This document shows positions 1 to 64,000 of a stretch of DNA of 64,000 nucleotides, one piece after another. Numbering within the stretch: the first letter of the stretch is position 1; each line of letters opens with the position of its first letter. The notes below the pieces were generated by a model. That model saw only the letters and a program-made list of their open reading frames with translations, did no database searches and was not told where the DNA came from. The stretch lies in the NCBI GenBank assembly GCA_017428925.1, contig JAFRPY010000010.1, positions 84,939 through 148,938 of the forward strand. The letters run 5' to 3'. A program made the position numbers and the translations under genes. Source of the DNA: Prevotella sp. (GTDB taxonomy: Bacteria; Bacteroidota; Bacteroidia; Bacteroidales; Bacteroidaceae).

Positions 1-1990
1 CAAACTGGCTGAGTTCCGCCAGTGCCTTGTACTGGTGAGTCTCGGGCTTCAGGTCGTAGGTGTTCTGCTGGGTTTGCCAGTCGTACGACTGCTCTGCCCA
101 AGGTCCGTCGTAGGCGATGTAGGCAAGTCCGAAGAGGCTTTCGGTGCGCAGGGCGAAGTCGGTAATCGTCTTGTTCTCGCTGAGATATTGGGCGGCAATC
201 TTCTCTAAATTGGCTTGCCAGGGCATCAGCTCGCTATATGCAGACCATCCGTAATTGGACAGATACCAGCAGTCGCCGTGAATCGATGCCTGATAATACC
301 GTACGGCCAGTTGATAGGCCAGTTTGTTGCGCTCGTTGTTGGAAGCAAGATTGTAGCGGCTTTTCAGGTCGGACATTTCCCGGCAGAATTTCAGTTTCTT
401 GTTTTCGGTCACTTTTCCAGAATTTGGGCCGTCGCTGTCATTCTCTGACATACGCTGACGCTTGATCCATTTTGGAATCGTCCAGTCGCGGTGGGCGGCG
501 TAATAGCTGATGTTCTGGTTGCAGAAAAAACTCAATGGGATATTTTCCAGATAGGGAATGGCTTCGTCGAATGCGTTCTGGGCAATGAGCTTCGTGGCAA
601 TCATGTCGTTGTAGTAGTCGGCATCTTTGTAGATTTTTTCTGTCACATAGCTTTCCAGCGGATCTTTGTGGCTGGAAGAGATGAAAGCATAGTAACTTTT
701 CAGCTGACTGGCGTCCATAGAGTCGAGCACGATACTGAATTCGCCTGAATAGCGGCTGTTCCAGTAGGTAAAGTCGCTGTCCTTGTTGTCGCAAAGGTCC
801 TGAACTGCTGTGATCATTTCCTTATTGCCCGTTTTTACATATCTGTTGAGGAGGGATTTGTGAAGGATGCGGTCGCGGGCGTTACGGAAACAGTAGTCGT
901 TTTCCCCCTCGGTGGCTGCCTTCGCGTCGAGCCATTCCATTTCGTTGCGGATGATTTTTCCCTTGATGCCTGGATCGTTGGCAATGATGAGCAGACGTAC
1001 ACAGCGGGCATTGTCCTTGGCGCGTTGTGTCCCGTTGAGTTTCATAGCCTGTTCGATAGCCTGGGCCGCTTGTTTCGTGTCTCCAAGGTGATAGCTGGTC
1101 AGTGCTGAGGCCGTCTTCCATAGACATTGGTCGTTGACGGTTTTGTTGGCGGCAGCCTTGTCGGCAAAGTCGATGAACTGTCGGGCCTCGTCAGACAAAA
1201 TCTGCACCCGGTCCAGATTGGCTATCCATTCAGGATCTTCGGTGTCGATGCTTTCCTGTACATTGTTCACGAAATCGCTCACGAGATAGTAGAGAGATGC
1301 GGCATTTGGGTTCTCGTTGAAAATATTCTGGATTCCTGCAAAATTGCGGTATTTGCGCATTGCCCAGCGGATACTTGTCTGGTCTCCCTGCTCAGCATAG
1401 ATGTCGAAGGCCTCTTTCTTGTTGCCCGTATGGAACAGGGCGCCGGCATAGATGTTTCGCATCATGTCCTTGTAGACGTTTTCGGGCAGGTTGCCGGCAT
1501 TGCTGTTCCAATAGGCAATGTTGGCCTGATGGTCTTTCAGCAGCATATTGGCGCGCATGGCCAGGAGGGCGTATTGTGAGCGCAGGCGTGCGCCACGGTA
1601 ACTGTTTGCCGCGGCCTTCATTTTCTGCAAGGTGGCTTTTCGTTCGGCAAGCTGTTCTTTTGTCGGATAGCTCCATGTTTCTTGCAGTTGGTCGCAGATG
1701 TCAAGAAAATTGTTCAGCTGAGTAAGGTAGGCCACCATGTCCTCGTCGCCTTTCTTCTGGGCGGTCTCCATGATTTCCTTCTTCTGCCAGTTGTATTCCA
1801 CATCATTGTTGTTCATGTAGTTTTTCCAGTACTGGTTGAACCTGTTCTCGAAGTCTAACGTGTTTGTGATGCGAGGTGCCACATCCATCATGTAGTAGTT
1901 GTGGGTGGAATACTCCCCAGCGCAGCCCCAACCGTTCGTGATGGCCAGGATGCTGAAAAGATTAACGAGCAAAAATTTCCTTATATTCAT
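1..1990 (-). CDS. Large secreted protein of unknown function (3' end outside window)
   Basis: The frame opens at an ATG at 1988-1990 and stays open to the window edge, giving 663 codons with no stop. The N-terminus (MNIRKFLLVNLFSILAITNG) is a signal peptide, so the product is exported. The rest is rich in helix-forming, Trp/Tyr-rich stretches and resembles the helical-repeat (TPR-like) proteins common in Bacteroidales; I recognise no catalytic motif. The start overlaps the 3' end of the upstream lipoprotein gene by 29 bp, so the two are very probably one operon under the promoter at 2918-2949. Function unknown; coding status is secure from frame length and overlap, domain content is inference. 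Confidence 0.85.
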   Translation of the reverse strand, partial: MNIRKFLLVNLFSILAITNGWGCAGEYSTHNYYMMDVAPRITNTLDFENRFNQYWKNYMNNNDVEYNWQKKEIMETAQKKGDEDMVAYLTQLNNFLDICDQLQETWSYPTKEQLAERKATLQKMKAAANSYRGARLRSQYALLAMRANMLLKDHQANIAYWNSNAGNLPENVYKDMMRNIYAGALFHTGNKKEAFDIYAEQGDQTSIRWAMRKYRNFAGIQNIFNENPNAASLYYLVSDFVNNVQESIDTEDPEWIANLDRVQILSDEARQFIDFADKAAANKTVNDQCLWKTASALTSYHLGDTKQAAQAIEQAMKLNGTQRAKDNARCVRLLIIANDPGIKGKIIRNEMEWLDAKAATEGENDYCFRNARDRILHKSLLNRYVKTGNKEMITAVQDLCDNKDSDFTYWNSRYSGEFSIVLDSMDASQLKSYYAFISSSHKDPLESYVTEKIYKDADYYNDMIATKLIAQNAFDEAIPYLENIPLSFFCNQNISYYAAHRDWTIPKWIKRQRMSENDSDGPNSGKVTENKKLKFCREMSDLKSRYNLASNNERNKLAYQLAVRYYQASIHGDCWYLSNYGWSAYSELMPWQANLEKIAAQYLSENKTITDFALRTESLFGLAYIAYDGPWAEQSYDWQTQQNTYDLKPETHQYKALAELSQF

Positions 1991-2891
1991 TTTCCTTAAA
2001 TTTTGTGATGTTTTTATCGTTCATTTCGTATAGGATAATCTCAGAATTGATGTCTTTTCTGTGATTTTGCAGACAAGCCTTGGCTTTAAGGACTTCTTCG
2101 ATAGTAACGTCGCGAATGACAATACTGTCGGTCGGAATAATAGGGTATTCGTCTTCGCTGTGGATGATGCCCACGAACTTTTTCTGACGGAAGAGGATTT
2201 TCCAGGAAAACAGGGGGTAGGCAGCCGATAGCGGGAGCGGATAGCCGGAAAGATATTTCATGTATGGCACGGCTACCTCGGTGTCGAGAATGGGTTTTTG
2301 GCAGTTGAGGTCGGTGAAGTCGCCCGTGTTGTACATCATCAGCACACCGCGGTCGGCCGGTGGGGGAGAACTTGCCAACTGGTGCAGGCGGATGGTCGAC
2401 GAGAGCGAGAGACCTTTATTTTTCAAAGTTTCGCGCAGTGACTGCATGAAACCGAAGAAATGTTTTTCGGTGCGTTTTGTCCAGTCGCAGTCAATCTGTA
2501 TTTCCTTGACGTTGCGTATGTCGTGGGTGTCGTTCATCTGTACGACTCGTGATGCAATTTTTTCAGCCAAGTCGCTGCGGTCGGCCGTCATGCAGTCGTT
2601 CAGGATGAAAACCGTGGGGATAATCTCAATGTCATCGGGAACCGAATCGCTGAACTGGATTGTTGCATTGGGCATGGGCAGGCCCTCTTCGTTCATGACG
2701 ACGTCGAAATAGCGGACGTAAAGCCTTGATATTTTATGCTGACGGATAAAGTCACGCTGCTGTTGGCCAAGGTGGAACACCGTGCTCCAGTAGTAGGCAG
2801 AATTTCCGTTTACCACCTGAACATTGTCGTTCCTGCATCCCGTCATCATGAAAATGACCGGAAGGCTCAATAGCAGGGCACACTTTTTCAT
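1962..2891 (-). CDS. Putative lipoprotein, TIM-barrel-like (possibly DUF3142-related)
   Basis: 309 aa. The N-terminus MKKCALLLSLPVIFMMTGCR is a lipoprotein signal with the lipobox MTGC, so the protein should be anchored in the outer or inner membrane. The mid-part carries a strand with IQIDCDW followed by a helix and SSTIRLHQ, and later YNTGDF. This layout (acidic residues at strand ends, alternating strands and helices) suggests a glycosidase-like barrel and recalls DUF3142, but the match is from memory and weak. It is first in a two-gene operon with the secreted protein downstream. Substrate and role unknown. Confidence 0.8.
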   Translation of the reverse strand: MKKCALLLSLPVIFMMTGCRNDNVQVVNGNSAYYWSTVFHLGQQQRDFIRQHKISRLYVRYFDVVMNEEGLPMPNATIQFSDSVPDDIEIIPTVFILNDCMTADRSDLAEKIASRVVQMNDTHDIRNVKEIQIDCDWTKRTEKHFFGFMQSLRETLKNKGLSLSSTIRLHQLASSPPPADRGVLMMYNTGDFTDLNCQKPILDTEVAVPYMKYLSGYPLPLSAAYPLFSWKILFRQKKFVGIIHSEDEYPIIPTDSIVIRDVTIEEVLKAKACLQNHRKDINSEIILYEMNDKNITKFKENEYKEIFAR

Positions 2892-2917
2892 TGTCGGTTG
2901 AATGTTTTTTCAAGATG

Positions 2918-2949
2918 CGAAGTTACGAAGAAAAACCTGAATGTGCAAA
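2918..2949 (-). promoter_or_regulatory. Bacteroidetes-type promoter for the lipoprotein operon
   Basis: On the minus strand TTTG (2946-2949) is followed after 20 bp by TAACTTCG (2918-2925), one base from the TAnnTTTG consensus. Its end is about 27 bp upstream of the ATG at 2891. Confidence 0.6.
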
Positions 2950-3040
2950 TTTTTTAATGAGATAAATCAAGAAATCGGAGTTTTTACATGAAGTCGAAGA
3001 AAAACTTGCTTTTTCTTTTCTGTGTATCATTTTTTTGCAG

Positions 3041-3048
3041 TAACTTTG
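3041..3048 (+). promoter_or_regulatory. -7 box for purH-mre transcription
   Basis: TAACTTTG matches TAnnTTTG 32 bp before the purH ATG. No good -33 TTTG is seen at the right distance, so this is a partial match. Confidence 0.45.
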
Positions 3049-3080
3049 CAACCACAATAATAATGTACATTAAATAGTTT

Positions 3081-3677
3081 ATGGCTGGAAAGAAAGTTAT
3101 CAAGACCGCCCTTGTATCTGTTTACCACAAGGACGGGTTGGATGAATTACTCGCTAAACTGAATAGCGAAGGTGTGAAATTCCTCTCAACGGGTGGTACC
3201 CAGAAGTTTATCGAATCATTAGGTTATGAGTGTCAGAAGGTAGAAGATGTTACGACTTATCCCTCGATTCTTGGCGGACGTGTGAAGACGCTCCATCCCA
3301 AGATTTTCGGCGGCATCCTGGCCCGTCGCGACAACGAGGGCGACCAGCAGCAGATGGAAGAGTACGAAATACCTGCCATCGACTTGGTCATCGTTGACCT
3401 TTACCCCTTTGAGCAGACTGTGGCAGACGCTTCCAGTTCGGAGCAGGATATCATAGAAAAGATTGACATTGGCGGCATTTCGCTGATTCGTGCAGGAGCC
3501 AAGAACTTTGCCGATGTGGTTATCGTTCCTTCGAAGGCAGAATATGGCTTGTTGCTCGACATTCTTAACCAGAAGGGTGCCGTGACAGACGTTGAGGACC
3601 GTCGTATGTTCGCATCCCGCGCATTCGGCGTCAGTTCGCATTACGATACAGCTATTCACAGCTGGTTTGAGAAATAA
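3081..3677 (+). CDS. purH: IMP cyclohydrolase, stand-alone PurH N-terminal domain
   Basis: 198 aa. Closes the purine ring, converting FAICAR to IMP in the last step of de novo purine synthesis (cytosol). The sequence matches the N-terminal MGS-like/IMP cyclohydrolase half of bifunctional PurH: ALVSVYHKDGL, FLSTGGTQKF, GGRVKTLHPKIFGGIL, VDLYPFEQTV and IDIGGISLIRAGAKN. The usual PurH is above 500 aa with a C-terminal AICAR formyltransferase half; here the frame ends cleanly after HSWFEK and mreB begins 36 bp later, so that half is absent. A separate AICAR formyltransferase must be encoded elsewhere. The IMP cyclohydrolase domain looks complete, so this is a natural short form rather than obvious damage. 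Confidence 0.93.
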   Translation: MAGKKVIKTALVSVYHKDGLDELLAKLNSEGVKFLSTGGTQKFIESLGYECQKVEDVTTYPSILGGRVKTLHPKIFGGILARRDNEGDQQQMEEYEIPAIDLVIVDLYPFEQTVADASSSEQDIIEKIDIGGISLIRAGAKNFADVVIVPSKAEYGLLLDILNQKGAVTDVEDRRMFASRAFGVSSHYDTAIHSWFEK

Positions 3678-3713
3678 TTTTTGATTTACGGTTTTTAGAG
3701 TTTTATTGTAGAA

Positions 3714-4736
3714 ATGGGATTCTTCAGTTTTATTCAGGAAATTGCGATGGACCTTGGTACGGCCAACACCATCATTATCAGCGATGATAAGATTGTGGTT
3801 GACGAACCTTCAGTGGTTGCACTGGACCGTCGGACGGACAAGATGATTGCCGTGGGCGAGAAGGCCAAGATGATGTATGAAAAGACACATGACAACATTC
3901 GCACCATCCGTCCGCTGCGTGACGGTGTGATTGCCGACTTCACGGCTTGTGAGCAGATGATGCGTGGACTGATTAAGATGGTACATACGGGTTCACGCCT
4001 GTTCACCTCTTCGCTGAGAATGGTCATCGGTGTGCCCAGCGGTTCTACCGAAGTTGAGCTGCGTGCCGTTCGCGACAGTGCAGAGCATGCAGGAGGCCGC
4101 GATGTGTATCTGATTTTTGAGCCTATGGCTGCTGCCATTGGCATTGGTATTGACGTGGAAGCCCCTGAGGGCAATATGATTGTAGATATTGGTGGTGGTA
4201 CAACAGAAATCGCCGTCATCTCGCTTGGTGGCATCGTTGCCAACAACTCCATCAAGGTGGCTGGTGACGACCTCACTGCTGATATTCAGGAATATATGAG
4301 CCGTCAGCACAACGTGAAGGTTTCGGAGCGTATGGCCGAGCGTATCAAGATTAATGTGGGTTCTGCCCTTACCGATCTTGGCGAGGAAGCTCCTGAGGAC
4401 TATATCGTTCACGGTCCGAACCGTATTACGGCCCTGCCAATGGAGGTGCCTGTCTGTTATCAGGAGATAGCCCATTGTCTGGACAAGACAGTGGCCCGCA
4501 TCGAGACAGCTGTTCTTTCTGCATTGGAGAACACTCCGCCAGAGCTTTATGCCGACATTGTGCACAATGGAATTTACCTGACAGGTGGTGGTGCCCTATT
4601 GCGCGGACTCGACAAGCGCCTGCAAGACAAGATCAACATTCCGTTCCATATCGCCGAAGATCCGTTACACTGTGTAGCTAAGGGTGCTGGCATTGCGCTG
4701 AACAATGTAGACCGCTTCTCGTTCCTGATGAGATAA
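3714..4736 (+). CDS. mreB: Rod-shape-determining actin homologue MreB
   Basis: 340 aa, normal length. Forms membrane-associated filaments that guide lateral cell-wall synthesis. The actin nucleotide-binding motifs are present: MDLGTANTII (phosphate 1), VDIGGGTTEIAVISLGG (phosphate 2) and LTGGGALLRGLD (adenosine loop); VIGVPSGSTEVE is typical of MreB. First of mreB-mreC-mreD-mrdA-rodA; mreC starts 3 bp after its stop, so translation is coupled. The upstream neighbour purH is probably co-transcribed. Confidence 0.98.
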   Translation: MGFFSFIQEIAMDLGTANTIIISDDKIVVDEPSVVALDRRTDKMIAVGEKAKMMYEKTHDNIRTIRPLRDGVIADFTACEQMMRGLIKMVHTGSRLFTSSLRMVIGVPSGSTEVELRAVRDSAEHAGGRDVYLIFEPMAAAIGIGIDVEAPEGNMIVDIGGGTTEIAVISLGGIVANNSIKVAGDDLTADIQEYMSRQHNVKVSERMAERIKINVGSALTDLGEEAPEDYIVHGPNRITALPMEVPVCYQEIAHCLDKTVARIETAVLSALENTPPELYADIVHNGIYLTGGGALLRGLDKRLQDKINIPFHIAEDPLHCVAKGAGIALNNVDRFSFLMR

Positions 4737-4739
4737 GGG

Positions 4740-5615
4740 GTGAACAATCTTATTGCATTTATTGCCAAATACTATCACTGGTTCCTCTTTGTTGTGCTTG
4801 AGGCGGCCAGCCTTGTACTGTTGGTTCAGTTCAACAGCTATCAGGGCAGTGTGTACTTCACTACGGCTAATGCCGTGGCGGGAAAGGTGTATGAGGCAAA
4901 TTCTGCAATTGAGGGATTCTTCAGCCTGACCAAGAATAATGCACAGCTCACGCAGCGGAACCTTTATCTGGAGCGCCAGGTGAAGGTGATGTCGGAGCAG
5001 CTCACTAAACTCACGCGTGACTCTTCTTACCTGAGGAATAGTCAGCTGGCTTTGCTCAGCGACTATCGCCTGATTCCAGCCAAGGTGATTACCAACTCCA
5101 TCAGTAAGAAGGACAATTATATTACCATCGACAAAGGTACGGACGACGGTATTCACGCCGATATGGGCGTGGCTTGTGGCAACGGCATCGTGGGCGTGGT
5201 CTATATGGCCAGTCAACACTATAGCATCGTGCTGCCTGTGCTGCATAGCCAGACGAACATCAGCGTGGCAATCGACAAGCGCGGGTATTTCGGATATTTG
5301 CATTGGAAAGGCGGACGAAGCGACCTTGCCGATGTCGACGATGTGCCTCGCCATGCGCATTTCCGGCTTGGCGACCAGATCGTGACCAGTGGCTATTCCA
5401 GCATTTTCCCGCCAGGCTTGCTCGTCGGTAAGGTGCTCCATGTGTTCAATTCGGCCGATGGCCTTTCCTACCGGGTACAGATAAAGCTGAGTACCGACTT
5501 TGGTCTTCTTCGTGACGTGTGTGTCATCGACGATGCTCCGATGCGGGAGCGTGTCAACCTGATGCGTGCTGCCCAAGATTCCATTAAACCGAAGACCGAG
5601 GGTGCTGATAGATGA
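4740..5615 (+). CDS. mreC: Rod-shape protein MreC
   Basis: 291 aa. Periplasmic scaffold of the elongasome, anchored by one N-terminal membrane segment (about residues 10-30), then a coiled coil (residues about 60-105, with LTQRNLYLERQVKVMSEQL) and the twin beta-barrel MreC domain (KDNYITIDKGTDDGI, GDQIVTSGYSSIFPPGLLVG). The start is a GTG directly after the mreB stop, preceded by a purine-rich AAGGGG. The length is typical. It sits between mreB and mreD as in most rod-shaped bacteria. Confidence 0.95.
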   Translation: MNNLIAFIAKYYHWFLFVVLEAASLVLLVQFNSYQGSVYFTTANAVAGKVYEANSAIEGFFSLTKNNAQLTQRNLYLERQVKVMSEQLTKLTRDSSYLRNSQLALLSDYRLIPAKVITNSISKKDNYITIDKGTDDGIHADMGVACGNGIVGVVYMASQHYSIVLPVLHSQTNISVAIDKRGYFGYLHWKGGRSDLADVDDVPRHAHFRLGDQIVTSGYSSIFPPGLLVGKVLHVFNSADGLSYRVQIKLSTDFGLLRDVCVIDDAPMRERVNLMRAAQDSIKPKTEGADR

Positions 5616-5659
5616 TGAAGGTGAAATAGTAGTTTTTGATTTTAAGTTGAGAATTTAGC

Positions 5660-6160
5660 GTGACAATAGATTTGTTACAACGGGTAGTGGCCTTTGTGGT
5701 TTTGGTGGTTGTGCAGGCCTTGGTGCTGAATCACATCCACCTTTTCGGCGTGGCTACGCCTTTGTTCTATGTCTATTTCGTTCTTCTTTTCCGTCGTAAC
5801 CACCCCAAGTGGATTATTCTCCTTACCAGTTTCTTGCTTGGGCTTTGCATCGATGTCTTTTCCAACACCCCTGGTCTGGCTGCAGCTTCTACGACTTTCA
5901 TTGCCGTGTTGCAACCTTATATTCTGGAACCATTCATCCCACGTGACAGTGATGAAAACCTGAAGCCGGGCATGCGCACCCTTGGTATTGGGCGCTTCGT
6001 CTACTACACTGTGTTCATGGTGTTCCTCTACAACATTGTTTTCTTCTCGCTTGAGGCCTTCAATTTCTTCAACTGGTTGCAGTGGCTGCTCTGCATTTGT
6101 GGTAGCACGCTGCTTACCGTTGTGCTTATTCTGGTAGTCGAAAACTTACGCAGGTCGTGA
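5660..6160 (+). CDS. mreD: Rod-shape protein MreD
   Basis: 166 aa. Integral membrane partner of MreC; it is almost wholly hydrophobic with about five membrane segments. Start is GTG (VTIDLLQR...). The short motif FLLGLCIDVFSNTPGLAA is the usual MreD signature (G-x-x-x-D-x-F). The 3' end overlaps the GTG start of the penicillin-binding protein gene by 4 bp, so the two are translationally coupled. Confidence 0.93.
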   Translation: MTIDLLQRVVAFVVLVVVQALVLNHIHLFGVATPLFYVYFVLLFRRNHPKWIILLTSFLLGLCIDVFSNTPGLAAASTTFIAVLQPYILEPFIPRDSDENLKPGMRTLGIGRFVYYTVFMVFLYNIVFFSLEAFNFFNWLQWLLCICGSTLLTVVLILVVENLRRS

Positions 6161-8013
6161 AGGGAAACTATGAACTTGAGAACCGCCAATACGTCATTGG
6201 AGGTGTGGCCATTGTCATTGTGGTGATTTACATCATTCGGTTGTTTTCACTGCAAATTGTCAGCGACGACTATAAAAAGAACGCTGACTCTAATGCTTTC
6301 CTCAAGAAAATTGAATTTCCGGCCCGTGGTGTAATCTCCGACCGAAACGGGAAACTGATGGTCTATAATCAGCATAGTTATGACCTGATGGTGGTGATGA
6401 ACGAGGAAAACGGGCATCTCGACACCCTGGAGTTCTGCGATGCCCTTGGCATAACGAAGGAAGAATTCGTCAAGCGCATGAATGACATCAAGGACAGGAA
6501 TAAAAATCCAGGTTACTCGCGTTTTACCCAGCAGCTTTTCATGAGTCAGTTGTCGGAGAAAGAGTTCAGCATCTTTCAGGAAAAGATGTACCGCTTTCCA
6601 GGATTTTATGTCCAGCGCCGCAGCATCCGCCAATACGTCTATCCTTACGCTGCCCATGTACTTGGTGATGTGGCAGAAGTGTCTCCTGCTGATATCGAGG
6701 AAGATGACTATTATCAGCCTGGTGACTATATTGGCAAACTTGGCGTAGAGCGTTCGTACGAGAAACAACTTAGGGGCGAGAAAGGCGTACAAATATTGCT
6801 CCGGGATGCTCATGGACGAATTAAGGGAAAATATCAGGACGGCGTGTTCGACCGAAAACCTGTTGCTGGTAAGGATCTTACCCTTAGTATTGACATCGAA
6901 CTTCAGGCCTTAGGCGAAAGATTACTTGAAGGCAAAATCGGTAGTATCGTGGCGATTGAGCCGGCTACGGGTGAAGTGTTGTGTATGGTCAGTTCTCCCA
7001 CTTACGATCCGCGCATCATGGTTGGCCGTCAGCGTGGTAAAATGCACCTTGAATTGTCGAAGGATGTTTGGAAACCTTTGCTCAACCGTTCTATTATGGG
7101 ACAGTATCCTCCTGGTTCAACCTTCAAGACTTCGCAGGGACTTACTTTCATGACCGAGGGTATCATCAATCCTGTCACCACCCAATATCCTTGTCATCGA
7201 GGATTTTATCATCGCGGACTTCATGTGGGTTGCCACGGGCACGGTTCTCCAATTTCACTTGTTCCAGCCATCAGTACCTCATGTAACGGCTATTTCTGCT
7301 GGGGACTTTATCACATGATATCGAACCGTGCAAAATACAAGACCGTGCAGGATGCCATGAACACATGGCGCGACTATATGGTGTCGATGGGATTCGGGTA
7401 TAAACTGGGAATTGACCTTCCGGGCGAAAAGCGCGGCCTGATACCTAATGCGGAGTATTACGACAATGCCTATAAAAGTTCATGGAACGGACTGACCATT
7501 ATCTCTATCAGCATAGGTCAGGGCGAGGTTAACCTCACGCCACTTCAGATAGCCAATCTTGGTGCCACCATTGCCAATCGTGGTTATTATTATACTCCTC
7601 ATGTGGTGCGTAAGGTAAAGGGCGAGCCTCTCGATCCCACATTTACCAAGCGTCACCAGACAAAGGCATCGCGCGCGGCCTACGACTATATTGTGCAGGG
7701 CATGCGCTCGTCGGTGCTTGGCGGAACATGTAAGCATCTGAACCGAGGCGACATTATCATTTGTGGCAAGACGGGAACCGCTCAGAACCGTGGCCACGAC
7801 CATTCCGTCTTCATGGGTTTTGCGCCGATGGACAATCCGAAGATTGCCATAGCCGTTTATGTGGAAAATGGCGGTTTCGGTGCTGAGTTCGGTGTGCCTA
7901 TCGGCGGACTGATGATTGAACAATATCTACACGGTAAACTATCGGCAGGCTCTGAATCAAGGGCTGCTGCCTTCCAAAAAAGACGTATTGCTTATGGCTC
8001 AGCAAACAGATAA
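6157..8013 (+). CDS. mrdA: Penicillin-binding protein 2, elongasome transpeptidase
   Basis: 618 aa, class B PBP. Cross-links nascent peptidoglycan during elongation as the partner of RodA. One N-terminal membrane segment (YVIGGVAIVIVVIYIIRLFS), a PBP dimerisation region (residues about 50-200), then the transpeptidase domain with SxxK in PPGSTFKTSQG, SxN in STSCNGYF and KTGT in ICGKTGTAQN. ISIGQGEVNLTPLQ is also classic. GTG start overlapping mreD. The last codons overlap the rodA start. Confidence 0.97.
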   Translation: MKGNYELENRQYVIGGVAIVIVVIYIIRLFSLQIVSDDYKKNADSNAFLKKIEFPARGVISDRNGKLMVYNQHSYDLMVVMNEENGHLDTLEFCDALGITKEEFVKRMNDIKDRNKNPGYSRFTQQLFMSQLSEKEFSIFQEKMYRFPGFYVQRRSIRQYVYPYAAHVLGDVAEVSPADIEEDDYYQPGDYIGKLGVERSYEKQLRGEKGVQILLRDAHGRIKGKYQDGVFDRKPVAGKDLTLSIDIELQALGERLLEGKIGSIVAIEPATGEVLCMVSSPTYDPRIMVGRQRGKMHLELSKDVWKPLLNRSIMGQYPPGSTFKTSQGLTFMTEGIINPVTTQYPCHRGFYHRGLHVGCHGHGSPISLVPAISTSCNGYFCWGLYHMISNRAKYKTVQDAMNTWRDYMVSMGFGYKLGIDLPGEKRGLIPNAEYYDNAYKSSWNGLTIISISIGQGEVNLTPLQIANLGATIANRGYYYTPHVVRKVKGEPLDPTFTKRHQTKASRAAYDYIVQGMRSSVLGGTCKHLNRGDIIICGKTGTAQNRGHDHSVFMGFAPMDNPKIAIAVYVENGGFGAEFGVPIGGLMIEQYLHGKLSAGSESRAAAFQKRRIAYGSANR

Positions 8014-9463
8014 ACCGGCAGGTGTATTGCGTTCGCTCGACTGGTGGACGATTCTCATCTATATGGCCCTTCTCGCCTTTGGATGGGTAAGTGTCTGCGG
8101 TGCTTCATATACTTATGGCGACACCGATATTTTCAGTTTGGCTTCTCGTTCAGGCATGCAGATTGTGTGGATTGGCACCTCATTGACTCTTGGACTTTTC
8201 CTGCTTCTGCTCGATGACCGTTTCTACGATACTTTTGCCTATATCATTTACGGTGTGCTGCTGTTATTGCTGTTTGTGACCATTTTCAATCCTCACGAAA
8301 TTAAGGGTTCCCGTTCGTGGCTCGTGCTTGGGCCGTTGCGACTGCAACCTGCTGAGTTCGCGAAATTTGCCACGGCTTTGGCGGTGGCAAAACTGATGAG
8401 CACTTATGGTTTTACCATGGAGAAATGGAAGCATTTTGCTGCTGCTGTGGCCATTGTGATTTTGCCGATGGCGTTCATCGTGCTGCAGAAAGAGACTGGT
8501 TCTGCATTGGTGTACCTTTCTTTTTTCCTGATGTTCTATCGTGAGGGCATGACGGGTAGCATCTTGTTTACTGGAGTTGCCATGGTCTTCTATTTTGTGG
8601 TAGGCATCCGATTCGAGGAAACCATGTTGTGGGATACGCCCACTTCGTTGGGAAAATTTGTGGTATTGTTGTCTGTTCAGATTTTCACGGCTTTTCTGGT
8701 GTTTTTCTACTGTTACGACAAGCGGCAGTTCTGGACTATTCTCGGTGGGTCGTTGGGCGCTACGCTGATAGCCTTGCTGTTTTCGAAGTTTGTCATTCCA
8801 TGTGACATCGTCTGGGTGCAGATGGGTATCTCGGCTCTTACCGTAGGGTTCTTGATATTCCAGGGAATGAGTTCTCGAGTTCGTACGTATTATTTTATTG
8901 GTCTTTTCACGTTGGGATCCGTACTATTCTTTAATGCTGCCGACTATTTCCTTAACAATATGCTGCAGGAACATCAGCGTGTGCGCATCAATGTACTGCT
9001 CGGACTGGAAGAAGACCTGCGGGGTGCTGGCTATAATGTGCATCAGAGTGAGATAGCCATTGGTTCCGGTGGCTTGTGGGGAAAGGGTTTTCTCAATGGG
9101 ACGCAGACAAAACTAAAATATGTTCCTGAGCAGGATACTGACTTCATTTTCTGTACGGTTGGTGAAGAGGAAGGTTTTTTGGGCAGTGCTGCTGTGTTGG
9201 TGCTTTTCTTGTTTCTAATCCTTCGTCTTATCAAGATGGCTGAGCGTCAGCCTTTCCGCTTTGGGCGTGTCTATGGCTATTGTGTGCTCAGTATCTTCCT
9301 GTTCCATGTTTTCATCAATGTGGGCATGGTACTTGGACTGACACCGGTGATAGGTATTCCGTTACCGTTTTTCAGTTATGGCGGTTCTTCGCTGTGGGGC
9401 TTTACGTTACTGCTGTTCATCTTCCTCCGTATTGATGCCAGCCGCAACATGGTTAGGCAATAA
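7994..9463 (+). CDS. rodA: Rod-shape SEDS glycosyltransferase RodA
   Basis: 489 aa. Lipid II polymerase of the elongasome, about ten membrane segments. SEDS signatures: LGPLRLQPAEFAKFATALA, QKETGSALVY, GYNVHQSEIAIGSGGLWGKG, LKYVPEQDTDFIF, GEEEGFLG and IGIPLPFFSYGGSS. I chose the ATG at 7994 (MAQQTDKP), which overlaps the mrdA end by 20 bp; an upstream TTG at 7916 would add 26 residues lying wholly inside mrdA and is unlikely. Last gene of the mre operon, convergent with gldH 11 bp away. Confidence 0.97.
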   Translation: MAQQTDKPAGVLRSLDWWTILIYMALLAFGWVSVCGASYTYGDTDIFSLASRSGMQIVWIGTSLTLGLFLLLLDDRFYDTFAYIIYGVLLLLLFVTIFNPHEIKGSRSWLVLGPLRLQPAEFAKFATALAVAKLMSTYGFTMEKWKHFAAAVAIVILPMAFIVLQKETGSALVYLSFFLMFYREGMTGSILFTGVAMVFYFVVGIRFEETMLWDTPTSLGKFVVLLSVQIFTAFLVFFYCYDKRQFWTILGGSLGATLIALLFSKFVIPCDIVWVQMGISALTVGFLIFQGMSSRVRTYYFIGLFTLGSVLFFNAADYFLNNMLQEHQRVRINVLLGLEEDLRGAGYNVHQSEIAIGSGGLWGKGFLNGTQTKLKYVPEQDTDFIFCTVGEEEGFLGSAAVLVLFLFLILRLIKMAERQPFRFGRVYGYCVLSIFLFHVFINVGMVLGLTPVIGIPLPFFSYGGSSLWGFTLLLFIFLRIDASRNMVRQ

Positions 9464-9474
9464 AAACAATTCGT

Positions 9475-9942
9475 TTATTGTTTGGTGAGTTTTAGTCCGA
9501 CATCTGAGATGCCGGGCAGAATTTCTCGCTTCATGTCATGACGGATGCAGAACTGCAGGGAATCTCCCTCATGCAGTTCAAGTACGGTGAGCGGGAATTC
9601 GTATTGGTAAAAACTAACTCCCTGTCCGTTGATGTCACCGTTTTTCTCCATCAGTTTGCATTTCAGCGCAAGCGTCTTCTTCGTGTTTCTGGGAATGGTG
9701 CGTTGCTCGACGAGCAGATTCAGGCTAGTAAACGGAAATTCAACTGTTGTGCGTAGTCCGATGTAGGCATGGTAGCGTCCTGCGTACTTAACAGGATGGG
9801 TATAGAAGAAAAGTGTGTCGTTCTTCTCCCATCCTGCCAATGGTGTATGTTCGTAATGATCATAAGCCACATTGTCGATGCAGGAAGTCATCGCAATTGT
9901 CATCAGCAGTACTGACAGTGCCTTTATGAGCCAGTGTCTCAT
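9475..9942 (-). CDS. gldH: Gliding motility lipoprotein GldH
   Basis: 155 aa. The N-terminus has a lipoprotein signal with MTSC as lipobox. The sequence fits the GldH family of Bacteroidetes: Y-x-H-Y-E-H-T-P near the start, GWEKNDTLFF, YHAYIGLRTTVEFPFTSLNL and a C-terminal GISDVGLKL. GldH is a gliding-associated lipoprotein in Flavobacterium but is also kept in non-gliding Bacteroidales, where its job is unclear. Its ATG overlaps the stop of ricT by 4 bp (ATGA), making it the last gene of the metF-holB-ricT-gldH unit. Confidence 0.88.
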   Translation of the reverse strand: MRHWLIKALSVLLMTIAMTSCIDNVAYDHYEHTPLAGWEKNDTLFFYTHPVKYAGRYHAYIGLRTTVEFPFTSLNLLVEQRTIPRNTKKTLALKCKLMEKNGDINGQGVSFYQYEFPLTVLELHEGDSLQFCIRHDMKREILPGISDVGLKLTKQ

Positions 9943-11261
9943 GCTTTCTTTCCTGTGTCCTTTTCTTCCCGCTGACTGCGGTCTTCATTGTTTTTCCGTT
10001 GTTCCTGACCTCTGCGGTCGTTATTACGGTTTTTATTTTTTCTTTGCTCACCGCCCTGACCGCCTTCCTTATTGCCTTGTGGGCGTTGTTCTTGGTGCTG
10101 TTTGGGTGGATTGTTTTCTTTGCCCTGTGTCTGTTGGGCATTAGGCTTGTTTTTGCCACCAGCCTTATTCTTCTTTTTCTTTTTCTTGGCACGGTCGAAA
10201 CGGGTTATGCTTTCTCCGGCTAACAGGTCGATGGGACGATTGTTCGCACGCTGACCATCATCATCCTGGAGGCTGTCGGGTTTCTCGCCCCGTTTGTTCA
10301 TTTCGATGATTTCCTTGGCGCGCTCGGCTGTGATGGTTTCCAGATTGGCTGCCATGCGCTTGTCGGTAGAGTAGGAGACGAGTCCAGCCAGAATGTCACT
10401 TTTGAAGAAGAAGTATTCGCTGTCGAGCGTCTGCAGGGTGATGTCTTTGGGTGGCAGTTGTTTGCCAGCTTCCATGTAGTTGTCCACCTCGTAGTTCAGA
10501 CAGCATTTCAGTTTTGCACACATACCGGCCAGCTTCTGCGGATTCAGCGAGATGTCTTGGTATCGGGCTGCATTCGTGGATACACTGGAGAAATTTTTCA
10601 TCCATGTAGCACAGCAGAGTTCTCTGCCGCAGGGACCTGTTCCGCCGATGCGGCCAGCTTCCTGCCGGGCACCAATTTGTTTCATTTCAATGCGCACGTG
10701 GAATGTGGCTGCCAAGTCCTTGATGAGCTGACGGAAGTCCACACGTTCGTCGGCTATGTAGTAGAATATGGCTTTGTTGCAGTCGCCCTGATATTCCACA
10801 TCTCCGATTTTCATTTCTAATCCCAGTCCTTTGGCAATCTGCCGGCTTTCAATCATGGTGGCATGCTCACGGCTCTTGGCTTCGCGATATTTGTCCATGT
10901 CGCTATCCTTGGCAATGCGGTAGATGCGCTTGATATCGTCAGGACCTTTCAGGTTGGCTTTTTTTATCTGTAGCTTCACCAGTCGTCCGGTCAGCGTAAC
11001 CACACCGATATCGTGGCCGGGATTGGCTTCTACGGCAACGATGTCGCCCTTCCGTAGCTCCAGTCCGTTTACATTATGGTAGTAGCCTTTACGGGTGTTT
11101 TTGAACTGTACTTCCACGAGGTCAGTGTCGTTAGTGTTGCCGGGCACGTCGTTCAGCCAGTCATAGGTGTTCAGCTGACGGTTCTGCCGTCCGCAGCCTC
11201 CGCAGCTCAGTCCGCGGTCGCTGTCATTGGTTATCTTGTATTTCAGATTCTTGTAATCCAT
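9939..11261 (-). CDS. ricT: RicT/YaaT-like PSP1-domain protein
   Basis: 440 aa. PSP1 C-terminal domain protein; in Bacillus the homologue YaaT/RicT forms a Fe-S-binding complex that affects RNA processing and phosphorelay, while its role in Bacteroidetes is not established. Visible: GDIVAVEANPGHDIGVVTL, YIADERVDFRQLIKDLA, and cysteine clusters CGGCGRQ near the N-terminus, GPCGRELCC and MCAKLKCCLNYE. The last about 110 residues are Lys/Asn/Gln-rich, low-complexity and probably disordered. Third in the minus-strand operon; the 120 bp between holB and this gene are taken up by a palindromic repeat. Confidence 0.9.
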   Translation of the reverse strand: MDYKNLKYKITNDSDRGLSCGGCGRQNRQLNTYDWLNDVPGNTNDTDLVEVQFKNTRKGYYHNVNGLELRKGDIVAVEANPGHDIGVVTLTGRLVKLQIKKANLKGPDDIKRIYRIAKDSDMDKYREAKSREHATMIESRQIAKGLGLEMKIGDVEYQGDCNKAIFYYIADERVDFRQLIKDLAATFHVRIEMKQIGARQEAGRIGGTGPCGRELCCATWMKNFSSVSTNAARYQDISLNPQKLAGMCAKLKCCLNYEVDNYMEAGKQLPPKDITLQTLDSEYFFFKSDILAGLVSYSTDKRMAANLETITAERAKEIIEMNKRGEKPDSLQDDDGQRANNRPIDLLAGESITRFDRAKKKKKKNKAGGKNKPNAQQTQGKENNPPKQHQEQRPQGNKEGGQGGEQRKNKNRNNDRRGQEQRKNNEDRSQREEKDTGKKA

Positions 11262-11270
11262 ATATTCTTT

Positions 11271-11380
11271 AGACCCACCCCCACCCTCCCTATAGGGAGG
11301 GAGCAGATACTTTGTTATGTTATTTTATATCGTTTATGACTAATCACCCCCTCCCTATAGGGAGGGTGAGGGGTGGGTCT
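11271..11380. repeat. G/C-rich nested palindromic element, two-armed copy
   Basis: Outer inverted ends AGACCCACCCC / GGGGTGGGTCT enclose two inner palindromes, each with CTCCCTATAGGGAG, separated by an A/T-rich centre of about 40 bp. It fills the whole gap between holB and ricT. The structure resembles a miniature inverted-repeat element; further copies are at 18147, 20909 and 28492, with single arms elsewhere. Confidence 0.85.
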
Positions 11381-11381
11381 T

Positions 11382-12536
11382 CTATTTTTGCAACAGCAAC
11401 ACGATAATATTCAGGGCCATATCGAAAAACACGATTTTAGGGTTGGCATTCTGTCCGATGTCACGAATGGCCTTCTGCATCAGTTCCGAGATGCCTATCA
11501 CGTTACTTTCATTGATGAACCGAGAAAAGTTGCGTGCGAAGTTTTCCTCATCCTGTGTCATATAGCACAGTTCGGGTTGATGGAAGTTGTACATGAAGTT
11601 CTCTCTGACTAATCGTAGGAAATAGGTCAGCATGCGACGTTGCTTTTCGCGTCCGTACCCGCTCACGATTTCGCTCCATTTCTTTAGTTCCTTCACGTTT
11701 CGTTGCCAGGCTAACCGCATCATCATGATAAACATGTCGAGAAAGAGGCGGTTTTCGTTACCAGTGTCAAGTTCTTCAAGGGCTTTTAGCCACGAACCGT
11801 TGGCTACACGAGCCAGCCGGTGAGCTTCTTCCTTGTCGATGCCTCTCCGCTCAGTCAGTGCTTTTTCTATGTGATCGGTATCAATTTTCTTAACGTCAAC
11901 CCGTTGGGTACGACTGGTGATGGTTTCCAGAAGCTTCTCTGGTTCTTCACAGACCATCAGAAACACCGTCTGTGTGGGTGGCTCCTCGATGAGTTTCAAC
12001 AACTTGTTGGCACAGGCCAGATTCATGCGTTCAGGCAGCCATACGATGCAGACTTTATACCCTCCCATCGAAGATTTCAGCGAGAGTTTGCGGTTCAGTT
12101 CGTCACTTTCAGCCTCGTAGATAATGGCCTGCTGGTTATCAGCGCGCATCATCTGCAGCCATTGGTCCATCGTGAAGTATGGACCTTCCATGAGCAGCGT
12201 GTTCCATTCCTTGGCGAAGTCATCACTGACCATTTTATGCTCCGCACTCGTCCCCTTGGGCTTGACGACAGGGTAGGAGAACTGGAGGTCAGGATGCTGC
12301 CATTTGCGGAGCATGGCCTCGGCATTGGTGGTCAGTTGTGAGTTGAATCCAGGCAACTGGCTGCCGTCTTCCTGACGTTCACCGAGCAGATAGGAAGCAA
12401 AGGCCAGTGCCAAGGCCATCTTGCCGCTGCCTGCAGGACCGCAAAGCAGCAGGGCGTGTGGCAGTCTTCCTTCCTCCACCATCTGCATCAGCCGTTGCCG
12501 GGCTTCCTCTTGTCCGATGACCTCACTGAATTTCAT
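11382..12536 (-). CDS. holB: DNA polymerase III delta-prime-like clamp-loader subunit
   Basis: 384 aa. AAA+ subunit of the clamp loader that opens the sliding clamp at replication forks. Typical start KFSEVIGQEEARQRL, P-loop CGPAGSGKMALALAFA (Met replaces the usual Thr/Ser after GK, as in non-hydrolysing delta-prime subunits), MNLACANKLLKLIEEPP and ITSRTQRVDVKK (sensor 1/SRC-like region). No zinc-binding cysteine cluster is obvious. It follows metF by 16 bp in the same direction. Confidence 0.9.
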   Translation of the reverse strand: MKFSEVIGQEEARQRLMQMVEEGRLPHALLLCGPAGSGKMALALAFASYLLGERQEDGSQLPGFNSQLTTNAEAMLRKWQHPDLQFSYPVVKPKGTSAEHKMVSDDFAKEWNTLLMEGPYFTMDQWLQMMRADNQQAIIYEAESDELNRKLSLKSSMGGYKVCIVWLPERMNLACANKLLKLIEEPPTQTVFLMVCEEPEKLLETITSRTQRVDVKKIDTDHIEKALTERRGIDKEEAHRLARVANGSWLKALEELDTGNENRLFLDMFIMMMRLAWQRNVKELKKWSEIVSGYGREKQRRMLTYFLRLVRENFMYNFHQPELCYMTQDEENFARNFSRFINESNVIGISELMQKAIRDIGQNANPKIVFFDMALNIIVLLLQK

Positions 12537-12552
12537 CCTTGTCCTTTGTCCT

Positions 12553-13515
12553 TTAGCAAATTGTCTTCACCACTTCCTTGACCGATTCCACGGCACTTAC
12601 CGTATAGAAGTGAATGTTGTTTACCCCGTGTGCATAGAGGTCACGACACTGCTGGACGGCCCATTCCACGCCCAGTTGCCTGGCATCGTCGTCGGTTTTG
12701 CATTTCACCACCTCACGGGCCAGTTCCTCGGGAATGTCACAATGGAAGGTCTTTGGCACCACCGTCAGTTGCGAGAGTTTGGCAAAGGGCTTCAGCCCCG
12801 GCACAATGGGAATGGCGATACCCATCGCACGCGCCTTCTCTACGAACCGGAAGTATTTCTCATTGTCATAGAACAACTGTGTCACGGCATATTTTGCACC
12901 GAGGTCCTGCTTCTTTTTCAGGTATTCCATGTCGCGTTCCAGATTCGGCGCTTCTTCGTGCTTTTCCGGATAGCAGGCCACGCCGAACGAGAATTTCTCT
13001 CCGGGATGCTTGATGGGTGTGCCGTCGCGGAAATAGCCGTCGTTGAACTTCACCACCTGCTCGATGAGTTGTGTCGTATGGCGGTAGCCTCCGCGGATCG
13101 GCGTGAATGTCTTCTGGTCCTGTGCCTTGTCGCCTCGGAGCAGCAGCACGTCGTTGATGCCTAAGAACTGCAGGTCGATGAGTTCATACTCAATGTCTTC
13201 AGCCGTGGCACCACTACAGATGATGTGCGGAATCACCGGCAACTGATAGCGTTGCTGAATGGCGGCGGCAATGGCGATTGTGCCGGGTCGGCGGCGTATG
13301 CGCTGGCGCTCAAAGTTACCGTCTTCCAGTTCCCGATAGACATATTCCGAGTGGTGGGTGGTGATGTTGATATATTTCGGATTAAACTCCTTCAGTATGT
13401 CGATGGTGCTGAACAGCGCCTCCGTGCCGTTACCCTTCAGGGGCGGCAATACCTCAAACGAGAAGCCTTTTTCCTCTTTTACCTGTCCGTTTTCCAGTAA
13501 GTCGATGACTTTCAT
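12553..13515 (-). CDS. metF: 5,10-methylenetetrahydrofolate reductase
   Basis: 320 aa. FAD enzyme reducing methylene-THF to methyl-THF for methionine synthesis. Visible: FSFEVLPPLKGNG, YINITTHHSEY, LPVIPHIICSGAT, LGINDVLLLRGD, SFGVACYPEKHEE, KYAVTQLFYDNEKYF and IPIVPGLKPF. I chose the ATG at 13513-13515 (MKVIDLLENG); an upstream in-frame ATG at 13539 would lie within the TAAATTTG -7 box (13537-13544) and upstream of the transcription start. First gene of the minus operon. Confidence 0.96.
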   Translation of the reverse strand: MKVIDLLENGQVKEEKGFSFEVLPPLKGNGTEALFSTIDILKEFNPKYINITTHHSEYVYRELEDGNFERQRIRRRPGTIAIAAAIQQRYQLPVIPHIICSGATAEDIEYELIDLQFLGINDVLLLRGDKAQDQKTFTPIRGGYRHTTQLIEQVVKFNDGYFRDGTPIKHPGEKFSFGVACYPEKHEEAPNLERDMEYLKKKQDLGAKYAVTQLFYDNEKYFRFVEKARAMGIAIPIVPGLKPFAKLSQLTVVPKTFHCDIPEELAREVVKCKTDDDARQLGVEWAVQQCRDLYAHGVNNIHFYTVSAVESVKEVVKTIC

Positions 13516-13536
13516 TTCTATTATTGTAAATCGGTG

Positions 13537-13544
13537 CAAATTTA
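13537..13544 (-). promoter_or_regulatory. -7 box for metF operon
   Basis: TAAATTTG on the minus strand matches TAnnTTTG, ending 22 bp before the chosen metF ATG. No clear -33 element. Confidence 0.45.
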
Positions 13545-13649
13545 CGAAATTTTCTTGTCATTCCATTCAATTTAACAATAAATCTTGGGGAAAACGGTTA
13601 TTAAAACGTAATTTAAAGTAGAAATATCATACAAAACACCTTAATAAAA

Positions 13650-15119
13650 ATGAATCAAACTCAGAATGGTAGCAAAGCCTACCTTATTTCTATCGTGATG
13701 GTAGCCGTCTTAGGCGGCTTGCTCTTCGGTTACGACACCGCAGTTATCTCTGGAGCCGAGAAGGGTCTCCAGGCGTTTTTCATGGAAGCCAAGGATTTCG
13801 CCTACACAGATGGGTGGCATGGCTTTACGTCAGCATCAGCCCTTATTGGCTGTATCATCGGTTCTGCCCTTTCGGGTTATCTGGCCACCAACCTTGGGCG
13901 CAAGAAGTCGCTCATCATTGCCGGTTTGCTGTTCTTTATTTCTGCTTTAGGCAGCATGGATCCCGAGTTCCTTTTCTTTGAGCATGGCGTCCCGACCTAT
14001 TCGCTGCTGCTGATGTTCAATGTTTACCGTATTATCGGCGGTATTGGCGTGGGACTGGCTTCGGCTATCTGCCCAATGTATATTGGTGAGGTGGCTCCCT
14101 CAAACATCCGCGGTATGCTTGTCTCTTGGAACCAGTTTGCCATTATCTTCGGTCAGTTGGTGGTCTATTTCGTCAACTTCTTCATCTTGGGCGACCATAT
14201 TCAGCCGCTCGTGGAAGAGATGGGTAAGGGCCTTGCCGCCATCGACCCCAGGGCACAGTGGACGGTGACCACCGGATGGCGTTATATGTTCGGTTCTGAA
14301 GCCGTTCCTGCAGGACTCTTCGCCCTGCTCATCTGCTTCGTGCCCGAGACTCCGCGCTATCTTGTCAGTATCAATCAGGATCAGAAGGCACTCGGTATTC
14401 TGTCGAAGATTAACGGCAGTGAGCGTGCCATGCAGATTCTGCAGGACATCAAGGATACCATGGTCGTGAAGACCGAGAAGTTGATGACCTACGGCTTTAT
14501 GTGCATCTTCATCGGCATCATGCTCAGCGTGTTCCAGCAGGCAGTAGGTATTAACGCCGTGCTCTACTACGCTCCGCGTATCTTCGGTGACATGGGCATG
14601 GACAACCCGATGATGATTACTGTCTTCATGGGTATCATCAACATCCTGTTCACCCTCGTGGCTATCTTCACCGTAGAGAAATGGGGCCGCAAGCCGCTGC
14701 TTATCTACGGTTCTCTGGGTATGGCTCTCGGCGCCTTCGGTGTTGCCGTCACCTTCGGACATACCGGTCTTGAATTCCTCACGGCAGCCAGTCTGTTGGT
14801 CTATAGTGCCTCGTTCATGTTCTCGTGGGGTCCCATCACCTGGGTGCTCATTGCCGAGATATTCCCCAACACCATCCGTGGTGGAGCCGTTGCCATTGCT
14901 GTGGCCTTCCAGTGGATATTCAACTTCATCGTGAGCAGCACATTCGTTCCGATGTTCAACATGCACCTCACCGAGGGCGACGACTTCGGACACTGGTTCA
15001 CCTATGGTCTCTACGGCGTTATCTGTGTGATTGCTGCCATCTTCGTTTGGAAACTTGTTCCTGAAACCAAGGGCAAGACGCTTGAAGACATGACGGCTCT
15101 CTGGAAAAACCGGAAATAG
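13650..15119 (+). CDS. xylE: XylE-type sugar:proton symporter (MFS)
   Basis: 489 aa, twelve membrane segments, sugar porter family of the major facilitator superfamily. Signatures: GGLLFGYDTAVISGAEKG in helix 1, NLGRKKSLI between helices 2 and 3, RIIGGIGVGLAS, PETPRYLV, FQQAVGINAVLYYAPRIF, WGRKPLL and VPETKGKTLEDM at the end. These fit E. coli XylE and related xylose/hexose importers; exact sugar not provable here. It faces a secreted esterase gene across a shared terminator, consistent with xylan use. Confidence 0.93.
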   Translation: MNQTQNGSKAYLISIVMVAVLGGLLFGYDTAVISGAEKGLQAFFMEAKDFAYTDGWHGFTSASALIGCIIGSALSGYLATNLGRKKSLIIAGLLFFISALGSMDPEFLFFEHGVPTYSLLLMFNVYRIIGGIGVGLASAICPMYIGEVAPSNIRGMLVSWNQFAIIFGQLVVYFVNFFILGDHIQPLVEEMGKGLAAIDPRAQWTVTTGWRYMFGSEAVPAGLFALLICFVPETPRYLVSINQDQKALGILSKINGSERAMQILQDIKDTMVVKTEKLMTYGFMCIFIGIMLSVFQQAVGINAVLYYAPRIFGDMGMDNPMMITVFMGIINILFTLVAIFTVEKWGRKPLLIYGSLGMALGAFGVAVTFGHTGLEFLTAASLLVYSASFMFSWGPITWVLIAEIFPNTIRGGAVAIAVAFQWIFNFIVSSTFVPMFNMHLTEGDDFGHWFTYGLYGVICVIAAIFVWKLVPETKGKTLEDMTALWKNRK

Positions 15120-15140
15120 CAGTCGTCACCTCAAACCCAT

Positions 15141-15185
15141 AAAAAAACGCAGGAGTGCATAGTTTTTGTGCTCCTGCGTTTTTTC
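15141..15185. terminator. Bidirectional intrinsic terminator
   Basis: An A-run, then CGCAGGAG...CTCCTGCG with an 18-nt apical part, then a T-run. It serves both xylE (plus) and the esterase gene (minus), which ends inside its right edge. Confidence 0.85.
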
Positions 15186-16498
15186 TATTTCAACTGTTTC
15201 AACAGCCATTCCATGTGGCTGTACTCCGTGGCCTCCGATGTCCAATGCTCGTTGACGGGCGTGATGAGCGATTCCTTTTCACACGTCAGCGTGTTCCATA
15301 CGGCATAACTGGTGGTAGGCGGACAAGTGTCATCGTTGTAACCCCATGTAAGACGGATCCTGGCCTTCACGTAGCGGGCAAAGTTCACCACATCGTAGTA
15401 GGCCATCGTATGGATCTTTTCCGTAGTGAGCATCCCGTTCATACGGTTGAAATGGGGATAGCCGCCCGTGCGTCCTTTTTCTGCATAGCCCGCCATGTCG
15501 CTCAGGGCAGGATGGTTGGCCACACAGAGCGTGACACGAGGATCAAGTCCTGCGGTGACGATGGCCAATGCCCCTCCCTGAGAACCTCCCTGAACGGCCA
15601 CATTGCGACCGTCCCATTCAGGCAGTGAAGTGAGCAGGTCAATGCAGCGCACACAAGCCAGATAGACACGTTTCATGTAGTAGTTGTCGCGGTTGTCAAG
15701 TCCCTGGCAGAGATAGCCGTTGGGATCCGTATTGAGCGCGCGGCTGATTTCGTTGAACTGTTCCGTGGTCATACGGGGGTCAAGTCCGTGGATTTCCATC
15801 TCCAGACGGATGAAACCGTTCTCTGCATAATACTTGTGACGCAGGGGCTCCTTGATGGTCTTCACACCGGCACCCGGCGGACAGAGTACCACAGGGCAAC
15901 TGCCTTTCCCGGCATTCTTCGGATAGAACAGATAGCCGTAGATACACTGGCCGCGCCGGTTGAGTTGCAGGCGGATGAGCCAGCAATCTACCTTGTCTGT
16001 GCAATATTCCGCAGCCCTTTCGCGGGTGTAGGTCAGGGGGAAAGCGGCGGCCTCCTCCTTGGCCTTGTCCCAGAAAGCCTTGAAGTCGGCAGGCTCCTTG
16101 GTGTAAGGCTGGATTTTGTCAGCAGAAAAGCCTACCTTGATGTGATGGCCGTATTCCTTTCCGTCGCAGGTGATGTGCAGGCGCAGGTCACGGAACCCCG
16201 GCGTCTTCCGCGTTCCCATATTGATCAGCGCGCGTCCGTTCCTGAGTTTGACAGAACCCTGCTCATCGTCGGGCAGCATATCGTTGCCGATGGAGTAACT
16301 GACCGTTCCCTCCTGCGGAATGCCATACTTGAAGAACTGCACCTCCACCGTGGCCTTCTGCCCCGTTTCATAGAGCCAGTCGGCATGGTCGGGCGTAGTC
16401 ACCCACAGGTAATCAGAACGATAGGGATAATTTTCCGCCCGCAAGGCAGCGCAGAAAACAAGTGCCGTCAAGGCAACCGTCATGCATAATCTTCTCAT
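15185..16498 (-). CDS. Secreted acetyl xylan esterase / cephalosporin-C deacetylase family (CE7-like)
   Basis: 437 aa. Signal peptide MRRLCMTVALTALVFCAALR, then an N-terminal beta-rich region and an alpha/beta hydrolase domain. Expected to remove acetyl groups from xylan or xylo-oligosaccharides in the periplasm or outside. Nucleophile Ser306 in VQGGSQGGALA (GxSxG); likely acid in WGYNDDTCPP and His in NEHWTSEA near the C-terminus; CPVVLCPPGAGVKT supplies the oxyanion region. Longer than the intracellular CE7 enzymes (about 320 aa) because of the leader and N-terminal domain. Convergent with xylE. Confidence 0.87.
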   Translation of the reverse strand: MRRLCMTVALTALVFCAALRAENYPYRSDYLWVTTPDHADWLYETGQKATVEVQFFKYGIPQEGTVSYSIGNDMLPDDEQGSVKLRNGRALINMGTRKTPGFRDLRLHITCDGKEYGHHIKVGFSADKIQPYTKEPADFKAFWDKAKEEAAAFPLTYTRERAAEYCTDKVDCWLIRLQLNRRGQCIYGYLFYPKNAGKGSCPVVLCPPGAGVKTIKEPLRHKYYAENGFIRLEMEIHGLDPRMTTEQFNEISRALNTDPNGYLCQGLDNRDNYYMKRVYLACVRCIDLLTSLPEWDGRNVAVQGGSQGGALAIVTAGLDPRVTLCVANHPALSDMAGYAEKGRTGGYPHFNRMNGMLTTEKIHTMAYYDVVNFARYVKARIRLTWGYNDDTCPPTTSYAVWNTLTCEKESLITPVNEHWTSEATEYSHMEWLLKQLK

Positions 16499-16636
16499 AA
16501 TCTTTTTTTTGATGTGCTTAGTAGTGCTTGCAAAAATAAGGATAATCTTTGAAAGCCGATGCTTGAAAAATGATAAAACAGTCTTTATTTTTGATTTTTT
16601 TGCGATGGGGGAGAAGCAAGTATGGAGTTTTTTCTT

Positions 16637-16644
16637 TATATTTG
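16637..16644 (+). promoter_or_regulatory. -7 box for aldA
   Basis: TATATTTG fits TAnnTTTG, 45 bp before the aldA ATG; -33 element not clear. Confidence 0.4.
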
Positions 16645-16689
16645 CGGTCAGAAACTTTTAACTAATTACTAACAAACAATCTGAAAGAC

Positions 16690-18129
16690 ATGAAAGATTT
16701 GAAAATGTACATCAACGGCCAGTTTGTGGAGAGCCGTTCGGGTGAGTGGATTGAAGTATTGAACCCCAGCACGGAGGAAGTGACCTCGCGCCAGCCTGCA
16801 GGTACGGTGGAGGATGTGAACGAAGCCGTGGAGGCTGCATACGCGGCCCAGAAGAAATGGGCGAAGGTGCCTGCTGCCGAGCGTGCCGTCTATCTGCATA
16901 AGATTGCCGACGGCATCCGTGCCAACTTCGACAAGTTCCAGGAGATCATTGTCCGTGAGCAGGGTAAGACACAGGCGCTTGCCGGTGTGGAAGTGGGTGT
17001 CACTGCCACTTATTTCGACTATATGGCTGAGTTTGCCCGCCGCATTGAGGGTGAGGTGATTCAGAGTGATGCCCCCAACGAGACGATGATTCTCGTGAAG
17101 AAGCCTATCGGTGTGGCTGCCGGTATCCTGCCTTGGAACTTCCCGTTCTTCCTCATTGCCCGTAAGGCTGCCGCCGCCCTGATAACAGGCTGCTCCATCG
17201 TTATCAAGCCTGCTCAGATTACGCCCGAGAACTGTACGGAGATCTGTAAGGTGGTTCATGAGAGTGGTCTGCCTGCCGGTCTGTTCAATGTGGTGACAGG
17301 TAAGGGTTCCGTGGTTGGTAATGCGCTGGCCAGTCATCCCAAGGTGGGCATCGTGAGCCTGACAGGTTCTGTTGGAGCCGGTGTGAAGATTATGGAAGCC
17401 GCTGCTCCGAATATCACCAAGGTGAGCCTCGAACTGGGTGGTAAGGCCCCGGCCATCGTATTCCCCGATGCCGACCTTGAACTGGCTGCTCAGGCCATTC
17501 TGGAGAGCCGCATCGGCAACACCGGTCAGATTTGTAACAATGCCGAGCGCGTTTATGTACACAAGGATATCAAGAAGGAATTCACCGATCTCATCGTGAA
17601 GAAGTTCAAGGCCGTGAAGTATGGCAATCCTGCCATTGAGAAGGATGTCGATATGGGGCCGCTGGTGGAGAAGGCTGCACTGGAGAGTGTGACGAAGAAG
17701 GTGAACCACGCCGTGGAGCAGGGAGCCAAGATTCTTTGTGGCGGTGCTCCCGTTGAGGGCAAGGGCTACTTCTATCCTGCAACGGTGCTTGACAACTGTA
17801 CTCAGGATATGGACATCATCCATGAGGAGACCTTCGGCCCGGTGCTGCCATTGGTGGAGTTCGACAACATCGACCAGATCATCGAGTGGGCCAACGATTG
17901 CGAATACGGTCTTGCCTCTTCGGTATTCACCAAGGACATCGACACCGCTACACGCATCTGCCGTGAGATTGAGTTCGGCGAGACTTATATCAACCGCATG
18001 CACTTCGAGGCCATCCAGGGCTTCCATGCAGGTGTGAAGAAATCAGGTATTGGTGGTGCTGATGGTAAGCATGGCATGGAGGAATACCTCGTCACGAAGG
18101 TGGTCTATCTTGATACTCACTATGAGTAG
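16690..18129 (+). CDS. aldA: Aldehyde dehydrogenase, lactaldehyde dehydrogenase type
   Basis: 479 aa, the same length as E. coli AldA. Oxidises L-lactaldehyde (from fucose or rhamnose breakdown) or glycolaldehyde with NAD. Motifs: PWNFPFFLIARKAAAAL (cofactor), LTGSVGAG, LELGGKAPAIVF (general base Glu), GQICNNAERVYV (catalytic Cys) and EETFGPVLP. Substrate assignment rests on overall similarity and on the GH106-like (alpha-L-rhamnosidase family) gene that follows with an 8-bp overlap: rhamnose release followed by lactaldehyde oxidation would be a sensible pair. Confidence 0.9.
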   Translation: MKDLKMYINGQFVESRSGEWIEVLNPSTEEVTSRQPAGTVEDVNEAVEAAYAAQKKWAKVPAAERAVYLHKIADGIRANFDKFQEIIVREQGKTQALAGVEVGVTATYFDYMAEFARRIEGEVIQSDAPNETMILVKKPIGVAAGILPWNFPFFLIARKAAAALITGCSIVIKPAQITPENCTEICKVVHESGLPAGLFNVVTGKGSVVGNALASHPKVGIVSLTGSVGAGVKIMEAAAPNITKVSLELGGKAPAIVFPDADLELAAQAILESRIGNTGQICNNAERVYVHKDIKKEFTDLIVKKFKAVKYGNPAIEKDVDMGPLVEKAALESVTKKVNHAVEQGAKILCGGAPVEGKGYFYPATVLDNCTQDMDIIHEETFGPVLPLVEFDNIDQIIEWANDCEYGLASSVFTKDIDTATRICREIEFGETYINRMHFEAIQGFHAGVKKSGIGGADGKHGMEEYLVTKVVYLDTHYE

Positions 18130-20908
18130 AAAAAAACAACCCCGACAGACCCTCCCCCTGCCCCTCCCTATAGGGCGGGGGGCGATTACATTTAAGAGTA
18201 GGAAGTATCTACTCCCCTCCATTCAGGGAGGGGCAGGGGGGAGGGTCTGCTGCTGGTGGGTCTGTGTGGTTATTCTTCTTCTCTTTTTCCCGTTGATGAC
18301 CGTGGGCCAGCAATGGCCGACAGTGAATCCCGAGGCCAAGCCCGGTGCCCGCTGGTGGTGGCTGGGCTCTGCCGTTGACAAGGAAAATCTGCAATGGAAT
18401 ATGCAGGAGTATGCCCGTCATGGCATCGGTGCCTTGGAGATTACCCCTCTTTACGGCGTGCAGGGGAACGACCGGAACAATATTCCCTATCTGTCTGATA
18501 AATGGATGGAAATGCTGCGCTATACTGAGGAACTGGGCCGCCAGAACGGTATCGAGATAGACATGGCCACGGGCACGGGATGGCCTTTTGGCGGTCCGTG
18601 GGTGCCGTTGGAGGAGAGTGCCTGCCGGGCGGTGTTCGTGGAACAGTCCTTCATTGGTGATAAGGTGGCGAATATGGACCTGCGGCCTACTGAGGAGAAA
18701 GACCGCAAGAATGCCGTGCTCCATAAGGCGATGCTTTTCGGACATGACAGTTCTGTCGTTGATGTCACGGATTGCATGACCGACGGCTTCCTGAACTGGA
18801 AAGCCTCGAAGGCAGACAGCAAACTCCTGGGCGGCAAGGACGACAGCAAGACCGTCGTGGTGCTCTATATCAAGTACGGCGTGATGAAGGTGAAGCGGGC
18901 GGCTCCCGGAGGAGAGGGACTGGTCATCGACCACTTTGACCGCAAGGCTGTGGCCAACTACCTGAAGCACATCGAGGAGGCCTTTGAGCGCACCCATACG
19001 CCTTATCCCCATACGTTCTTCAACGACAGTTACGAGGTGGCCGATGCCACTTGGACACCAACGCTCTTCGAGGAGTTCTACAAGCGGCGCGGCTATCGTC
19101 TGGAAGACCATCTGCTGGCTTTCACCCACGGAGATGTGAAACTCGTTTCTGACTACCGTGAGACACTTTCTGATCTGCTCTTGGAGAACTTCACCCGGCA
19201 ATGGACGGATTGGGCCCATAGCCACGGGGCCATCACCCGTAATCAGGCACATGGTTCTCCGGCAAACTTGATTGACTGCTATGCCGCGGTGGATATTCCG
19301 GAGATTGAAGGCTTTGGCCTTTCTGACTTCGGCATCAAGGGATTGCGCCAGGATCCGGGCAAGACCCGCAAGAACGATTCCGACTATTCCATGTTCAAGT
19401 ATGCTCCGTCGGCAGCCCATATCTGCGGTAAGCCCTATACGAGCAGCGAGACCTTCACATGGCTTACGGAGCATTTCCGCACCTCGCTCTCACAACTCAA
19501 GCCCGACCTTGACCTGATGTTCTGCGCCGGCGTGAACCACATGTTCTTCCACGGTACTTGTTATTCGCCGAAAGATGACCCGTGGCCGGGGTGGAAGTTC
19601 TATGCCTCGATAGACATGAGTCCCACGAACACTATCTGGCGCGATGCACCTGCATTTATGGAATATGTGGAGCGTTGCCAGAGTTTCCTTCAGTGGGGAC
19701 AGCCTGACAATGACTTCCTGGTCTTCCTACCCGTTCGGGATATGTGGAAGAAAAACCCCGACAAACTGCTGATGCAGTTCTCCATCCACGCGATGGGCAA
19801 ACTGGCTCCTGAATTTATCAAGACCATCCTCGACATCGACAAGGCTGGTTTCGATTGTGACTATATCTCCGAGCGTCTGCTGATGGGCTGCAAGGTGGTG
19901 AATGGTGGAATCGAGACAGCCGCCGGAACCCGCTACAAAGCCCTCATCATTCCCGGTAGCGGAGATATGCCCGAGCAGGTGAAGGCCCACATCGAAGCGA
20001 TGAAGGCTCAGGGTGCAAAGGCTATCTATGGTACGGATGTGAAAGAGATGAATGCTGCCGCCAAGCCTGAGACCATGAAGACGAAGTATGGGCTGAATGC
20101 TATCCGTCGCAAGAATCCCACGGGCTATCATTATTTCATTGCCAACCTGACGCCTCAGGATATTGAGACGGACGTTCCGTTGGGCGTTGACTTCAAGCGT
20201 GCTTGCTTCTTCAATCCTCTCAACGGTGATATCACGCCTGTTCCCATCGCTTTGGCCGACCATAAGATTCATCTCGCCCTGCGAAGCGGAGAGAGCATCA
20301 TCGTGCAGACCTTTGATGACGCCCCTCAGCAACAGTCTGCCGATTTACTGAAGGACCTGGTTTCCGTCTATCACCAAGCATCCACGGCCCATCCGCAGGA
20401 ATATCCGCTCAACGGCCCGTGGACACTCTCGTTCATCGAAGAGGCTCCGAAGGTGGGGCAGACCTTCACTCTCGATAAACTTCAGACGTGGGAGACATTG
20501 AGCGATGAGACCCGCGTCACGATGGGGACCGGTGTCTATGAGACCACCGTCAAACTGAAGAAGAAGGATCTGAAGGATGCCACGGATTGGAAGATTGACC
20601 TTGGCGACGTGCGTGAGAGTGCCCGTGTCTATATCAACGGGCAGTATATCGGTTGTGCATGGTCGGTACCCTTTGTGCTTGATTGCAAGAATACGCTGAA
20701 GGCAGGCCTGAACACCATCCGCATCGAGGTGACCAACCTGCCTGCCAACCGCATTGCCGACCTAGACCGCCGTGGCGTGAAATGGCGTAAGATGGAGGAA
20801 ATCAACGTGGTGGACATCAACTACAAAAAGACCTTATACGACACTTGGGAGCCCATGCCCAGCGGCCTGAACTCACAGGTGAAACTAATATCCACCATCA
20901 ATCGCTAA
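18122..20908 (+). CDS. Secreted GH106-like glycoside hydrolase (alpha-L-rhamnosidase type)
   Basis: 928 aa from the ATG at 18122, which overlaps the aldA stop. After an unusual Pro/Gly-rich N-terminus encoded by a palindromic repeat (residues about 9-42) comes a hydrophobic export segment (WVCVVILLLFFPLMTVG). The mature part starts with PEAKPGARWWWLGSAVDKEN, then IGALEITPLYGVQG, MATGTGWPFGGPW, and ends in a beta-sandwich with GVYETTVKLKKKD and RVYINGQYIGCAW, typical of GH106/GH2-like enzymes. Role: removal of terminal rhamnose from plant glycans, inferred. The only other nearby in-frame ATG (MTVGQQ) would remove the export signal, so the repeat is probably translated. Confidence 0.8.
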   Translation: MSRKKQPRQTLPLPLPIGRGAITFKSRKYLLPSIQGGAGGRVCCWWVCVVILLLFFPLMTVGQQWPTVNPEAKPGARWWWLGSAVDKENLQWNMQEYARHGIGALEITPLYGVQGNDRNNIPYLSDKWMEMLRYTEELGRQNGIEIDMATGTGWPFGGPWVPLEESACRAVFVEQSFIGDKVANMDLRPTEEKDRKNAVLHKAMLFGHDSSVVDVTDCMTDGFLNWKASKADSKLLGGKDDSKTVVVLYIKYGVMKVKRAAPGGEGLVIDHFDRKAVANYLKHIEEAFERTHTPYPHTFFNDSYEVADATWTPTLFEEFYKRRGYRLEDHLLAFTHGDVKLVSDYRETLSDLLLENFTRQWTDWAHSHGAITRNQAHGSPANLIDCYAAVDIPEIEGFGLSDFGIKGLRQDPGKTRKNDSDYSMFKYAPSAAHICGKPYTSSETFTWLTEHFRTSLSQLKPDLDLMFCAGVNHMFFHGTCYSPKDDPWPGWKFYASIDMSPTNTIWRDAPAFMEYVERCQSFLQWGQPDNDFLVFLPVRDMWKKNPDKLLMQFSIHAMGKLAPEFIKTILDIDKAGFDCDYISERLLMGCKVVNGGIETAAGTRYKALIIPGSGDMPEQVKAHIEAMKAQGAKAIYGTDVKEMNAAAKPETMKTKYGLNAIRRKNPTGYHYFIANLTPQDIETDVPLGVDFKRACFFNPLNGDITPVPIALADHKIHLALRSGESIIVQTFDDAPQQQSADLLKDLVSVYHQASTAHPQEYPLNGPWTLSFIEEAPKVGQTFTLDKLQTWETLSDETRVTMGTGVYETTVKLKKKDLKDATDWKIDLGDVRESARVYINGQYIGCAWSVPFVLDCKNTLKAGLNTIRIEVTNLPANRIADLDRRGVKWRKMEEINVVDINYKKTLYDTWEPMPSGLNSQVKLISTINR
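18147..18248. repeat. Nested palindromic element, two-armed copy at the start of the GH106-like gene
   Basis: Left arm AGACCCTCCCCCTGCCCCTC with inner CCCTATAGGG and right arm ending GGGGGGAGGGTCT form an outer inverted repeat around an A/T-rich centre. It lies inside the reading frame that supplies the export signal. Confidence 0.8.
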
Positions 20909-20998
20909 AACCCACCCCTGCCCCTCCCGAAGGGAGGGAAGTCTGGAAAGTAAGACGAAATAAGAGAACCCCTCCCTTGGGAGGGGCAGGGGTGGGTT
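20909..20998. repeat. Nested palindromic element, two-armed copy
   Basis: AACCCACCCCTGCCCCTCCC with inner CTCCCGAAGGGAG on the left, and CCCTCCCTTGGGAGG then GGGGCAGGGGTGGGTT on the right. It fills the gap between the GH106-like and MaoC-like genes. Confidence 0.85.
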
Positions 20999-21005
20999 GT
21001 TGGGT

Positions 21006-21470
21006 TTATTGAAAATAATACAAAAACGATGCAATACCCTCGAGGGCTGGCTTGCGCTGGCCCTCGATTTCTATCTTGAAGTCAATCTCAGCCTTGCAGA
21101 TGCCACGCAGGTTCTGGATGTTGTGGAGTTTGGTCACCAGTCGCACACGGCTGCCCGTGATGACAGGCTGTCCGAAGCGCATCTTGTCCATACCGTAGTT
21201 CACCAGCATCTTGATGTTGTTCACCTCGATAATCTGGTCCCACATATAGGGGAGCAAAGATAGTGTCAGATAGCCGTGGGCAATGGTGCTCTTGTACTGG
21301 CTTTCTTTCTGTGCACGCTCCACATCCACGTGAATCCACTGATGATCCAGCGTGGCATCGGCAAAGAGGTTGATACGTTCCTGATCTACCTGGAGCCAGT
21401 CAGAGGCTCCCAATTCCTCGCCCAAGTGGGCGGCAAACTCGTCGTACGAGTTAATCACTAATTTGTTCAT
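21006..21470 (-). CDS. MaoC-like hot-dog dehydratase
   Basis: 154 aa, a single hot-dog domain of the MaoC/(R)-specific enoyl-CoA hydratase family. Visible: LGASDWLQVDQERINLFADA, TLDHQWIHVD (hydratase motif region with Asp and His), IAHGYLTLSLLP and NYGMDKMRFGQPV. It probably hydrates an enoyl-thioester; the substrate is not evident. It starts 22 bp after the MFS transporter gene on the same strand, so both may share the promoter at 22725-22756. Confidence 0.88.
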   Translation of the reverse strand: MNKLVINSYDEFAAHLGEELGASDWLQVDQERINLFADATLDHQWIHVDVERAQKESQYKSTIAHGYLTLSLLPYMWDQIIEVNNIKMLVNYGMDKMRFGQPVITGSRVRLVTKLHNIQNLRGICKAEIDFKIEIEGQRKPALEGIASFLYYFQ

Positions 21471-21492
21471 GAGTTATTAAGTTTATGAGTTT

Positions 21493-22716
21493 TTAAGTTT
21501 CAAGAAGTCCCTCCCTTCGGGAGGGGGTAGGGGTGGGCATCCTCCGGCTCTCAAAGAACCCGCGGGTCTTTATGATAAAGAGCAATGTGCCTGATACCTG
21601 AACTGCCGCAACGAGCCAGAAGGCAGGCACGTACCCCAGATACTCTGAAGCCACACCGCCGATGAGCACACCAAGCCCCATGCCTACATCCCATGAGACA
21701 AGAATCGTGCTGTTGGCTGTTCCGCGCTGATTGTTTCTTGCCACACTGATAATCATGTTCTGGAAGGCAGGCCATATATGGCCGTTGCCCAGTCCGATGA
21801 GCAGGGCCGACGTGTAGTAACCGAAATCATTCGGACAGGCCACAAAGAGTGTATAGCCGAGTGCTGAGAGCACCACGCCTTCAGCCCCGTTCTGACTCAG
21901 TTTCCCTTCCCTGAGACCCTTGCTCCCTTGCAATCGGGAGGCAATCAGTCCTACGGAAAGCAGAGCGAAATAGACACCCGTTCCACCTGTGCGCCCCATC
22001 ACTTCCTTGCAATAGATGGCCAGATAATTGCTCAATACACCGAAGCAGAAGCCGAAGAACACCATGTTCACCGCCAGCAACCATCCGTTAATCAGGAAAA
22101 AGCGGTCGAGTGAGAGTTTGGGGACACTCTTTCGTTCCTTTCCTTCCCCATTCTTCCGTTCCTTGATGCTTGCATCCACGCAGAGCCCTATCCCTGCTAT
22201 CAGCAGTGCCAGCCAGAAGAGTAACTGGAAATTGTGCGTCTCGTGATAGAGCAGCAGCCCGACAGTGGGAGCGATGGCCATGGCCAGGTTGTTCGACAGG
22301 CCATAATAGCCTATCCCCTCATTGCGCCTTGAGGCAGGCAGCACGTCAATGGCCATGGTGGAATTGGCCACCGTCACACTGCCGAAAGGAGCACCGTGGA
22401 GTGTCCTGACGATGGTGAACAGCAACAGTGTGGAGGCCGCCAGATAACCGGCGAAGCAGATGAAAAACAGGAAGAAGCAAACCATCAGCACCTTCTTGCG
22501 GTTAAATGTATCTACCAGGTAGCCGCTGAAGGGACGCGAAAGCAATGCCGTCACCGTATAGCCCGAAAGCACAATGCCGATGACGTCCTTCGTGGCGTGA
22601 AACTGTTCACTCAGGTAGAGTGGCAACAGGGGCGTCAGCAGATAGAAGGCGAAAAACAGTGTGAAATTCGCTATCATCACCTTCCAATAGTTCGCATTCC
22701 ATAGTCGTTCTTTCAT
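21493..22716 (-). CDS. MFS efflux-type transporter
   Basis: 407 aa, twelve membrane segments. Major facilitator pattern: FHATKDVIGIVLSGYTVTAL, SRPFSGYLVDTFNRKKVLM (loop 2-3 motif A), RTLHGAPFGSVTVANSTMA and GLGNGHIWPAFQNMI. Most like drug/metabolite efflux permeases; substrate unknown. I chose the ATG at 22714-22716 (MKERLWNANY) rather than one 39 bp upstream because the promoter -7 box lies at 22725-22732. The last about 15 residues (MPTPTPSRREG...) are encoded by a palindromic repeat arm. Confidence 0.88.
   Translation of the reverse strand: MKERLWNANYWKVMIANFTLFFAFYLLTPLLPLYLSEQFHATKDVIGIVLSGYTVTALLSRPFSGYLVDTFNRKKVLMVCFFLFFICFAGYLAASTLLLFTIVRTLHGAPFGSVTVANSTMAIDVLPASRRNEGIGYYGLSNNLAMAIAPTVGLLLYHETHNFQLLFWLALLIAGIGLCVDASIKERKNGEGKERKSVPKLSLDRFFLINGWLLAVNMVFFGFCFGVLSNYLAIYCKEVMGRTGGTGVYFALLSVGLIASRLQGSKGLREGKLSQNGAEGVVLSALGYTLFVACPNDFGYYTSALLIGLGNGHIWPAFQNMIISVARNNQRGTANSTILVSWDVGMGLGVLIGGVASEYLGYVPAFWLVAAVQVSGTLLFIIKTRGFFESRRMPTPTPSRREGLLET
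21506..21539. repeat. Single palindromic arm encoding the MFS C-terminus
   Basis: Hairpin CCCTCCCTTCGGGAGGG followed by GGGGTGGGC. It encodes PTPTPSRREGLL at the end of the transporter. Confidence 0.8.
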
Positions 22717-22724
22717 TCTGAGTG

Positions 22725-22756
22725 CAAAGGTAGTGCAAACGAACGGAAAATGCAAA
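22725..22756 (-). promoter_or_regulatory. Promoter of the MFS-MaoC unit
   Basis: On the minus strand TTTG (22753-22756), 20 bp, TACCTTTG (22725-22732): a full consensus match. The start point would fall only a few bases before the ATG at 22716, so the mRNA may be almost leaderless. A GCAAATGATTTGC inverted repeat overlaps the -33 box. Confidence 0.65.
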
Positions 22757-22873
22757 TGATTTGCAGGTTTTCCTGAGTGCAGCCTGCTTTATCCAAAGGT
22801 ACGATTAAGCGAGCACAAATGCAAATTAAGTTGCTTTAAATAGGGATATAGCGCAAAAAATGCATTCATTTTC

Positions 22874-22904
22874 TTGCAAATCTCCAAACTATTCCCTATT
22901 TTTG
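22874..22904 (+). promoter_or_regulatory. Promoter upstream of the structured leader and secreted-protein pair
   Basis: TTG (22874-22876), 20 bp, TATTTTTG (22897-22904). It implies a leader of about 385 nt before the ATG at 23296. Confidence 0.5.
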
Positions 22905-23119
22905 CAAAATCAAACGTTTATTCAAACATTACAATAGTGTATAACTAAAAAAATTACGAAGAACCAGACAGTACAACATCATCAGGGAGTTTAAACCGCA
23001 GCCAAGGTGCCGCCCTCCCCAAAGGGAACCTAAGACAAAACAATTTTACTAACCCAACAGAATTGTGCGTCGTTCCCGTTCGTACTTTTCAGATACTTGA
23101 GCTTTCTGCTCTTGTTCTC

Positions 23120-23244
23120 GCCTTCTTGAATACCGCCAAATATTCGTCGCGAGGTAACAAGCTGCTCAGAAGGTTCACGCTGATTAGGCGTGAACTGTTC
23201 TTGCTTGTTTCGCGGCAGGTCACTTGGCGGTAACCGAAGAAGGC
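23120..23244 (+). ncRNA. Long nested hairpin in the leader of the secreted-protein pair
   Basis: Five nested complementary segments: GCCTTCTT (23120) with AAGAAGGC (23237); TACCGCCAA (23131) with TTGGCGGTA (23224); CGCGA (23148) with TCGCG (23210); AACAAGC (23156) with GCTTGTT (23203); GTTCACGC (23173) with GCGTGAAC (23188) around a 7-nt loop. The element is 125 nt with regular interruptions, as in a structured RNA. No convincing protein is encoded on either strand. The 579-bp gap 22717-23295 otherwise holds two divergent promoters. Could be a cis-regulatory leader, a small RNA or a palindromic mobile sequence. Confidence 0.55.
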
Positions 23245-23295
23245 AATAAGCATCGGATGGTTTCGCGCCTTTTCTTATTCTCAAAATTATAACCT

Positions 23296-23814
23296 ATGAA
23301 GAAAATGAAGACCTTACTTATGAAGACCCAATGTAATTTGGACAAAATGTTTCGACTGCCACTTTTTGCGTTGCTGTTTTCCTTTGTGCTGCCCACCGTG
23401 GCACAAGCCGACAATATGGTGCTTCAAGTGTGGCAGTCCGACGGCAAGGTGATGAACATCAGTCTGGACGAGCAGCCTGTGACCACCTATTCGGATGGAC
23501 AGCTCATCATCACGACTACCAAGACTACCGTTACTTTCCCGTTAGAGCAGGTAGTGAAGTACATCTATGCCGATGCTTCGGGCATCAGTTCTCCTAATGC
23601 TGTGGGTAGTAAGATGTCTGCCGATGGTGAGACCATAACTTTCACTGGTCTGAAGGCAAATACCCCTGTTTCTCTATACACGGTTGCCGGTCAGCTTGTC
23701 AACACCGTTACTGCTACTGGTCAATCCAAGACCGTGGTATCCGTCTCAAAGTTCCCCGTCGGGGTATATGTTGTAAAAGCCAACGATATGACCTTTAAAA
23801 TCACAAAGCGATGA
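23296..23814 (+). CDS. Small secreted protein with type IX secretion-like C-terminal domain
   Basis: 172 aa. Signal peptide near residues 18-38 (FALLFSFVLPTVAQA); the start could also be the ATG at 23305 or 23320. The middle is beta-rich with NMVLQVWQSDGKVMNISL and a repeat of the YSDGQLIITT kind. The C-terminus (ITFTGLKANTPVSLYTVAGQ, then KFPVGVYVVKANDMTFKI and final basic residues) matches the Por/type IX sorting domain layout, so export through the SprA-containing translocon is likely. Its stop overlaps the next gene's ATG by 4 bp. Function unknown. Confidence 0.8.
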   Translation: MKKMKTLLMKTQCNLDKMFRLPLFALLFSFVLPTVAQADNMVLQVWQSDGKVMNISLDEQPVTTYSDGQLIITTTKTTVTFPLEQVVKYIYADASGISSPNAVGSKMSADGETITFTGLKANTPVSLYTVAGQLVNTVTATGQSKTVVSVSKFPVGVYVVKANDMTFKITKR

Positions 23815-26417
23815 AAACACGAATATTATTTTTAGTAGCGTTGTTTTTTGCTGCTTTACCTTTGGCAGCAGGCGACTATCTGACAATACACTTCAAGGAT
23901 GGACATACAGAGCGGCATTTTATGCATCTTGTGGGGAATATTGGCGTGACTAAATATGATTTGGAAGGAAATCTGCATAGTGACTATCAGATGCAGCAAA
24001 TAGTAATGGCAGATACCACCTATTCCTATTATATTGCTGATATTGACCATATGGGATTCAAGAAGGTTGACGATGAGCAAGTTCAGAAAAATGTTGTGAC
24101 AGTAGCAACCTCCATTGAACCTATCTTCAACCAATGCACGACCATAGAAGATATGGAACAACATTTGGATGAGATTAAAAACATAGAGGGCGTAGAGAAT
24201 GTGTATTCTACTGGAACGGACATAGTCGTTCAAGTCAAAGACTGGTATAATATAGTCTATAATTTATTTTTAAGACAGGAAGTTCCTTTTGTTACGCAAA
24301 ACGCAAAAGAATTGGCAAGCAGACTGAAGAAGAAATCGAACACTGTCAATTCTGCAAGCACCACAAAACCGAAAGTCGCCATTGTCTTTCAGATGGTTGA
24401 CGATCTGAGCAGAGAGTGGCAATTATACTTGTTGGTTGATTTGAAAGAGAATTTTGAGCGGAAAGGATTCGACGTAACTCTCATTGCCGACGAAGAGAAA
24501 GGTGATGAAAAACTCGACGCAGACTTTTATTTGACACGAATGTTCGACTATGACATGGTATTGTTATTCACTCATGGCTTAAGCCTAGGCGGTAAACATG
24601 CATTATATACGGGAGAAAGTGCAAATGCTTTCGGAGGAACTTTCTTAACTGTTGAGAATAGGGCAAGACAAGACTTAGATGAATATGGTATTGCAGGATG
24701 TCATGTTGGAACAGAAAGACTCAGTGACGGCACATATAAAGAGAAATTAAAATACTATTGGTATGTGTCCGAGGATTTGATAAAGAAAAGCTCGGCGAAG
24801 TTTAATGGCCAGGGTATGCATGTTGTCTTCATTGGTGCGTGTGAACAACTAAAAGGAGACGAGAAAAGTATAACCTTTGCCGATGGACAGACAGAGTCAT
24901 ATAACGATAGTTTTGCCCAGGTCTTATTCAACAAAGGAGCTGATTACGTAGCAGGCTATACCAGGAAGGCTCTAAGATCCTGCAACGCTGGCAATAATTT
25001 TTATCGCAACATGTTGAATGGCTTTTCCTTAGATGCTTCATTGGCTTATCTGCCTGGAATACAGAAAAAGGAGATAACCATAGTGTCTGATGAAAAAACC
25101 AAAGATGCGAGACTTTTAGGGCTATTTAATCCTAATGCCAACGTAGACGAGCTTAGGAAATTCTTCTTATTCGAAACCAAGACAGCACAAGTCTCTGACA
25201 AGGAACTTGAAGAGACTTACAAGTCAGGATATGCCGTCGTTTCTGGAACAGCGACAGCCGCATATCCGATAACTCAAGGAGAAGACTGCCCAATGGCATC
25301 TTCAGTATTGGTGACTCCCAAAGAGAAAGGAAACGAAGGGACACAGGTAAAACTGAGATGCGGCTTCAGGCATGGTATTGATCCTAATCTGGGCAAAGAT
25401 TCTCAAGAGGTGTATTCCGAAGATCCTGTTATCGAAGAGAAGACAACAGATAATGTGCACTTTTCGTGTAATCTTTCTCTGCCGCCCGAATGTGACACCT
25501 ACTACTATCAGGCATTCACCTATGACGGTATCAATCATAATTTAGGAAATATTTGCCGCATTAATGTGCCAAAAACACCTTCTTATGACCCTTTAGCCAT
25601 TTCTTCTACATCATTATCTATTTCCGTAGGAGAATCTGCTTCAGTGGACATCACAGCTGGCAGCGGAGAGTATGGCGTGACTAATCTTAACAGTTCTGTT
25701 GCCAAGGCCTCATTGCAAGGCACCATAATAACCATTAGTGCTGTGGCAGAAGGTGCCGCCCAAGTGGTTGTCACCGACATGCAGACAGGGCAGCATATCA
25801 TTATTAACATAACTGTCACATTAGCCGGTAGTCTCGTGGCCTACACCTCCTGTCCAGACGACCATCACCCACACCTGATAGACCTCGGACTGCCGAGCGG
25901 CACGAAGTGGGCATGCTGCAACGTGGGGGCACAGAAGCCTGAAGACTACGGCGACTTTTTTGCCTGGGGGGAGACCAGCACAAAGAGTTATTTTGCCTAT
26001 AGCAATTATACCCACTGTGACGGGGACTACACCACCTGCCACGACATCGGATCCGACATTGCCGGTACTAAGTACGACGCTGCAACGGCTAATTGGGGCA
26101 GTCAATGGATAATGCCCTCGCCGGAGCAACTCCTGGAACTTATGAATAGCTGTTCTCGCGAATGGACAACACAGAACGGCATTAACGGTAGGATGTTCAC
26201 CGGTCCGAATGGTGGTAAAATCTTCCTTCCCGCTGCAGGCTGCAACTGGGAAGAGTTGTTCGGAGTCGGCAGCTTCGGTGAATACTGGTCTTCTAAGCTC
26301 GGCAAGTCGTACACTTACAGCATAGCCCTCTCACTGGCTTTCTCAAGTGAAGATATTGGCCAAGATGAGCGCGATCTCGCCGATGGTCTGTCCGTCCGCC
26401 CCGTGAGCAAGAACTGA
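23811..26417 (+). CDS. Secreted caspase-fold (clan CD-like) protein with Ig-like and FISUMP domains
   Basis: 868 aa. Signal peptide MKTRILFLVALFFAALPLAA. Residues about 190-420 look like a caspase-fold peptidase: hydrophobic strand then H255-G in LLFTHGLSLGGKHAL, and hydrophobic strand then C344 in HVVFIGACEQLKGD, the His-Gly/Cys dyad layout of gingipain, clostripain and metacaspases. Residues about 600-680 form a bacterial Ig-like domain (AISSTSLSISVGES...). Residues about 690-868 match the FISUMP domain: HLIDLGLPSGTKWACCNVG, YGDFFAWGET, WIMPSPEQLLELM and a final GLSVRPV. Translationally coupled to the type IX-type protein upstream. Peptidase activity is inference from the dyad. Confidence 0.75.
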   Translation: MKTRILFLVALFFAALPLAAGDYLTIHFKDGHTERHFMHLVGNIGVTKYDLEGNLHSDYQMQQIVMADTTYSYYIADIDHMGFKKVDDEQVQKNVVTVATSIEPIFNQCTTIEDMEQHLDEIKNIEGVENVYSTGTDIVVQVKDWYNIVYNLFLRQEVPFVTQNAKELASRLKKKSNTVNSASTTKPKVAIVFQMVDDLSREWQLYLLVDLKENFERKGFDVTLIADEEKGDEKLDADFYLTRMFDYDMVLLFTHGLSLGGKHALYTGESANAFGGTFLTVENRARQDLDEYGIAGCHVGTERLSDGTYKEKLKYYWYVSEDLIKKSSAKFNGQGMHVVFIGACEQLKGDEKSITFADGQTESYNDSFAQVLFNKGADYVAGYTRKALRSCNAGNNFYRNMLNGFSLDASLAYLPGIQKKEITIVSDEKTKDARLLGLFNPNANVDELRKFFLFETKTAQVSDKELEETYKSGYAVVSGTATAAYPITQGEDCPMASSVLVTPKEKGNEGTQVKLRCGFRHGIDPNLGKDSQEVYSEDPVIEEKTTDNVHFSCNLSLPPECDTYYYQAFTYDGINHNLGNICRINVPKTPSYDPLAISSTSLSISVGESASVDITAGSGEYGVTNLNSSVAKASLQGTIITISAVAEGAAQVVVTDMQTGQHIIINITVTLAGSLVAYTSCPDDHHPHLIDLGLPSGTKWACCNVGAQKPEDYGDFFAWGETSTKSYFAYSNYTHCDGDYTTCHDIGSDIAGTKYDAATANWGSQWIMPSPEQLLELMNSCSREWTTQNGINGRMFTGPNGGKIFLPAAGCNWEELFGVGSFGEYWSSKLGKSYTYSIALSLAFSSEDIGQDERDLADGLSVRPVSKN

Positions 26418-26419
26418 AA

Positions 26420-26457
26420 AAGGAGCCCCCTCCAAACCTCCCCGAGGGGAGGCTTTT
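26420..26457. repeat. Single palindromic arm after the caspase-like gene
   Basis: CCTCCCCGAGGGGAGG hairpin with AGGAGCCCCC in front, starting 3 bp after the stop. Downstream, CATCCCCG (26476) and CGGGGATG (26501) form another stem. Rest of 26458-26576: nothing else recognised. Confidence 0.7.
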
Positions 26458-26576
26458 GAACTTCCATTACGATTTCATCCCCGGCTTCAGTTGTTGGAGT
26501 CGGGGATGGAATATGTTAGTAGTCATTTTATGCTTACAGGGGAACAGGACCTCTGTGATGTTCTGTGATAGTATCT

Positions 26577-26919
26577 TTAGTGCGTGATGAACTCAAGGAT
26601 GTTCTCTATGTATGTATCTATGTCAGATACTGCCTTACGGTTCACCAAAACGCTCATAGAAACATCCTTCAACTCAATCGTTCTGAAAAGATTATCAAGT
26701 CCGAGATTATGGACAAATGTGGCATAGACGCGATGGCGGCGGGTAGTGGCCGAAGAATTTTACGCCGCAAAGGCGATTGGCATATCGCTCGATATGCACT
26801 TCGTACCGATGGCCCGACTTCTCAGACTGAAAGGCATAAATGAGCGTGTCTTGCAGATATTTGTCTGCTCCTACCATACTGATGCCTACGAACTGAAAGG
26901 GGTAGAAGACCTGACTCAT
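26577..26919 (-). pseudogene. Frameshifted small protein, second gene of a two-gene cassette
   Basis: From the ATG at 26919 the frame reads MSQVFYPFQFVGISMVGADK..., RYEVHIERYANRLCGVKFFG, then ends at 26707. A different frame of the same strand carries on with clearly coding sequence: RRHRVYATFVHNLGLDNLF, TIELKDVSMSVLVNRKAV and DIDTYIENILEFITH, stopping at 26577. The simplest reading is one gene of about 114 codons broken by a one-base indel near 26745, or a sequencing error. The ATG overlaps the upstream gene by 4 bp. I do not recognise the family. Confidence 0.55.
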
Positions 26920-27143
26920 TGTTCAACACTGATTTCGTAGCCAGGCGCACGTTTCTGGCTCTTCCAAAAATCTGTGGTTTCAACGTAGCCTGGGGTCATG
27001 TCAATGTATGTAACGGGATAGCGGTAGCGGCCATTGGGCATGAGTATCTTCTCAACACGACGGATGAGAGGACGTCCATTGGTTGCGGTGATGGCTGTTT
27101 CGGTCACTTCTACTACTTTTCTTACGGTGTTTGCTTCCATCAT
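26916..27143 (-). CDS. Small protein of unknown function, first gene of the cassette
   Basis: 75 aa from the ATG at 27141-27143 (or 72-74 bp downstream variants; a Met-Met start). Reads EANTVRKVVEVTETAITATN, then GRPLIRRVEKILMPNGRYR and a C-terminal TDFWKSQKRAPGYEISVEQ. A longer frame upstream is excluded because a full promoter (27191-27222) lies inside it. Four-base overlap with the next gene argues for a coupled pair, as in toxin-antitoxin-like modules, but no family is recognised. Confidence 0.55.
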   Translation of the reverse strand: MMEANTVRKVVEVTETAITATNGRPLIRRVEKILMPNGRYRYPVTYIDMTPGYVETTDFWKSQKRAPGYEISVEQ

Positions 27144-27190
27144 TATCTTGTTGTTTACATTATTGAGCGTACAAAGACGCTCTCTGCCTG

Positions 27191-27222
27191 CAAAGATACG
27201 TATTATAAACGAAACGACAAAA
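27191..27222 (-). promoter_or_regulatory. Promoter of the small-protein cassette
   Basis: On the minus strand TTTTG (27218-27222), 19 bp, TATCTTTG (27191-27198): consensus match, about 48 bp before the chosen start. Confidence 0.65.
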
Positions 27223-27265
27223 GAAATGGCCGATTTTCTCATTTTTAAAAAGAAAGGAGATTGAT

Positions 27266-27394
27266 ATGCTGAATATAACCGATGTGTATTGTGTGAAGGA
27301 CTACGAGTTGCTGTTCCAACTTCAAGAAATCAGCAAAAACATTTGGAGGTATAAAAAATTATACTTATCTTTGCAACTAAACGGAGTACAATGA
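27266..27394 (+). CDS. Short ORF, possible truncated DUF2442-like remnant
   Basis: 42 codons, MLNITDVYCVKDYELLFQLQ and onward, preceded by a strong AAAGGAG 7 nt upstream. The start resembles the N-terminus of DUF2442 proteins, but the later half reads across the promoter of the SH3 gene and looks non-native. Immediately upstream the same strand carries coding-like codons ending TTKEMADFLIFKKKGD at 27264. Both look like leftovers of an older plus-strand gene pair. Low confidence. Confidence 0.3.
   Translation: MLNITDVYCVKDYELLFQLQEISKNIWRYKKLYLSLQLNGVQ
27342..27373 (+). promoter_or_regulatory. Promoter of the SH3-domain gene
   Basis: TTTG (27342-27345), 20 bp, TATCTTTG (27366-27373), 31 bp before the ATG at 27405. 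Confidence 0.7.
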
Positions 27395-27404
27395 TTATTA
27401 AAGT

Positions 27405-27923
27405 ATGAAAGTGATTAGGTTTGTATTTTTGTTGATGTTGGCCATGGTCGCTAATGTTGGCAATGCGCAGTCGTTGAGCGTTTATATTTCCGACAATGAC
27501 GGTGAGTTTACGAATGTGAGGAATGCCCCGAAGGGCAAGGTGGTGGCCAAGATTCCTACCAGCAAGATCGTGATATTGGATGTTACCTCTCCTCAAAACG
27601 GCTGGTGGCAGATTGACGGTGGAGAAGTGTACTATACGGGTGACGACGATGAGACCGTCAAATTGAAAGGTTCTTCCACGGGCTACTGGATTCATCATTC
27701 GGTGATTGGCTTGGGCACGCGCAATTACGGTGGCGAGACACTTCAGCTGCGCAAGTCGCCTGACAAGAAATCGGCAGTGGTTTTTTCGTTCAAAGAGGAA
27801 ATTCGTCTGATGCCGTTAGAAGTGAGGGGCGACTGGGTGAAGGTGAAGACTGGTGACGGTAAGCATACGGGATGGATAGAGGGCGAATGGCTCTGTGATA
27901 ATCCGCTGACGAATTGTTGCTGA
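27405..27923 (+). CDS. Secreted protein with bacterial SH3-like domains
   Basis: 172 aa. Signal peptide FVFLLMLAMVANVGNAQ. Residues about 22-75 have FTNVRNAPKGKVVAKIPTSK and NGWWQIDGGEVYY, the pattern of bacterial SH3 domains; residues about 115-160 repeat it with LQLRKSPDKKSAVVFSF and GDWVKVKTGDGKHTGWIEGE. Such domains often bind cell-wall peptides, so a periplasmic wall-related role is possible but not shown. Own promoter; no partner gene. Confidence 0.8.
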   Translation: MKVIRFVFLLMLAMVANVGNAQSLSVYISDNDGEFTNVRNAPKGKVVAKIPTSKIVILDVTSPQNGWWQIDGGEVYYTGDDDETVKLKGSSTGYWIHHSVIGLGTRNYGGETLQLRKSPDKKSAVVFSFKEEIRLMPLEVRGDWVKVKTGDGKHTGWIEGEWLCDNPLTNCC

Positions 27924-28197
27924 AAAAACCTTTTTCCTGATATCGTCCAAACTCGTTGGGCGGTGAGGGGGTATATTTGCATAAATTTTGAATTTTGAAT
28001 TTTGATGTATTCTCGCTTCGCTGCGAGTAAGAAGTGAGAAAGTACGCCAGTTGGCGAAACGTAAAGAAAATTCTGAATTTTGGTGCGCTGAGGGTTGCGC
28101 GAGAATCAGCAGACGGGATTTTGGCGGCAAATAGGCGAGTTTTGAGGCGTTTTTGCAACTTGTTGATAATGAAATCTTTAGCTGGGAGATTTTGTTT

Positions 28198-28351
28198 TTG
28201 GACTTTTTTTTTTAATTCCCCGAACTTTAAATGATAGGCTTTTGGACTTCAATTGACGCTCAGTTGGAGTCTGATTGCTCTTTATTCGGACTTTATTTGC
28301 TCATCATTTGGACTTTAAATGAACTGAAATTAGACTTTAATTCCCTATTTT
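28198..28351. repeat. Seven-unit 22-bp periodic array
   Basis: Unit starts at 28198, 28220, 28242, 28264, 28286, 28308 and 28330, exactly 22 bp apart. The first 13-14 positions follow TTGGACTTTAATTG with one to four changes; the last about 8 positions vary freely. The gap 27924-28705 also holds small hairpins (CGCCAGTTGGCG near 28048) and the palindromic element at 28492, and no convincing gene. Confidence 0.85.
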
Positions 28352-28491
28352 TTGCTGGGCGGATGATGCTTTTCCGCTTATTGAAGGCTAAAAAATCATT
28401 GGAAACATTCGTTCTTTTTGCTATTTTAATGGTAATTGTGGAGAAAGAAATGTAAAGTAAAATTCAATCAACCAACCTTGGCCCCTCAATC

Positions 28492-28620
28492 AACCACCCC
28501 TGACCTCTCCTTTCTAAGGAGGGGGAGGAAAACCACCCTATGTCCCTCCCGAGGGGAGGGATTATTATAACCTTTATTGGCATCTAAGACTCCCTCCCTT
28601 TGGGAGGTTGGGGTGGGCTT
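28492..28620. repeat. Compound palindromic element, three arms
   Basis: Arms at 28492-28528, 28529-28561 and 28587-28620, each with a CTCCC...GGGAG type hairpin; the outer ends are AACCACCCCT and GGGGTGGGCTT. It lies 86 bp before ruvA. Confidence 0.8.
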
Positions 28621-28705
28621 TCTTTTGTTTTTTTTAGCCAAATGCAATAAAAGGGCGAGGGGGTGCGTTAATTATGATGTATATATACAGATTTAGTTTA
28701 GGGAT

Positions 28706-29311
28706 ATGATAGAATATGTGAAGGGTGAAGTGACGGAACTCACCCCCGCTTATGCTGTAATCGAAGCTCATGGCGTGGGCTATGGATTGAATATTTCGCT
28801 CAACACTTACTCTGCCGTGCAGGGTAAGAAAGAGGTGCGGCTGTGGACGTATGAGGCCATCCGCGAAGATGCCTACGTGCTGTTCGGCTTTGCTACTCGT
28901 CAGGAGCGTGATATGTTCGTGCTGCTCATCACGGTGAGCGGAGTGGGGGCGGGGACCGCCCGTATGATTCTCTCGTCGTTGTCGGTGCAGGAACTCTGCG
29001 AGGTCATCACGACGGGAAACGAACGTGTGCTGAAAAGCGTGAAGGGCATCGGACTGCGCACGGCGCAGCGCATCATCGTGGATTTGAAGGACAAAATTGT
29101 ACAGAGCGGAATCGCTCAGGAACTGCCTGCCACGGCTGGCCGTTCGACACCATCGGTGAACAGCCAGGTGAAGGATGAGGCTGTGGGTGCGCTGACGATG
29201 CTGGGCTTCTCGCCGGCACCTTCAGCCAAGGTGGTGACGGCCATTCTGCAGAAAGACCCGTCGCTGCCTGTTGAGCAAGTGGTGAAACTGGCGTTGAAGC
29301 AGATAAAGTAG
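28706..29311 (+). CDS. ruvA: Holliday junction branch-migration subunit RuvA
   Basis: 201 aa, full length. Binds four-way DNA junctions as a tetramer and loads the RuvB motor. N-terminal OB domain [20 protein letters not shown] and [13 protein letters not shown], tandem helix-hairpin-helix motifs ([37 protein letters not shown]) and the C-terminal RuvB-binding domain ([14 protein letters not shown]) are all present. sprA starts 3 bp after its stop. Confidence 0.97.
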
Positions 29312-29314
29312 GAA

Positions 29315-32300
29315 ATGGGAAGACTGAAGCTGATAGTGATGGTGATGGCACTGGTGAGCATGAATATGCTTGCCTGGACAGCTGCGCCCTGGCTTCAGGA
29401 CGACCCCAGAAGAAACCGACAGCAGAGGACGACTATTCCGCAAGAAACGGAAGTCCCCCTAAATCCCCCCAAGGGGGGGACTTCTGGAAAGGAGAGGGGA
29501 GGGAAGAGGGATTCTACCCTCACGATGCTTCCCTCACTTCTAATCGAAGACGAGGAGATTCCTGACTCGCTGCTGCATCCGCGATGGAGGATTCAGCGCA
29601 CGCAACCTGTTACGGAGGAAGACTTGAAGCGCGATGCCACCGACCTGAGCATGCCCGAAAACATTGAGCAGAAGGTGGAGTATAACGATACGCTGGGAGG
29701 TTATTTGATTGGTTCGAAGATGGGCGGCCGCTATCTGGGTGCGCCCGTGCTGATGACGGCAGAGGAGTTCGGCGAATGGTGCAACAGACAATTGCGCCGC
29801 GATTTCTTCCGTAAGAAGAACGACGAGATTTACCAGGCCAAGGGTAAGGAGAAGTTCGACTTCACCGACATGCACTTTGATTTGGGACCTGCCGAGAAGA
29901 TATTCGGTCCGGGCGGTGTGCGCGTGAAAACGCAGGGAACGGCTGAGCTGAAGCTGGGTGCCACGATGAAGAATGTGGACAATCCGTCGCTGCCCATCCG
30001 CAACCGCAAGACCACAACGATGAACTTCGACGAGAAGATTAACCTGAGCGTCAACGGAAAAGTGGGCGACAAGGTGAACATGAACCTGAACTACAACACC
30101 GATGCCACATTTGACTACGACGCCCAGAACATGAAACTGAAATACGACGGCAAGGAAGACGAAATCATCAAACTGGTGGAAGGCGGTAACGTGACGTTCC
30201 CATCCAATTCTTCGCTGATAAGGGGAGCTTCGAGTCTGTTTGGTATCCGCACCGACTTGCAGTTCGGAAAGCTGAAGCTGCAGACGGTGGTTTCGCAGAA
30301 GAAATCATCGTCGAAGAGCGTTTCGGGAAAGGGTGGCACGCAGATGACTCCCTTCGAGATGGATGTGTCGGAATACGAAGAGAACCGCCACTTCTTCCTC
30401 TCAAAATTCTTCCGCGAGAAATACAATGCCGCGATGAAAAAACTGCCCAACGTGGTGACGGGCATTACCATCAACCGCGTGGAGGTGTGGGTGACCAACA
30501 AGACGGGAAACACATCGAACACCCGACACATCGTGGCGCTTAACGACCTTGGCGACGGACCATCGGATGCCATTCCTGCTGCCAACAATGCCAGTTCGCT
30601 TTATTCGCTGCTGACCACCACATACGCCGATGCCCGAAACATTGATCAGACCACCACGGTGCTCGACGGGCACGACGGACTCGAAGGCGGCTTCTCGTAT
30701 GAGAAGATGGAGAGCGTAAGGCTGCTCAGCTCGTCGGAGTACACGGTGAACAAGGCGATGGGCTATATCTCGCTGAAAACGGCCTTGCAGACCGACCAGG
30801 TGCTGGCCGTGGCCTACGAATATACATACAACGGACAGGTTTATCAGGTGGGTGAGTTTGCTGCCGATGTTACGGGCGACACATCGAGTGCGCTTTACGT
30901 GAAGTCATTGAAAAACACCAGCCAGACACCCTCGATGTCGAACTGGAAGCTGATGATGCGCAATGTGTACTATCTGGCCTCTTCCGTAGAAAAGGAAAAG
31001 TTCCGCCTCGACGTGAAGTTCCAGAGCGATACGGCGGGCGTGTATCTTTCGTATATCCCCGAAAAACAGGTGAAGGACATGACGCTGATAAAGCTGTTGG
31101 GAGCCGACCGTCTGGACAATAACGACAAGGCCCATCCCAATGGCTATTTCGACTATGTGAATGGCTATACGGTGTCAAACGGCCGCGTGTTCTTCCCCTC
31201 GGTTGAGCCGTTCGGAAAAGACCTTTGCAACACTTTGGAAAGGTATGGCGTGGAAAAGTCGGTGGCCGAAAAATATGCCTTCACCGAACTTTACGACACC
31301 ACGAAGGTGGCCGCCAAGCAGGTTGCCGAGAAAGACAAGTATCTGCTGAAGGGACAGTTCCGCGGCACGAGGGCAAAGGTGTATTCGCTGGGTGCCTATA
31401 ATGTGCCGCAAGGTTCGGTGGTGGTGAGGGCCAACGGACAGGAACTGACCGAAGGCGTTGACTATAGCGTGAACTACAGTGCCGGCGAGGTGACAATTCT
31501 GAATCAGAGCCTGCTCGATTCCGATGCACAGATTACGGCATCATACGAGTCGAACACCGACTATGGACAAATGCGCAAGACCATGCTCGGCATGAACTGG
31601 GAATACGATTTCTCGAAGAACTTCCAGTTGAGCGGAACGATTCAGCATCTCTCGGAACAGTCGCTGACCACGAAGGTGGCCATGGGTTCGGAACCGCTGA
31701 ACAACACCCTGTGGGGAGTGAACATGAACTGGAAGAAGGAAAGCCAGTGGCTGACGAATGTACTCGACAAACTTCCCGGCCTGCATCTTACCCAGCCATC
31801 GCAAATTACCTTCACCGGGGAGTTTGCCCAGCTCATTGCCGGACAGCCCAGCGGCACTCAGGACAATGCCTCATACGTGGATGACTTCGAGAATACCGCC
31901 AACGCCATCGACGTGTCGGCACCCACATCGTGGATTATTTCCAGTGTGCCGTCGCCGATGCAGTACAGCTCTGACAAGACTTCGGTGAAGAGCGGCTACG
32001 ATCGTGCACTGTTGGCATGGTACAATATCGACCCGCTGTTTACCCGCCAGAGTTCGTCGCTCACTCCAGGCCACATCCGCAGCGACCTCGAACAGCTCTC
32101 CAACCATTATGTGCGCGAGGTTTATGTGCGCGAGCTTTTCCCTAACCGCGACCAGAGCACCTACAGCGGTGCCACGTCGCCGCAGCCCATTCTGAACCTT
32201 GCCTATTATCCGCAGGAGCGCGGTCCCTACAACCTGGATACCAACCTGAATCCCGACGGAACGCTGCCAAATCCGTCGAAGCGATGGGGTGGTATGATGC

Positions 32301-35300
32301 GCAAACTGGACACCAACGATTTCGAGACGGCTAACGTAGAATATATTGAGTTCTGGCTGATGGACCCATTCGCCTATACTGGCGACGACCGCAGCTATGG
32401 CGGCGAACTGTATATCGACCTTGGAGAAGTGAGCGAGGACGTGCTCCACGATGGCAAGAAGTTCGACGAGAGCAGCATTTCCGTCGACGGCACCAACAAG
32501 TACACCACCACGCAATGGGGAAAAATTTCCACCTCGTCGATAGAGACATACGCTTTTGCCACTACTACCGGAAGCCGTGCCTTGCAGGATGTGGGATTCA
32601 ACGGTTTGAACGACGAGGAAGAACGGAGTTTTGGCGACTATCAGGCTTTCTTGCAGGCCATACGTCCAGTGGTGAGCGACTCGGCATATCAGGCCATTGC
32701 CGCCGACCCTGCAAACGACAACTACCACTATTTCCGCGGCAGCGACTACGACCAGCAGGAGGCAAGCATTCTCGACCGCTACAAGCGCATCAACATGCCA
32801 CAGGGAAACTCTCCCGACAGCGAGACGCGTACAGAGGGCTACGACACTTCTTACAAAACGACGCCCGACGTGGAAGACATCAATCTGGACCACACGCTGA
32901 ACGAGTATGAGAAGTATTTCCACTACCATGTGAGCCTGCATCCGGGCGACACCATCCTGGGACAAAACCATATCGTCGACAAGCGCATCGCCCGTCCCAT
33001 CCTGCGCAATGGCAAGCAGGGCTACGTTACCTGGTATCTGTATCGCATTCCACTCGACAAATGGGAAGATAAGTATGGTTCTATCAGCGACTTCTCGAGT
33101 ATTCGTTTCATGCGAATGTACCTGACGGGATTCGAAAAGCCCGTCGTGCTCCGTTTTGGTACTCTCGACCTCGTTCGCGGCGAGTGGCGTGTATATGAAC
33201 AGCCGCTCAACACCGGTGCATCCACGGGTGGCGAGATGGCGGTGAGTGCCGTCAACATCGAGGAGAACAACGACAAGACTCCCGTCAACTACGTTTTGCC
33301 TCCGGGCATCCGCCGCGAGCAGGATCCCACGCAGCCACAGCTCGTGGAGAGCAACGAGCAGGCATTGTCGATGCAGGTGACGAACATGGGCAATGGCGAG
33401 TCGAAAGCCGTATATAAAAGTGTTTCGCTCGACATGCGACAGTACAAGCGCCTGCAGATGTTTGTCCATGCCAATGCCACAGAGCAGAACGTCACGAACC
33501 TGAAGGACAAGGAGCTGGCCGTCTTCGTGCGTCTGGGTAGCGACTACAAGAACAACTACTACGAGTATCTTATCCCGCTCGACCTTACGCCCGCCGGACG
33601 CTACGACCGCTATTCATCCGATGACTGCCGTGCGGTGTGGCCAGAGAACAATATGCTCGATGTGCCGCTCGACATTTTCACCTCGGTGAAGAAAGCCCGC
33701 AACAAGGCCAAGGCCGAGAATCCCTCGCTTTATGGCTACCATATCCCATATTCCTACACAGACCCCAACCGTCCGAACAACACCGTCACCGTGGTGGGTA
33801 ACCCGACGCTGGGCGACGTGAAGACGATGATGGTGGGTGTGCGCAACCTCTCGGCCCAGCCGAAGTCTGGCGAGGTGTGGGTGAATGAGCTTCGTCTGCA
33901 GGAATACAACAACACTGGCGGATGGGCTGCACAGGGTGCCGTCAACGTACAGCTTTCCGATTTGGGAACGGTCAATATGAGCGGTAAGTATATGAGTGAG
34001 GGATTTGGCGGACTCGAAGAGGGCGTGGCACAGCGTTCCACCGAGAACTACGGCTCGTATAGCCTGACCACCAACCTTGAGCTGGGCAAGTTCTTCCCCG
34101 ACAAGGCCAAGGTCAGCGCTCCCCTCTATTATTCGGTGACGAAGGAACGCTCATCACCCAAGTATAACCCTCTTGATACCGACATGAAGCTCGATGATGC
34201 GCTCGAGTCGGTGGATTCCCACGAAAAGGACTCATTGGAGAATATCGCGGTGACCAAGACAACGCGCACCAATTTCTCGCTGTCCAACATGCGTGTGGGC
34301 ATTGCTACCAAGCGCCATCCCATGCCCTACGACCCCGCCAACCTCTCCTTCTCCTACAGTCACTCGCATAGCCACACACAGGGCGAGACCACCGTCTACG
34401 AGAACGAAGACCAGTGGCGCGGTGCGCTCAACTACAGCTATACACCCGTCTACAAGGCGTGGGAACCCTTCAAGAAGCCTTTTGCCAAGAAAAAGTCGAA
34501 ATGGCTGGATATACTGAAGCGTTTCGGACTCAACTGGCTGCCGCAGAACATCTCCTTCAATACCGAGATGACGCGCCACTATCGCGAGTTGCAGGAGCGT
34601 GACATGGAGCAGCTGAGCGACTCACAGCTTCCGCTCGTCTTCTCCGAGCAGTTCCTTTGGAACCGCGACTTCTCCATCAGGTGGGACCTCACGAAGAATC
34701 TCCACATGAACTTCCAGAGTGCCACCCATGCCCAGATAGAAGAGCCCTACACCGTCATCAACAAAGACCTGTATCCCACGCAGTATGAAGCATGGAAAGA
34801 CTCCGTATGGACCAGCATCAAACAGCTGGGGACGCCACTTGACTATCAGCAGAACTTTACGGCCAGCTACCAGCTGCCGCTGAACCTCATACCCATTTTC
34901 GACTGGGTGAATGCCAATGCCTCGTATAACGCTACCTACCGGTGGATGCGCGGAACCTCCGACGAAGACGGTACTTCTTACGGCAATACCATCTCGAACA
35001 CCCGTCAGATAACCATCGACGGCACTTTCAGTATGGAGAAGCTCTACAACCAAATCCCCTTCCTGAAAAAGACAAACGAGAGGTTCAACAAGACCGCAAA
35101 GAAGACTTCGAATACAAGGACGAAGGCCAAGACGTCGGATAAAGACAAGAAAGACGACAAAGACCAGAAGAAGGACGAGAAGGCCCTGCCCAAAAACAAG
35201 CGGGCGTTTGAGAAAGAAATCACACTGCTCCCCGACACCACCATTACCGTCGACCACGGAAAGAAAAGCAAACGGCTCATCGTCTCGGCAAAGACCAAGG

Positions 35301-36916
35301 ATGGCAAGGCTTTCCGCGTAAAATACAAGGTGGTAGACCAAAACAAGATAAAGATAACCACGAAGGTGGATTCACAGACGGTGTTGAAAATCGCCGTCGC
35401 TGCCAAGGAGAGCAACGAAAACAAGTCGTGGTACAAGACCGCGCAGGTGCTCGCACGCGGTCTGATGATGGTGCGCAACGTGTCGTTCAACTATCGCGAC
35501 CAGTACTCTATGGCACTTCCCGGATTCCTTCCCATGATAGGCGATGCCTTCGGACAACGCCGTGGCGACCTGATGTCGCCGGGCCTCGATTTTGCCTTCG
35601 GCTTGGTAGGCGACGGCTATATCAACAAAGCCGCCGAGAACAACTGGCTGCTGATGTCAGACAACATTGCCACTCCTGCCACCACCAATTCCACGAGAGA
35701 CCTTCAGCTGAAGATGACGCTTGAGCCCGTGAGAGACCTGAAAATCGACCTCAATGCCTCACACACCCAGACAAAGGCCCGCAGCATACAGTATATGTAC
35801 AGCGGCATGCCCGCCATCCAGAGCGGAACCTTCTCGATGACCACCCTTTCACTTGGCTCTGCACTTGAAGGCATCGGCGACGCCAATTCAGGCTACCACA
35901 GCAGTACTTTCGACAAATTCTGCAACTCGATAGAAGGATTCCGCGAACGTGTGCAGTCACGCTACGAGGGCACCACATATCCCGCATCCTCATCTTGGCC
36001 GGGACTCTCCGGGAAAACCTACGATGCCGCCAACGGCGCGGTGCTTCCCTATAGCGGTGACGTGCTCATCCCTGCATTCCTCAATGCCTATACGGCAGGC
36101 AATTCCGGTCTCGACATTTTCCCCACCATTGCCCACATGTTGCCCAACTGGAGCATCCGCTACAGCGGCCTTGGGCAACTCCCGTGGTTCAGCCAGCGTT
36201 TCAAGAGCGTCAACATCAACCACGCCTACAAGAGCATCTATGCCGTGGGTGCCTATACCACCTACAGCACCTTCATGGAGTATATGAACGGGCTGGGATT
36301 CGTCAGCGACGTCACTACAGGCAACCCCGTTCCCTCGTCGATGTACAGCGTCTCTACCGTGAGTATCAACGAGGCCTTCTCACCGCTGCTGGGCATCGAC
36401 CTCACGTTCCTCAACAACCTCACCTGCAAGTTCGAGTACCGCACCACGCGCGTTATCACCCTCTCCATGACCTCCGTGCAAATCAACGAGGCACTTTCGA
36501 AAGACTGGGTAGTGGGCATGGGCTACAAGATCAGCAACTTCAACCTCTTCGGGCTTGGCGGTTCATCTTCACGCAAAGTGAAAGGAAAAAACAGCAAGAA
36601 AAACCAGGAAAACGAGAATAAGCAAAGCACCACGACGAAGAAGGGTGGGGTGAACCACGACCTGAACCTCCGCCTCGACTTCAGTTTCCGCAACCAGGCC
36701 TCCATTAGCCGTGACATTGCCACCATGACAAGTGCTGCCTCCAGCGGAAACAAGGCCATCAAACTGGCCTTCAATGCCGACTACAGTCTCTCGCGGATGC
36801 TCACCATGAGTTTCTACTACGACCAGCAGACCAACACCCCACTGCTCTCGTCGTCGAGCTATCCTACCACCACGCGCGACTTCGGCCTCTCACTGAAGTT
36901 CTCGCTGACCAGATGA
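29315..36916 (+). CDS. sprA: SprA, outer-membrane translocon of type IX secretion
   Basis: 2533 aa, in the usual range. SprA forms the giant beta-barrel through which type IX cargo crosses the outer membrane; also needed for gliding. A signal-like segment lies at residues about 5-25. Typical stretches: NLSVNGKVGDKVNMNLNYNT, EGGNVTFPSNSSLIRGASSL, PLNNTLWGVNMNWKKESQW, FEYRTTRVITLSM and a C-terminal strand ending in FGLSLKFSLTR. A Lys-rich insert sits near residues 1920-1960. Residues about 46-57 are encoded by a palindromic repeat. The presence of sprA fits the type IX-type cargo at 23.3 kb. Confidence 0.96.
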   Translation: MGRLKLIVMVMALVSMNMLAWTAAPWLQDDPRRNRQQRTTIPQETEVPLNPPKGGTSGKERGGKRDSTLTMLPSLLIEDEEIPDSLLHPRWRIQRTQPVTEEDLKRDATDLSMPENIEQKVEYNDTLGGYLIGSKMGGRYLGAPVLMTAEEFGEWCNRQLRRDFFRKKNDEIYQAKGKEKFDFTDMHFDLGPAEKIFGPGGVRVKTQGTAELKLGATMKNVDNPSLPIRNRKTTTMNFDEKINLSVNGKVGDKVNMNLNYNTDATFDYDAQNMKLKYDGKEDEIIKLVEGGNVTFPSNSSLIRGASSLFGIRTDLQFGKLKLQTVVSQKKSSSKSVSGKGGTQMTPFEMDVSEYEENRHFFLSKFFREKYNAAMKKLPNVVTGITINRVEVWVTNKTGNTSNTRHIVALNDLGDGPSDAIPAANNASSLYSLLTTTYADARNIDQTTTVLDGHDGLEGGFSYEKMESVRLLSSSEYTVNKAMGYISLKTALQTDQVLAVAYEYTYNGQVYQVGEFAADVTGDTSSALYVKSLKNTSQTPSMSNWKLMMRNVYYLASSVEKEKFRLDVKFQSDTAGVYLSYIPEKQVKDMTLIKLLGADRLDNNDKAHPNGYFDYVNGYTVSNGRVFFPSVEPFGKDLCNTLERYGVEKSVAEKYAFTELYDTTKVAAKQVAEKDKYLLKGQFRGTRAKVYSLGAYNVPQGSVVVRANGQELTEGVDYSVNYSAGEVTILNQSLLDSDAQITASYESNTDYGQMRKTMLGMNWEYDFSKNFQLSGTIQHLSEQSLTTKVAMGSEPLNNTLWGVNMNWKKESQWLTNVLDKLPGLHLTQPSQITFTGEFAQLIAGQPSGTQDNASYVDDFENTANAIDVSAPTSWIISSVPSPMQYSSDKTSVKSGYDRALLAWYNIDPLFTRQSSSLTPGHIRSDLEQLSNHYVREVYVRELFPNRDQSTYSGATSPQPILNLAYYPQERGPYNLDTNLNPDGTLPNPSKRWGGMMRKLDTNDFETANVEYIEFWLMDPFAYTGDDRSYGGELYIDLGEVSEDVLHDGKKFDESSISVDGTNKYTTTQWGKISTSSIETYAFATTTGSRALQDVGFNGLNDEEERSFGDYQAFLQAIRPVVSDSAYQAIAADPANDNYHYFRGSDYDQQEASILDRYKRINMPQGNSPDSETRTEGYDTSYKTTPDVEDINLDHTLNEYEKYFHYHVSLHPGDTILGQNHIVDKRIARPILRNGKQGYVTWYLYRIPLDKWEDKYGSISDFSSIRFMRMYLTGFEKPVVLRFGTLDLVRGEWRVYEQPLNTGASTGGEMAVSAVNIEENNDKTPVNYVLPPGIRREQDPTQPQLVESNEQALSMQVTNMGNGESKAVYKSVSLDMRQYKRLQMFVHANATEQNVTNLKDKELAVFVRLGSDYKNNYYEYLIPLDLTPAGRYDRYSSDDCRAVWPENNMLDVPLDIFTSVKKARNKAKAENPSLYGYHIPYSYTDPNRPNNTVTVVGNPTLGDVKTMMVGVRNLSAQPKSGEVWVNELRLQEYNNTGGWAAQGAVNVQLSDLGTVNMSGKYMSEGFGGLEEGVAQRSTENYGSYSLTTNLELGKFFPDKAKVSAPLYYSVTKERSSPKYNPLDTDMKLDDALESVDSHEKDSLENIAVTKTTRTNFSLSNMRVGIATKRHPMPYDPANLSFSYSHSHSHTQGETTVYENEDQWRGALNYSYTPVYKAWEPFKKPFAKKKSKWLDILKRFGLNWLPQNISFNTEMTRHYRELQERDMEQLSDSQLPLVFSEQFLWNRDFSIRWDLTKNLHMNFQSATHAQIEEPYTVINKDLYPTQYEAWKDSVWTSIKQLGTPLDYQQNFTASYQLPLNLIPIFDWVNANASYNATYRWMRGTSDEDGTSYGNTISNTRQITIDGTFSMEKLYNQIPFLKKTNERFNKTAKKTSNTRTKAKTSDKDKKDDKDQKKDEKALPKNKRAFEKEITLLPDTTITVDHGKKSKRLIVSAKTKDGKAFRVKYKVVDQNKIKITTKVDSQTVLKIAVAAKESNENKSWYKTAQVLARGLMMVRNVSFNYRDQYSMALPGFLPMIGDAFGQRRGDLMSPGLDFAFGLVGDGYINKAAENNWLLMSDNIATPATTNSTRDLQLKMTLEPVRDLKIDLNASHTQTKARSIQYMYSGMPAIQSGTFSMTTLSLGSALEGIGDANSGYHSSTFDKFCNSIEGFRERVQSRYEGTTYPASSSWPGLSGKTYDAANGAVLPYSGDVLIPAFLNAYTAGNSGLDIFPTIAHMLPNWSIRYSGLGQLPWFSQRFKSVNINHAYKSIYAVGAYTTYSTFMEYMNGLGFVSDVTTGNPVPSSMYSVSTVSINEAFSPLLGIDLTFLNNLTCKFEYRTTRVITLSMTSVQINEALSKDWVVGMGYKISNFNLFGLGGSSSRKVKGKNSKKNQENENKQSTTTKKGGVNHDLNLRLDFSFRNQASISRDIATMTSAASSGNKAIKLAFNADYSLSRMLTMSFYYDQQTNTPLLSSSSYPTTTRDFGLSLKFSLTR
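29452..29485. repeat. Palindromic arm inside sprA
   Basis: AGTCCCCCTAAATCCCCCC pairs with GGGGGGACTTCT. It is read in frame as VPLNPPKGGTSG just after the export signal. Confidence 0.7.
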
Positions 36917-36953
36917 CCAGACAACTATTTATTCATCCTAAACATTATAGCTT

Positions 36954-38459
36954 ATGAAAAGAAAACTATCCAACTTTTTACTGCTGCTTGTGCTCAGCGC
37001 GTGGTCGCTGCCGTCGTTTAGCGATGCAGTGGGCGAGATTCGTCCAAAGCTCGTCGTCGGCATCGCCGTCGACCAGATGCGATGGGACTACCTTTACCGT
37101 TTTTGGGACGACTACACTGACGATGGTTTCAAGCGCATGCTCCGCGAAGGATACTCTTTCGAGAATTGTCAGATTAACTACATTCCCTCGGTGACGGCCG
37201 TTGGCCACACGTCGCTCTTTACCGGCTCGGTGCCCAGCATCCACGGCATCGCCGGCAACAATTTCTGGAAAGATAATGGCATGACCTACTGCTGCCGCGA
37301 CACCACCGTGCAGACCGTCGGCTCTTCGTCCAAGAAAGCCGGACAGATGTCGCCCTGCAATCTCTGGGTGACCACCATCGGCGACGAGCTCAAGACCGCC
37401 ACCTCATGGAAGTCAAAGGTAGTTGGCGTGTCCTTCAAGGACCGTGCCGCCATCCTTCCTGCCGGTCATAGTGCCGATGCCGCCTACTGGTTCGACAAAG
37501 ATGCCAAGTGTTTCATTACCAGCACCTATTACATGGACAAACTGCCTGGATGGGCGAGTGCTTACAACGAGAAAATAAACAAGAAACTCTCCATCGACGA
37601 CATTCAGTACCAGCCCTATGGAAACCTGATTGTCGAAGAGATGGCAAAGGCCGCTATCAAGGGCGAGCGCCTCGGACAGCGTGCCGATCAGACTGACATG
37701 CTCACCGTCAGTTTCTCCTGTCCTGACATCACCGGCCATAAGTTTGGAACCCACCACGAACTTACCTACAAGCAGTATATCGGGCTCGACAAGCAGTTGG
37801 CCGATTTCTTCGACTTCCTCGACCGCACGGTGGGGAAAGGTCAGTGGCTGGCATTCCTCAGTGCCGACCATGGTGCCGCCAACGGCATTGAGCAGAACAA
37901 GACCCACAAGATTCCTGCCGGCGACTTCAACGATGGCTCTGGCATTAAGCAACTGGGCGAACTCCTTGCTCAGAAATTCTCCACCTCTGAGAAACTCATC
38001 TCAGCCTTCTTCGACTACAAGCTGAAACTCAACCGTGAGGCCATCCAGCGTTCAGGACTGAAAGAGTGTGAGGTAAAGAAGGCCATCATCGATTTCTTCA
38101 ATGCCGACTCGCGCGTATTGTACGCTATCAACCTCGAGCAGGCAGGTTCCGCATCCATACCTTCCTATATCCGCGAGAAAATCCTCAACGGCTACAACCA
38201 TGAGCGTTCAGGTGACATACAGCTCATCCTGAAACCCCAGCATTACAGCGGATGGAAAGATATCGGCCAAGGCACCACTCATGGCCTGTGGAATCCCTAC
38301 GACTGCCACATCCCGTTTGTGCTGATGGGGTGGGGCGTCAGTCATGGTGCCAGCAACCACGAGGTTCACATCACCGACATTGCCCCCACCGTCTGCTCCC
38401 TCATCCACATCCAGATGCCCAGCGGCTGCATAGGACAGGGCGTTTACGAACCAAAATGA
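36954..38459 (+). CDS. Secreted alkaline phosphatase superfamily enzyme (PafA-like)
   Basis: 501 aa with signal peptide (NFLLLLVLSAWSLPSFSDA). Releases phosphate from monoesters in the periplasm. Metal and nucleophile region: VVGIAVDQMRWDYL (Asp), PSVTAVGHTSLFTGSVPSIH with the Thr nucleophile, GIAGNNFW (Asn), later SADHGAAN (Asp-His) and a C-terminal GTTHGLWNPYDCHIPFVLMG (His). This matches PafA of Bacteroidetes rather than E. coli PhoA. Downstream of sprA by 37 bp, possibly co-transcribed; ends before a terminator. Confidence 0.93.
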   Translation: MKRKLSNFLLLLVLSAWSLPSFSDAVGEIRPKLVVGIAVDQMRWDYLYRFWDDYTDDGFKRMLREGYSFENCQINYIPSVTAVGHTSLFTGSVPSIHGIAGNNFWKDNGMTYCCRDTTVQTVGSSSKKAGQMSPCNLWVTTIGDELKTATSWKSKVVGVSFKDRAAILPAGHSADAAYWFDKDAKCFITSTYYMDKLPGWASAYNEKINKKLSIDDIQYQPYGNLIVEEMAKAAIKGERLGQRADQTDMLTVSFSCPDITGHKFGTHHELTYKQYIGLDKQLADFFDFLDRTVGKGQWLAFLSADHGAANGIEQNKTHKIPAGDFNDGSGIKQLGELLAQKFSTSEKLISAFFDYKLKLNREAIQRSGLKECEVKKAIIDFFNADSRVLYAINLEQAGSASIPSYIREKILNGYNHERSGDIQLILKPQHYSGWKDIGQGTTHGLWNPYDCHIPFVLMGWGVSHGASNHEVHITDIAPTVCSLIHIQMPSGCIGQGVYEPK

Positions 38460-38492
38460 TGAATTTGAAGAATTAGAAAAATGGAATTAATT

Positions 38493-38525
38493 AAAAAGCC
38501 ATCTCTTTGCGGGAGATGGCTTTTT
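38493..38525. terminator. Bidirectional intrinsic terminator
   Basis: AAAAAGCCATCTC, 7-nt loop, GAGATGGCTTTTT. Serves the phosphatase (plus) and nadB (minus). Confidence 0.9.
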
Positions 38526-38528
38526 AAA

Positions 38529-40115
38529 TTACTTGTCGTAGGCGTGAACGGGGTAGTCGGTGGTGAAGTGCAGTCCGCGGCACTCCTTGCGCTCGATGGC
38601 CCAGCGGGTGATGAGGTAACCCACGTTGATCATGTTGCGCAGTTCGCAGATGTCTTTCGATGCCTTCACGCGCTTGAATAGGTTCTCGGTCTCTTCGTAG
38701 AGCATGTCAAGACGGTCCCAGGCGCGTTTCAGTCGGAGGTCGCTGCGCACGATGCCTACGTAGTTGGACATGATTTGGTTCACCTCGCGGGTACTCTGGG
38801 TGATAAGCACTTTCTCCTCGTTGGTCATGGTGCCTTCGTCGTTCCATTCGGGCACTTTGTCATTGAAGTCGTATTCGTCGAAGTGTGCCAGCGAGTGCTT
38901 GGCGGCGGCATCGGCATAGACGACGGCCTCGATGAGGGAGTTGGAGGCCAGGCGGTTGCCGCCGTGGAGTCCCGTGCACGAGCATTCGCCGAGGGCGTAG
39001 AGACGTTCGATGGAGGAGCATCCGTTGAGATCGACCTTGATGCCGCCACACATGTAGTGGGCCGCGGGGCGCACGGGGATGTAGTCGGTGGTGATGTCGA
39101 TTCCGATGGAGAGGCATTTCTGGTAGATGTTGGGGAAGTGGTGGCGCGTCTCCTTCGGGTCTTTGTGGGTGACGTCGAGGCATACGTGGTCGATGCCGTG
39201 AATCTTCATCTCCTTGTCGATGGCGCGTGCCACGATGTCGCGCGGTGCCAGCGACAGACGCTCATCGTATTTCTCCATGAAACTCTCGCCGTTGGGCAGG
39301 CGGAGGATGCCTCCGTAGCCGCGCATGGCCTCGGTGATGAGGTAGGCGGGATGCGTCTCGTTGGGATTATGGAGCACGGTGGGGTGGAACTGCACGAATT
39401 CCATGTCGGCCACTGTTCCCTTGGCACGATAGACCATGGCGATGCCGTCGCCGGTAGCGATGACGGGATTCGAGGTGGTCAGATAGACGGCCCCGCAGCC
39501 TCCGGTGCACATCACGGTGACTTTCGAAAGATAGGTGTCGACTTTCTGTGTGTCGGGATTGAGCACGTAGGCTCCGTAACAGTTGATATAGGGTGTGCGG
39601 CGTGTGACGCGTGCGCCGAGATGGTGCTGCGTGATGATTTCCACGGCGAAATGGTTCTCCTTGATGTCGATGTCGGGATTGCTGCGGACGGCAGCCATCA
39701 GCCCGCGTTGGATTTCGGCTCCTGTGTCATCGGCATGGTGGAGAATGCGGAATTCAGAGTGTCCTCCCTCGCGGTGAAGGTCGAACGATCCGTCTTCCTT
39801 GCGGTCAAAGTTAACGCCCCATCCCACGAGTTCCTGAATCTGCGAGGGTGCGTTCCTGACCACCTGCTCCACAGCGGCGCGGTCTGAGATGTAGTCGCCC
39901 GCCACCATCGTGTCCTCGATGTGCTTCTCGAAGTCATCGACCTTGAGGTTGGTGACTGATGCCACGCCTCCCTGGGCAAACGATGTATTGGTTTCCTCAA
40001 GGCTGGTCTTGCAGATTATGCAAATCTTGCCTTTCTTCTCTCTTGCCACTTTCAGGGCGTAACTCATACCGGCCACTCCGGCGCCGATGATGAGGAAATC
40101 GTATTTGTGTACCAT
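38529..40115 (-). CDS. nadB: L-aspartate oxidase
   Basis: 528 aa. FAD enzyme making iminoaspartate for NAD synthesis. FAD-binding start YDFLIIGAGVAGMSYALKV, NTSFAQGGVAS, GGHSEFRILHHADDTG, substrate region HPTVLHN and PRDIVARAIDKEM, and YMCGGIKVDLNG; ECSCTGLHGGNRLASNSLIE is the usual C-terminal signature. No nadA or nadC adjacent. Confidence 0.96.
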   Translation of the reverse strand: MVHKYDFLIIGAGVAGMSYALKVAREKKGKICIICKTSLEETNTSFAQGGVASVTNLKVDDFEKHIEDTMVAGDYISDRAAVEQVVRNAPSQIQELVGWGVNFDRKEDGSFDLHREGGHSEFRILHHADDTGAEIQRGLMAAVRSNPDIDIKENHFAVEIITQHHLGARVTRRTPYINCYGAYVLNPDTQKVDTYLSKVTVMCTGGCGAVYLTTSNPVIATGDGIAMVYRAKGTVADMEFVQFHPTVLHNPNETHPAYLITEAMRGYGGILRLPNGESFMEKYDERLSLAPRDIVARAIDKEMKIHGIDHVCLDVTHKDPKETRHHFPNIYQKCLSIGIDITTDYIPVRPAAHYMCGGIKVDLNGCSSIERLYALGECSCTGLHGGNRLASNSLIEAVVYADAAAKHSLAHFDEYDFNDKVPEWNDEGTMTNEEKVLITQSTREVNQIMSNYVGIVRSDLRLKRAWDRLDMLYEETENLFKRVKASKDICELRNMINVGYLITRWAIERKECRGLHFTTDYPVHAYDK

Positions 40116-40141
40116 TCTCTTAGTTTATAGGTTTACGGGTG

Positions 40142-40149
40142 CAAAGATA
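40142..40149 (-). promoter_or_regulatory. -7 box for nadB
   Basis: TATCTTTG on the minus strand, ending 27 bp before the nadB ATG; -33 box weak. Confidence 0.45.
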
Positions 40150-40187
40150 AGAAAAAAAGTGAAGAGTGAAGAGTGAAGATTTTTTTT

Positions 40188-40195
40188 TACCTTTG
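40188..40195 (+). promoter_or_regulatory. -7 box for the PBP4-type gene
   Basis: TACCTTTG ends 5 bp before the ATG at 40201, so the transcript would have nearly no leader; -33 box weak. Confidence 0.4.
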
Positions 40196-40200
40196 CACGC

Positions 40201-41478
40201 ATGATGAGAAAGATTGTGTTTTTCGTTGCCCTCGTTGTAGCGTCTGCAACGGCAATGAGGGGGCAGACGGTGTTCACGGAGACCACTTCTGCGGATTCGC
40301 TGACTATTGAGTCGGAGGACTCTCTCGCAGAAGACACCGTCGCCGTGGATTCCATCGCTGAGCCCGTGGCACTGCCATGGCCGCAGAACGTGCAGGCAAG
40401 GCTCGACGCCATACTGATGAGCCGACAGTTTAAGACTACGCAAATAGGACTACAGGTGTATGACCTGACGGCCGACTCCGTGATTTACCAGTATAACGAA
40501 CGGCAACAGATGCGTCCCGCTTCCACGATGAAGATGATTTGTGCCGTGGCCTCGCTCGATAAACTGGGTGGTGGTCATCAGTTCAAGACACGGCTTTATT
40601 ATACGGGCAAGGTGGACTCCTGTGTGTTGCGTGGAAACATCTATTGCAAGGGCGGCATGGACCCTGCGTTCAATGTTGACGACCTGAATGCCTTCGTGGA
40701 GAGCATCAAGCGTATGGGCGTGGACACCATCCGCGGCAACATCTATGCCGACCTCTCGATGAAGGACGGCGACCGCTGGGGCGAAGGATGGTGCTGGGAT
40801 GACGACAATCCCTCGTTGTCACCGCTGCTGGTGGGAAAGAAGGACCGCTTTATGAGTAGGTTTGTAAAGGAACTCCGCGATGCCCGCATCGTTTTTGTTG
40901 GCGATACTTTGCGCGGAACTACACCCTCGGGAGCCCGTGAGATTTGTGCACGCTTCCATTCAATGGACCAGATACTGAATCGTATGATGAAGAATTCGGA
41001 TAATCTCTATGCGGAGTCGATGTTCTATCAGTTGGCAGCGTCGTTGGGTGGGAAGGCCACCGCAAAGTCAGGGCGCTCGCTGGTAAACCGTCTGATACAG
41101 AAAATGGGATTCAATCCCGGCAACTACTATATTGCCGACGGCTCGGGTCTTTCGCTCTACAATTATGTTTCGCCAGAGTTGGAGGTGGCTTTCCTTCGCT
41201 ATGCGTGGCGCAATACGAACATTTACAACCATCTGCTGCCCTCGCTGCCCATTGCCGGTGTCGATGGTACGCTGGAGAATCGTATGCGCACGGGCTATGC
41301 TCATGGAAATGTGAAGGCCAAGACGGGCACTGTGACGGGAGTCTCTGCACTGGCAGGCTACCTCACCGCCGCCAATGGTCATCGCCTCTGCTTTTCCATT
41401 ATGAATCAGGGACAGCGCAAGGCCACCACCATCCGTCCCTATCAGGACCGTATCTGCGAAGCGATTTGTAAACCGTAA
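40201..41478 (+). CDS. dacB: D-alanyl-D-alanine carboxypeptidase/endopeptidase (PBP4 type)
   Basis: 425 aa with signal peptide (VFFVALVVASATAMRGQT). Trims or cleaves peptidoglycan peptides in the periplasm. Serine-peptidase S13 motifs: SxxK in RPASTMKMICA, SxN in MMKNSDNLYAE and KTG in VKAKTGTVTGVSALAGYL; GDRWGEGWCWDDDN is typical of the family. An Asp/Glu-rich linker (residues about 28-50) follows the signal. Divergent from nadB. Confidence 0.94.
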   Translation: MMRKIVFFVALVVASATAMRGQTVFTETTSADSLTIESEDSLAEDTVAVDSIAEPVALPWPQNVQARLDAILMSRQFKTTQIGLQVYDLTADSVIYQYNERQQMRPASTMKMICAVASLDKLGGGHQFKTRLYYTGKVDSCVLRGNIYCKGGMDPAFNVDDLNAFVESIKRMGVDTIRGNIYADLSMKDGDRWGEGWCWDDDNPSLSPLLVGKKDRFMSRFVKELRDARIVFVGDTLRGTTPSGAREICARFHSMDQILNRMMKNSDNLYAESMFYQLAASLGGKATAKSGRSLVNRLIQKMGFNPGNYYIADGSGLSLYNYVSPELEVAFLRYAWRNTNIYNHLLPSLPIAGVDGTLENRMRTGYAHGNVKAKTGTVTGVSALAGYLTAANGHRLCFSIMNQGQRKATTIRPYQDRICEAICKP

Positions 41479-41481
41479 AGA

Positions 41482-41572
41482 AAAATGAGAGAATGGGAAA
41501 TGGAGAAAATGAGAAATTGTAAATTGATAATCGCCGAAGGCGACAATTCTAAACTCTAAATTCTAAACTCTT
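41482..41572 (+). repeat. A/T-rich leader repeat, copy 1
   Basis: GGAAATGGAGAAAATGAG-type purine repeats, then AATTGTAAATTGATAAT, hairpin CGCCGAAGGCG, ACAATT, and heptamers TCTAAAC/TCTAAAT. Ends 12 bp before the MscS-type ATG. Confidence 0.85.
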
Positions 41573-41584
41573 AACTTAAGAAGA

Positions 41585-42748
41585 ATGGAACAAATAAAAA
41601 TATATGTTGAAGACCTGCTGTCGCTGACAGGACTCACGGGGACAATGATTCCCGTGTTGCGCCATATCGCGATGGTAGTTGTGGCTGTGCTGCTGGCATG
41701 GCTTAGCGACTGGCTCTGCCGCAGGCTGTTGGTGCCGTTGGTGATGAAACTCACGGCAAAGACGGAATTCGACTGGGACGACCAGTTGTTCAACCGCCAG
41801 GTGCTCATCTCGGCCTGCCATATCGTGCCCGCCATCGTCATCTGGCAGTTGCTGCCGTGGGTGTTCTATCAGTACCCCTTGGTTTTTGATATATTGAAAC
41901 GCCTCACGGCCATCTATATCACCGTGATGGCCACGCGTACGATGGTCTGTTTCATCAATGCCTTCCAGAGTTACGAGAGTGAAGGCCAGCGCAGCAATAT
42001 GCAGCAGTATGCCCGTTCCCTCTCCAGTGTCGTGAAGATTATCCTTATGTTTGTGGCAGGCATTGTCGTCATCGCCATCATCATTAATAAGAATCCGCTA
42101 ACGCTCTTTGCCGGGCTGGGTGCTTTGTCGGCAGTGCTCCTTCTGGTTTTTCAAGACACCATCACGGGACTGGTGGCCGGCATCCATCTCACCTCCAACG
42201 ATATGCTCCGCAAGGGCGATTGGATAACGGTGGAGAAGGCAGGTGTGAACGGCAATGTAGAAGACATAACGCTCACCACCGTGAAGGTGCGCAATTTCGA
42301 TAATACCATTGTCACCATTTCGCCAAAGACACTCATCAGTGAATCGTTCCAGAACTGGAAAGGCATGCAGCAAAGCGGTGGCCGTCGCGTCAGGCGCAGC
42401 GTCTGTTTCGATGTCCACTCTGTCCGCGTGGTTGACGACGAGTTGCGTAAGCACCTGCTTGATAAAGGCTTTTTCAAGGAATCGGAACTTTCGGGACAAC
42501 TGGTAAACCTCACGCTTTTCCGTCGCTATATGGAACGCTCCATCGCCGGGCGTGACGATGTGAATGAGAAAATGACTCACTTTGTCACCGAGCGAGAGGC
42601 TGGTTCCAATGGAATTCCCGTCGAGTTTTATTTCTTTTTGAAGCAGAAGAAGTGGGTTGACTACGAGCACCACATGTCGGACATTATGGATACGATCTAC
42701 GCCACTTCGGCAGAGTTCGGCCTCACCGTCCATCAGTATTTTCCTTGA
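41585..42748 (+). CDS. MscS-family mechanosensitive ion channel
   Basis: 387 aa, about five membrane segments in the first 180 residues, then the MscS pore helix/beta domain: LFAGLGALSAVLLLVFQDTI, TGLVAGIHLTSNDMLRKGDW, VNGNVEDITLTTVKVRNFDN and FQNWKGMQQSGGRRVRRSV. It resembles the YbdG/YnaI-like subgroup by length. Releases solutes on hypo-osmotic shock. Stands alone after a leader repeat. Confidence 0.92.
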   Translation: MEQIKIYVEDLLSLTGLTGTMIPVLRHIAMVVVAVLLAWLSDWLCRRLLVPLVMKLTAKTEFDWDDQLFNRQVLISACHIVPAIVIWQLLPWVFYQYPLVFDILKRLTAIYITVMATRTMVCFINAFQSYESEGQRSNMQQYARSLSSVVKIILMFVAGIVVIAIIINKNPLTLFAGLGALSAVLLLVFQDTITGLVAGIHLTSNDMLRKGDWITVEKAGVNGNVEDITLTTVKVRNFDNTIVTISPKTLISESFQNWKGMQQSGGRRVRRSVCFDVHSVRVVDDELRKHLLDKGFFKESELSGQLVNLTLFRRYMERSIAGRDDVNEKMTHFVTEREAGSNGIPVEFYFFLKQKKWVDYEHHMSDIMDTIYATSAEFGLTVHQYFP

Positions 42749-42779
42749 GAACCAACGGTCGCTGGCCGAAGGGAAAAGC

Positions 42780-42879
42780 AAATGGAGAAAATGAGAAATG
42801 GAGAAAATGAGAAATTGTAAATTGATAATCGCCGAAGGCGACAATTCTAAACTCTAAATTCTAAACTCTAAAATCAGAA
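42780..42879 (+). repeat. A/T-rich leader repeat, copy 2
   Basis: Same order as at 41482: AATGGAGAAAATGAG repeats, CGCCGAAGGCG hairpin, TCTAAAC heptamers, then AAATCAGAA directly before the mutY ATG. Confidence 0.85.
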
Positions 42880-43953
42880 ATGAAAGGAACCTTCGCCCAT
42901 ACCCTTTTGGAGTGGTATCGTGAGAACCGGCGGCCTTTGCCTTGGCGCGAGACTCGCGACCCCTATGCCATCTGGCTTTCTGAAATCATCCTCCAGCAAA
43001 CGCGCATCGAGCAAGGCCAGCCCTATTGGGAACAGTTCATCAGGCGATGGCCACGGGTGGAACAGCTCGCGGCTGCCAGTGAAGACGAGGTCATGCGCCA
43101 ATGGCAGGGACTAGGTTACTATAGCCGTGCACGTAACCTTCATGCCGCCGCGCGTCAGATAGTGGCAATGGGGCATTTCCCCGATACGCTCGAGGAAATC
43201 AGAAAGCTGAAGGGCGTGGGCGACTATACCGCGGCTGCCATTGCCAGTTTTGCCTTCGGCATTCCTGCCGTCGTCGTCGACGGGAATGTCTTTCGCGTAC
43301 TCTCCCGCTACTTTGGAATTACCACGCCCATCAACACCACCGAGGGCAAGAAAGAGATTACGGCAATAGCCTCAGAAGTGGCCTCCCCACTCTCCCCCTC
43401 GGGGGAGCCGGAGGGGGGCCCTGACTACAACCAGGCTATTATGGACTTCGGAGCACTGCAGTGTACTCCCCGTTCTCCCCGTTGTTATGATTGTCCTTTG
43501 AATGACGGGTGCAACGCCTTTTCGTCCAACCGCGTCAACCAGTTGCCCGTCAAGCTGCGCAAACTGAAAATAAGGGAGCGACGCCTGGAGTATTTGTATG
43601 TTAGGCATAATGACACAGCCACCGGCCAGACGTTTATTGCCATTCGCCGCCGTTCTGCCGTCGATATATGGAGAGGGCTTTGGGAACCCGTGCTGCTCGC
43701 CGACGATGGCACCGAACAGCTTCCCCACGACATTGTCAGCCAGTTCCGTCAGCAGTCGGTTAAAATACTCAGCAATGTGCGTCACGTTCTCACCCACCGA
43801 GTGATACTGGCCGATTTCTATCTGATGCAGACCGCCGAACGCCCCATGCTGCCGCCCGCCTATCTGTGGATTCCCGAGGAAGATTTCGACGACTACGCCA
43901 AGCCCAGGCTTATTGAAAATTTAACCAATAATTCTCTTGATTTGTTCGTCTGA
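42880..43953 (+). CDS. mutY: A/G-specific adenine glycosylase
   Basis: 357 aa. Removes adenine mispaired with 8-oxoguanine or G. HhH-GPD core: RRPLPWRETRDPYAIWLSE, QQTRIEQGQPYW, QGLGYYSRARNL, LKGVGDYTAAAIASFAFG and catalytic Asp in VVDGNVFRVLSR; four-cysteine Fe-S cluster in LQCTPRSPRCYDCPLNDGC; C-terminal NUDIX-like 8-oxoG recognition domain. Residues about 168-181 (SPLSPSGEPEGGPD) come from a palindromic repeat placed just before the conserved YNQAIMDFGAL helix. The 3' end overlaps the convergent AlkZ-like gene by 33 bp. Confidence 0.94.
   Translation: MKGTFAHTLLEWYRENRRPLPWRETRDPYAIWLSEIILQQTRIEQGQPYWEQFIRRWPRVEQLAAASEDEVMRQWQGLGYYSRARNLHAAARQIVAMGHFPDTLEEIRKLKGVGDYTAAAIASFAFGIPAVVVDGNVFRVLSRYFGITTPINTTEGKKEITAIASEVASPLSPSGEPEGGPDYNQAIMDFGALQCTPRSPRCYDCPLNDGCNAFSSNRVNQLPVKLRKLKIRERRLEYLYVRHNDTATGQTFIAIRRRSAVDIWRGLWEPVLLADDGTEQLPHDIVSQFRQQSVKILSNVRHVLTHRVILADFYLMQTAERPMLPPAYLWIPEEDFDDYAKPRLIENLTNNSLDLFV
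43380..43422. repeat. Palindromic arm inside mutY
   Basis: GGCCTCCCC, inner CTCCCCCTCGGGGGAG, then GGAGGGGGGCC. In frame within the glycosylase domain. Confidence 0.75.
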
Positions 43954-44610
43954 AGCCTGTGGCAGTATCTTCTTCAAATGAGCAAATATCCGTTGGTAGG
44001 ATTCTTCTGGCGTATGTTCCGACAGGCAAGCTGTCTCATTCCCGCTGTCGCGCCTACCCGTAGCTTTTCCGTATAATTGTTCGGGAGTGGTGAGCAGCGA
44101 CCATCCCCATCCATATTCTTTTCCGTGTTTGTCAATAGGGTAGACGAAATCTTCTGTCACAATGTGGCATCCCATTTGCAAACGGGTGATGTAAGCATCG
44201 AAGCGGCTGCGCATCTTTGGTCCCGTGAAACCACAGGCTGCTCGCAGTTCACGGGTGATGAGGCTTCCCCGTTCACGCAGGATTTCAAGGATTCCTTCTT
44301 CTATCGTGCCCGTTTCGGGAGCAGGATTCTTGCTACGGCGGTAGTTATAGAAATCTGGCCACCATTCGCTACTGACGAATCCCGCCTTCTTGTTGAAGAA
44401 TTTCCCATAGACGCATCCACCGTCGGTAACCACCTGACCTTTCCATTTCCACATCGGCCAGTCCCAGCCTCCGTCGGGTAGAAGCACGTATCCGCAATCG
44501 TCGTCAACCACCTCTTCTGCCGAAAAACCACTTATTCCGCTATAGAGCAGTGGTAAGAAACCGATTTGTCGGATATATTCTGTCAGTTGGGCGCAAGAAT
44601 GTATTTTCAT
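43921..44610 (-). CDS. AlkZ/YcaQ-related winged-helix protein
   Basis: 229 aa. Sequence fits the short AlkZ-related proteins of Bacteroidetes: LTEYIRQIGFLPLLYSGISG, the Trp-rich GGWDWPMWKWKGQVV, YGKFFNKKAGFVS, a winged-helix segment ILEILRERGSLITRELRAAC and GPKMRSRFDAYITRLQMGC. The full AlkZ glycosylase (about 380 aa) unhooks crosslinks; catalytic competence of this shorter form is not evident. Convergent with mutY, which is also a base-excision enzyme. Confidence 0.75.
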   Translation of the reverse strand: MKIHSCAQLTEYIRQIGFLPLLYSGISGFSAEEVVDDDCGYVLLPDGGWDWPMWKWKGQVVTDGGCVYGKFFNKKAGFVSSEWWPDFYNYRRSKNPAPETGTIEEGILEILRERGSLITRELRAACGFTGPKMRSRFDAYITRLQMGCHIVTEDFVYPIDKHGKEYGWGWSLLTTPEQLYGKATGRRDSGNETACLSEHTPEESYQRIFAHLKKILPQASDEQIKRIIG

Positions 44611-44634
44611 AGGCTGATTGACTTAATGAGATAG

Positions 44635-44642
44635 CAAATTTA
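44635..44642 (-). promoter_or_regulatory. -7 box for the AlkZ-related gene
   Basis: TAAATTTG on the minus strand, 24 bp before the ATG at 44610. Confidence 0.4.
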
Positions 44643-44739
44643 CGAAATCATCGGCAGATTATGGGACGCAAACTATGTTTACGGATGAATTTTATGATTT
44701 TTTATACTCTTGGAAAGGTTTTAAAAACTTGGAAATCCC

Positions 44740-44747
44740 TATTTTTG
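44740..44747 (+). promoter_or_regulatory. -7 box for the GTPase/SEDS/PBP cluster
   Basis: TATTTTTG fits TAnnTTTG, 17 bp before the ATG at 44765. It lies inside the longer open frame from 44675 and so argues for the later start. Confidence 0.5.
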
Positions 44748-44764
44748 CACAAAATATTCATGAA

Positions 44765-47620
44765 ATGAAGAAATATTCCGTAGCCACATTGCTGATTTTG
44801 CTGCTGATAGCCCTTTGTCTGCTGATGCTTGGAAGGGTGCATCGCCGTCTCGTTGTCTCTATCAACGGGTTTCACCAGCATGCCAGTTCAATCACCATTG
44901 GCAGTGGCAACTCGGGCATTTGTTTCCATAAGGTTCCTGAAGATTTCATAAAGGTCACCCACCAGCAGGGAAGCTTCTCGTGGGAAGTCAATCCCCGATA
45001 CTTGAAGGCCGACTCCCTTTGTTATTATAAAGTGAACGGAAAGAATCCCAACCTGCATCCGATAGGCGAGGGCGACAGCATTGTGGTCAGCGTGGGAAAG
45101 AAAACGCTCAGTCTGAATCATGACCAGATAGAAGTTGCATTGAGCGGGATTACTTCCCAGTACGTGCTCCTGCGAAATGTGCTCGATATCGTCAATAATA
45201 GTCAAGATCAAGCCGTAAGGCTTAAGGATGACCACGGGCTGAAATCGTTTCTCTGGCGTACGCGTAGTCAGCACCTTTGGGGCACTTCTTATGGTGACTG
45301 GCAGCTGGTGATTCTCGACTGCCGAACCCGTTTGATAGGTGACTCGGGGGAAATCGCCTATATGGACCATGGCACTACGCTCGAACTGACGCCCAACCAG
45401 GCAGATATCTTCAAAATTCAGTTCTTTTATATTGCCGACTACAGTTACCAGACGAATAAGGCTGACCGCCATTCGCTTAACATCGATGGGGTGAATTATC
45501 AGGCCAAGGCTATGCTCAGCACCACTGAATGGACTGCGGGACATGCTCTGATAAAACCTTCTGCCAAAGAAGGACTCGACGTTTTCTTCCCCAAGGCCGT
45601 CACGTATGTGGAAGATCTCGACACCCTGCGCTCGTTTATGAAGTCGAGTACAAATATGCTAACCATGATGCAGATGGACGGCTCGTTTCCTGTGGCACGC
45701 AATCTCTATGTGCCTCATTTCTCGGGAGCCGTCAGTCAATACATCTGCAACATTTTCCTCGATAACGACAGCGTAATGCTGCGCAACGGTGAAACAACAC
45801 TGAAAGTAAAGACGGGGTGGAACCTGCTTCCCTCCCTGCAAAAGACCACTTTCCGCAGTGCGCAACATGAGGAACTGTTCGTCAGTTGCGGAATCATCAA
45901 CTATCGTTTCATTCTTTCCTATCTGTGGCTTCCGCTGGCAATCTTCTTGATGATAATCTTAGTGTGGCCTTGGCTCACCGACACTTCTAAAATTGTGCAG
46001 CGAAGGGGGCTCAACACTCGTCGCAATGACCTCACGCCTTATTTCCGCACAATTACCTTTCTGGCCTTTGCCTATTGCGTCTGCAAAGTGATGATAACTT
46101 TCAAGTTGTCGTACTCTTTTCCCTATTTCGAAGAACTCACTGGGGGCATCACAGTTTCGGCAGCGTTGATGCTGATGCTTTTCTTCATTGTTTCGTTGAT
46201 ACTGAACCGCGATTTCCTGACGGCAACTCTTCGCAACCGTCAGCGGGCTCATCGCCATTGGATAGCCTTGGGACTGTCAGCTCTTGGTGTGCTGCTCTGC
46301 TATATTGCCATGCGATGGATGGACAGCAACTATAATGCTCCTTTTCTCAACGCCTATCTGCCTGACGACCTTTACAGTATAAATCTTTTGAAATGGCAAG
46401 AACTGAGCGGCATGAACGATTTGCATCGCAGCATTCCTTACAGTCTGCTGTTTGCCAATCTTACGGCAATGGTCATACTTTTCGTAATGACACTTCCTGT
46501 CGTCCGCGATATGAAGAATCCAATAGAGGGATGGATGTCGCGGTACTATGCCCTTGTCGATAAATGGGCCTCATCCCTGACTCTTGGGATGGGAGAAAAC
46601 ACCACCACTGTTATGGAGGGGACTTCTCATGTGCTGCTTTTCCTACTTAAATACGCATTGGTGCCGTTGTTGCTGGTGTTCTTGGTGTCATTGCTGCCAG
46701 GAAACTTCGCCACCGCTTTCATAACGCTGTTTCTTATCATCGGCATGAGTTGGACGCTCTCCAATATCACTTTCAAGCATGGGCGCATAGTGGCCTTTGT
46801 GGAAATGATTGTCGTTGCCTTGCTATTCGTCATGGCAGCGGCGGTGAAGGCCGATATGGGATATACGACCAACCTCTTTGGCATCTTCTTCGCTGTCATA
46901 CTTTTCTATTTCATGCAGGAACGCGGCGGTTACGATTTCGGTCATCAGCAGGCCAACAGGTTGGAAAGACGGTGGATTCCGCGGCTAATCATTCTCTCCG
47001 TCATACTTGTCTTCTCGGTGCCAATGCTGTTATCGAGGCTGCTCGATACAGAGAAAGTGGCCTATAGCCGAGCCACCCGAAGATTCAATATGTATTCGCA
47101 GTTTGAAAAATACCGCAATTCAGGCTATCGCTATGCGTTGAGCGATACCGAGTTTATGACCGTGATGGTGCATTATATGTATAACATCAGCGGAAAAGAC
47201 CCGCTCTCCAACGAGCATCACTTCCTGCATCCGTCCGTGTCGTCAGGTCAGTCGCCGGTAGTACTCAACGATGTGTCGCTGCAGGGTGCATTCTTCGGAG
47301 CCTACGGACTTCTGGCTTATATTGTTTATTTCGGATTGCTTGCCTTGCTGGCATGGCTTGTGTTGACCTATAGTTTCCATGAACCCAGTGGTATCCTGCA
47401 TTCCCAGTTGCGTTGGCGGGTATTGGCAGTGCTGATGTGGGTAGGCACGACGCTCTATCTTTACATCTCCTATTTGGGACAATTGCCGTTTACTGGCCGA
47501 CTGAACCCTGGTTTTGGTGTTGATTCCGTTGGTGAGATGCTTGAAACGGCGCTGCTGCTTTCGTTCATGACGGCAACGGCACTGAAAATTGAAAAAGTAA
47601 ATAATAAAAATGGATATTAA
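44765..47620 (+). CDS. Large membrane protein: FHA-like extracytoplasmic part plus SEDS (RodA/FtsW)-like region
   Basis: 951 aa. One membrane helix (YSVATLLILLLIALCLLMLG), then about 370 beta-rich residues with SSITIGSGNSGICFH, SFSWEVNPRYLK and KVNGKNPNLHPIGEGDSIVV, resembling an FHA fold. From residue about 390 there are ten or more membrane segments. The last third lines up with RodA: FEKYRNSGYRYALSDTEF (cf. GYNVHQSEIAIGS), VSLQGAFFGAYGLLAYIVY (cf. GEEEGFLGS) and LPFTGRLNPGFGVDSVGEM (cf. IGIPLPFFSYGGSS). I infer a divergent lipid II polymerase. First gene of the cluster; overlaps the next by 11 bp. Confidence 0.7.
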   Translation: MKKYSVATLLILLLIALCLLMLGRVHRRLVVSINGFHQHASSITIGSGNSGICFHKVPEDFIKVTHQQGSFSWEVNPRYLKADSLCYYKVNGKNPNLHPIGEGDSIVVSVGKKTLSLNHDQIEVALSGITSQYVLLRNVLDIVNNSQDQAVRLKDDHGLKSFLWRTRSQHLWGTSYGDWQLVILDCRTRLIGDSGEIAYMDHGTTLELTPNQADIFKIQFFYIADYSYQTNKADRHSLNIDGVNYQAKAMLSTTEWTAGHALIKPSAKEGLDVFFPKAVTYVEDLDTLRSFMKSSTNMLTMMQMDGSFPVARNLYVPHFSGAVSQYICNIFLDNDSVMLRNGETTLKVKTGWNLLPSLQKTTFRSAQHEELFVSCGIINYRFILSYLWLPLAIFLMIILVWPWLTDTSKIVQRRGLNTRRNDLTPYFRTITFLAFAYCVCKVMITFKLSYSFPYFEELTGGITVSAALMLMLFFIVSLILNRDFLTATLRNRQRAHRHWIALGLSALGVLLCYIAMRWMDSNYNAPFLNAYLPDDLYSINLLKWQELSGMNDLHRSIPYSLLFANLTAMVILFVMTLPVVRDMKNPIEGWMSRYYALVDKWASSLTLGMGENTTTVMEGTSHVLLFLLKYALVPLLLVFLVSLLPGNFATAFITLFLIIGMSWTLSNITFKHGRIVAFVEMIVVALLFVMAAAVKADMGYTTNLFGIFFAVILFYFMQERGGYDFGHQQANRLERRWIPRLIILSVILVFSVPMLLSRLLDTEKVAYSRATRRFNMYSQFEKYRNSGYRYALSDTEFMTVMVHYMYNISGKDPLSNEHHFLHPSVSSGQSPVVLNDVSLQGAFFGAYGLLAYIVYFGLLALLAWLVLTYSFHEPSGILHSQLRWRVLAVLMWVGTTLYLYISYLGQLPFTGRLNPGFGVDSVGEMLETALLLSFMTATALKIEKVNNKNGY

Positions 47621-48713
47621 GAAGATACTGAATTTCCTGAAACTGTTTATACTGCTTAAAGCCTACTGGGTGTTCCCCGCGCTCTATCTGTTGGGGGCAA
47701 TGGTCAGTTATTTCTTTACCGACGGCAGTTTCTCGTTCCCTGCACTGGTGTTTTCCACAGTGCTCGGTGCCCTTGTCTATTCCGTCACACGTTCATGGCT
47801 GTCCCACGAATACGACACCGACGAACTTGACTTTATCGGACTTAGCGAAGAGGATGACCCTGACAACCGGAAGACCAATGTATTGGACTTTTTCCGTGGA
47901 ATGCCATATTGGGAGAAAATACTTTGGGTGGTGTCAGTAATCATGCTCGTTGTGGCAACATTTATGACTGCCGGCGGTCTGGCCATCATCTTCAGGCACG
48001 ACATCAGCACGCTGATGTATATCGTTGCGGCTACGCTGATGGTGGCTTTCTTGGTGCTTCTCATGATGATAGCTCGCCGCCGTGTCATCATCGGCATCGT
48101 GTTGCTTTATATCCTGCTGATGGTGCCTACAGGCTTTCTTTTTACCCATGAATATATTTACTCTTCGATGATGACCGATCGCGACGTACGTCTTTCTCGT
48201 TCGTTTATCGAAACCAAGCAGTCGCAACTCCATCAGCTTAGCAATGTGCTCGATGATAATGCAGGGAGTCAGAAAAAAGGCAGTCGGTTAGCAGAAGTGA
48301 AGCGGCAGGTGGAATCACTCTATTCACAGACAGGTGAACTCCAGGCAATGATGGACGAAGCCAACTGGCTCAACATCAGCGACGAAGAGCTGTCATCTTT
48401 CGTTTCTAAGGCCCGTTTGCTGCAGCTTCAGTTGGAAGAGATTGTCAAAACCAATGAGGTACGCAACCATAAGCGCATCCAGGCAGACGACGAACTGACC
48501 AAGCGTTTTTTCAACAACATGGCCGATAGGGAAGAAAATCGTGTCAATGGCGTGAAAGCCATGCTCAAACAGGCTTCTGGTAAGCAGCCTAAGGTGGAGA
48601 GCTATAATAAGTCAGCGTTGAAAGTGAGCATGCTGGTAGCTGCCGTTATCTGCTATTTGCCGCTGGTGCTTGCCATGCTGGTGGCCATGAGCCGTAAAAG
48701 AAGTGATGAGTGA
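47610..48713 (+). CDS. Membrane protein with extracytoplasmic coiled coil
   Basis: 367 aa. Four or five membrane segments in the first 190 residues (LKAYWVFPALYLLGAMVSYF, ILWVVSVIMLVVATFM, MYIVAATLMVAFLVLLMM, IIGIVLLYILLMVPTGFL), then about 140 residues of charged coiled coil (ETKQSQLHQLSNVLDD through VRNHKRIQADDELTKRFF) and a final membrane helix VSMLVAAVICYLPLVLAMLV. Resembles a scaffold linking membrane partners. No family recognised. Coupled by overlap to the SEDS-like gene. Confidence 0.7.
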   Translation: MDIKKILNFLKLFILLKAYWVFPALYLLGAMVSYFFTDGSFSFPALVFSTVLGALVYSVTRSWLSHEYDTDELDFIGLSEEDDPDNRKTNVLDFFRGMPYWEKILWVVSVIMLVVATFMTAGGLAIIFRHDISTLMYIVAATLMVAFLVLLMMIARRRVIIGIVLLYILLMVPTGFLFTHEYIYSSMMTDRDVRLSRSFIETKQSQLHQLSNVLDDNAGSQKKGSRLAEVKRQVESLYSQTGELQAMMDEANWLNISDEELSSFVSKARLLQLQLEEIVKTNEVRNHKRIQADDELTKRFFNNMADREENRVNGVKAMLKQASGKQPKVESYNKSALKVSMLVAAVICYLPLVLAMLVAMSRKRSDE

Positions 48714-48728
48714 GTGATAAGTAATTCG

Positions 48729-51212
48729 ATGCAAACGCTCCATGTAAATATATTGCCACTGAGTCTGAAGCAGGACGAACAACAGTCCTATCAGAATTTC
48801 CTGACGGCCATCGGGCAGATGGCTGAGAGGAAGTATTGGAATGGCAAGCGTGTGGCACCTACGCTCAGCATGGATGGTAGCGACCTCACGGTTCAGGGTG
48901 GCCGTCGGCATCTTTCGCCCCACACCATCCATTTCATCCACAGTTCATTGAACCCCTCTGAGCTAACGGATGAAGACCGTGCCCGTGAATGGATGGAGGC
49001 TTTCGAGGTGCTTGTACTGGTGTGCGATGCCCGTGAACTGCTTGAAGAGAAGTCCCTTCGCCACCTGATGACGCGCTATCGTAGCGCCATGAATGTACAC
49101 AAACGCTATCAGGATGCCATCCTGCTGCTCACAGGCGTCGAACAGGTCATGGATATTGTTCCCGGCCGCAATTATACGCACACCATCTTCGGGATGAATG
49201 CCGCCTTCGGCTTGAAGTCCTATAATGGTACTGCCCTGAAGCCTGAGTATCAGCAAGTTTGGAATCGTGTGAGCGATTTGCTGCTGGCACAGAACAAAAT
49301 GTACTTCCGCCTGCGTTCAGGCAAGACAACTGTCAGTCTGCCCACCTATCTTACCTGCCAGAGCCCCGACGTTCCCCTTTCGGGCTATCTCGAACTGCTT
49401 ATGCTGTTCTTCCGCAGGCTGATGACCGACGATAATGTTTATTTTTCAAATATAGGAACAAAAAGAAGATATAATATGCCATTTAATATCAGTAACGTTT
49501 CGAAGATTATTTCAGGCCGCGAGCGGCATGTACGTCTGGCTGTCATCGGGGCAACCTCAAGCGGCAAGACTTATCTGCTCAGCGATTTCGTCGTCGCCAT
49601 GCAGTATCTGGGCTATCGTCCGCTTAACGACATGGATGCCGAGGTCTACCATCGTCCGGCCTCCAACTTTATCAACGATGTGCAGAATCCCGATTCGGGA
49701 ATCACCAAGACGCCCGTTTATGTCTGTCGGAACTACAACCAGTATTCGTCCATATTCGTCAGCTGCAAGAACAGCGACCGCCGTATCCGTGTCGACTTCG
49801 TCGATGTACCGGGCGAGGTGGTGGTAAAGGACAGCCTGCTTGAGTTTCAGGCCATTATGGAGTCGATGCTTGCCAGCAAGTCGAAGCATTTCATCGAGCG
49901 GATATGGCAGCAGGAGGGCGATGTCTCTGTCATAAAGACAGTGGAGTTCGACGGGCGTAAGCCAATGGAAGACGCATCAACCCCGGTCACCACGACCAGT
50001 GCCTCGGGCATCGACCTCATCGGAACGGCATCGGCGGGTTCGTCGCTCTTCGGTAACGACAAGAAGATTGGTCGCCGCACACTGGAGTATGTTTCTACCG
50101 ACAACCGGCTGGACGCCCTCGCCAAGAGTGGTTTCGAGGAAACCAAGAAGTCGGGCCGCCATATCAATGCCCGCGAGCTGTTTATGCACTTCGTCGAGTA
50201 CGACACCGATACGGCCATCCAGGCCATCTACGATGCATGGGACTTCCTGAACATCGATTCACGCATCACCGACAACAATGCCTCTGGCAGCGACCTCTCG
50301 GCAGGCATCAGCCTGAGCGACGACAACCGTACGCGCTTCATGAATGTCTATAAGAAGCATTTCTATTTTCATTATTATACCTACAACGCTACCGACGTGG
50401 TGGTCTGCGACAAGTGTGCGCTGCCGGCATCAGTCGTAGAAACCCGGGGCGACAACGATGTGTTCATGTCCATGATTCGTGCTCTCTCGGCCCTTACCAG
50501 TTTCAAGGAACTCAAGAAGAAACGTTGGTATATGGCATTCAAGGGCATCGACAGCATCATGCAGGAGCGCTATTTCCATCTGCTCTACCAGCAGACTAAG
50601 GACCTTAACCTGGTCTATTCTTTCTTCATGATGCTCTATAAGCGCAAGTTCATTGATTTGCCCAAACTCAGCGAGGCGGTCGACAATCCCTTTGGCGAGG
50701 CCACGACCGACAATTTCGACGACAGTATGGGAACTGCAGAAGACTTGCACGAATTACTTACGGGCCGTAACGTTTCCGAAAAGGTGCTCGCGGCATGCCG
50801 TGTCCATCTTCAGGATATAGGGAAATACTGGAAGTCGTATTTCAAGGAACAGGAAGAATACCGCCAGGCCACTCGCGATACTATCTCCGCCCATATAGAG
50901 AACCGCCTGAAGGCATTCTTGAATATCCCCGACGTGGTGAGGCCTGAACCGGAAGACGAGATGATGAAAATGTTGGGCATGCCGCCTCATGTTTACCTGA
51001 CGGCCACTCCGATTGACTATAATTTCTGCATCGACGGCCATGACCCGCAAGACAAGACCAAGTTCACGGGAGAGTCGCAGGATCCCGAGAACCGCATCTG
51101 CTTTGGTACGCTCCAACTGGCCTCTGATATCCTTCAGAGGGAAAACATGGACCTCGACGACGACTATGCCGACACGGGCATGATACTGAACTATTTCTAT
51201 GGTAACCGATAG
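48729..51212 (+). CDS. Large P-loop GTPase-like protein (possible double-GTPase)
   Basis: 827 aa from the ATG at 48729; a GTG at 48714 would add five residues. Residues 274-281 GATSSGKT follow a hydrophobic strand (HVRLAVI): a Walker A/G1 motif. D359-V-P-G362 in VDFVDVPGEVV fits the GTPase G3 motif. The first 250 residues have GTPase-like strands without a P-loop (FEVLVLVCDARELLEEKS, YQDAILLLTGVEQVMD), which suggests a degenerate first domain as in the double-GTPase proteins of Bacteroidetes conflict systems. NATDVVVCDKCALP may hold the G4 position. No membrane helix. Nucleotide specificity is inference. Confidence 0.7.
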   Translation: MQTLHVNILPLSLKQDEQQSYQNFLTAIGQMAERKYWNGKRVAPTLSMDGSDLTVQGGRRHLSPHTIHFIHSSLNPSELTDEDRAREWMEAFEVLVLVCDARELLEEKSLRHLMTRYRSAMNVHKRYQDAILLLTGVEQVMDIVPGRNYTHTIFGMNAAFGLKSYNGTALKPEYQQVWNRVSDLLLAQNKMYFRLRSGKTTVSLPTYLTCQSPDVPLSGYLELLMLFFRRLMTDDNVYFSNIGTKRRYNMPFNISNVSKIISGRERHVRLAVIGATSSGKTYLLSDFVVAMQYLGYRPLNDMDAEVYHRPASNFINDVQNPDSGITKTPVYVCRNYNQYSSIFVSCKNSDRRIRVDFVDVPGEVVVKDSLLEFQAIMESMLASKSKHFIERIWQQEGDVSVIKTVEFDGRKPMEDASTPVTTTSASGIDLIGTASAGSSLFGNDKKIGRRTLEYVSTDNRLDALAKSGFEETKKSGRHINARELFMHFVEYDTDTAIQAIYDAWDFLNIDSRITDNNASGSDLSAGISLSDDNRTRFMNVYKKHFYFHYYTYNATDVVVCDKCALPASVVETRGDNDVFMSMIRALSALTSFKELKKKRWYMAFKGIDSIMQERYFHLLYQQTKDLNLVYSFFMMLYKRKFIDLPKLSEAVDNPFGEATTDNFDDSMGTAEDLHELLTGRNVSEKVLAACRVHLQDIGKYWKSYFKEQEEYRQATRDTISAHIENRLKAFLNIPDVVRPEPEDEMMKMLGMPPHVYLTATPIDYNFCIDGHDPQDKTKFTGESQDPENRICFGTLQLASDILQRENMDLDDDYADTGMILNYFYGNR

Positions 51213-51331
51213 GGAGAGTGAAGAAAATGAGAAATGGAGAAAATGAGAAATGGAGAAAATCAGAAATTGTAAATTGATAATCGCCGAAGGCGACAATTCT
51301 AAAATCTAAATTCTAAACTCTAAAATCAGAA
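51213..51331 (+). repeat. A/T-rich leader repeat, copy 3
   Basis: GAAATGGAGAAAATGAG units, AATTGTAAATTGATAAT, CGCCGAAGGCG hairpin, TCTAAAT heptamers and AAATCAGAA before the GAP1-like ATG. Within 35-120 nearly identical to the copies at 41482 and 42780. Confidence 0.85.
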
Positions 51332-53794
51332 ATGAAGATAACGATTGACAATAAGGTATATGGGTCGCAGACCAAGGTGATGGGCGATGGGGTGTTGTCC
51401 TACTCGAAGGGAATCTCCAGCGCTGCCGACTCTCTGGGAACGCTCTTCTCGGGACAACTGCCACGCGACTATGCCTCGCTGATTTTCCTCAACAATCCCG
51501 ACAATGGGCTGCACACGGTGATTCATGCCCAGGGAGCCTTCACCACGTTCGAGGAACAGGGGCGGTCTTACGACATGCGCGCCATCTATGAGATTACGGA
51601 TGCCGAGTTCCGCAAGATGGGCAGTCTGCACGAACCACTCATCGCCGCGCTCGACAAACTTCATCGCTACGAGCAGACGGAATATGGGGCTTCGAATCAG
51701 GTAGAAATGGGGCCCACCCCCGACCCCTCCCGAGGGGAGGGGAGTCTTACAACTGATGAGCAGTTGCTGCGGCGGTGTATCGTCTATTGTGTGGTGAATA
51801 ATCGACAGTTGTTTATTCGTTTGGGCAACGACGAGAACTATTATGCCGACCAGGTGCGTCATTCCCGCAAATTGCACAGCTTGCTCAGGGCCATCGACTC
51901 GCTGCCAGAGGATTATCGTGGATTTGCATCTATGGGTTTTTCTGTCGACAGTTCTACCAGCGGCACACGTACGCTTGCCGACCATCTGCTCGTGATTGCC
52001 CATCACGATGATATTTCGCTATGGGGAAACGCTAAGGCTCAGGGGGTACTTCTCGACTGGAGGGGAGCCCAGCCCCAGCTCCTCCAGGAGCCCACCCCCG
52101 ACCCCTCCCGAGGGGAGGGGCTCCTCGCCTCTGTGTCCCCGCTCCTGCGTGGATTCTTGGGAACAATGGCCGTCACGAGGAGTCAGGTGTGCAGTATGTT
52201 CCAACTCATTCCGCAGAATATCGACAACGTCATTCGCGCCCAGCGTCCCGACCGCAACAGCCTGCTCATCCTTTCGGCTGCTTTCAAGGGCGGTAACGGC
52301 AGCTATCGTCATTTCGAAGTGGCACGCAAGATGCTGCCCTTCCTTGTGCAGGGTGTCATCATCAAGGATATCACTATTGCCGACATACTGAATGTCTATC
52401 CTCAGTTGCGCGACGAACTGCAGCCCACCGACTGGCAGTCGAGCTATAAGATTGCCGAGGCCTTGCGCGAAAATGGCGTGACCGATATCTCGAAGGTAAT
52501 GGATTTTGATGCCGAAAAATGGGACATCCGTACAATGGACCCGACCGCCTTCGACCGTCTGCGTCCTTTCTTGACAGATGCCCAGATGAAGACGCTACGG
52601 CGCAAAGCATTGCCTTTCTATTATGAGCAGCCGCCACTGCGGTGTGTGTTCGAGCGGCGAATGACCGAAGAAGAGGCCCGTGCGCTGCTCGACCATCTGT
52701 GGGATAACGACCGCGACAATTATTGTCAGTTCATCAACGATCAGAAGGTTGCCGCTACGGGTTTCCTCAGCCGCGAACCGCTCTGGCGCCAGAAATATGT
52801 GCTCCATAAGGTCAGTCAGGGAATACCGTTGGCTGAGATTCCTCCAGCAATCTGGGGACAGCAGAACGGACTTCTCGACGAAAGCCTTCTCCGATTGCTC
52901 GACGAGAACGGCATCTATCGAAAGAATGCGAACTTGCTTTCCGAGCATGTGGCCTTCTTCGAGCAAAAAGGTCGTCGCACCGAAGCCGTTGAACGCACCT
53001 ATACCTCGATTCTCAATACCAAGCTGCCACGGAATTTCGACGACCTGCTGGCAAAACTCAATGTACCAGTCGTGAGGGCGGAACATTTTGAGGGCATGAA
53101 GAATAACCCCCGGCTGCTCATTGACATTTGTGAGACGCCTCGGAAACTGTCGTTCGAGGCCTTTGCCGACCTTTACGATGCCGTCGGGAAAAAGAATAGC
53201 CAGTTGCCCGAAGGTCTTTTCGACGAAGCTTTCAGCCATTTTGCCAAGGGCTATCTGCGCGAGTGGTTCCGAAACGCACAGGCCTACGAAAGTCAGTATG
53301 TCAAGACCGTGATGCCTGCCTGTCGCCTCAACCGCACTCAGGAGAATGCCCGCCGTTATGTGGTAAGTCAGTTCGGGGAACTCCCTAAAAATGAACTTTC
53401 CGAGCTGGCACAGAAATTCGAGACAGCCTACAAGCACAAACCGCGCACGGCGAAGAACCAGCGCGAGTTTGTCCATAAGATGGAGGCTCTGGGCACTTCC
53501 ACGCCCGAGCTGCTCAAAGCGCTGAAAGAAAAGAGAATGACCACAAGTAACTTGGCAAATCTCTATAGGGAGAGCCGCAGTCTGAAGAATTGGGTGCAAA
53601 ATCATCTGGGTTTGGTGGCCTTCATTGCCGCGGCTGTGGTCGCCTTCGCCATCTTCATCCCCTTCTTGTTCCTCTCCGTTTTGTCACATCACTCTCCGAG
53701 TGCTACGCCTCCTCCCCGTACTGTTGTTCCCGATACCACGGTCACCGATACGTTACAGTCGCATAGTCGTTTGGACATAACTCCTAATTCCTAA
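51332..53794 (+). CDS. GTPase-associated protein, GAP1-like N-terminus, C-terminal membrane anchor
   Basis: 820 aa. The first 130 residues (TIDNKVYGSQTKVMGDGVLS, YSKGISSAADSLGTLFSGQL, YDMRAIYEITDAEFRKMG) resemble the GAP1-N1 domain described in GTPase-associated systems, a match from memory. The middle is all-helical with repeats of LRPFLTDAQMKTLRRKALPF kind. A membrane helix near the end (LVAFIAAAVVAFAIFIPFLF) is followed by a Pro/Thr-rich tail. Two palindromic repeats are translated in frame at residues about 127-139 and 252-265 as PTPDPSRGEG. Probable adaptor between the GTPase and the membrane synthase. Confidence 0.65.
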   Translation: MKITIDNKVYGSQTKVMGDGVLSYSKGISSAADSLGTLFSGQLPRDYASLIFLNNPDNGLHTVIHAQGAFTTFEEQGRSYDMRAIYEITDAEFRKMGSLHEPLIAALDKLHRYEQTEYGASNQVEMGPTPDPSRGEGSLTTDEQLLRRCIVYCVVNNRQLFIRLGNDENYYADQVRHSRKLHSLLRAIDSLPEDYRGFASMGFSVDSSTSGTRTLADHLLVIAHHDDISLWGNAKAQGVLLDWRGAQPQLLQEPTPDPSRGEGLLASVSPLLRGFLGTMAVTRSQVCSMFQLIPQNIDNVIRAQRPDRNSLLILSAAFKGGNGSYRHFEVARKMLPFLVQGVIIKDITIADILNVYPQLRDELQPTDWQSSYKIAEALRENGVTDISKVMDFDAEKWDIRTMDPTAFDRLRPFLTDAQMKTLRRKALPFYYEQPPLRCVFERRMTEEEARALLDHLWDNDRDNYCQFINDQKVAATGFLSREPLWRQKYVLHKVSQGIPLAEIPPAIWGQQNGLLDESLLRLLDENGIYRKNANLLSEHVAFFEQKGRRTEAVERTYTSILNTKLPRNFDDLLAKLNVPVVRAEHFEGMKNNPRLLIDICETPRKLSFEAFADLYDAVGKKNSQLPEGLFDEAFSHFAKGYLREWFRNAQAYESQYVKTVMPACRLNRTQENARRYVVSQFGELPKNELSELAQKFETAYKHKPRTAKNQREFVHKMEALGTSTPELLKALKEKRMTTSNLANLYRESRSLKNWVQNHLGLVAFIAAAVVAFAIFIPFLFLSVLSHHSPSATPPPRTVVPDTTVTDTLQSHSRLDITPNS
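51709..51747. repeat. Palindromic arm inside the GAP1-like gene, copy 1
   Basis: GGGCCCACCCCCGA then CCCCTCCCGAGGGGAGGGG. Read as GPTPDPSRGEGSL. Confidence 0.85.
52086..52125. repeat. Palindromic arm inside the GAP1-like gene, copy 2
   Basis: AGGAGCCCACCCCCGA, CCCCTCCCGAGGGGAGGGG, CTCCT; nearly identical to the copy 377 bp upstream and in the same frame (EPTPDPSRGEGLL). Confidence 0.85.
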
Positions 53795-53846
53795 CTCTAA
53801 ATTCTAAACTCTAAATTCTAAACTCTAAATTCTAAATTCTAAATTC
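53784..53846 (+). repeat. Heptamer tail of the leader repeat, copy 4
   Basis: About eight tandem TCTAAAY heptamers without the CGCCGAAGGCG hairpin, overlapping the GAP1-like stop and ending 6 bp before the GTG of the PBP gene. Confidence 0.8.
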
Positions 53847-53852
53847 AAAAAA

Positions 53853-56459
53853 GTGCCTAATCAGAGAATAGACAGAAACTGGTATACTCATTACCGCAAA
53901 CACATGATGGCTGTCGTCGTCCTCATCATTGCGGTCGTCCTTGGCACGACATTCTTCAAGGGATGCTCCGCCATTGGCAAAGACTCGCGCAAGGATGTCT
54001 ACACCCCCAGCGAAGACGATGGTTTCATCTACAAGGCCAACCTGTTGCTTCGTGAAATCATTGAGGATGCCAAGAAAGAAAATTCGCGCCGTCCGCAGAC
54101 TTTGCAGCAACTCAATGCCAAATATGGGGCACTGCATTTCGAACTGCCCTACAACTATGCCGAGGCTGCTGGCGGACGGGCTTCCGATATTCGTCTGGTT
54201 AGCATCAATCCCGATTCTATCCGTTCGTCGAGTCTCCGGAAGTTTTTTTACAACAGCGATTTGCCTGCCTTGCTCCTGAAACAGAAACAAAATCTTGGCC
54301 AGCGCATTTTCAACATAAAGTTCGAACGCGGAGGACTTGAGCTCAAGAGCATCCAGATGGTGCCTTCGATGTTCAAGCTGGCCTTGGTGAAAGACCCTTG
54401 GGAAGGAACCATCCTGGCACGTGAGAGCAGTCTGTTTCCCGAGCGCAACCATTGTTTCCTCACATGGGGCATGAATATGCTGCCCATCCGCATGAACGCG
54501 TCCAGTCAGGGCGACTTTATCGTTTCTGCCGATTTCGGTTCCAAGCGTTTCTCTCGTTTGGGCAAACCTGTCGACTATTATGACTGCTACCGTAAATACG
54601 GCAACGACAGCACGAAACTCATCATTAACCTTGGTGGCGACGGTAATTGTCTGAAGATAGAATACGTTGCTCGAGATAAGGTGCGCATCAAGACCGAAGG
54701 AAGCATTAGCTGCAGCACCCTCGACAGCATCGGGCAGGTGCGCCAGACCACTTTCAGCGAAGCCGGAAAGGGCAGTGTCGCCCACGAGTTCCGCAACAAC
54801 CTCAAACTCGTTGTCACCGATGCACAGGGCGCAAAGATTACCGAATTTGTGCTTACCCACCATAATCCCATGCTCAACCTCTCGATGGTGGTCAGCAGCA
54901 ATGCCGGCAAGATGCGCTATTTCGAGGGCAAGAATTTCACCGACCACTTCACTCAGCAAGTCATCCACGGCCTTTCGAGCACCATGCGGAATACCATTTT
55001 CCGCGATACCGTACAGCTCAGCATCGACCCGCTCCTTTCCGTCGCATTCGAAGAAGAACTGAAGAGCTACTGCGAGAATGTGCTCAAGAAGTCGCCCGAC
55101 ATTCATGCCTCTTCCACCGACCAGTGGGAACTGTCGATGACTGTCATGGATATGGCCACGGGCAACGTGCTCGCCGTGCCGTACTATCGTTCCGAAGACG
55201 ACCATGTGGACTACGATGTCGCCATAGGCCGCAAAAATCCCGCATTGCTTCGCCGCTATCTGGGTTCTGTCTTCAAACCCCTGCTCACGCTGGCCGCCGT
55301 CGAGGCCACACCTTCCCTCATCAGTCTCAACACCTTGGGCAAGTATTCGCTCGACCGCTCGTCCATCGTCCTCGGTAAAGATGGCAAGCCGAAATCGGCA
55401 AAGGCCACTTTTTATGGGACCGATATCGACGCATGGGCACTCTCCTCAAAGACGCAGGGCTTCTGGTTCGGTTCCCCGCGCATCGGAGAATATCTTGCCC
55501 ATTCCGATGACGTTTATCCCGTTGCGCTCACCGTGCTTTCACTGGCGGATGCCGACGGTACGAAACCGACCTACGATTTCTCACGCAGCAATGCCTTCGA
55601 CGGTAAGCTCATGTTGCAGAAAGACCCCGACCGCATCAATTGGACCGAGCAGCCGCTCATCCGCAATCTCGACCTGCTTTACGACCTGAAATCCTATAAT
55701 GACATCTTTGCCGACGACAGCCTGAACATGTCCTACTATCTCTGGCGCAACTTGCAGCTGAATGGCGACGACCAGTTTGGGCTCGACATCATCAACCCCG
55801 ACGTCACCGTCATGCACTATCAGAAACTCTACGACCAACCCCATAAGCTGAAAACCAATATTGTGCCTTGGGTTCTTGGCCAGGGCACCAACGAGTGGAA
55901 CTGTGTGAAACTGGCTGAGGCATGGACACGAATGCTCACCAAGCGCGAGGTGCGTGCCTCGTTCATCGACAAGCCCGATACCGTGCCCAGTCTTGTGAAT
56001 CGTCTGAAAACGAAGTCCAACACCAATCCAAACGAGGTGTGGAACAAATTCCTCGATGAACTCACCTATGCCCAAAGCCATTCACCCGGCTTGCTCACAC
56101 CGATGGACAATGCCGTGAAATCGCTCGGCCACGACCTCGTGCTTTTCTCAAAGACAGGAACGCCCAACAACTATGACCGTCCTGAATGGAAGACACTCGA
56201 TGGCCGCAGTCATTGGCTCGATGTGGGCATCTATTGCATGGGCCTCATGCCCTCCGCCTCCTATCAGCAAGTCCGTCAGGGAGGTAAGGCCAAAGGTCTG
56301 ATGTGTGTTATACGTATCACCCGCATCACCCGTCAGAAGCCGTCCGACGACGGTGTCTCGTCCACCCATGCCCGAAATTTCTTCTCGTCCAACAAGCGCC
56401 GCCTACAGAAATTCTACGACATGACGCGTCAGTACATCAGTCTTTCAAGCACCCAATAG
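53853..56459 (+). CDS. Divergent penicillin-binding protein (transpeptidase-like)
   Basis: 868 aa, GTG start. One N-terminal membrane helix (MMAVVVLIIAVVLGTTFF), about 400 residues of unrecognised extracytoplasmic sequence, then a transpeptidase-like domain. MTVMDMATGNVLAVPYY matches the strand before the active site; S472-V-F-K475 in YLGSVFKPLLTLAA is SxxK; VLGQGTNEWNCVKLAEAW matches the GQG region of PBPs; K767-T-G in LFSKTGTPNN is the third motif. The second motif is not SxN but appears as S551-D-D in LAHSDDVYPVAL. It is probably the cross-linking partner of the SEDS-like protein. The 3' end overlaps the convergent ATPase gene by 23 bp. Confidence 0.75.
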   Translation: MPNQRIDRNWYTHYRKHMMAVVVLIIAVVLGTTFFKGCSAIGKDSRKDVYTPSEDDGFIYKANLLLREIIEDAKKENSRRPQTLQQLNAKYGALHFELPYNYAEAAGGRASDIRLVSINPDSIRSSSLRKFFYNSDLPALLLKQKQNLGQRIFNIKFERGGLELKSIQMVPSMFKLALVKDPWEGTILARESSLFPERNHCFLTWGMNMLPIRMNASSQGDFIVSADFGSKRFSRLGKPVDYYDCYRKYGNDSTKLIINLGGDGNCLKIEYVARDKVRIKTEGSISCSTLDSIGQVRQTTFSEAGKGSVAHEFRNNLKLVVTDAQGAKITEFVLTHHNPMLNLSMVVSSNAGKMRYFEGKNFTDHFTQQVIHGLSSTMRNTIFRDTVQLSIDPLLSVAFEEELKSYCENVLKKSPDIHASSTDQWELSMTVMDMATGNVLAVPYYRSEDDHVDYDVAIGRKNPALLRRYLGSVFKPLLTLAAVEATPSLISLNTLGKYSLDRSSIVLGKDGKPKSAKATFYGTDIDAWALSSKTQGFWFGSPRIGEYLAHSDDVYPVALTVLSLADADGTKPTYDFSRSNAFDGKLMLQKDPDRINWTEQPLIRNLDLLYDLKSYNDIFADDSLNMSYYLWRNLQLNGDDQFGLDIINPDVTVMHYQKLYDQPHKLKTNIVPWVLGQGTNEWNCVKLAEAWTRMLTKREVRASFIDKPDTVPSLVNRLKTKSNTNPNEVWNKFLDELTYAQSHSPGLLTPMDNAVKSLGHDLVLFSKTGTPNNYDRPEWKTLDGRSHWLDVGIYCMGLMPSASYQQVRQGGKAKGLMCVIRITRITRQKPSDDGVSSTHARNFFSSNKRRLQKFYDMTRQYISLSSTQ

Positions 56460-57720
56460 GCACCACCATCACACCGTCTTTTCTCATATAGGCATATTGG
56501 CCTACTGCCGTCAGTACCATCAGAAACGAAGGTGCCTTCATCCTTGTGGTGTCAATTTTGTCTGCCAGTCGCTTCAGGTTCTTGACACCTTCCTCTATCA
56601 AGGTTTCACCGCCAAGTTTTATCTCTATTAATCCATAATTGCCATTGTGCAGATGTAAGACAGCGTCACATTCCAGCCCATTGCTGTCGCGATAGTGGAA
56701 GACATCTCCATCTAGCCCCTCTGCATATACGCGCAAGTCTCGAACGGCCAAGGTCTCGAAAAACAATCCAAACGTATTCAGGTCGTTCATCAAGTCATTA
56801 GGCCCGATTCCCATTGCGGCAACAGCAATAGAAGGATCTACGAAGTATCGTGTATCTGAAGTGCGGATAGCAGATTTGCTCCGTAGGTTTGGATTCCAGG
56901 CGGGCATGTCCTCTACGACAAATATCTTTCTCAGTGCTGAGATGTAAGACACTATTGTATTTTCGCTCATTGTCTCTTTTCCTGTTGCTGTCAGATCTGC
57001 ATGAATAGTACTTACTGACACTTGGCCACCCTGATGCCGTGCATAGCAGCGCATCAGTCTTCGAGTGAAAGCAGCGTCTCTTACCACACCATCCACACGC
57101 GAGATGTCACTCTGACATATAGCATCCACATAATTAACGGCCTGTTTCAGGGCAGCCTGCCTCTTTAACTCAAGCGCGCCAGGCCATCCGCCACGGCACA
57201 AGAAAAAAGCCATTTCCTCCAGCGTTTGGTCAGGTGCGATGGCCGCATCCGTCTGTCCTGCAAACATATTATTCAGACTGATGCTACCATTAGAATCGCC
57301 CGACTCCCATAGACTCATAGGCCGCATGGTCAGCCAGGCAAAGCGACCAGTACCCGTATGGCTGAGTTTACCCTTGTCGGCAGGAACGGCAGAACCTGTG
57401 AATATGAAATGTCCTCTGCCTCCTCGTCTGTCAACAACAAAACGAGCAGTATCCCACAGTTGAGGGGCTAATTGCCATTCATCCAATAATCTTGGTGTCT
57501 CACCTTCTAACAGCATTGTCGGATTGTTTTCTGCCAATAGCCGGTAATCGTTTCGCTTCTGAGGGTCGTCCATATAGATAACGCTTTTTGCCGTTTGTTC
57601 CGCCGTAGTGGTTTTTCCACACCATTTTGGTCCCTGTACCAATACCATTCCAGCAGCCTCAAGTTGCTCTTGCAGCAATCTGTCGGCAATCCTTCTTTTG
57701 TATTTCTCTTTGTCCATCAT
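56437..57720 (-). CDS. AAA ATPase with C-terminal DUF4143 domain
   Basis: 427 aa. Belongs to the widespread AAA_14/DUF4143 family of bacteria and archaea with no settled role. Walker A in VQGPKWCGKTTTAEQTA, Walker B in PRLLDEWQLAPQLWD, arginine-type motif in HFIFTGSAVP, then winged-helix-like part and the DUF4143 domain with FFETLAVRDLRVYAE, YRDSNGLECDAVL and YGLIEIKLGGE (E-x-K, restriction-nuclease-like). Often found as a mobile accessory gene. Start at 57720 or one codon later. Confidence 0.92.
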   Translation of the reverse strand: MMDKEKYKRRIADRLLQEQLEAAGMVLVQGPKWCGKTTTAEQTAKSVIYMDDPQKRNDYRLLAENNPTMLLEGETPRLLDEWQLAPQLWDTARFVVDRRGGRGHFIFTGSAVPADKGKLSHTGTGRFAWLTMRPMSLWESGDSNGSISLNNMFAGQTDAAIAPDQTLEEMAFFLCRGGWPGALELKRQAALKQAVNYVDAICQSDISRVDGVVRDAAFTRRLMRCYARHQGGQVSVSTIHADLTATGKETMSENTIVSYISALRKIFVVEDMPAWNPNLRSKSAIRTSDTRYFVDPSIAVAAMGIGPNDLMNDLNTFGLFFETLAVRDLRVYAEGLDGDVFHYRDSNGLECDAVLHLHNGNYGLIEIKLGGETLIEEGVKNLKRLADKIDTTRMKAPSFLMVLTAVGQYAYMRKDGVMVVPIGCLKD

Positions 57721-57741
57721 ACATTATTAACACTTCGTCTG

Positions 57742-57749
57742 CAAAGATA
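57742..57749 (-). promoter_or_regulatory. -7 box for the AAA ATPase gene
   Basis: TATCTTTG on the minus strand 21 bp before the ATG. Confidence 0.5.
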
Positions 57750-57785
57750 ATGGTTTTTCTCGACAACCAAGTATTTTTTCTTTTT

Positions 57786-57877
57786 TATTGTGGAAGTTGA
57801 GGAAATTTTATTGTGGAAGTTGAGGATTTTCTATTGTGGAAGTTGAGGAAATTTTATTGTGGAAGTTGAGGGTTGTT
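57786..57877. repeat. Four-unit 23-bp tandem array
   Basis: Units start at 57786, 57809, 57832 and 57855. The first 17 bases (TATTGTGGAAGTTGAGG) are identical in all four; the last six vary (A/T-rich). Next gene-free sequence 57878-58042: nothing recognised. Confidence 0.9.
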
Positions 57878-58042
57878 CGTTTGGTTATTTAGCGTGATTC
57901 GATAGAGTCGAGAGTTGCAACGATTTGTTGCTGCTCGGAGAGAGGGTGTTCTAATATCAATGTTTTCTTAGGATATTGTAAAATATTTTAGTTTTAAAAA
58001 GAAACGTTTCCGAATGATTTCTTTGAGATGAAAACAGGGAGT

Positions 58043-58152
58043 AATAAGCGTTTTTAACCCGAATAATAAGGATTTGACGAGCAGATAATAATGATTTCGC
58101 GACGAAATAATAAGGGTTTCATCTTAAAAAGATAAGGATTTGAAGTCCAACT
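58043..58152. repeat. Five-unit 22-bp periodic array
   Basis: Units start at 58043, 58065, 58087, 58109 and 58131. The first 11 positions follow AATAAGGATTT with up to two changes; the last 11 differ in every unit. It ends 18 bp before a strong hairpin. Confidence 0.8.
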
Positions 58153-58170
58153 CAGGCAGAGTTGCAAAGC

Positions 58171-58207
58171 AAAGCCCTATGATTTGAAATGCAAATCATA
58201 GGGCTTT
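58171..58207. terminator. Perfect 16-bp hairpin, probable terminator
   Basis: AAAGCCCTATGATTTG, loop of 5, CAAATCATAGGGCTTT. T-rich on the plus-strand side (TTTT), A-rich start. It could end the minus-strand small-ORF transcript or a plus-strand transcript through the 22-bp array. Confidence 0.75.
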
Positions 58208-58289
58208 TACGGATAGAAAAACGGGTAAAATAGGCCTGTTACAGCCCCAAACTGTCCTCAAAATCTGCAAGAATAGCATTTCAGCACGG

Positions 58290-58409
58290 TTATAAGGAAT
58301 GCAACGCCTGGCCATGCGAACAGATGTTGTTGCGTGGGCGAGCAGCAGCTGAAGCGGATACCACGACGAATGAAGGACTACTGATGTTTGTCATGTTAAA
58401 GATTTTCAT
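58290..58409 (-). CDS. 39-codon ORF of unknown function
   Basis: Reads MKIFNMTNISSPSFVVVSAS, then AAARPRNNICSHGQALHSL, then TAA. It has a -7 box 45 bp upstream (58454-58461) and a perfect hairpin 80 bp downstream, so it forms a self-contained unit of about 280 nt. No signal peptide or membrane helix. Could be a leader or small peptide, or an RNA with a chance ORF. Not recognised. Confidence 0.4.
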   Translation of the reverse strand: MKIFNMTNISSPSFVVVSASAAARPRNNICSHGQALHSL

Positions 58410-58453
58410 AATTATTTATGATTTAAGCGGTTCATAATGTCCATATTTTTCTG

Positions 58454-58461
58454 CAAAAATA
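58454..58461 (-). promoter_or_regulatory. -7 box for the 39-codon ORF unit
   Basis: TATTTTTG on the minus strand; -33 element not clear. Confidence 0.35.
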
Positions 58462-58569
58462 AGTACGAACCGCCCAGTGAGTTTGGACACAAGGGCGTAA
58501 AGTTGACAATATGCAGAAACATTGAAGGGAATTTTTCCATATAATTTAGGTTTAATCAGTTTTTTTTCG

Positions 58570-58577
58570 TATATTTG
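58570..58577 (+). promoter_or_regulatory. -7 box for the GIY-YIG remnant and ORF6N gene
   Basis: TATATTTG fits TAnnTTTG, 78 bp before the ATG at 58656. Confidence 0.5.
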
Positions 58578-58655
58578 CGCTCAATTACGAACAATCTATG
58601 GATTGAACACATAATCTCATTAATATCAAAGGAATGAGAAGATAAGACCAATAAT

Positions 58656-58860
58656 ATGAACAACAAAGAACCTGGATATGTTTATATACTGACCAATCCC
58701 AGCTTTCGCGAGGATTGGGTAAAGATTGGCAAGAGTAGTCGTCCTTTGGATGTGCGCTCAAAGGAATCATCACGGTGCTTCTGGTGCCTATCAAGGTGCC
58801 AAATATTTCTCGTATAATGGAAAAGTGCTGGATGAGATTAGGAAAGAAAAAGAGAAATAA
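58656..58860 (+). pseudogene. GIY-YIG nuclease-like remnant (internally deleted)
   Basis: Begins with a GIY-YIG N-terminus, PGYVYILTNPSFREDWVKIG followed by KSSRPLDVRSKE, then loses frame. A second frame supplies a C-terminal piece HHGASGAYQGAKYFSYNG and KVLDEIRKEKEK ending at 58860, like DUF4357-type tails of such nucleases. The middle of the protein is missing, so the gene looks deleted and dead. It directly precedes the ORF6N gene by 13 bp. Confidence 0.65.
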
Positions 58861-58873
58861 AGAACTTAGAATT

Positions 58874-59839
58874 ATGGCTGAGAAGAAAAAAAAGAATGAT
58901 GAAAATATAGAACTGGTCGCAAATTGCGACCACATTGAAAAGGTGGATGCAAATTGCAACCACCCAGAAAAAGGCGAGATAACTCTTAGCCAACATGACA
59001 TTGAGAAACTTATCATTACAGTTAGAGGCGAGCAGGTACTTATAGATCAGGATATTGCACGGCTATATGGTGTGACAACAAAACGCTTGAACCAACAGGC
59101 AAACCGCAATTCCGCTAGATTCCCAAGTAACTTTCGTTTTGAATTGACAAAAGAAGAGCGTGACGAGGTGGTTGCAAATTGTGACCACCTCCAATCCTTG
59201 AAATTTCGCCCTACCTTACCTTATGCTTTCACAGAACAGGGAATAGGTCAACTTTCATCAGTAGTACACAGTCAGGAAGCGATAGAAAGGAGTATTATCA
59301 TCATGAATGCTTTTGTGGCTATGCGCCGTTTTATTGTGCAGAATGCAGGAATATTAATGCGCATAGCAAATTTGGAGCGCCATCAGATAGAAACGGATGA
59401 GAAGATTGATTTGATTCTTGACAAGATGGATGAACGCTCGCCTAAACTCCTGCCAGAGCAGATATTTGGCACTGGTTGTGTATGGGATGCATGGGCTTAT
59501 GTGTCAGAATTAGTGAGGAGTGCAAAGAAGCGGATTGAGTTGATTGATAACTTTGTTGATGACCGTGTGCTGTCGTTGCTAATGAAACGAGAAAAGAATG
59601 TTTCGGCTACAATTCACTCGCGCTTCACCAAGGACTTTCTGACAGACTTGGAGAAACACAATAAGCAATATGATGAAGTGAAGTTTGTGCAGCTGCCACA
59701 CAAGAATCACGACCGCTTCCTTATCATCGACGATACCGTCTATCTGCTTGGTGCGAGTATTAAGGACATGGGTAACGGGTTGTGTGCTGTAACAAAACTG
59801 ACGGTGACACCTGAGACTGTGCTGGGGCTGTTAAAATAG
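58874..59839 (+). CDS. ORF6N-domain DNA-binding protein with PLD-like C-terminus
   Basis: 321 aa from the ATG at 58874 (MAEKKKKNDEN). ORF6N domain at residues about 40-145: RGEQVLIDQDIARLYGVTTK, NQQANRNSARFPSNFRFEL and LPYAFTEQGIGQLSSVVHS. C-terminal part has FGTGCVWDAWAYVSELVRSA, KKRIELIDNF and HDRFLIIDDTVYLLGASIKD, a phospholipase D-like layout. Such proteins are phage- and island-borne regulators or toxins. The peptide ANCDH/ANCNH occurs three times (58918, 58951, 59174 region) because of a repeated palindromic DNA word. Confidence 0.82.
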   Translation: MAEKKKKNDENIELVANCDHIEKVDANCNHPEKGEITLSQHDIEKLIITVRGEQVLIDQDIARLYGVTTKRLNQQANRNSARFPSNFRFELTKEERDEVVANCDHLQSLKFRPTLPYAFTEQGIGQLSSVVHSQEAIERSIIIMNAFVAMRRFIVQNAGILMRIANLERHQIETDEKIDLILDKMDERSPKLLPEQIFGTGCVWDAWAYVSELVRSAKKRIELIDNFVDDRVLSLLMKREKNVSATIHSRFTKDFLTDLEKHNKQYDEVKFVQLPHKNHDRFLIIDDTVYLLGASIKDMGNGLCAVTKLTVTPETVLGLLK

Positions 59840-59899
59840 GATAAGTGAAATTAGGGCTTATGCCTGTGAGTTTGTAAACGTTACAATAATGCGTTAATT

Positions 59900-62770
59900 A
59901 TGGATAAGCAATTAATAAGGACAATATATGAACAAATAACCCAAATACCGAATTATCAAAAGGTTTTGGAGTTTATAGATTTTGATTATCAGGCATGCAC
60001 AGGTAGAATAAAATACAATTCTACAAATATTGACCTGACCAATAGTTCTAAATGGTACAAAGATGGATTTGCAGATATTCACGATGAAGAATGTGTTAGA
60101 GCATGGTTAGTTGTATGTCTTTATTTCAAATATAAATATTTAGGAAAGCGTATTATAGGGATAGAAAAGGAATATAAGGCAGTTGGACGTCCTGGTAAAG
60201 GCGGTATAGTTGATGTTTATGTTAAAAATCCCGACGGAAAAGGAATATTCCTTTTTATAGAATGTAAGTCACCCTCTGAATACGACGCAAAATTTCATGA
60301 TATAGATGGACAATTGTTCCGCCTAAGCAGACAAGAAATAATAAGGCCTAAATACCTGCTATATTATTCAACAAAAGTAACAAACGATTCTTTAAGTGAT
60401 AGAATACTACTAATCGATGTCCTAAAATTTGAGGTGTTTGATGAATGGATGGATGCTGGCGCTCCAGCCCTCAACAGCATTCCTGTCAATTATGGAAAGC
60501 CACAAAAGAAATTCTATGCAAATATTGAAAACTCAACAGAGGAATATAATGCATTGGATGATTGTGTTACAAGTTCTACTTTTGCATCACTTAATTATGA
60601 AATACATGATGTTATCTGGGGAGGAGGTGGAACAAGTAACAACGAAATATTTGTTTATATTGTAAAACTATTGTTATGCAAGATATATGATGAGCAAGAG
60701 ACATCTAATGGGCAGATTTTCAAATTTCAAAGACTAACAACAGAGCTAGGTGAGATAGAAAGTGCTGAAGAAACCTTTGCCAGAATGAATGACTTGTATA
60801 AAATTGCGGAGAAAGAATATTTGGCACTTGATAGTCCTACAAATGGCCCAGCTTTTGAATTGGCAAAAATATCTGCAAGCAAGATAGCATATGTTGTTGG
60901 TAAACTAGAAGGAATAAGTATAATTCGAAACAAATATTCTGGAGATTTACTTGGCGATTTCTTTGAAAATATAGTATCTCAGGATTATACACAATCAAGA
61001 GGTCAATTCTTCACGCCAATTAAGCTAGTTAAGTTTATGCTTATGCTTTCAAATTGTGAAGGTATAACTAAGAATGTTTTACTGAATGACAAAGATAATT
61101 TAGGAAGGTATAGACTCCCTTACATCATCGATCCGTCTTGTGGTACAGGAACATTTCTTATTGAATATATGAAGTTGATTACCCAAAAATTGGCAAGTGA
61201 TACTTCATTGAGAAACTATAACAAAAAAATCAAGGAAGCGACTTCTATATGGTTTGACGGAGACAAAAAAACTAACTGGGCTAAAGAATATATATATGCT
61301 ATTGAATATAACTATGACCTTGGCATTGCGGCTAAAGTTAATATGGTATTGCATGGAGATGGCTGCATGAATACTTGGATAGAAAATGGTCTATATTCCT
61401 TCTCGAAATATTTTAGAGATAAGAGGACTAACATATTGGGATTTTCTGAGAAACGTGACACAACGGGGTATTCTGCAGAAACAAATAATCAGTTTGACCT
61501 AATCTTATCAAACCCACCATTCTCTATAAAAAATAGCCCAGACGAAAAGAAAGAAATAGAGAAAGCGTTTAGTGATACCTTTAAGGTGTCAGAAGTTTTG
61601 TTCATAGAAAGGTGGTACCAACTTCTTAGAGAAGGAGGTGTGTTTTGTTGCATACTTCCAGAAAACATATTAGATACAAGTACGTCTATCAATTCTAGAA
61701 AATTCTTATTGAAATACTTTAAACTAAAAGCTATTGTATCCCTCCCTTATGATGCGTTTAAGCCATTTACAAGTACAAAGACTTGTATTGTCTTAGCAGA
61801 AAAGAAAAGTGATAAAGATGTGGCAGAGTGGAATGATGTATATGGCAAATTGCTTCTACAATACAATGATGTCAATATTGCTTTTGCAAAAACTTTAAGC
61901 AAATGTGCTAATGAGAATAACTTGATTTTTATGGCTGAACCTCAAAACATCGGATACAAGAGACGCAAGAATCTTCCTGATTTGGTAAAAGCAAATGACT
62001 TATACCAAGAAGATTTCTCTGGTGATATAGATGTTGATATTAACAATCCTGTTTCTGTTCTTGACTTTTATTATAGAGGTTATAAAAAGGGAATGTTGGA
62101 GCAATTGGATAAAGCATTTTATATTCGGTTATCTGATATCACGAAGAGAGAAAGTCTCAGACTGGATCCGAAGTATCTGTGGTTTTGGAATAAACAAAAT
62201 GGAATTGTTGAAATCAACAATAACGGCAAAGAGTTGATAGGTTTGAATGAGTTTATTCACAAAGTAGAACTTCAGAAGATACAAAAGGGGGCATTAAACG
62301 AAGAAACGATAATGATTGACCTAGAGTCTGTGCTTCCTAGAAAAGGCAAAGTGAGTTCTTTTGAGAACGTGTTTGAAATTGGTTCAGACAAAGTCTCTTT
62401 TAGTGGAGCTGATATAATGTTTTCAAAATTAGAGCCTTATTTGGGTAAAGTCATCATTGAACCACTTCAAAATGCTATTGGTTCTACAGAATGGGTTGGA
62501 TACTCGGTGAATCCTCCTTACAAGGCAAATGTAATAGGCTTCTTATTAATGCACGAGAAACTGTGCAGGGCATACCGTATGTTACAATCAGGAAAACGAC
62601 ATGCACGTTTAAATCCTGAAGAATTGGAAGAAATAAAGATACGTATAAACAAAGACAACATAAATGACACTTTGGCATCATTGATTAAAGATAAAGAAAA
62701 CAATATGTTAAGTTTAGAAAGCCAAATGGCAGATATCAGGAGCTCTATAGATAAACTATTTGAAAGTTAA
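59900..62770 (+). CDS. Single-polypeptide restriction-modification enzyme (type IIG/I-like)
   Basis: 956 aa. N-terminal nuclease-like domain: GRPGKGGIVDVYVKNPDG (Asp about 105) and FLFIECKSP (E-x-K about 120), the PD-(D/E)xK pattern. N6-adenine methylase core: motif for cofactor D411-PSCGTGTF and catalytic N538-PPF in ILSNPPFSI, with SRGQFFTPIKLVKFMLML before it. C-terminal target-recognition region like HsdS/type IIG: LEPYLGKVIIEPLQNAIGST and KRHARLNPEELEEIKIRIN. No separate HsdR/HsdS nearby, so cutting, methylation and recognition appear fused. Base composition is clearly A/T-richer than the core genes, consistent with transfer. Confidence 0.88.
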   Translation: MDKQLIRTIYEQITQIPNYQKVLEFIDFDYQACTGRIKYNSTNIDLTNSSKWYKDGFADIHDEECVRAWLVVCLYFKYKYLGKRIIGIEKEYKAVGRPGKGGIVDVYVKNPDGKGIFLFIECKSPSEYDAKFHDIDGQLFRLSRQEIIRPKYLLYYSTKVTNDSLSDRILLIDVLKFEVFDEWMDAGAPALNSIPVNYGKPQKKFYANIENSTEEYNALDDCVTSSTFASLNYEIHDVIWGGGGTSNNEIFVYIVKLLLCKIYDEQETSNGQIFKFQRLTTELGEIESAEETFARMNDLYKIAEKEYLALDSPTNGPAFELAKISASKIAYVVGKLEGISIIRNKYSGDLLGDFFENIVSQDYTQSRGQFFTPIKLVKFMLMLSNCEGITKNVLLNDKDNLGRYRLPYIIDPSCGTGTFLIEYMKLITQKLASDTSLRNYNKKIKEATSIWFDGDKKTNWAKEYIYAIEYNYDLGIAAKVNMVLHGDGCMNTWIENGLYSFSKYFRDKRTNILGFSEKRDTTGYSAETNNQFDLILSNPPFSIKNSPDEKKEIEKAFSDTFKVSEVLFIERWYQLLREGGVFCCILPENILDTSTSINSRKFLLKYFKLKAIVSLPYDAFKPFTSTKTCIVLAEKKSDKDVAEWNDVYGKLLLQYNDVNIAFAKTLSKCANENNLIFMAEPQNIGYKRRKNLPDLVKANDLYQEDFSGDIDVDINNPVSVLDFYYRGYKKGMLEQLDKAFYIRLSDITKRESLRLDPKYLWFWNKQNGIVEINNNGKELIGLNEFIHKVELQKIQKGALNEETIMIDLESVLPRKGKVSSFENVFEIGSDKVSFSGADIMFSKLEPYLGKVIIEPLQNAIGSTEWVGYSVNPPYKANVIGFLLMHEKLCRAYRMLQSGKRHARLNPEELEEIKIRINKDNINDTLASLIKDKENNMLSLESQMADIRSSIDKLFES

Positions 62771-62836
62771 CGGTTAACTCCAAAGCACTTAGTGGGTAAC
62801 TGCAATATAGATAGTGGGAACTCGAAATGAGATGGG

Positions 62837-62869
62837 TTTGAACGAAATAGAAAAAAAGATATATCTTTG
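62837..62869 (+). promoter_or_regulatory. Promoter of the AlbA_2/RecG-like gene
   Basis: TTTG (62837-62840), 21 bp, TATCTTTG (62862-62869), 15 bp before the ATG. Confidence 0.65.
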
Positions 62870-62884
62870 CAAACGAAATAGATT

Positions 62885-63886
62885 ATGGCACTGGCAATAA
62901 ACATAGAAGACCTGTTGAATAAACAGAGGATTGAGTCCAATAGAATAGAATTCAAGAAGGGTTGGAATCCGGCAAGCATATACCATAGCGTGTGTGCTTT
63001 TGCTAATGATTTCGATGATCTTGGTGGTGGATATATCTTGGTCGGTGTGGATAGCGATGATGATACAGGATTGGCTATCCGTCCCGTTGAAGGGGTGCCA
63101 ATCGAGAATATTGATGGCATTCTTCAGGATATGGTGCGCTATAACAACAAGATCTCACCGTATTATATGCCGAGAACAAGCGTTGAAGAGGTGGACGGAA
63201 AACATGTGCTGGTAATATGGTGTCCTGCTGGCATCAATAGACCATATTCTGTCCCTGAGAATGTGACGGCAAAGAGTGGCAGTAAGGAGTACTTCTATAT
63301 CCGTAGCGGTACGAGCAGTATCATTGCCAAGGGCGAAGTACTGGACGAACTGCGGGAGTTGGCAAGTCGTGTACCGTTTGATGAAAGGGGTAATCCTGAC
63401 ATCAAAGTGGAAGATATATCAACGCTGCTGCTTCGCGAATACCTGGTGAAGGTTGGCAGCAAGCTGGCTAACGAACTATACGAAAAGCCGCTAACCGAGA
63501 TTCTGGAGCAGATGGACTTGTTTGTTGGTCCATCAGAGAACCGTATGCTGAGGAACGTTGCTGCTATGATGTTCTGCGAGAATCCAAGTAAGTTCTTCAA
63601 ACGGACACAGGTAGAGGTCGTGTTCTTCCCTGAAGGACGATTGGAGAATCCTAACAATATTTACGAAGCACCAATTATCACTGGCTCTGTAACACAGATT
63701 ATCGAGCGAACGCTGGAGTATCTAAATCGAATGGTGGTGATGCAGACCATCATTAAGCCCAAGAATGATAACCACAGTATCAAGTTCTATACATATCCTT
63801 ACCAGGCATTGGAGGAAAGTGTGACGAACTCGATTTTATGTAAACATTTACATAAGATGCCGTATGTAAAGTCTTGCATTATGTAA
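62885..63886 (+). pseudogene. AlbA_2 (Schlafen-like)/RecG-like regulator, truncated by insertion
   Basis: 333 codons remain. N-terminal AlbA_2 domain: QRIESNRIEFKKGWNPASIY, CAFANDFDDLGGGYILVGVD and YYMPRTSVEEVDGKHVLVIW; the second half leads into the ATPase part of this family (YPYQALEESVTNSI), which normally continues VNA-x-x-HRDY and another 150 or more residues. Instead, from about 63833, the sequence switches to A/T-rich palindromic DNA and the frame ends 17 codons later (LCKHLHKMPYVKSCIM). The gene is therefore interrupted, not complete. Confidence 0.75.
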
Positions 63887-64000
63887 AGTCTGCTACTATT
63901 CATATTTGCTTTTTAATTGTTACTCAGCACGTTATCTTCGTATAAATCCTCACAGACTTTACATAATATCTCAATGTTTCGTCTGTAAGCTCTTCAAGTA
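63836..64000. mobile_element. End of an inserted element (continues past the window)
   Basis: Starts with perfect palindrome TTATGTAAA-CA-TTTACATAA (63836-63855), then direct repeats TATGTAAAGTCT at 63863 and 63880 and an inverted copy AGACTTTACATA at 63954. Five copies of the TATGTAAA word in 130 bp suggest recombinase or transposase binding sites at an element terminus. The minus strand from 64000 to 63924 (LEELTDETLRYYVKSVRIYT) could be the end of an element gene, but frame choice is uncertain. Confidence 0.5.

Follow-up and report, generated by a model that had tools for sequence, protein, structure and literature searches.

Five consecutive genes in a 64,000-nucleotide stretch of a Prevotella sp. 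genome (hereafter the window) form a rare, conserved cassette of Prevotella-like bacteria and a distant relative. Judging from their predicted products [Table 1], they most likely encode a dedicated peptidoglycan synthesis module gated by a nucleotide switch. The initial annotation had proposed that a GTPase and a GAP1-like adaptor gate such a synthase, an idea that the analysis presented here leaves plausible and partly supported.

Table 1. Genes of the cassette and the features recognized in their products (window coordinates).
Feature	Position	Strand	Description
p1	44675..47620	+	981 aa from first ATG; polytopic, candidate SEDS-like C-terminal part
p1 D727-x-G729	46853..46861	+	invariant 8/8; candidate counterpart of FtsW ECL3 P196/L198/G199, matched by eye
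p1 Y797-x-R799-xx-R802-R803	47063..47083	+	invariant 8/8; candidate counterpart of FtsW Y242/R243/R246
p1 D866 in PVxLND	47270..47272	+	invariant; candidate counterpart of FtsW catalytic Asp (D297), by eye
p1 LPFTG (937-941)	47483..47497	+	PFTG invariant; located ahead of last hydrophobic segment; candidate counterpart of SEDS ECL5 P-x-x-G
p2	47610..48713	+	367 aa; several N-terminal TM segments, middle probably helical, C-terminal TM segment
p3	48714..51212	+	832 aa, GTG start; P-loop NTPase without TM segment; 260-aa N-terminal extension
p3 P-loop GATSSGKT (279-286)	49548..49571	+	G279 and S282-S283-G284-K285 invariant in 8/8 rows
p3 Walker B DVPGE (364-368)	49803..49817	+	P366-G367-E368 invariant in 8/8 rows
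p4	51332..53794	+	820 aa; conserved N-terminal domain, weak GAP1 similarity
p4 C-terminal TM segment	53612-53668	+	hydropathy; short tail after
p5	53853..56459	+	868 aa, GTG start; C-terminal transpeptidase domain
p5 N-terminal TM segment (17-35)	53901-53957	+	hydropathy
p5 SxxK (S472-K475)	55266..55277	+	S472 and K475 invariant 9/9
p5 S551-D-D	55503..55511	+	SxD, not SxN; S551 and D553 invariant 9/9; S-N-D in L054
p5 KTG (767-769)	56151..56159	+	invariant 9/9

The anatomy of the cassette, its conservation and the co-occurrence of its genes are direct observations. All five ORFs are stop-free and, as first annotated, almost contiguous on the plus strand (here 44675-56459), p1 and p2 overlapping by 11 nt and p2 and p3 abutting. 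An alternative start of p1 at 44765 (the equivalent of Met31, yielding 951 aa) is the one chosen in the initial annotation and used by its homologue in locus L006, and p3 starts at the equivalent of Met6 in L006 and L007. The order p1-p3-p4-p5 is kept in the window and in all seven homologous loci with enough flanking sequence, among them L054, from a genome related only at the phylum level; L013 is an exception in that p4 is represented only by its N-terminal domain, fused to p5 in a single ORF of 1220 aa. Genes p1 and p5 were detected in the identical five of 399 family genomes, and the joint conservation on which the initial annotation made its idea depend is borne out both across genera and in the phylum-level relative. 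The spread of the cassette is rare and patchy. Its GC content (48-53%) falls within the 45-56% measured elsewhere in the window up to 56 kb, so that base composition does not point to a recent import, and an origin in mobile elements was rejected: no p5 relatives were found among plasmids or viral contigs (the latter gave 13 pattern matches, none confirmed), nor any p1 relatives among phage records. The flanking genes differ between the window and L006, and restriction- or defence-like genes of low GC content lie 2-7 kb downstream of the cassette in the window. The window genome also keeps a separate canonical PBP2/RodA pair at 6-9.5 kb, annotated initially as mrdA/rodA and confirmed by Pfam. 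A Pfam scan of p1-p5 from the window brought no family to its cut-off in any of the five.

By homology, p5 is a PBP-type transpeptidase-domain protein. PF00905 (Transpeptidase) matches seven of eight p5 homologues at E <= 1 (best 1.4e-6), those of genomes G060 and G352 above the curated cut-off and the window p5 itself below it (14.7 versus 22.1 bits). HHalign aligned residues 385-485 of p5 with 12 class-B-like PBPs at 92.6% probability (score 66.5, versus at most 24.3 in 40 permutations) and p5 with 11 class-A-like PBPs at 53.0%, the two groups having been made from score and length; the class A model PBP_1a_fam matched the window p5 at 0.00042, far below its cut-off. Both the Pfam and the HHalign matches are confined to the SxxK portion of the domain, and a comparison with PDB sequences returned no PBP match for p5. 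The GT51 family was absent from Pfam scans of p5 and its homologues, which, like the N-terminal TM segment, is as expected of a class B PBP. Its second motif is of the SxD type, which some PBPs carry. The initial reading of the SxxK and KTG protein as a transpeptidase is upheld by the PF00905 matches, by the alignment to class-B-like PBPs and by the invariance of both motifs in all nine sequences. At three loci (L015, L016 and L017) the p5 gene is adjoined by a GH25 lysozyme gene (E 1.8e-39 to 3.9e-43).

A transpeptidase-like domain may also bind its ligand as a sensor, as in BlaR/MecR-like logic. By analogy, p5 could be a sensor of wall damage or beta-lactams that relays ligand binding through p4 and p3, p1 being some other polytopic protein (O-antigen-ligase-like, a transporter or a channel). 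We regard this as unlikely: the strong divergence of p5 from working PBPs outside the motifs and the lack of SEDS statistics for p1 would be in keeping with a sensor, but SxxK, S551, D553 and KTG are invariant across very divergent p5 homologues, as expected of an enzyme, and the neighbouring GH25 lysozymes are suggestive of wall remodelling.

Probably, p1 is the polytopic partner of p5 and a highly divergent SEDS-type polymerase. This assignment draws on its topology, on motifs that resemble those of an active site and come in order, on its close co-occurrence with p5 and on the operon that the two share. Hydropathy predicts one N-terminal TM segment, about 350 aa without hydrophobic segments and then about 13 hydrophobic segments, the last of which is seen only in L007, L016, L015 and L054; identity among p1 homologues is 26-80%. 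The residues described as essential in FtsW include P196/L198/G199 in ECL3, Y242/R243/R246 and the catalytic D297 (PMC8765783), and the p1 invariants D727-G729, Y797/R799/R802/R803, D866 and PFTG are ordered like these, a match made by eye and post hoc. An ordered-motif pattern retrieved 11 of 403 ORFs (nine p1 entries and two SEDS proteins), yet just two of 25 SEDS proteins, and a looser one matched 4/25 SEDS proteins, 5/8 p1 proteins and 2/368 background ORFs, one of these being a p1 fragment (L098). The Y797-R803 region was the top HHalign segment against SEDS proteins in four runs and in one of three runs of a further set, the other two aligning p1 elsewhere; with reference sets of 13 sequences, and of 25 sequences or seven of these, none of the alignments was significant, 3 to 26% of permuted controls scoring equally high. 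Neither Pfam (including PF01098, which matches two other genes of the same genome) nor NCBIfam gave a SEDS match for p1 or any family near cut-off, and PDB sequences gave no SEDS match either. The ECL5 GG signature was not seen in p1, which reads PFTGRLxPGxGVD versus PxxGxxxPxxSxGG in SEDS proteins, and neither was an ECL2-like motif. An AlphaFold2 model of p1 (residues 405-981, three sequences) was uninformative (pLDDT 40.3, pTM 0.27). Given these results, we rejected the claim that sequence statistics prove a SEDS identity; the RodA/FtsW-like last third of the initial annotation found no match in Pfam or PDB sequences and no significant one in profile-profile comparison, and the SEDS identity of p1 consequently rests on the ordered motifs.

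Of the other membrane proteins, p2 has weak profile matches (spectrin-like, 0.0061; Na-transporter, 1.6e-5, below cut-off) and is related to the p2' proteins of L100, L101 and L013 (HHalign; 0/60 permuted controls as high). The p2 of L054 was rejected as a homologue by sequence; since the p2 profile does not match it, it was assigned by position and topology only.

The GATSSGKT and DVPG motifs named initially in p3 are present, and their key residues are invariant in all eight rows, D364 being replaced by Asn in four of these (L015, L016 and both copies of L017, a locus with two p3-like genes). As with SxxK and KTG of p5, this invariance speaks against chance matches. DO-GTPases carry a Walker B glutamate (PMC7159879), which p3 shares as an invariant P-G-E (8/8). 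HHalign scored p3 at 59.6 against DO-GTPase2 over 33 P-loop columns (best of 100 permutations, 25.9) and, over 92 columns running from Walker A through Walker B, at 37.4 against DO-GTPase1 (permutation maximum, 25.5), a likeness that is significant mainly at the P-loop, and the Pfam DO-GTPase families (PF19975/PF19993) gave no match. GTPases in general have an (N/T)KxD guanine-specificity motif, which is not evident in the p3 rows. Given this and the Asn at D364, the motifs do not show p3 to be a GTPase, and GTP is its presumed nucleotide; of the earlier term GTPase, the DO-GTPase-like P-loop and Walker B glutamate stand, but not a Pfam DO-GTPase match or a clear guanine motif. The possibility that the N-terminal extension of p3 is a degenerate second GTPase was rejected, because permutation gave scores as high or higher in 56 of 60 controls.

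The p4 gene lies directly downstream of p3, the GAP1-type order. HHalign aligned p4 with GAP1-N1-type proteins collinearly over 208 columns from residue 1 (probability 1.0%, P 0.054; score 26.6 versus a maximum of 24.5 in 100 permutations), and Pfam GAP1-N (PF20012/PF20013) did not match p4. The comparison was confined to GAP1-N1-type proteins because a scan of 99 genomes detected no member of PF20013 (GAP1-N2). The GASH model (PF19994), which finds its target in the classic GAP1-N1 locus L057, had no Pfam match in p1-p5. The initial description of p4 as membrane-anchored is borne out by the C-terminal TM segment; its GAP1-like label has behind it a collinearity above 100/100 permuted controls, but at an HHalign probability of 1% and with no Pfam match. 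The terms RodA/FtsW-like for p1 and GAP1-like for p4 are interpretations, not observations.

The resemblance of p3 and p4 to DO-GTPase/GAP1-type defence raises the question of whether infection or envelope injury may flip the switch, unbalanced wall synthesis or hydrolysis by the effector then killing or sealing the cell. The rare, patchy spread and differing flanks of the cassette, the Walker B glutamate, the paired p3-like genes of L017, an order of NTPase then adaptor as described in PMC7159879 and the defence-like downstream neighbours in the window all speak for such a role. We nevertheless find it distinctly unlikely: p1-p5 show no Pfam DO-GTPase, GAP1, GASH or FNIII match and no PADLOC match at E 0.05 or better, searches of plasmids and viral contigs yielded no p5 and those of phage records no p1, and the wall-enzyme part is constant over the loci seen, whereas the effectors of such systems are described as variable.

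Three relative loci (L100, L101 and L013) encode a second GTPase, which carries TKxD and has no Pfam DO-GTPase match; in L100 and L101 it has a hydrophobic segment followed by a further region. This arrangement, the many membrane anchors and the GH25 genes would also suit an envelope-spanning machine (for secretion, a surface structure or the like), around which the SEDS/PBP-like and lysozyme parts merely open and reseal the wall. Such a machine appears improbable, as no secretion, pilus or outer-membrane component was found among the operon genes and the flanking genes scanned.

Returning to a gated synthesis module, p5 would cross-link peptides in the periplasm, as suggested by its transpeptidase homology and invariant SxxK and KTG, with p1 as its putative SEDS-type polymerase partner. 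On the cytoplasmic side, p3 may act as a DxxGE-type P-loop nucleotide switch, whose motifs are present and whose nucleotide is presumably GTP. As a membrane-anchored GAP1-like adaptor, p4 could couple this switch to p5, a coupling suggested by the fusion in L013, and p2 may be a membrane scaffold. In some lineages, the second, membrane-linked GTPase and the GH25 lysozyme would complete a switch-synthesise-cleave set. These two additions and the L013 fusion, known from relatives, lay beyond the view of the initial annotation. Both the gating and the purpose of the module are what we infer from these features; the purpose might be envelope defence, stress repair or a specialised wall structure, as suggested initially. 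That the operon is an accessory, membrane-bound peptidoglycan synthesis module for a conditional task, distinct from the RodA/PBP2 and FtsW housekeeping systems, strikes us as evenly balanced. We propose only tentatively that it is a self-contained synthase in which a cytoplasmic P-loop switch and a GAP1-like adaptor directly control a PBP transpeptidase together with a deeply divergent polymerase of the SEDS type, an accessory cassette of one bacterial phylum (in Prevotella-like and more distant members) to which some lineages add a second GTPase and a lysozyme. The literature searched yielded no combination of a PBP-type enzyme, a candidate polymerase partner and a P-loop switch. If correct, this proposal would describe a wall synthase that owes its switching to a cytosolic NTPase of its own operon, in place of positioning by the divisome or elongasome, and the SEDS family would reach well past what present profiles recognise. 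It would also give DO-GTPase/GAP1-like switches a concrete, testable output, peptidoglycan synthesis, so that beta-lactam probes and muropeptide analysis could measure their role directly in anaerobic bacteria.

Like the SEDS-class B PBP pairs RodA-PBP2 and FtsW-FtsI, the cassette encodes a polytopic protein together with a single-TM transpeptidase-domain protein, the latter with homologues that match PF00905 and the former with ordered candidate counterparts of FtsW residues. Unlike the SEDS proteins of canonical pairs, p1 escapes detection by PF01098, is without the GG signature and carries additional TM segments as well as a large, soluble-looking N-terminal region. To our knowledge, canonical pairs have no counterparts of p2-p4; genes of the canonical PF01098 and PF00905 kinds are present in the same genome beside the cassette. 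With the DO-GTPase-GAP1 systems described in PMC7159879, the cassette shares a P-loop NTPase that has the Walker B glutamate, a larger adaptor gene next in order, the weak collinearity of p4 with GAP1 and its C-terminal TM segment, a second GTPase in some lineages and a patchy distribution. It differs from them in that none of the Pfam models for DO-GTPase1/2, GAP1-N1/N2 and GASH matches; sections 27-29 of that source, on DO-GTPase-GAP1 systems, name neither a SEDS nor a PBP component, and the words 'penicillin', 'transpeptidase' and 'RodA' are absent from its main text. A classic GAP1-N1 system from genome G482 (L057) and from plasmids (L058-L064) served as a yardstick. Unlike the window genes, the parts of L057 match Pfam at E 2.6e-28 to 3.6e-74, and the outputs of the yardstick are phosphorylase (L057) or caspase (L058, L061 and L062) domains; the order of GTPase(s) then GAP1 is common to the yardstick and the cassette.

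The window and all seven homologous loci with enough flank (L006, L007, L013, L015, L016, L017 and L054) share the gene order p1-p3-p4-p5, and searches of the 399 family genomes with the profile of p1, the polytopic SEDS candidate (E <= 1e-10), and with p5, the transpeptidase-domain protein (E <= 0.001), returned an identical five genomes: the window's own, G000, and G060, G090, G159 and G352. Counting in every case the own genome of the query or centre, p5 was found in 2/60 near relatives, in these 5/399, in 2/395 genomes of the phylum at E <= 1e-30, in 1/295 genomes of the order at E <= 1e-20, and in 1/86 genomes of the family of G497. The latter genome, known only as of the same phylum, carries L054, whose p1 and p5 are 26% and 31% identical to those of the window and whose frame for p3, the P-loop NTPase, is divided between a 608-aa and a 213-aa ORF, reflecting either an assembly frame break or a real gene split; the M50B-peptidase similarity of a 213-aa membrane protein adjoining p5 there was weak (0.005) and fell short of the cut-off. 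The close p3 matches L006 and L007 belong to Prevotellaceae/Prevotella assemblies. In G159 the cassette is scattered over contig ends, with p1-p2-p3-p4 pieces in L098, the N-terminal part of p1 in L099 and p5 in L014.

In the window, which spans 84939-148938 of contig C68 in G000, the five genes form one block with a single direction since both flanking genes, AlkZ-related on the 5' side and AAA_14/DUF4143 on the 3' side, lie on the opposite strand. p1 and the membrane protein p2 overlap by 11 nt, p2 and p3 abut, and gaps of 119 and 58 nt separate p3 from the weakly GAP1-like p4 and p4 from p5. The flanks of L006 (a SLOG-like gene and NAGLU) are unlike these, and the cassette therefore occupies different sites. 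One copy of a 75-nt repeat sits between p3 and p4, and a 34-nt repeat within p4 adds peptides around PTPDPSRGEG that L007 and L006 do not have. The low-GC stretch closing the window, at the end of the contig, resembles a defence or mobile segment in its own right.

Features of the window and of related loci (window positions unless a locus or contig is named)
Feature	Position	Strand	Basis or remark
p1-p5 block	44675-56459	+	ORF calling
p1 residues 60-130	44852-45064		
75-nt repeat copies	41500-41574, 42798-42872, 51250-51324		96-99% identity to first copy
14-nt AATTCTAAACTCTA-like units	53772-53865		5' of p5
GC-rich 34-nt repeat	51709-51742, 52087-52120		97% identical
Low-GC segment	58001-64000		GC down to about 0.365
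ORF6N gene	58775		low-GC segment
956-aa protein	59900		low-GC segment; type I/II methyltransferase profile matches
Schlafen/AlbA_2 protein	62885		low-GC segment; pAgo profile match 4.9e-10
Short transpeptidase-domain protein (L074)	G000:C57:100411-101304		390-aa frame
304-aa protein	L013 15395-16309		
Divided p3 frame	L054 11904-14381	-	
213-aa membrane protein	L054 6814-7455	-	

The Pfam Transpeptidase model matches the window p5 weakly (E 0.018, below cut-off) and 7/8 of its homologues (best 1.4e-6), its curated cut-off being passed by p5 of G060 and G352. All nine p5 sequences share S472-x-x-K475, S551, D553 and K767-T-G. In HHalign comparisons with PBP groups defined from their scores and lengths, with no check for GT51, p5 aligned with 12 class-B-like PBPs over residues 385-485 at 92.6% (score 66.5, against a maximum of 24.3 in 40 permuted controls) and with 11 class-A-like PBPs at 53.0% (score 47.6, permuted maximum 27.1), and the class A model PBP_1a_fam matched it weakly (0.00042; 19.2 of 508.75 bits). 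A search of PDB sequences with p5 gave no PBP among its matches. Because hydropathy indicates a single N-terminal TM and Pfam scans found no GT51 match in p5 or its homologues, we read p5 as class-B-PBP-like; to judge from sequence, it appears nearest in kind to a class B PBP, albeit a very divergent one. Elsewhere in the same genome, L074 encodes a short transpeptidase-domain protein with SxxK and KTG.

Hydropathy of p1 indicates one N-terminal TM, a run of about 350 residues lacking hydrophobic segments and then about 13 more such segments, three of which come after a long conserved loop; the last is sub-threshold in the window protein and visible in L007, L016, L015 and L054. Mean column identity is 61% over the C-terminal 280 residues vs 48% over the whole protein. 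Aligned by eye, the invariant positions (D727-x-G729, Y797-x-R799-xx-R802-R803, G817-Y818, D866 and P938-F-T-G) follow the order of essential residues in FtsW, of which the sites of dominant-negative mutations given in the excerpted text of PMC8765783 are P196/L198/G199, Y242/R243/R246, D297 and several in ECL5. Neither family profiles nor PDB sequences gave a SEDS match for p1. In HHalign runs against SEDS proteins, the score was reached by 8/100 and 3/100 permuted controls in a set of two, by 11/60, 4/60 and 2/60 in a set of three, and by 13 to 26 of 100 in four further runs. The R..GY segment was the top segment in its expected register in 4/4 runs of the four-run set and 1/3 of the three-run set, the other two aligning p1 with the first SEDS segments. 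An ordered-motif pattern retrieved 11/403 ORFs (nine p1 entries and two SEDS) but only 2/25 SEDS, showing that it is shaped to p1; a looser pattern retrieved 4/25 SEDS, 5/8 p1 and 2/368 background ORFs, namely the p1 fragment L098 and a 2534-residue window frame. The AlphaFold model of p1 was uninformative. Because the by-eye order of motifs stands against null family and PDB, non-significant HHalign and uninformative model results, we put p1 forward as a SEDS protein as a reasoned hypothesis. Past the first TM, residues 60-130 carry the pattern TIG...NSDI...W.VN...KVNG, which we take to resemble an FHA-like beta domain; no family profile matched this stretch.

For p3 and p4, the yardstick was the classic GAP1-N1 system L057 with its plasmid relatives L058-L064. 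The P-loop core of p3 is invariant, as is P-G-E of its Walker B; the window reads DVPGE there, and 4/8 rows carry Asn in place of the Asp. As described in PMC7159879, DO-GTPases have a Walker B glutamate and occur as two paralogues in 38% of systems, GAP1 being usually encoded downstream and often TM-fused in GAP1-N2 systems. p3 scored 59.6 against DO-GTPase2 over 33 P-loop columns (permuted maximum 25.9) and 37.4 against DO-GTPase1 from Walker A to B (permuted maximum 25.5). p4 scored 26.6 against GAP1 in a collinear alignment of 208 columns that starts at residue 1 (maximum of 100 permuted controls 24.5; probability 1%, P 0.054). Since this profile likeness comes with no match of the Pfam DO-GTPase, GAP1 or GASH models in p1-p5 and no clear NKxD seen in p3, we suggest by analogy that the two may work in the manner of a DO-GTPase/GAP1 pair.

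Some relatives carry further parts. A GH25 lysozyme-family protein lies directly 3' of p5 in L015 and L016 (both genus g26) and in L017 (E 1.8e-39 to 3.9e-43); the corresponding gene is not GH25 in the window, L006, L013, L014 or L054. Two further genes precede p1 in L100, which lies upstream of L017, and in L101, which lies upstream of L016: one encodes a membrane protein that is p2-like, the other a second P-loop protein that has both TKxD and a hydrophobic segment. Each exceeded 60/60 controls: p2 scored 32.1 against the p2-like proteins (permuted maximum 19.6), and the second GTPase, in which Pfam DO-GTPase gave no match, scored 30.8 against DO-GTPase2 (permuted maximum 19.9). The p2 profile picks out p2 itself in L006, L007 and L098; in L054, p2 is assigned only from its position and topology. 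L017 carries a pair of p3-like genes. A single ORF of 1220 aa in L013 encodes the p4 N-terminal domain together with p5, and the p2-like and second P-loop proteins of this locus are fused (729 aa) 3' of p5. Two genes 3' of the p4-p5 fusion lies the gene for a 304-aa protein without Pfam match. Near the C-terminus this protein has a hydrophobic stretch and a tail rich in Thr and Pro; it might supply the C-terminal portion of p4 that the fusion lacks.

Outside the cassette, the host genome has two SEDS genes and five transpeptidase-domain matches, and the task of the cassette is thus probably not housekeeping. The likeliest reading, to which we give an even chance, is an accessory wall-synthesis module under switch control; rival readings would make it a sensor of the wall, a conflict system that uses wall enzymes as its effector, or a machine crossing the wall. 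No such combination of SEDS/PBP with a GTPase/GAP1-type switch was described among the literature matches listed, as judged by title or abstract opening. PMC11237479, in its excerpted text, mentions two such parts separately: psp operons that include a DO-GTPase protein, and HAAS fused to a TM domain of the FtsW/RodA type.
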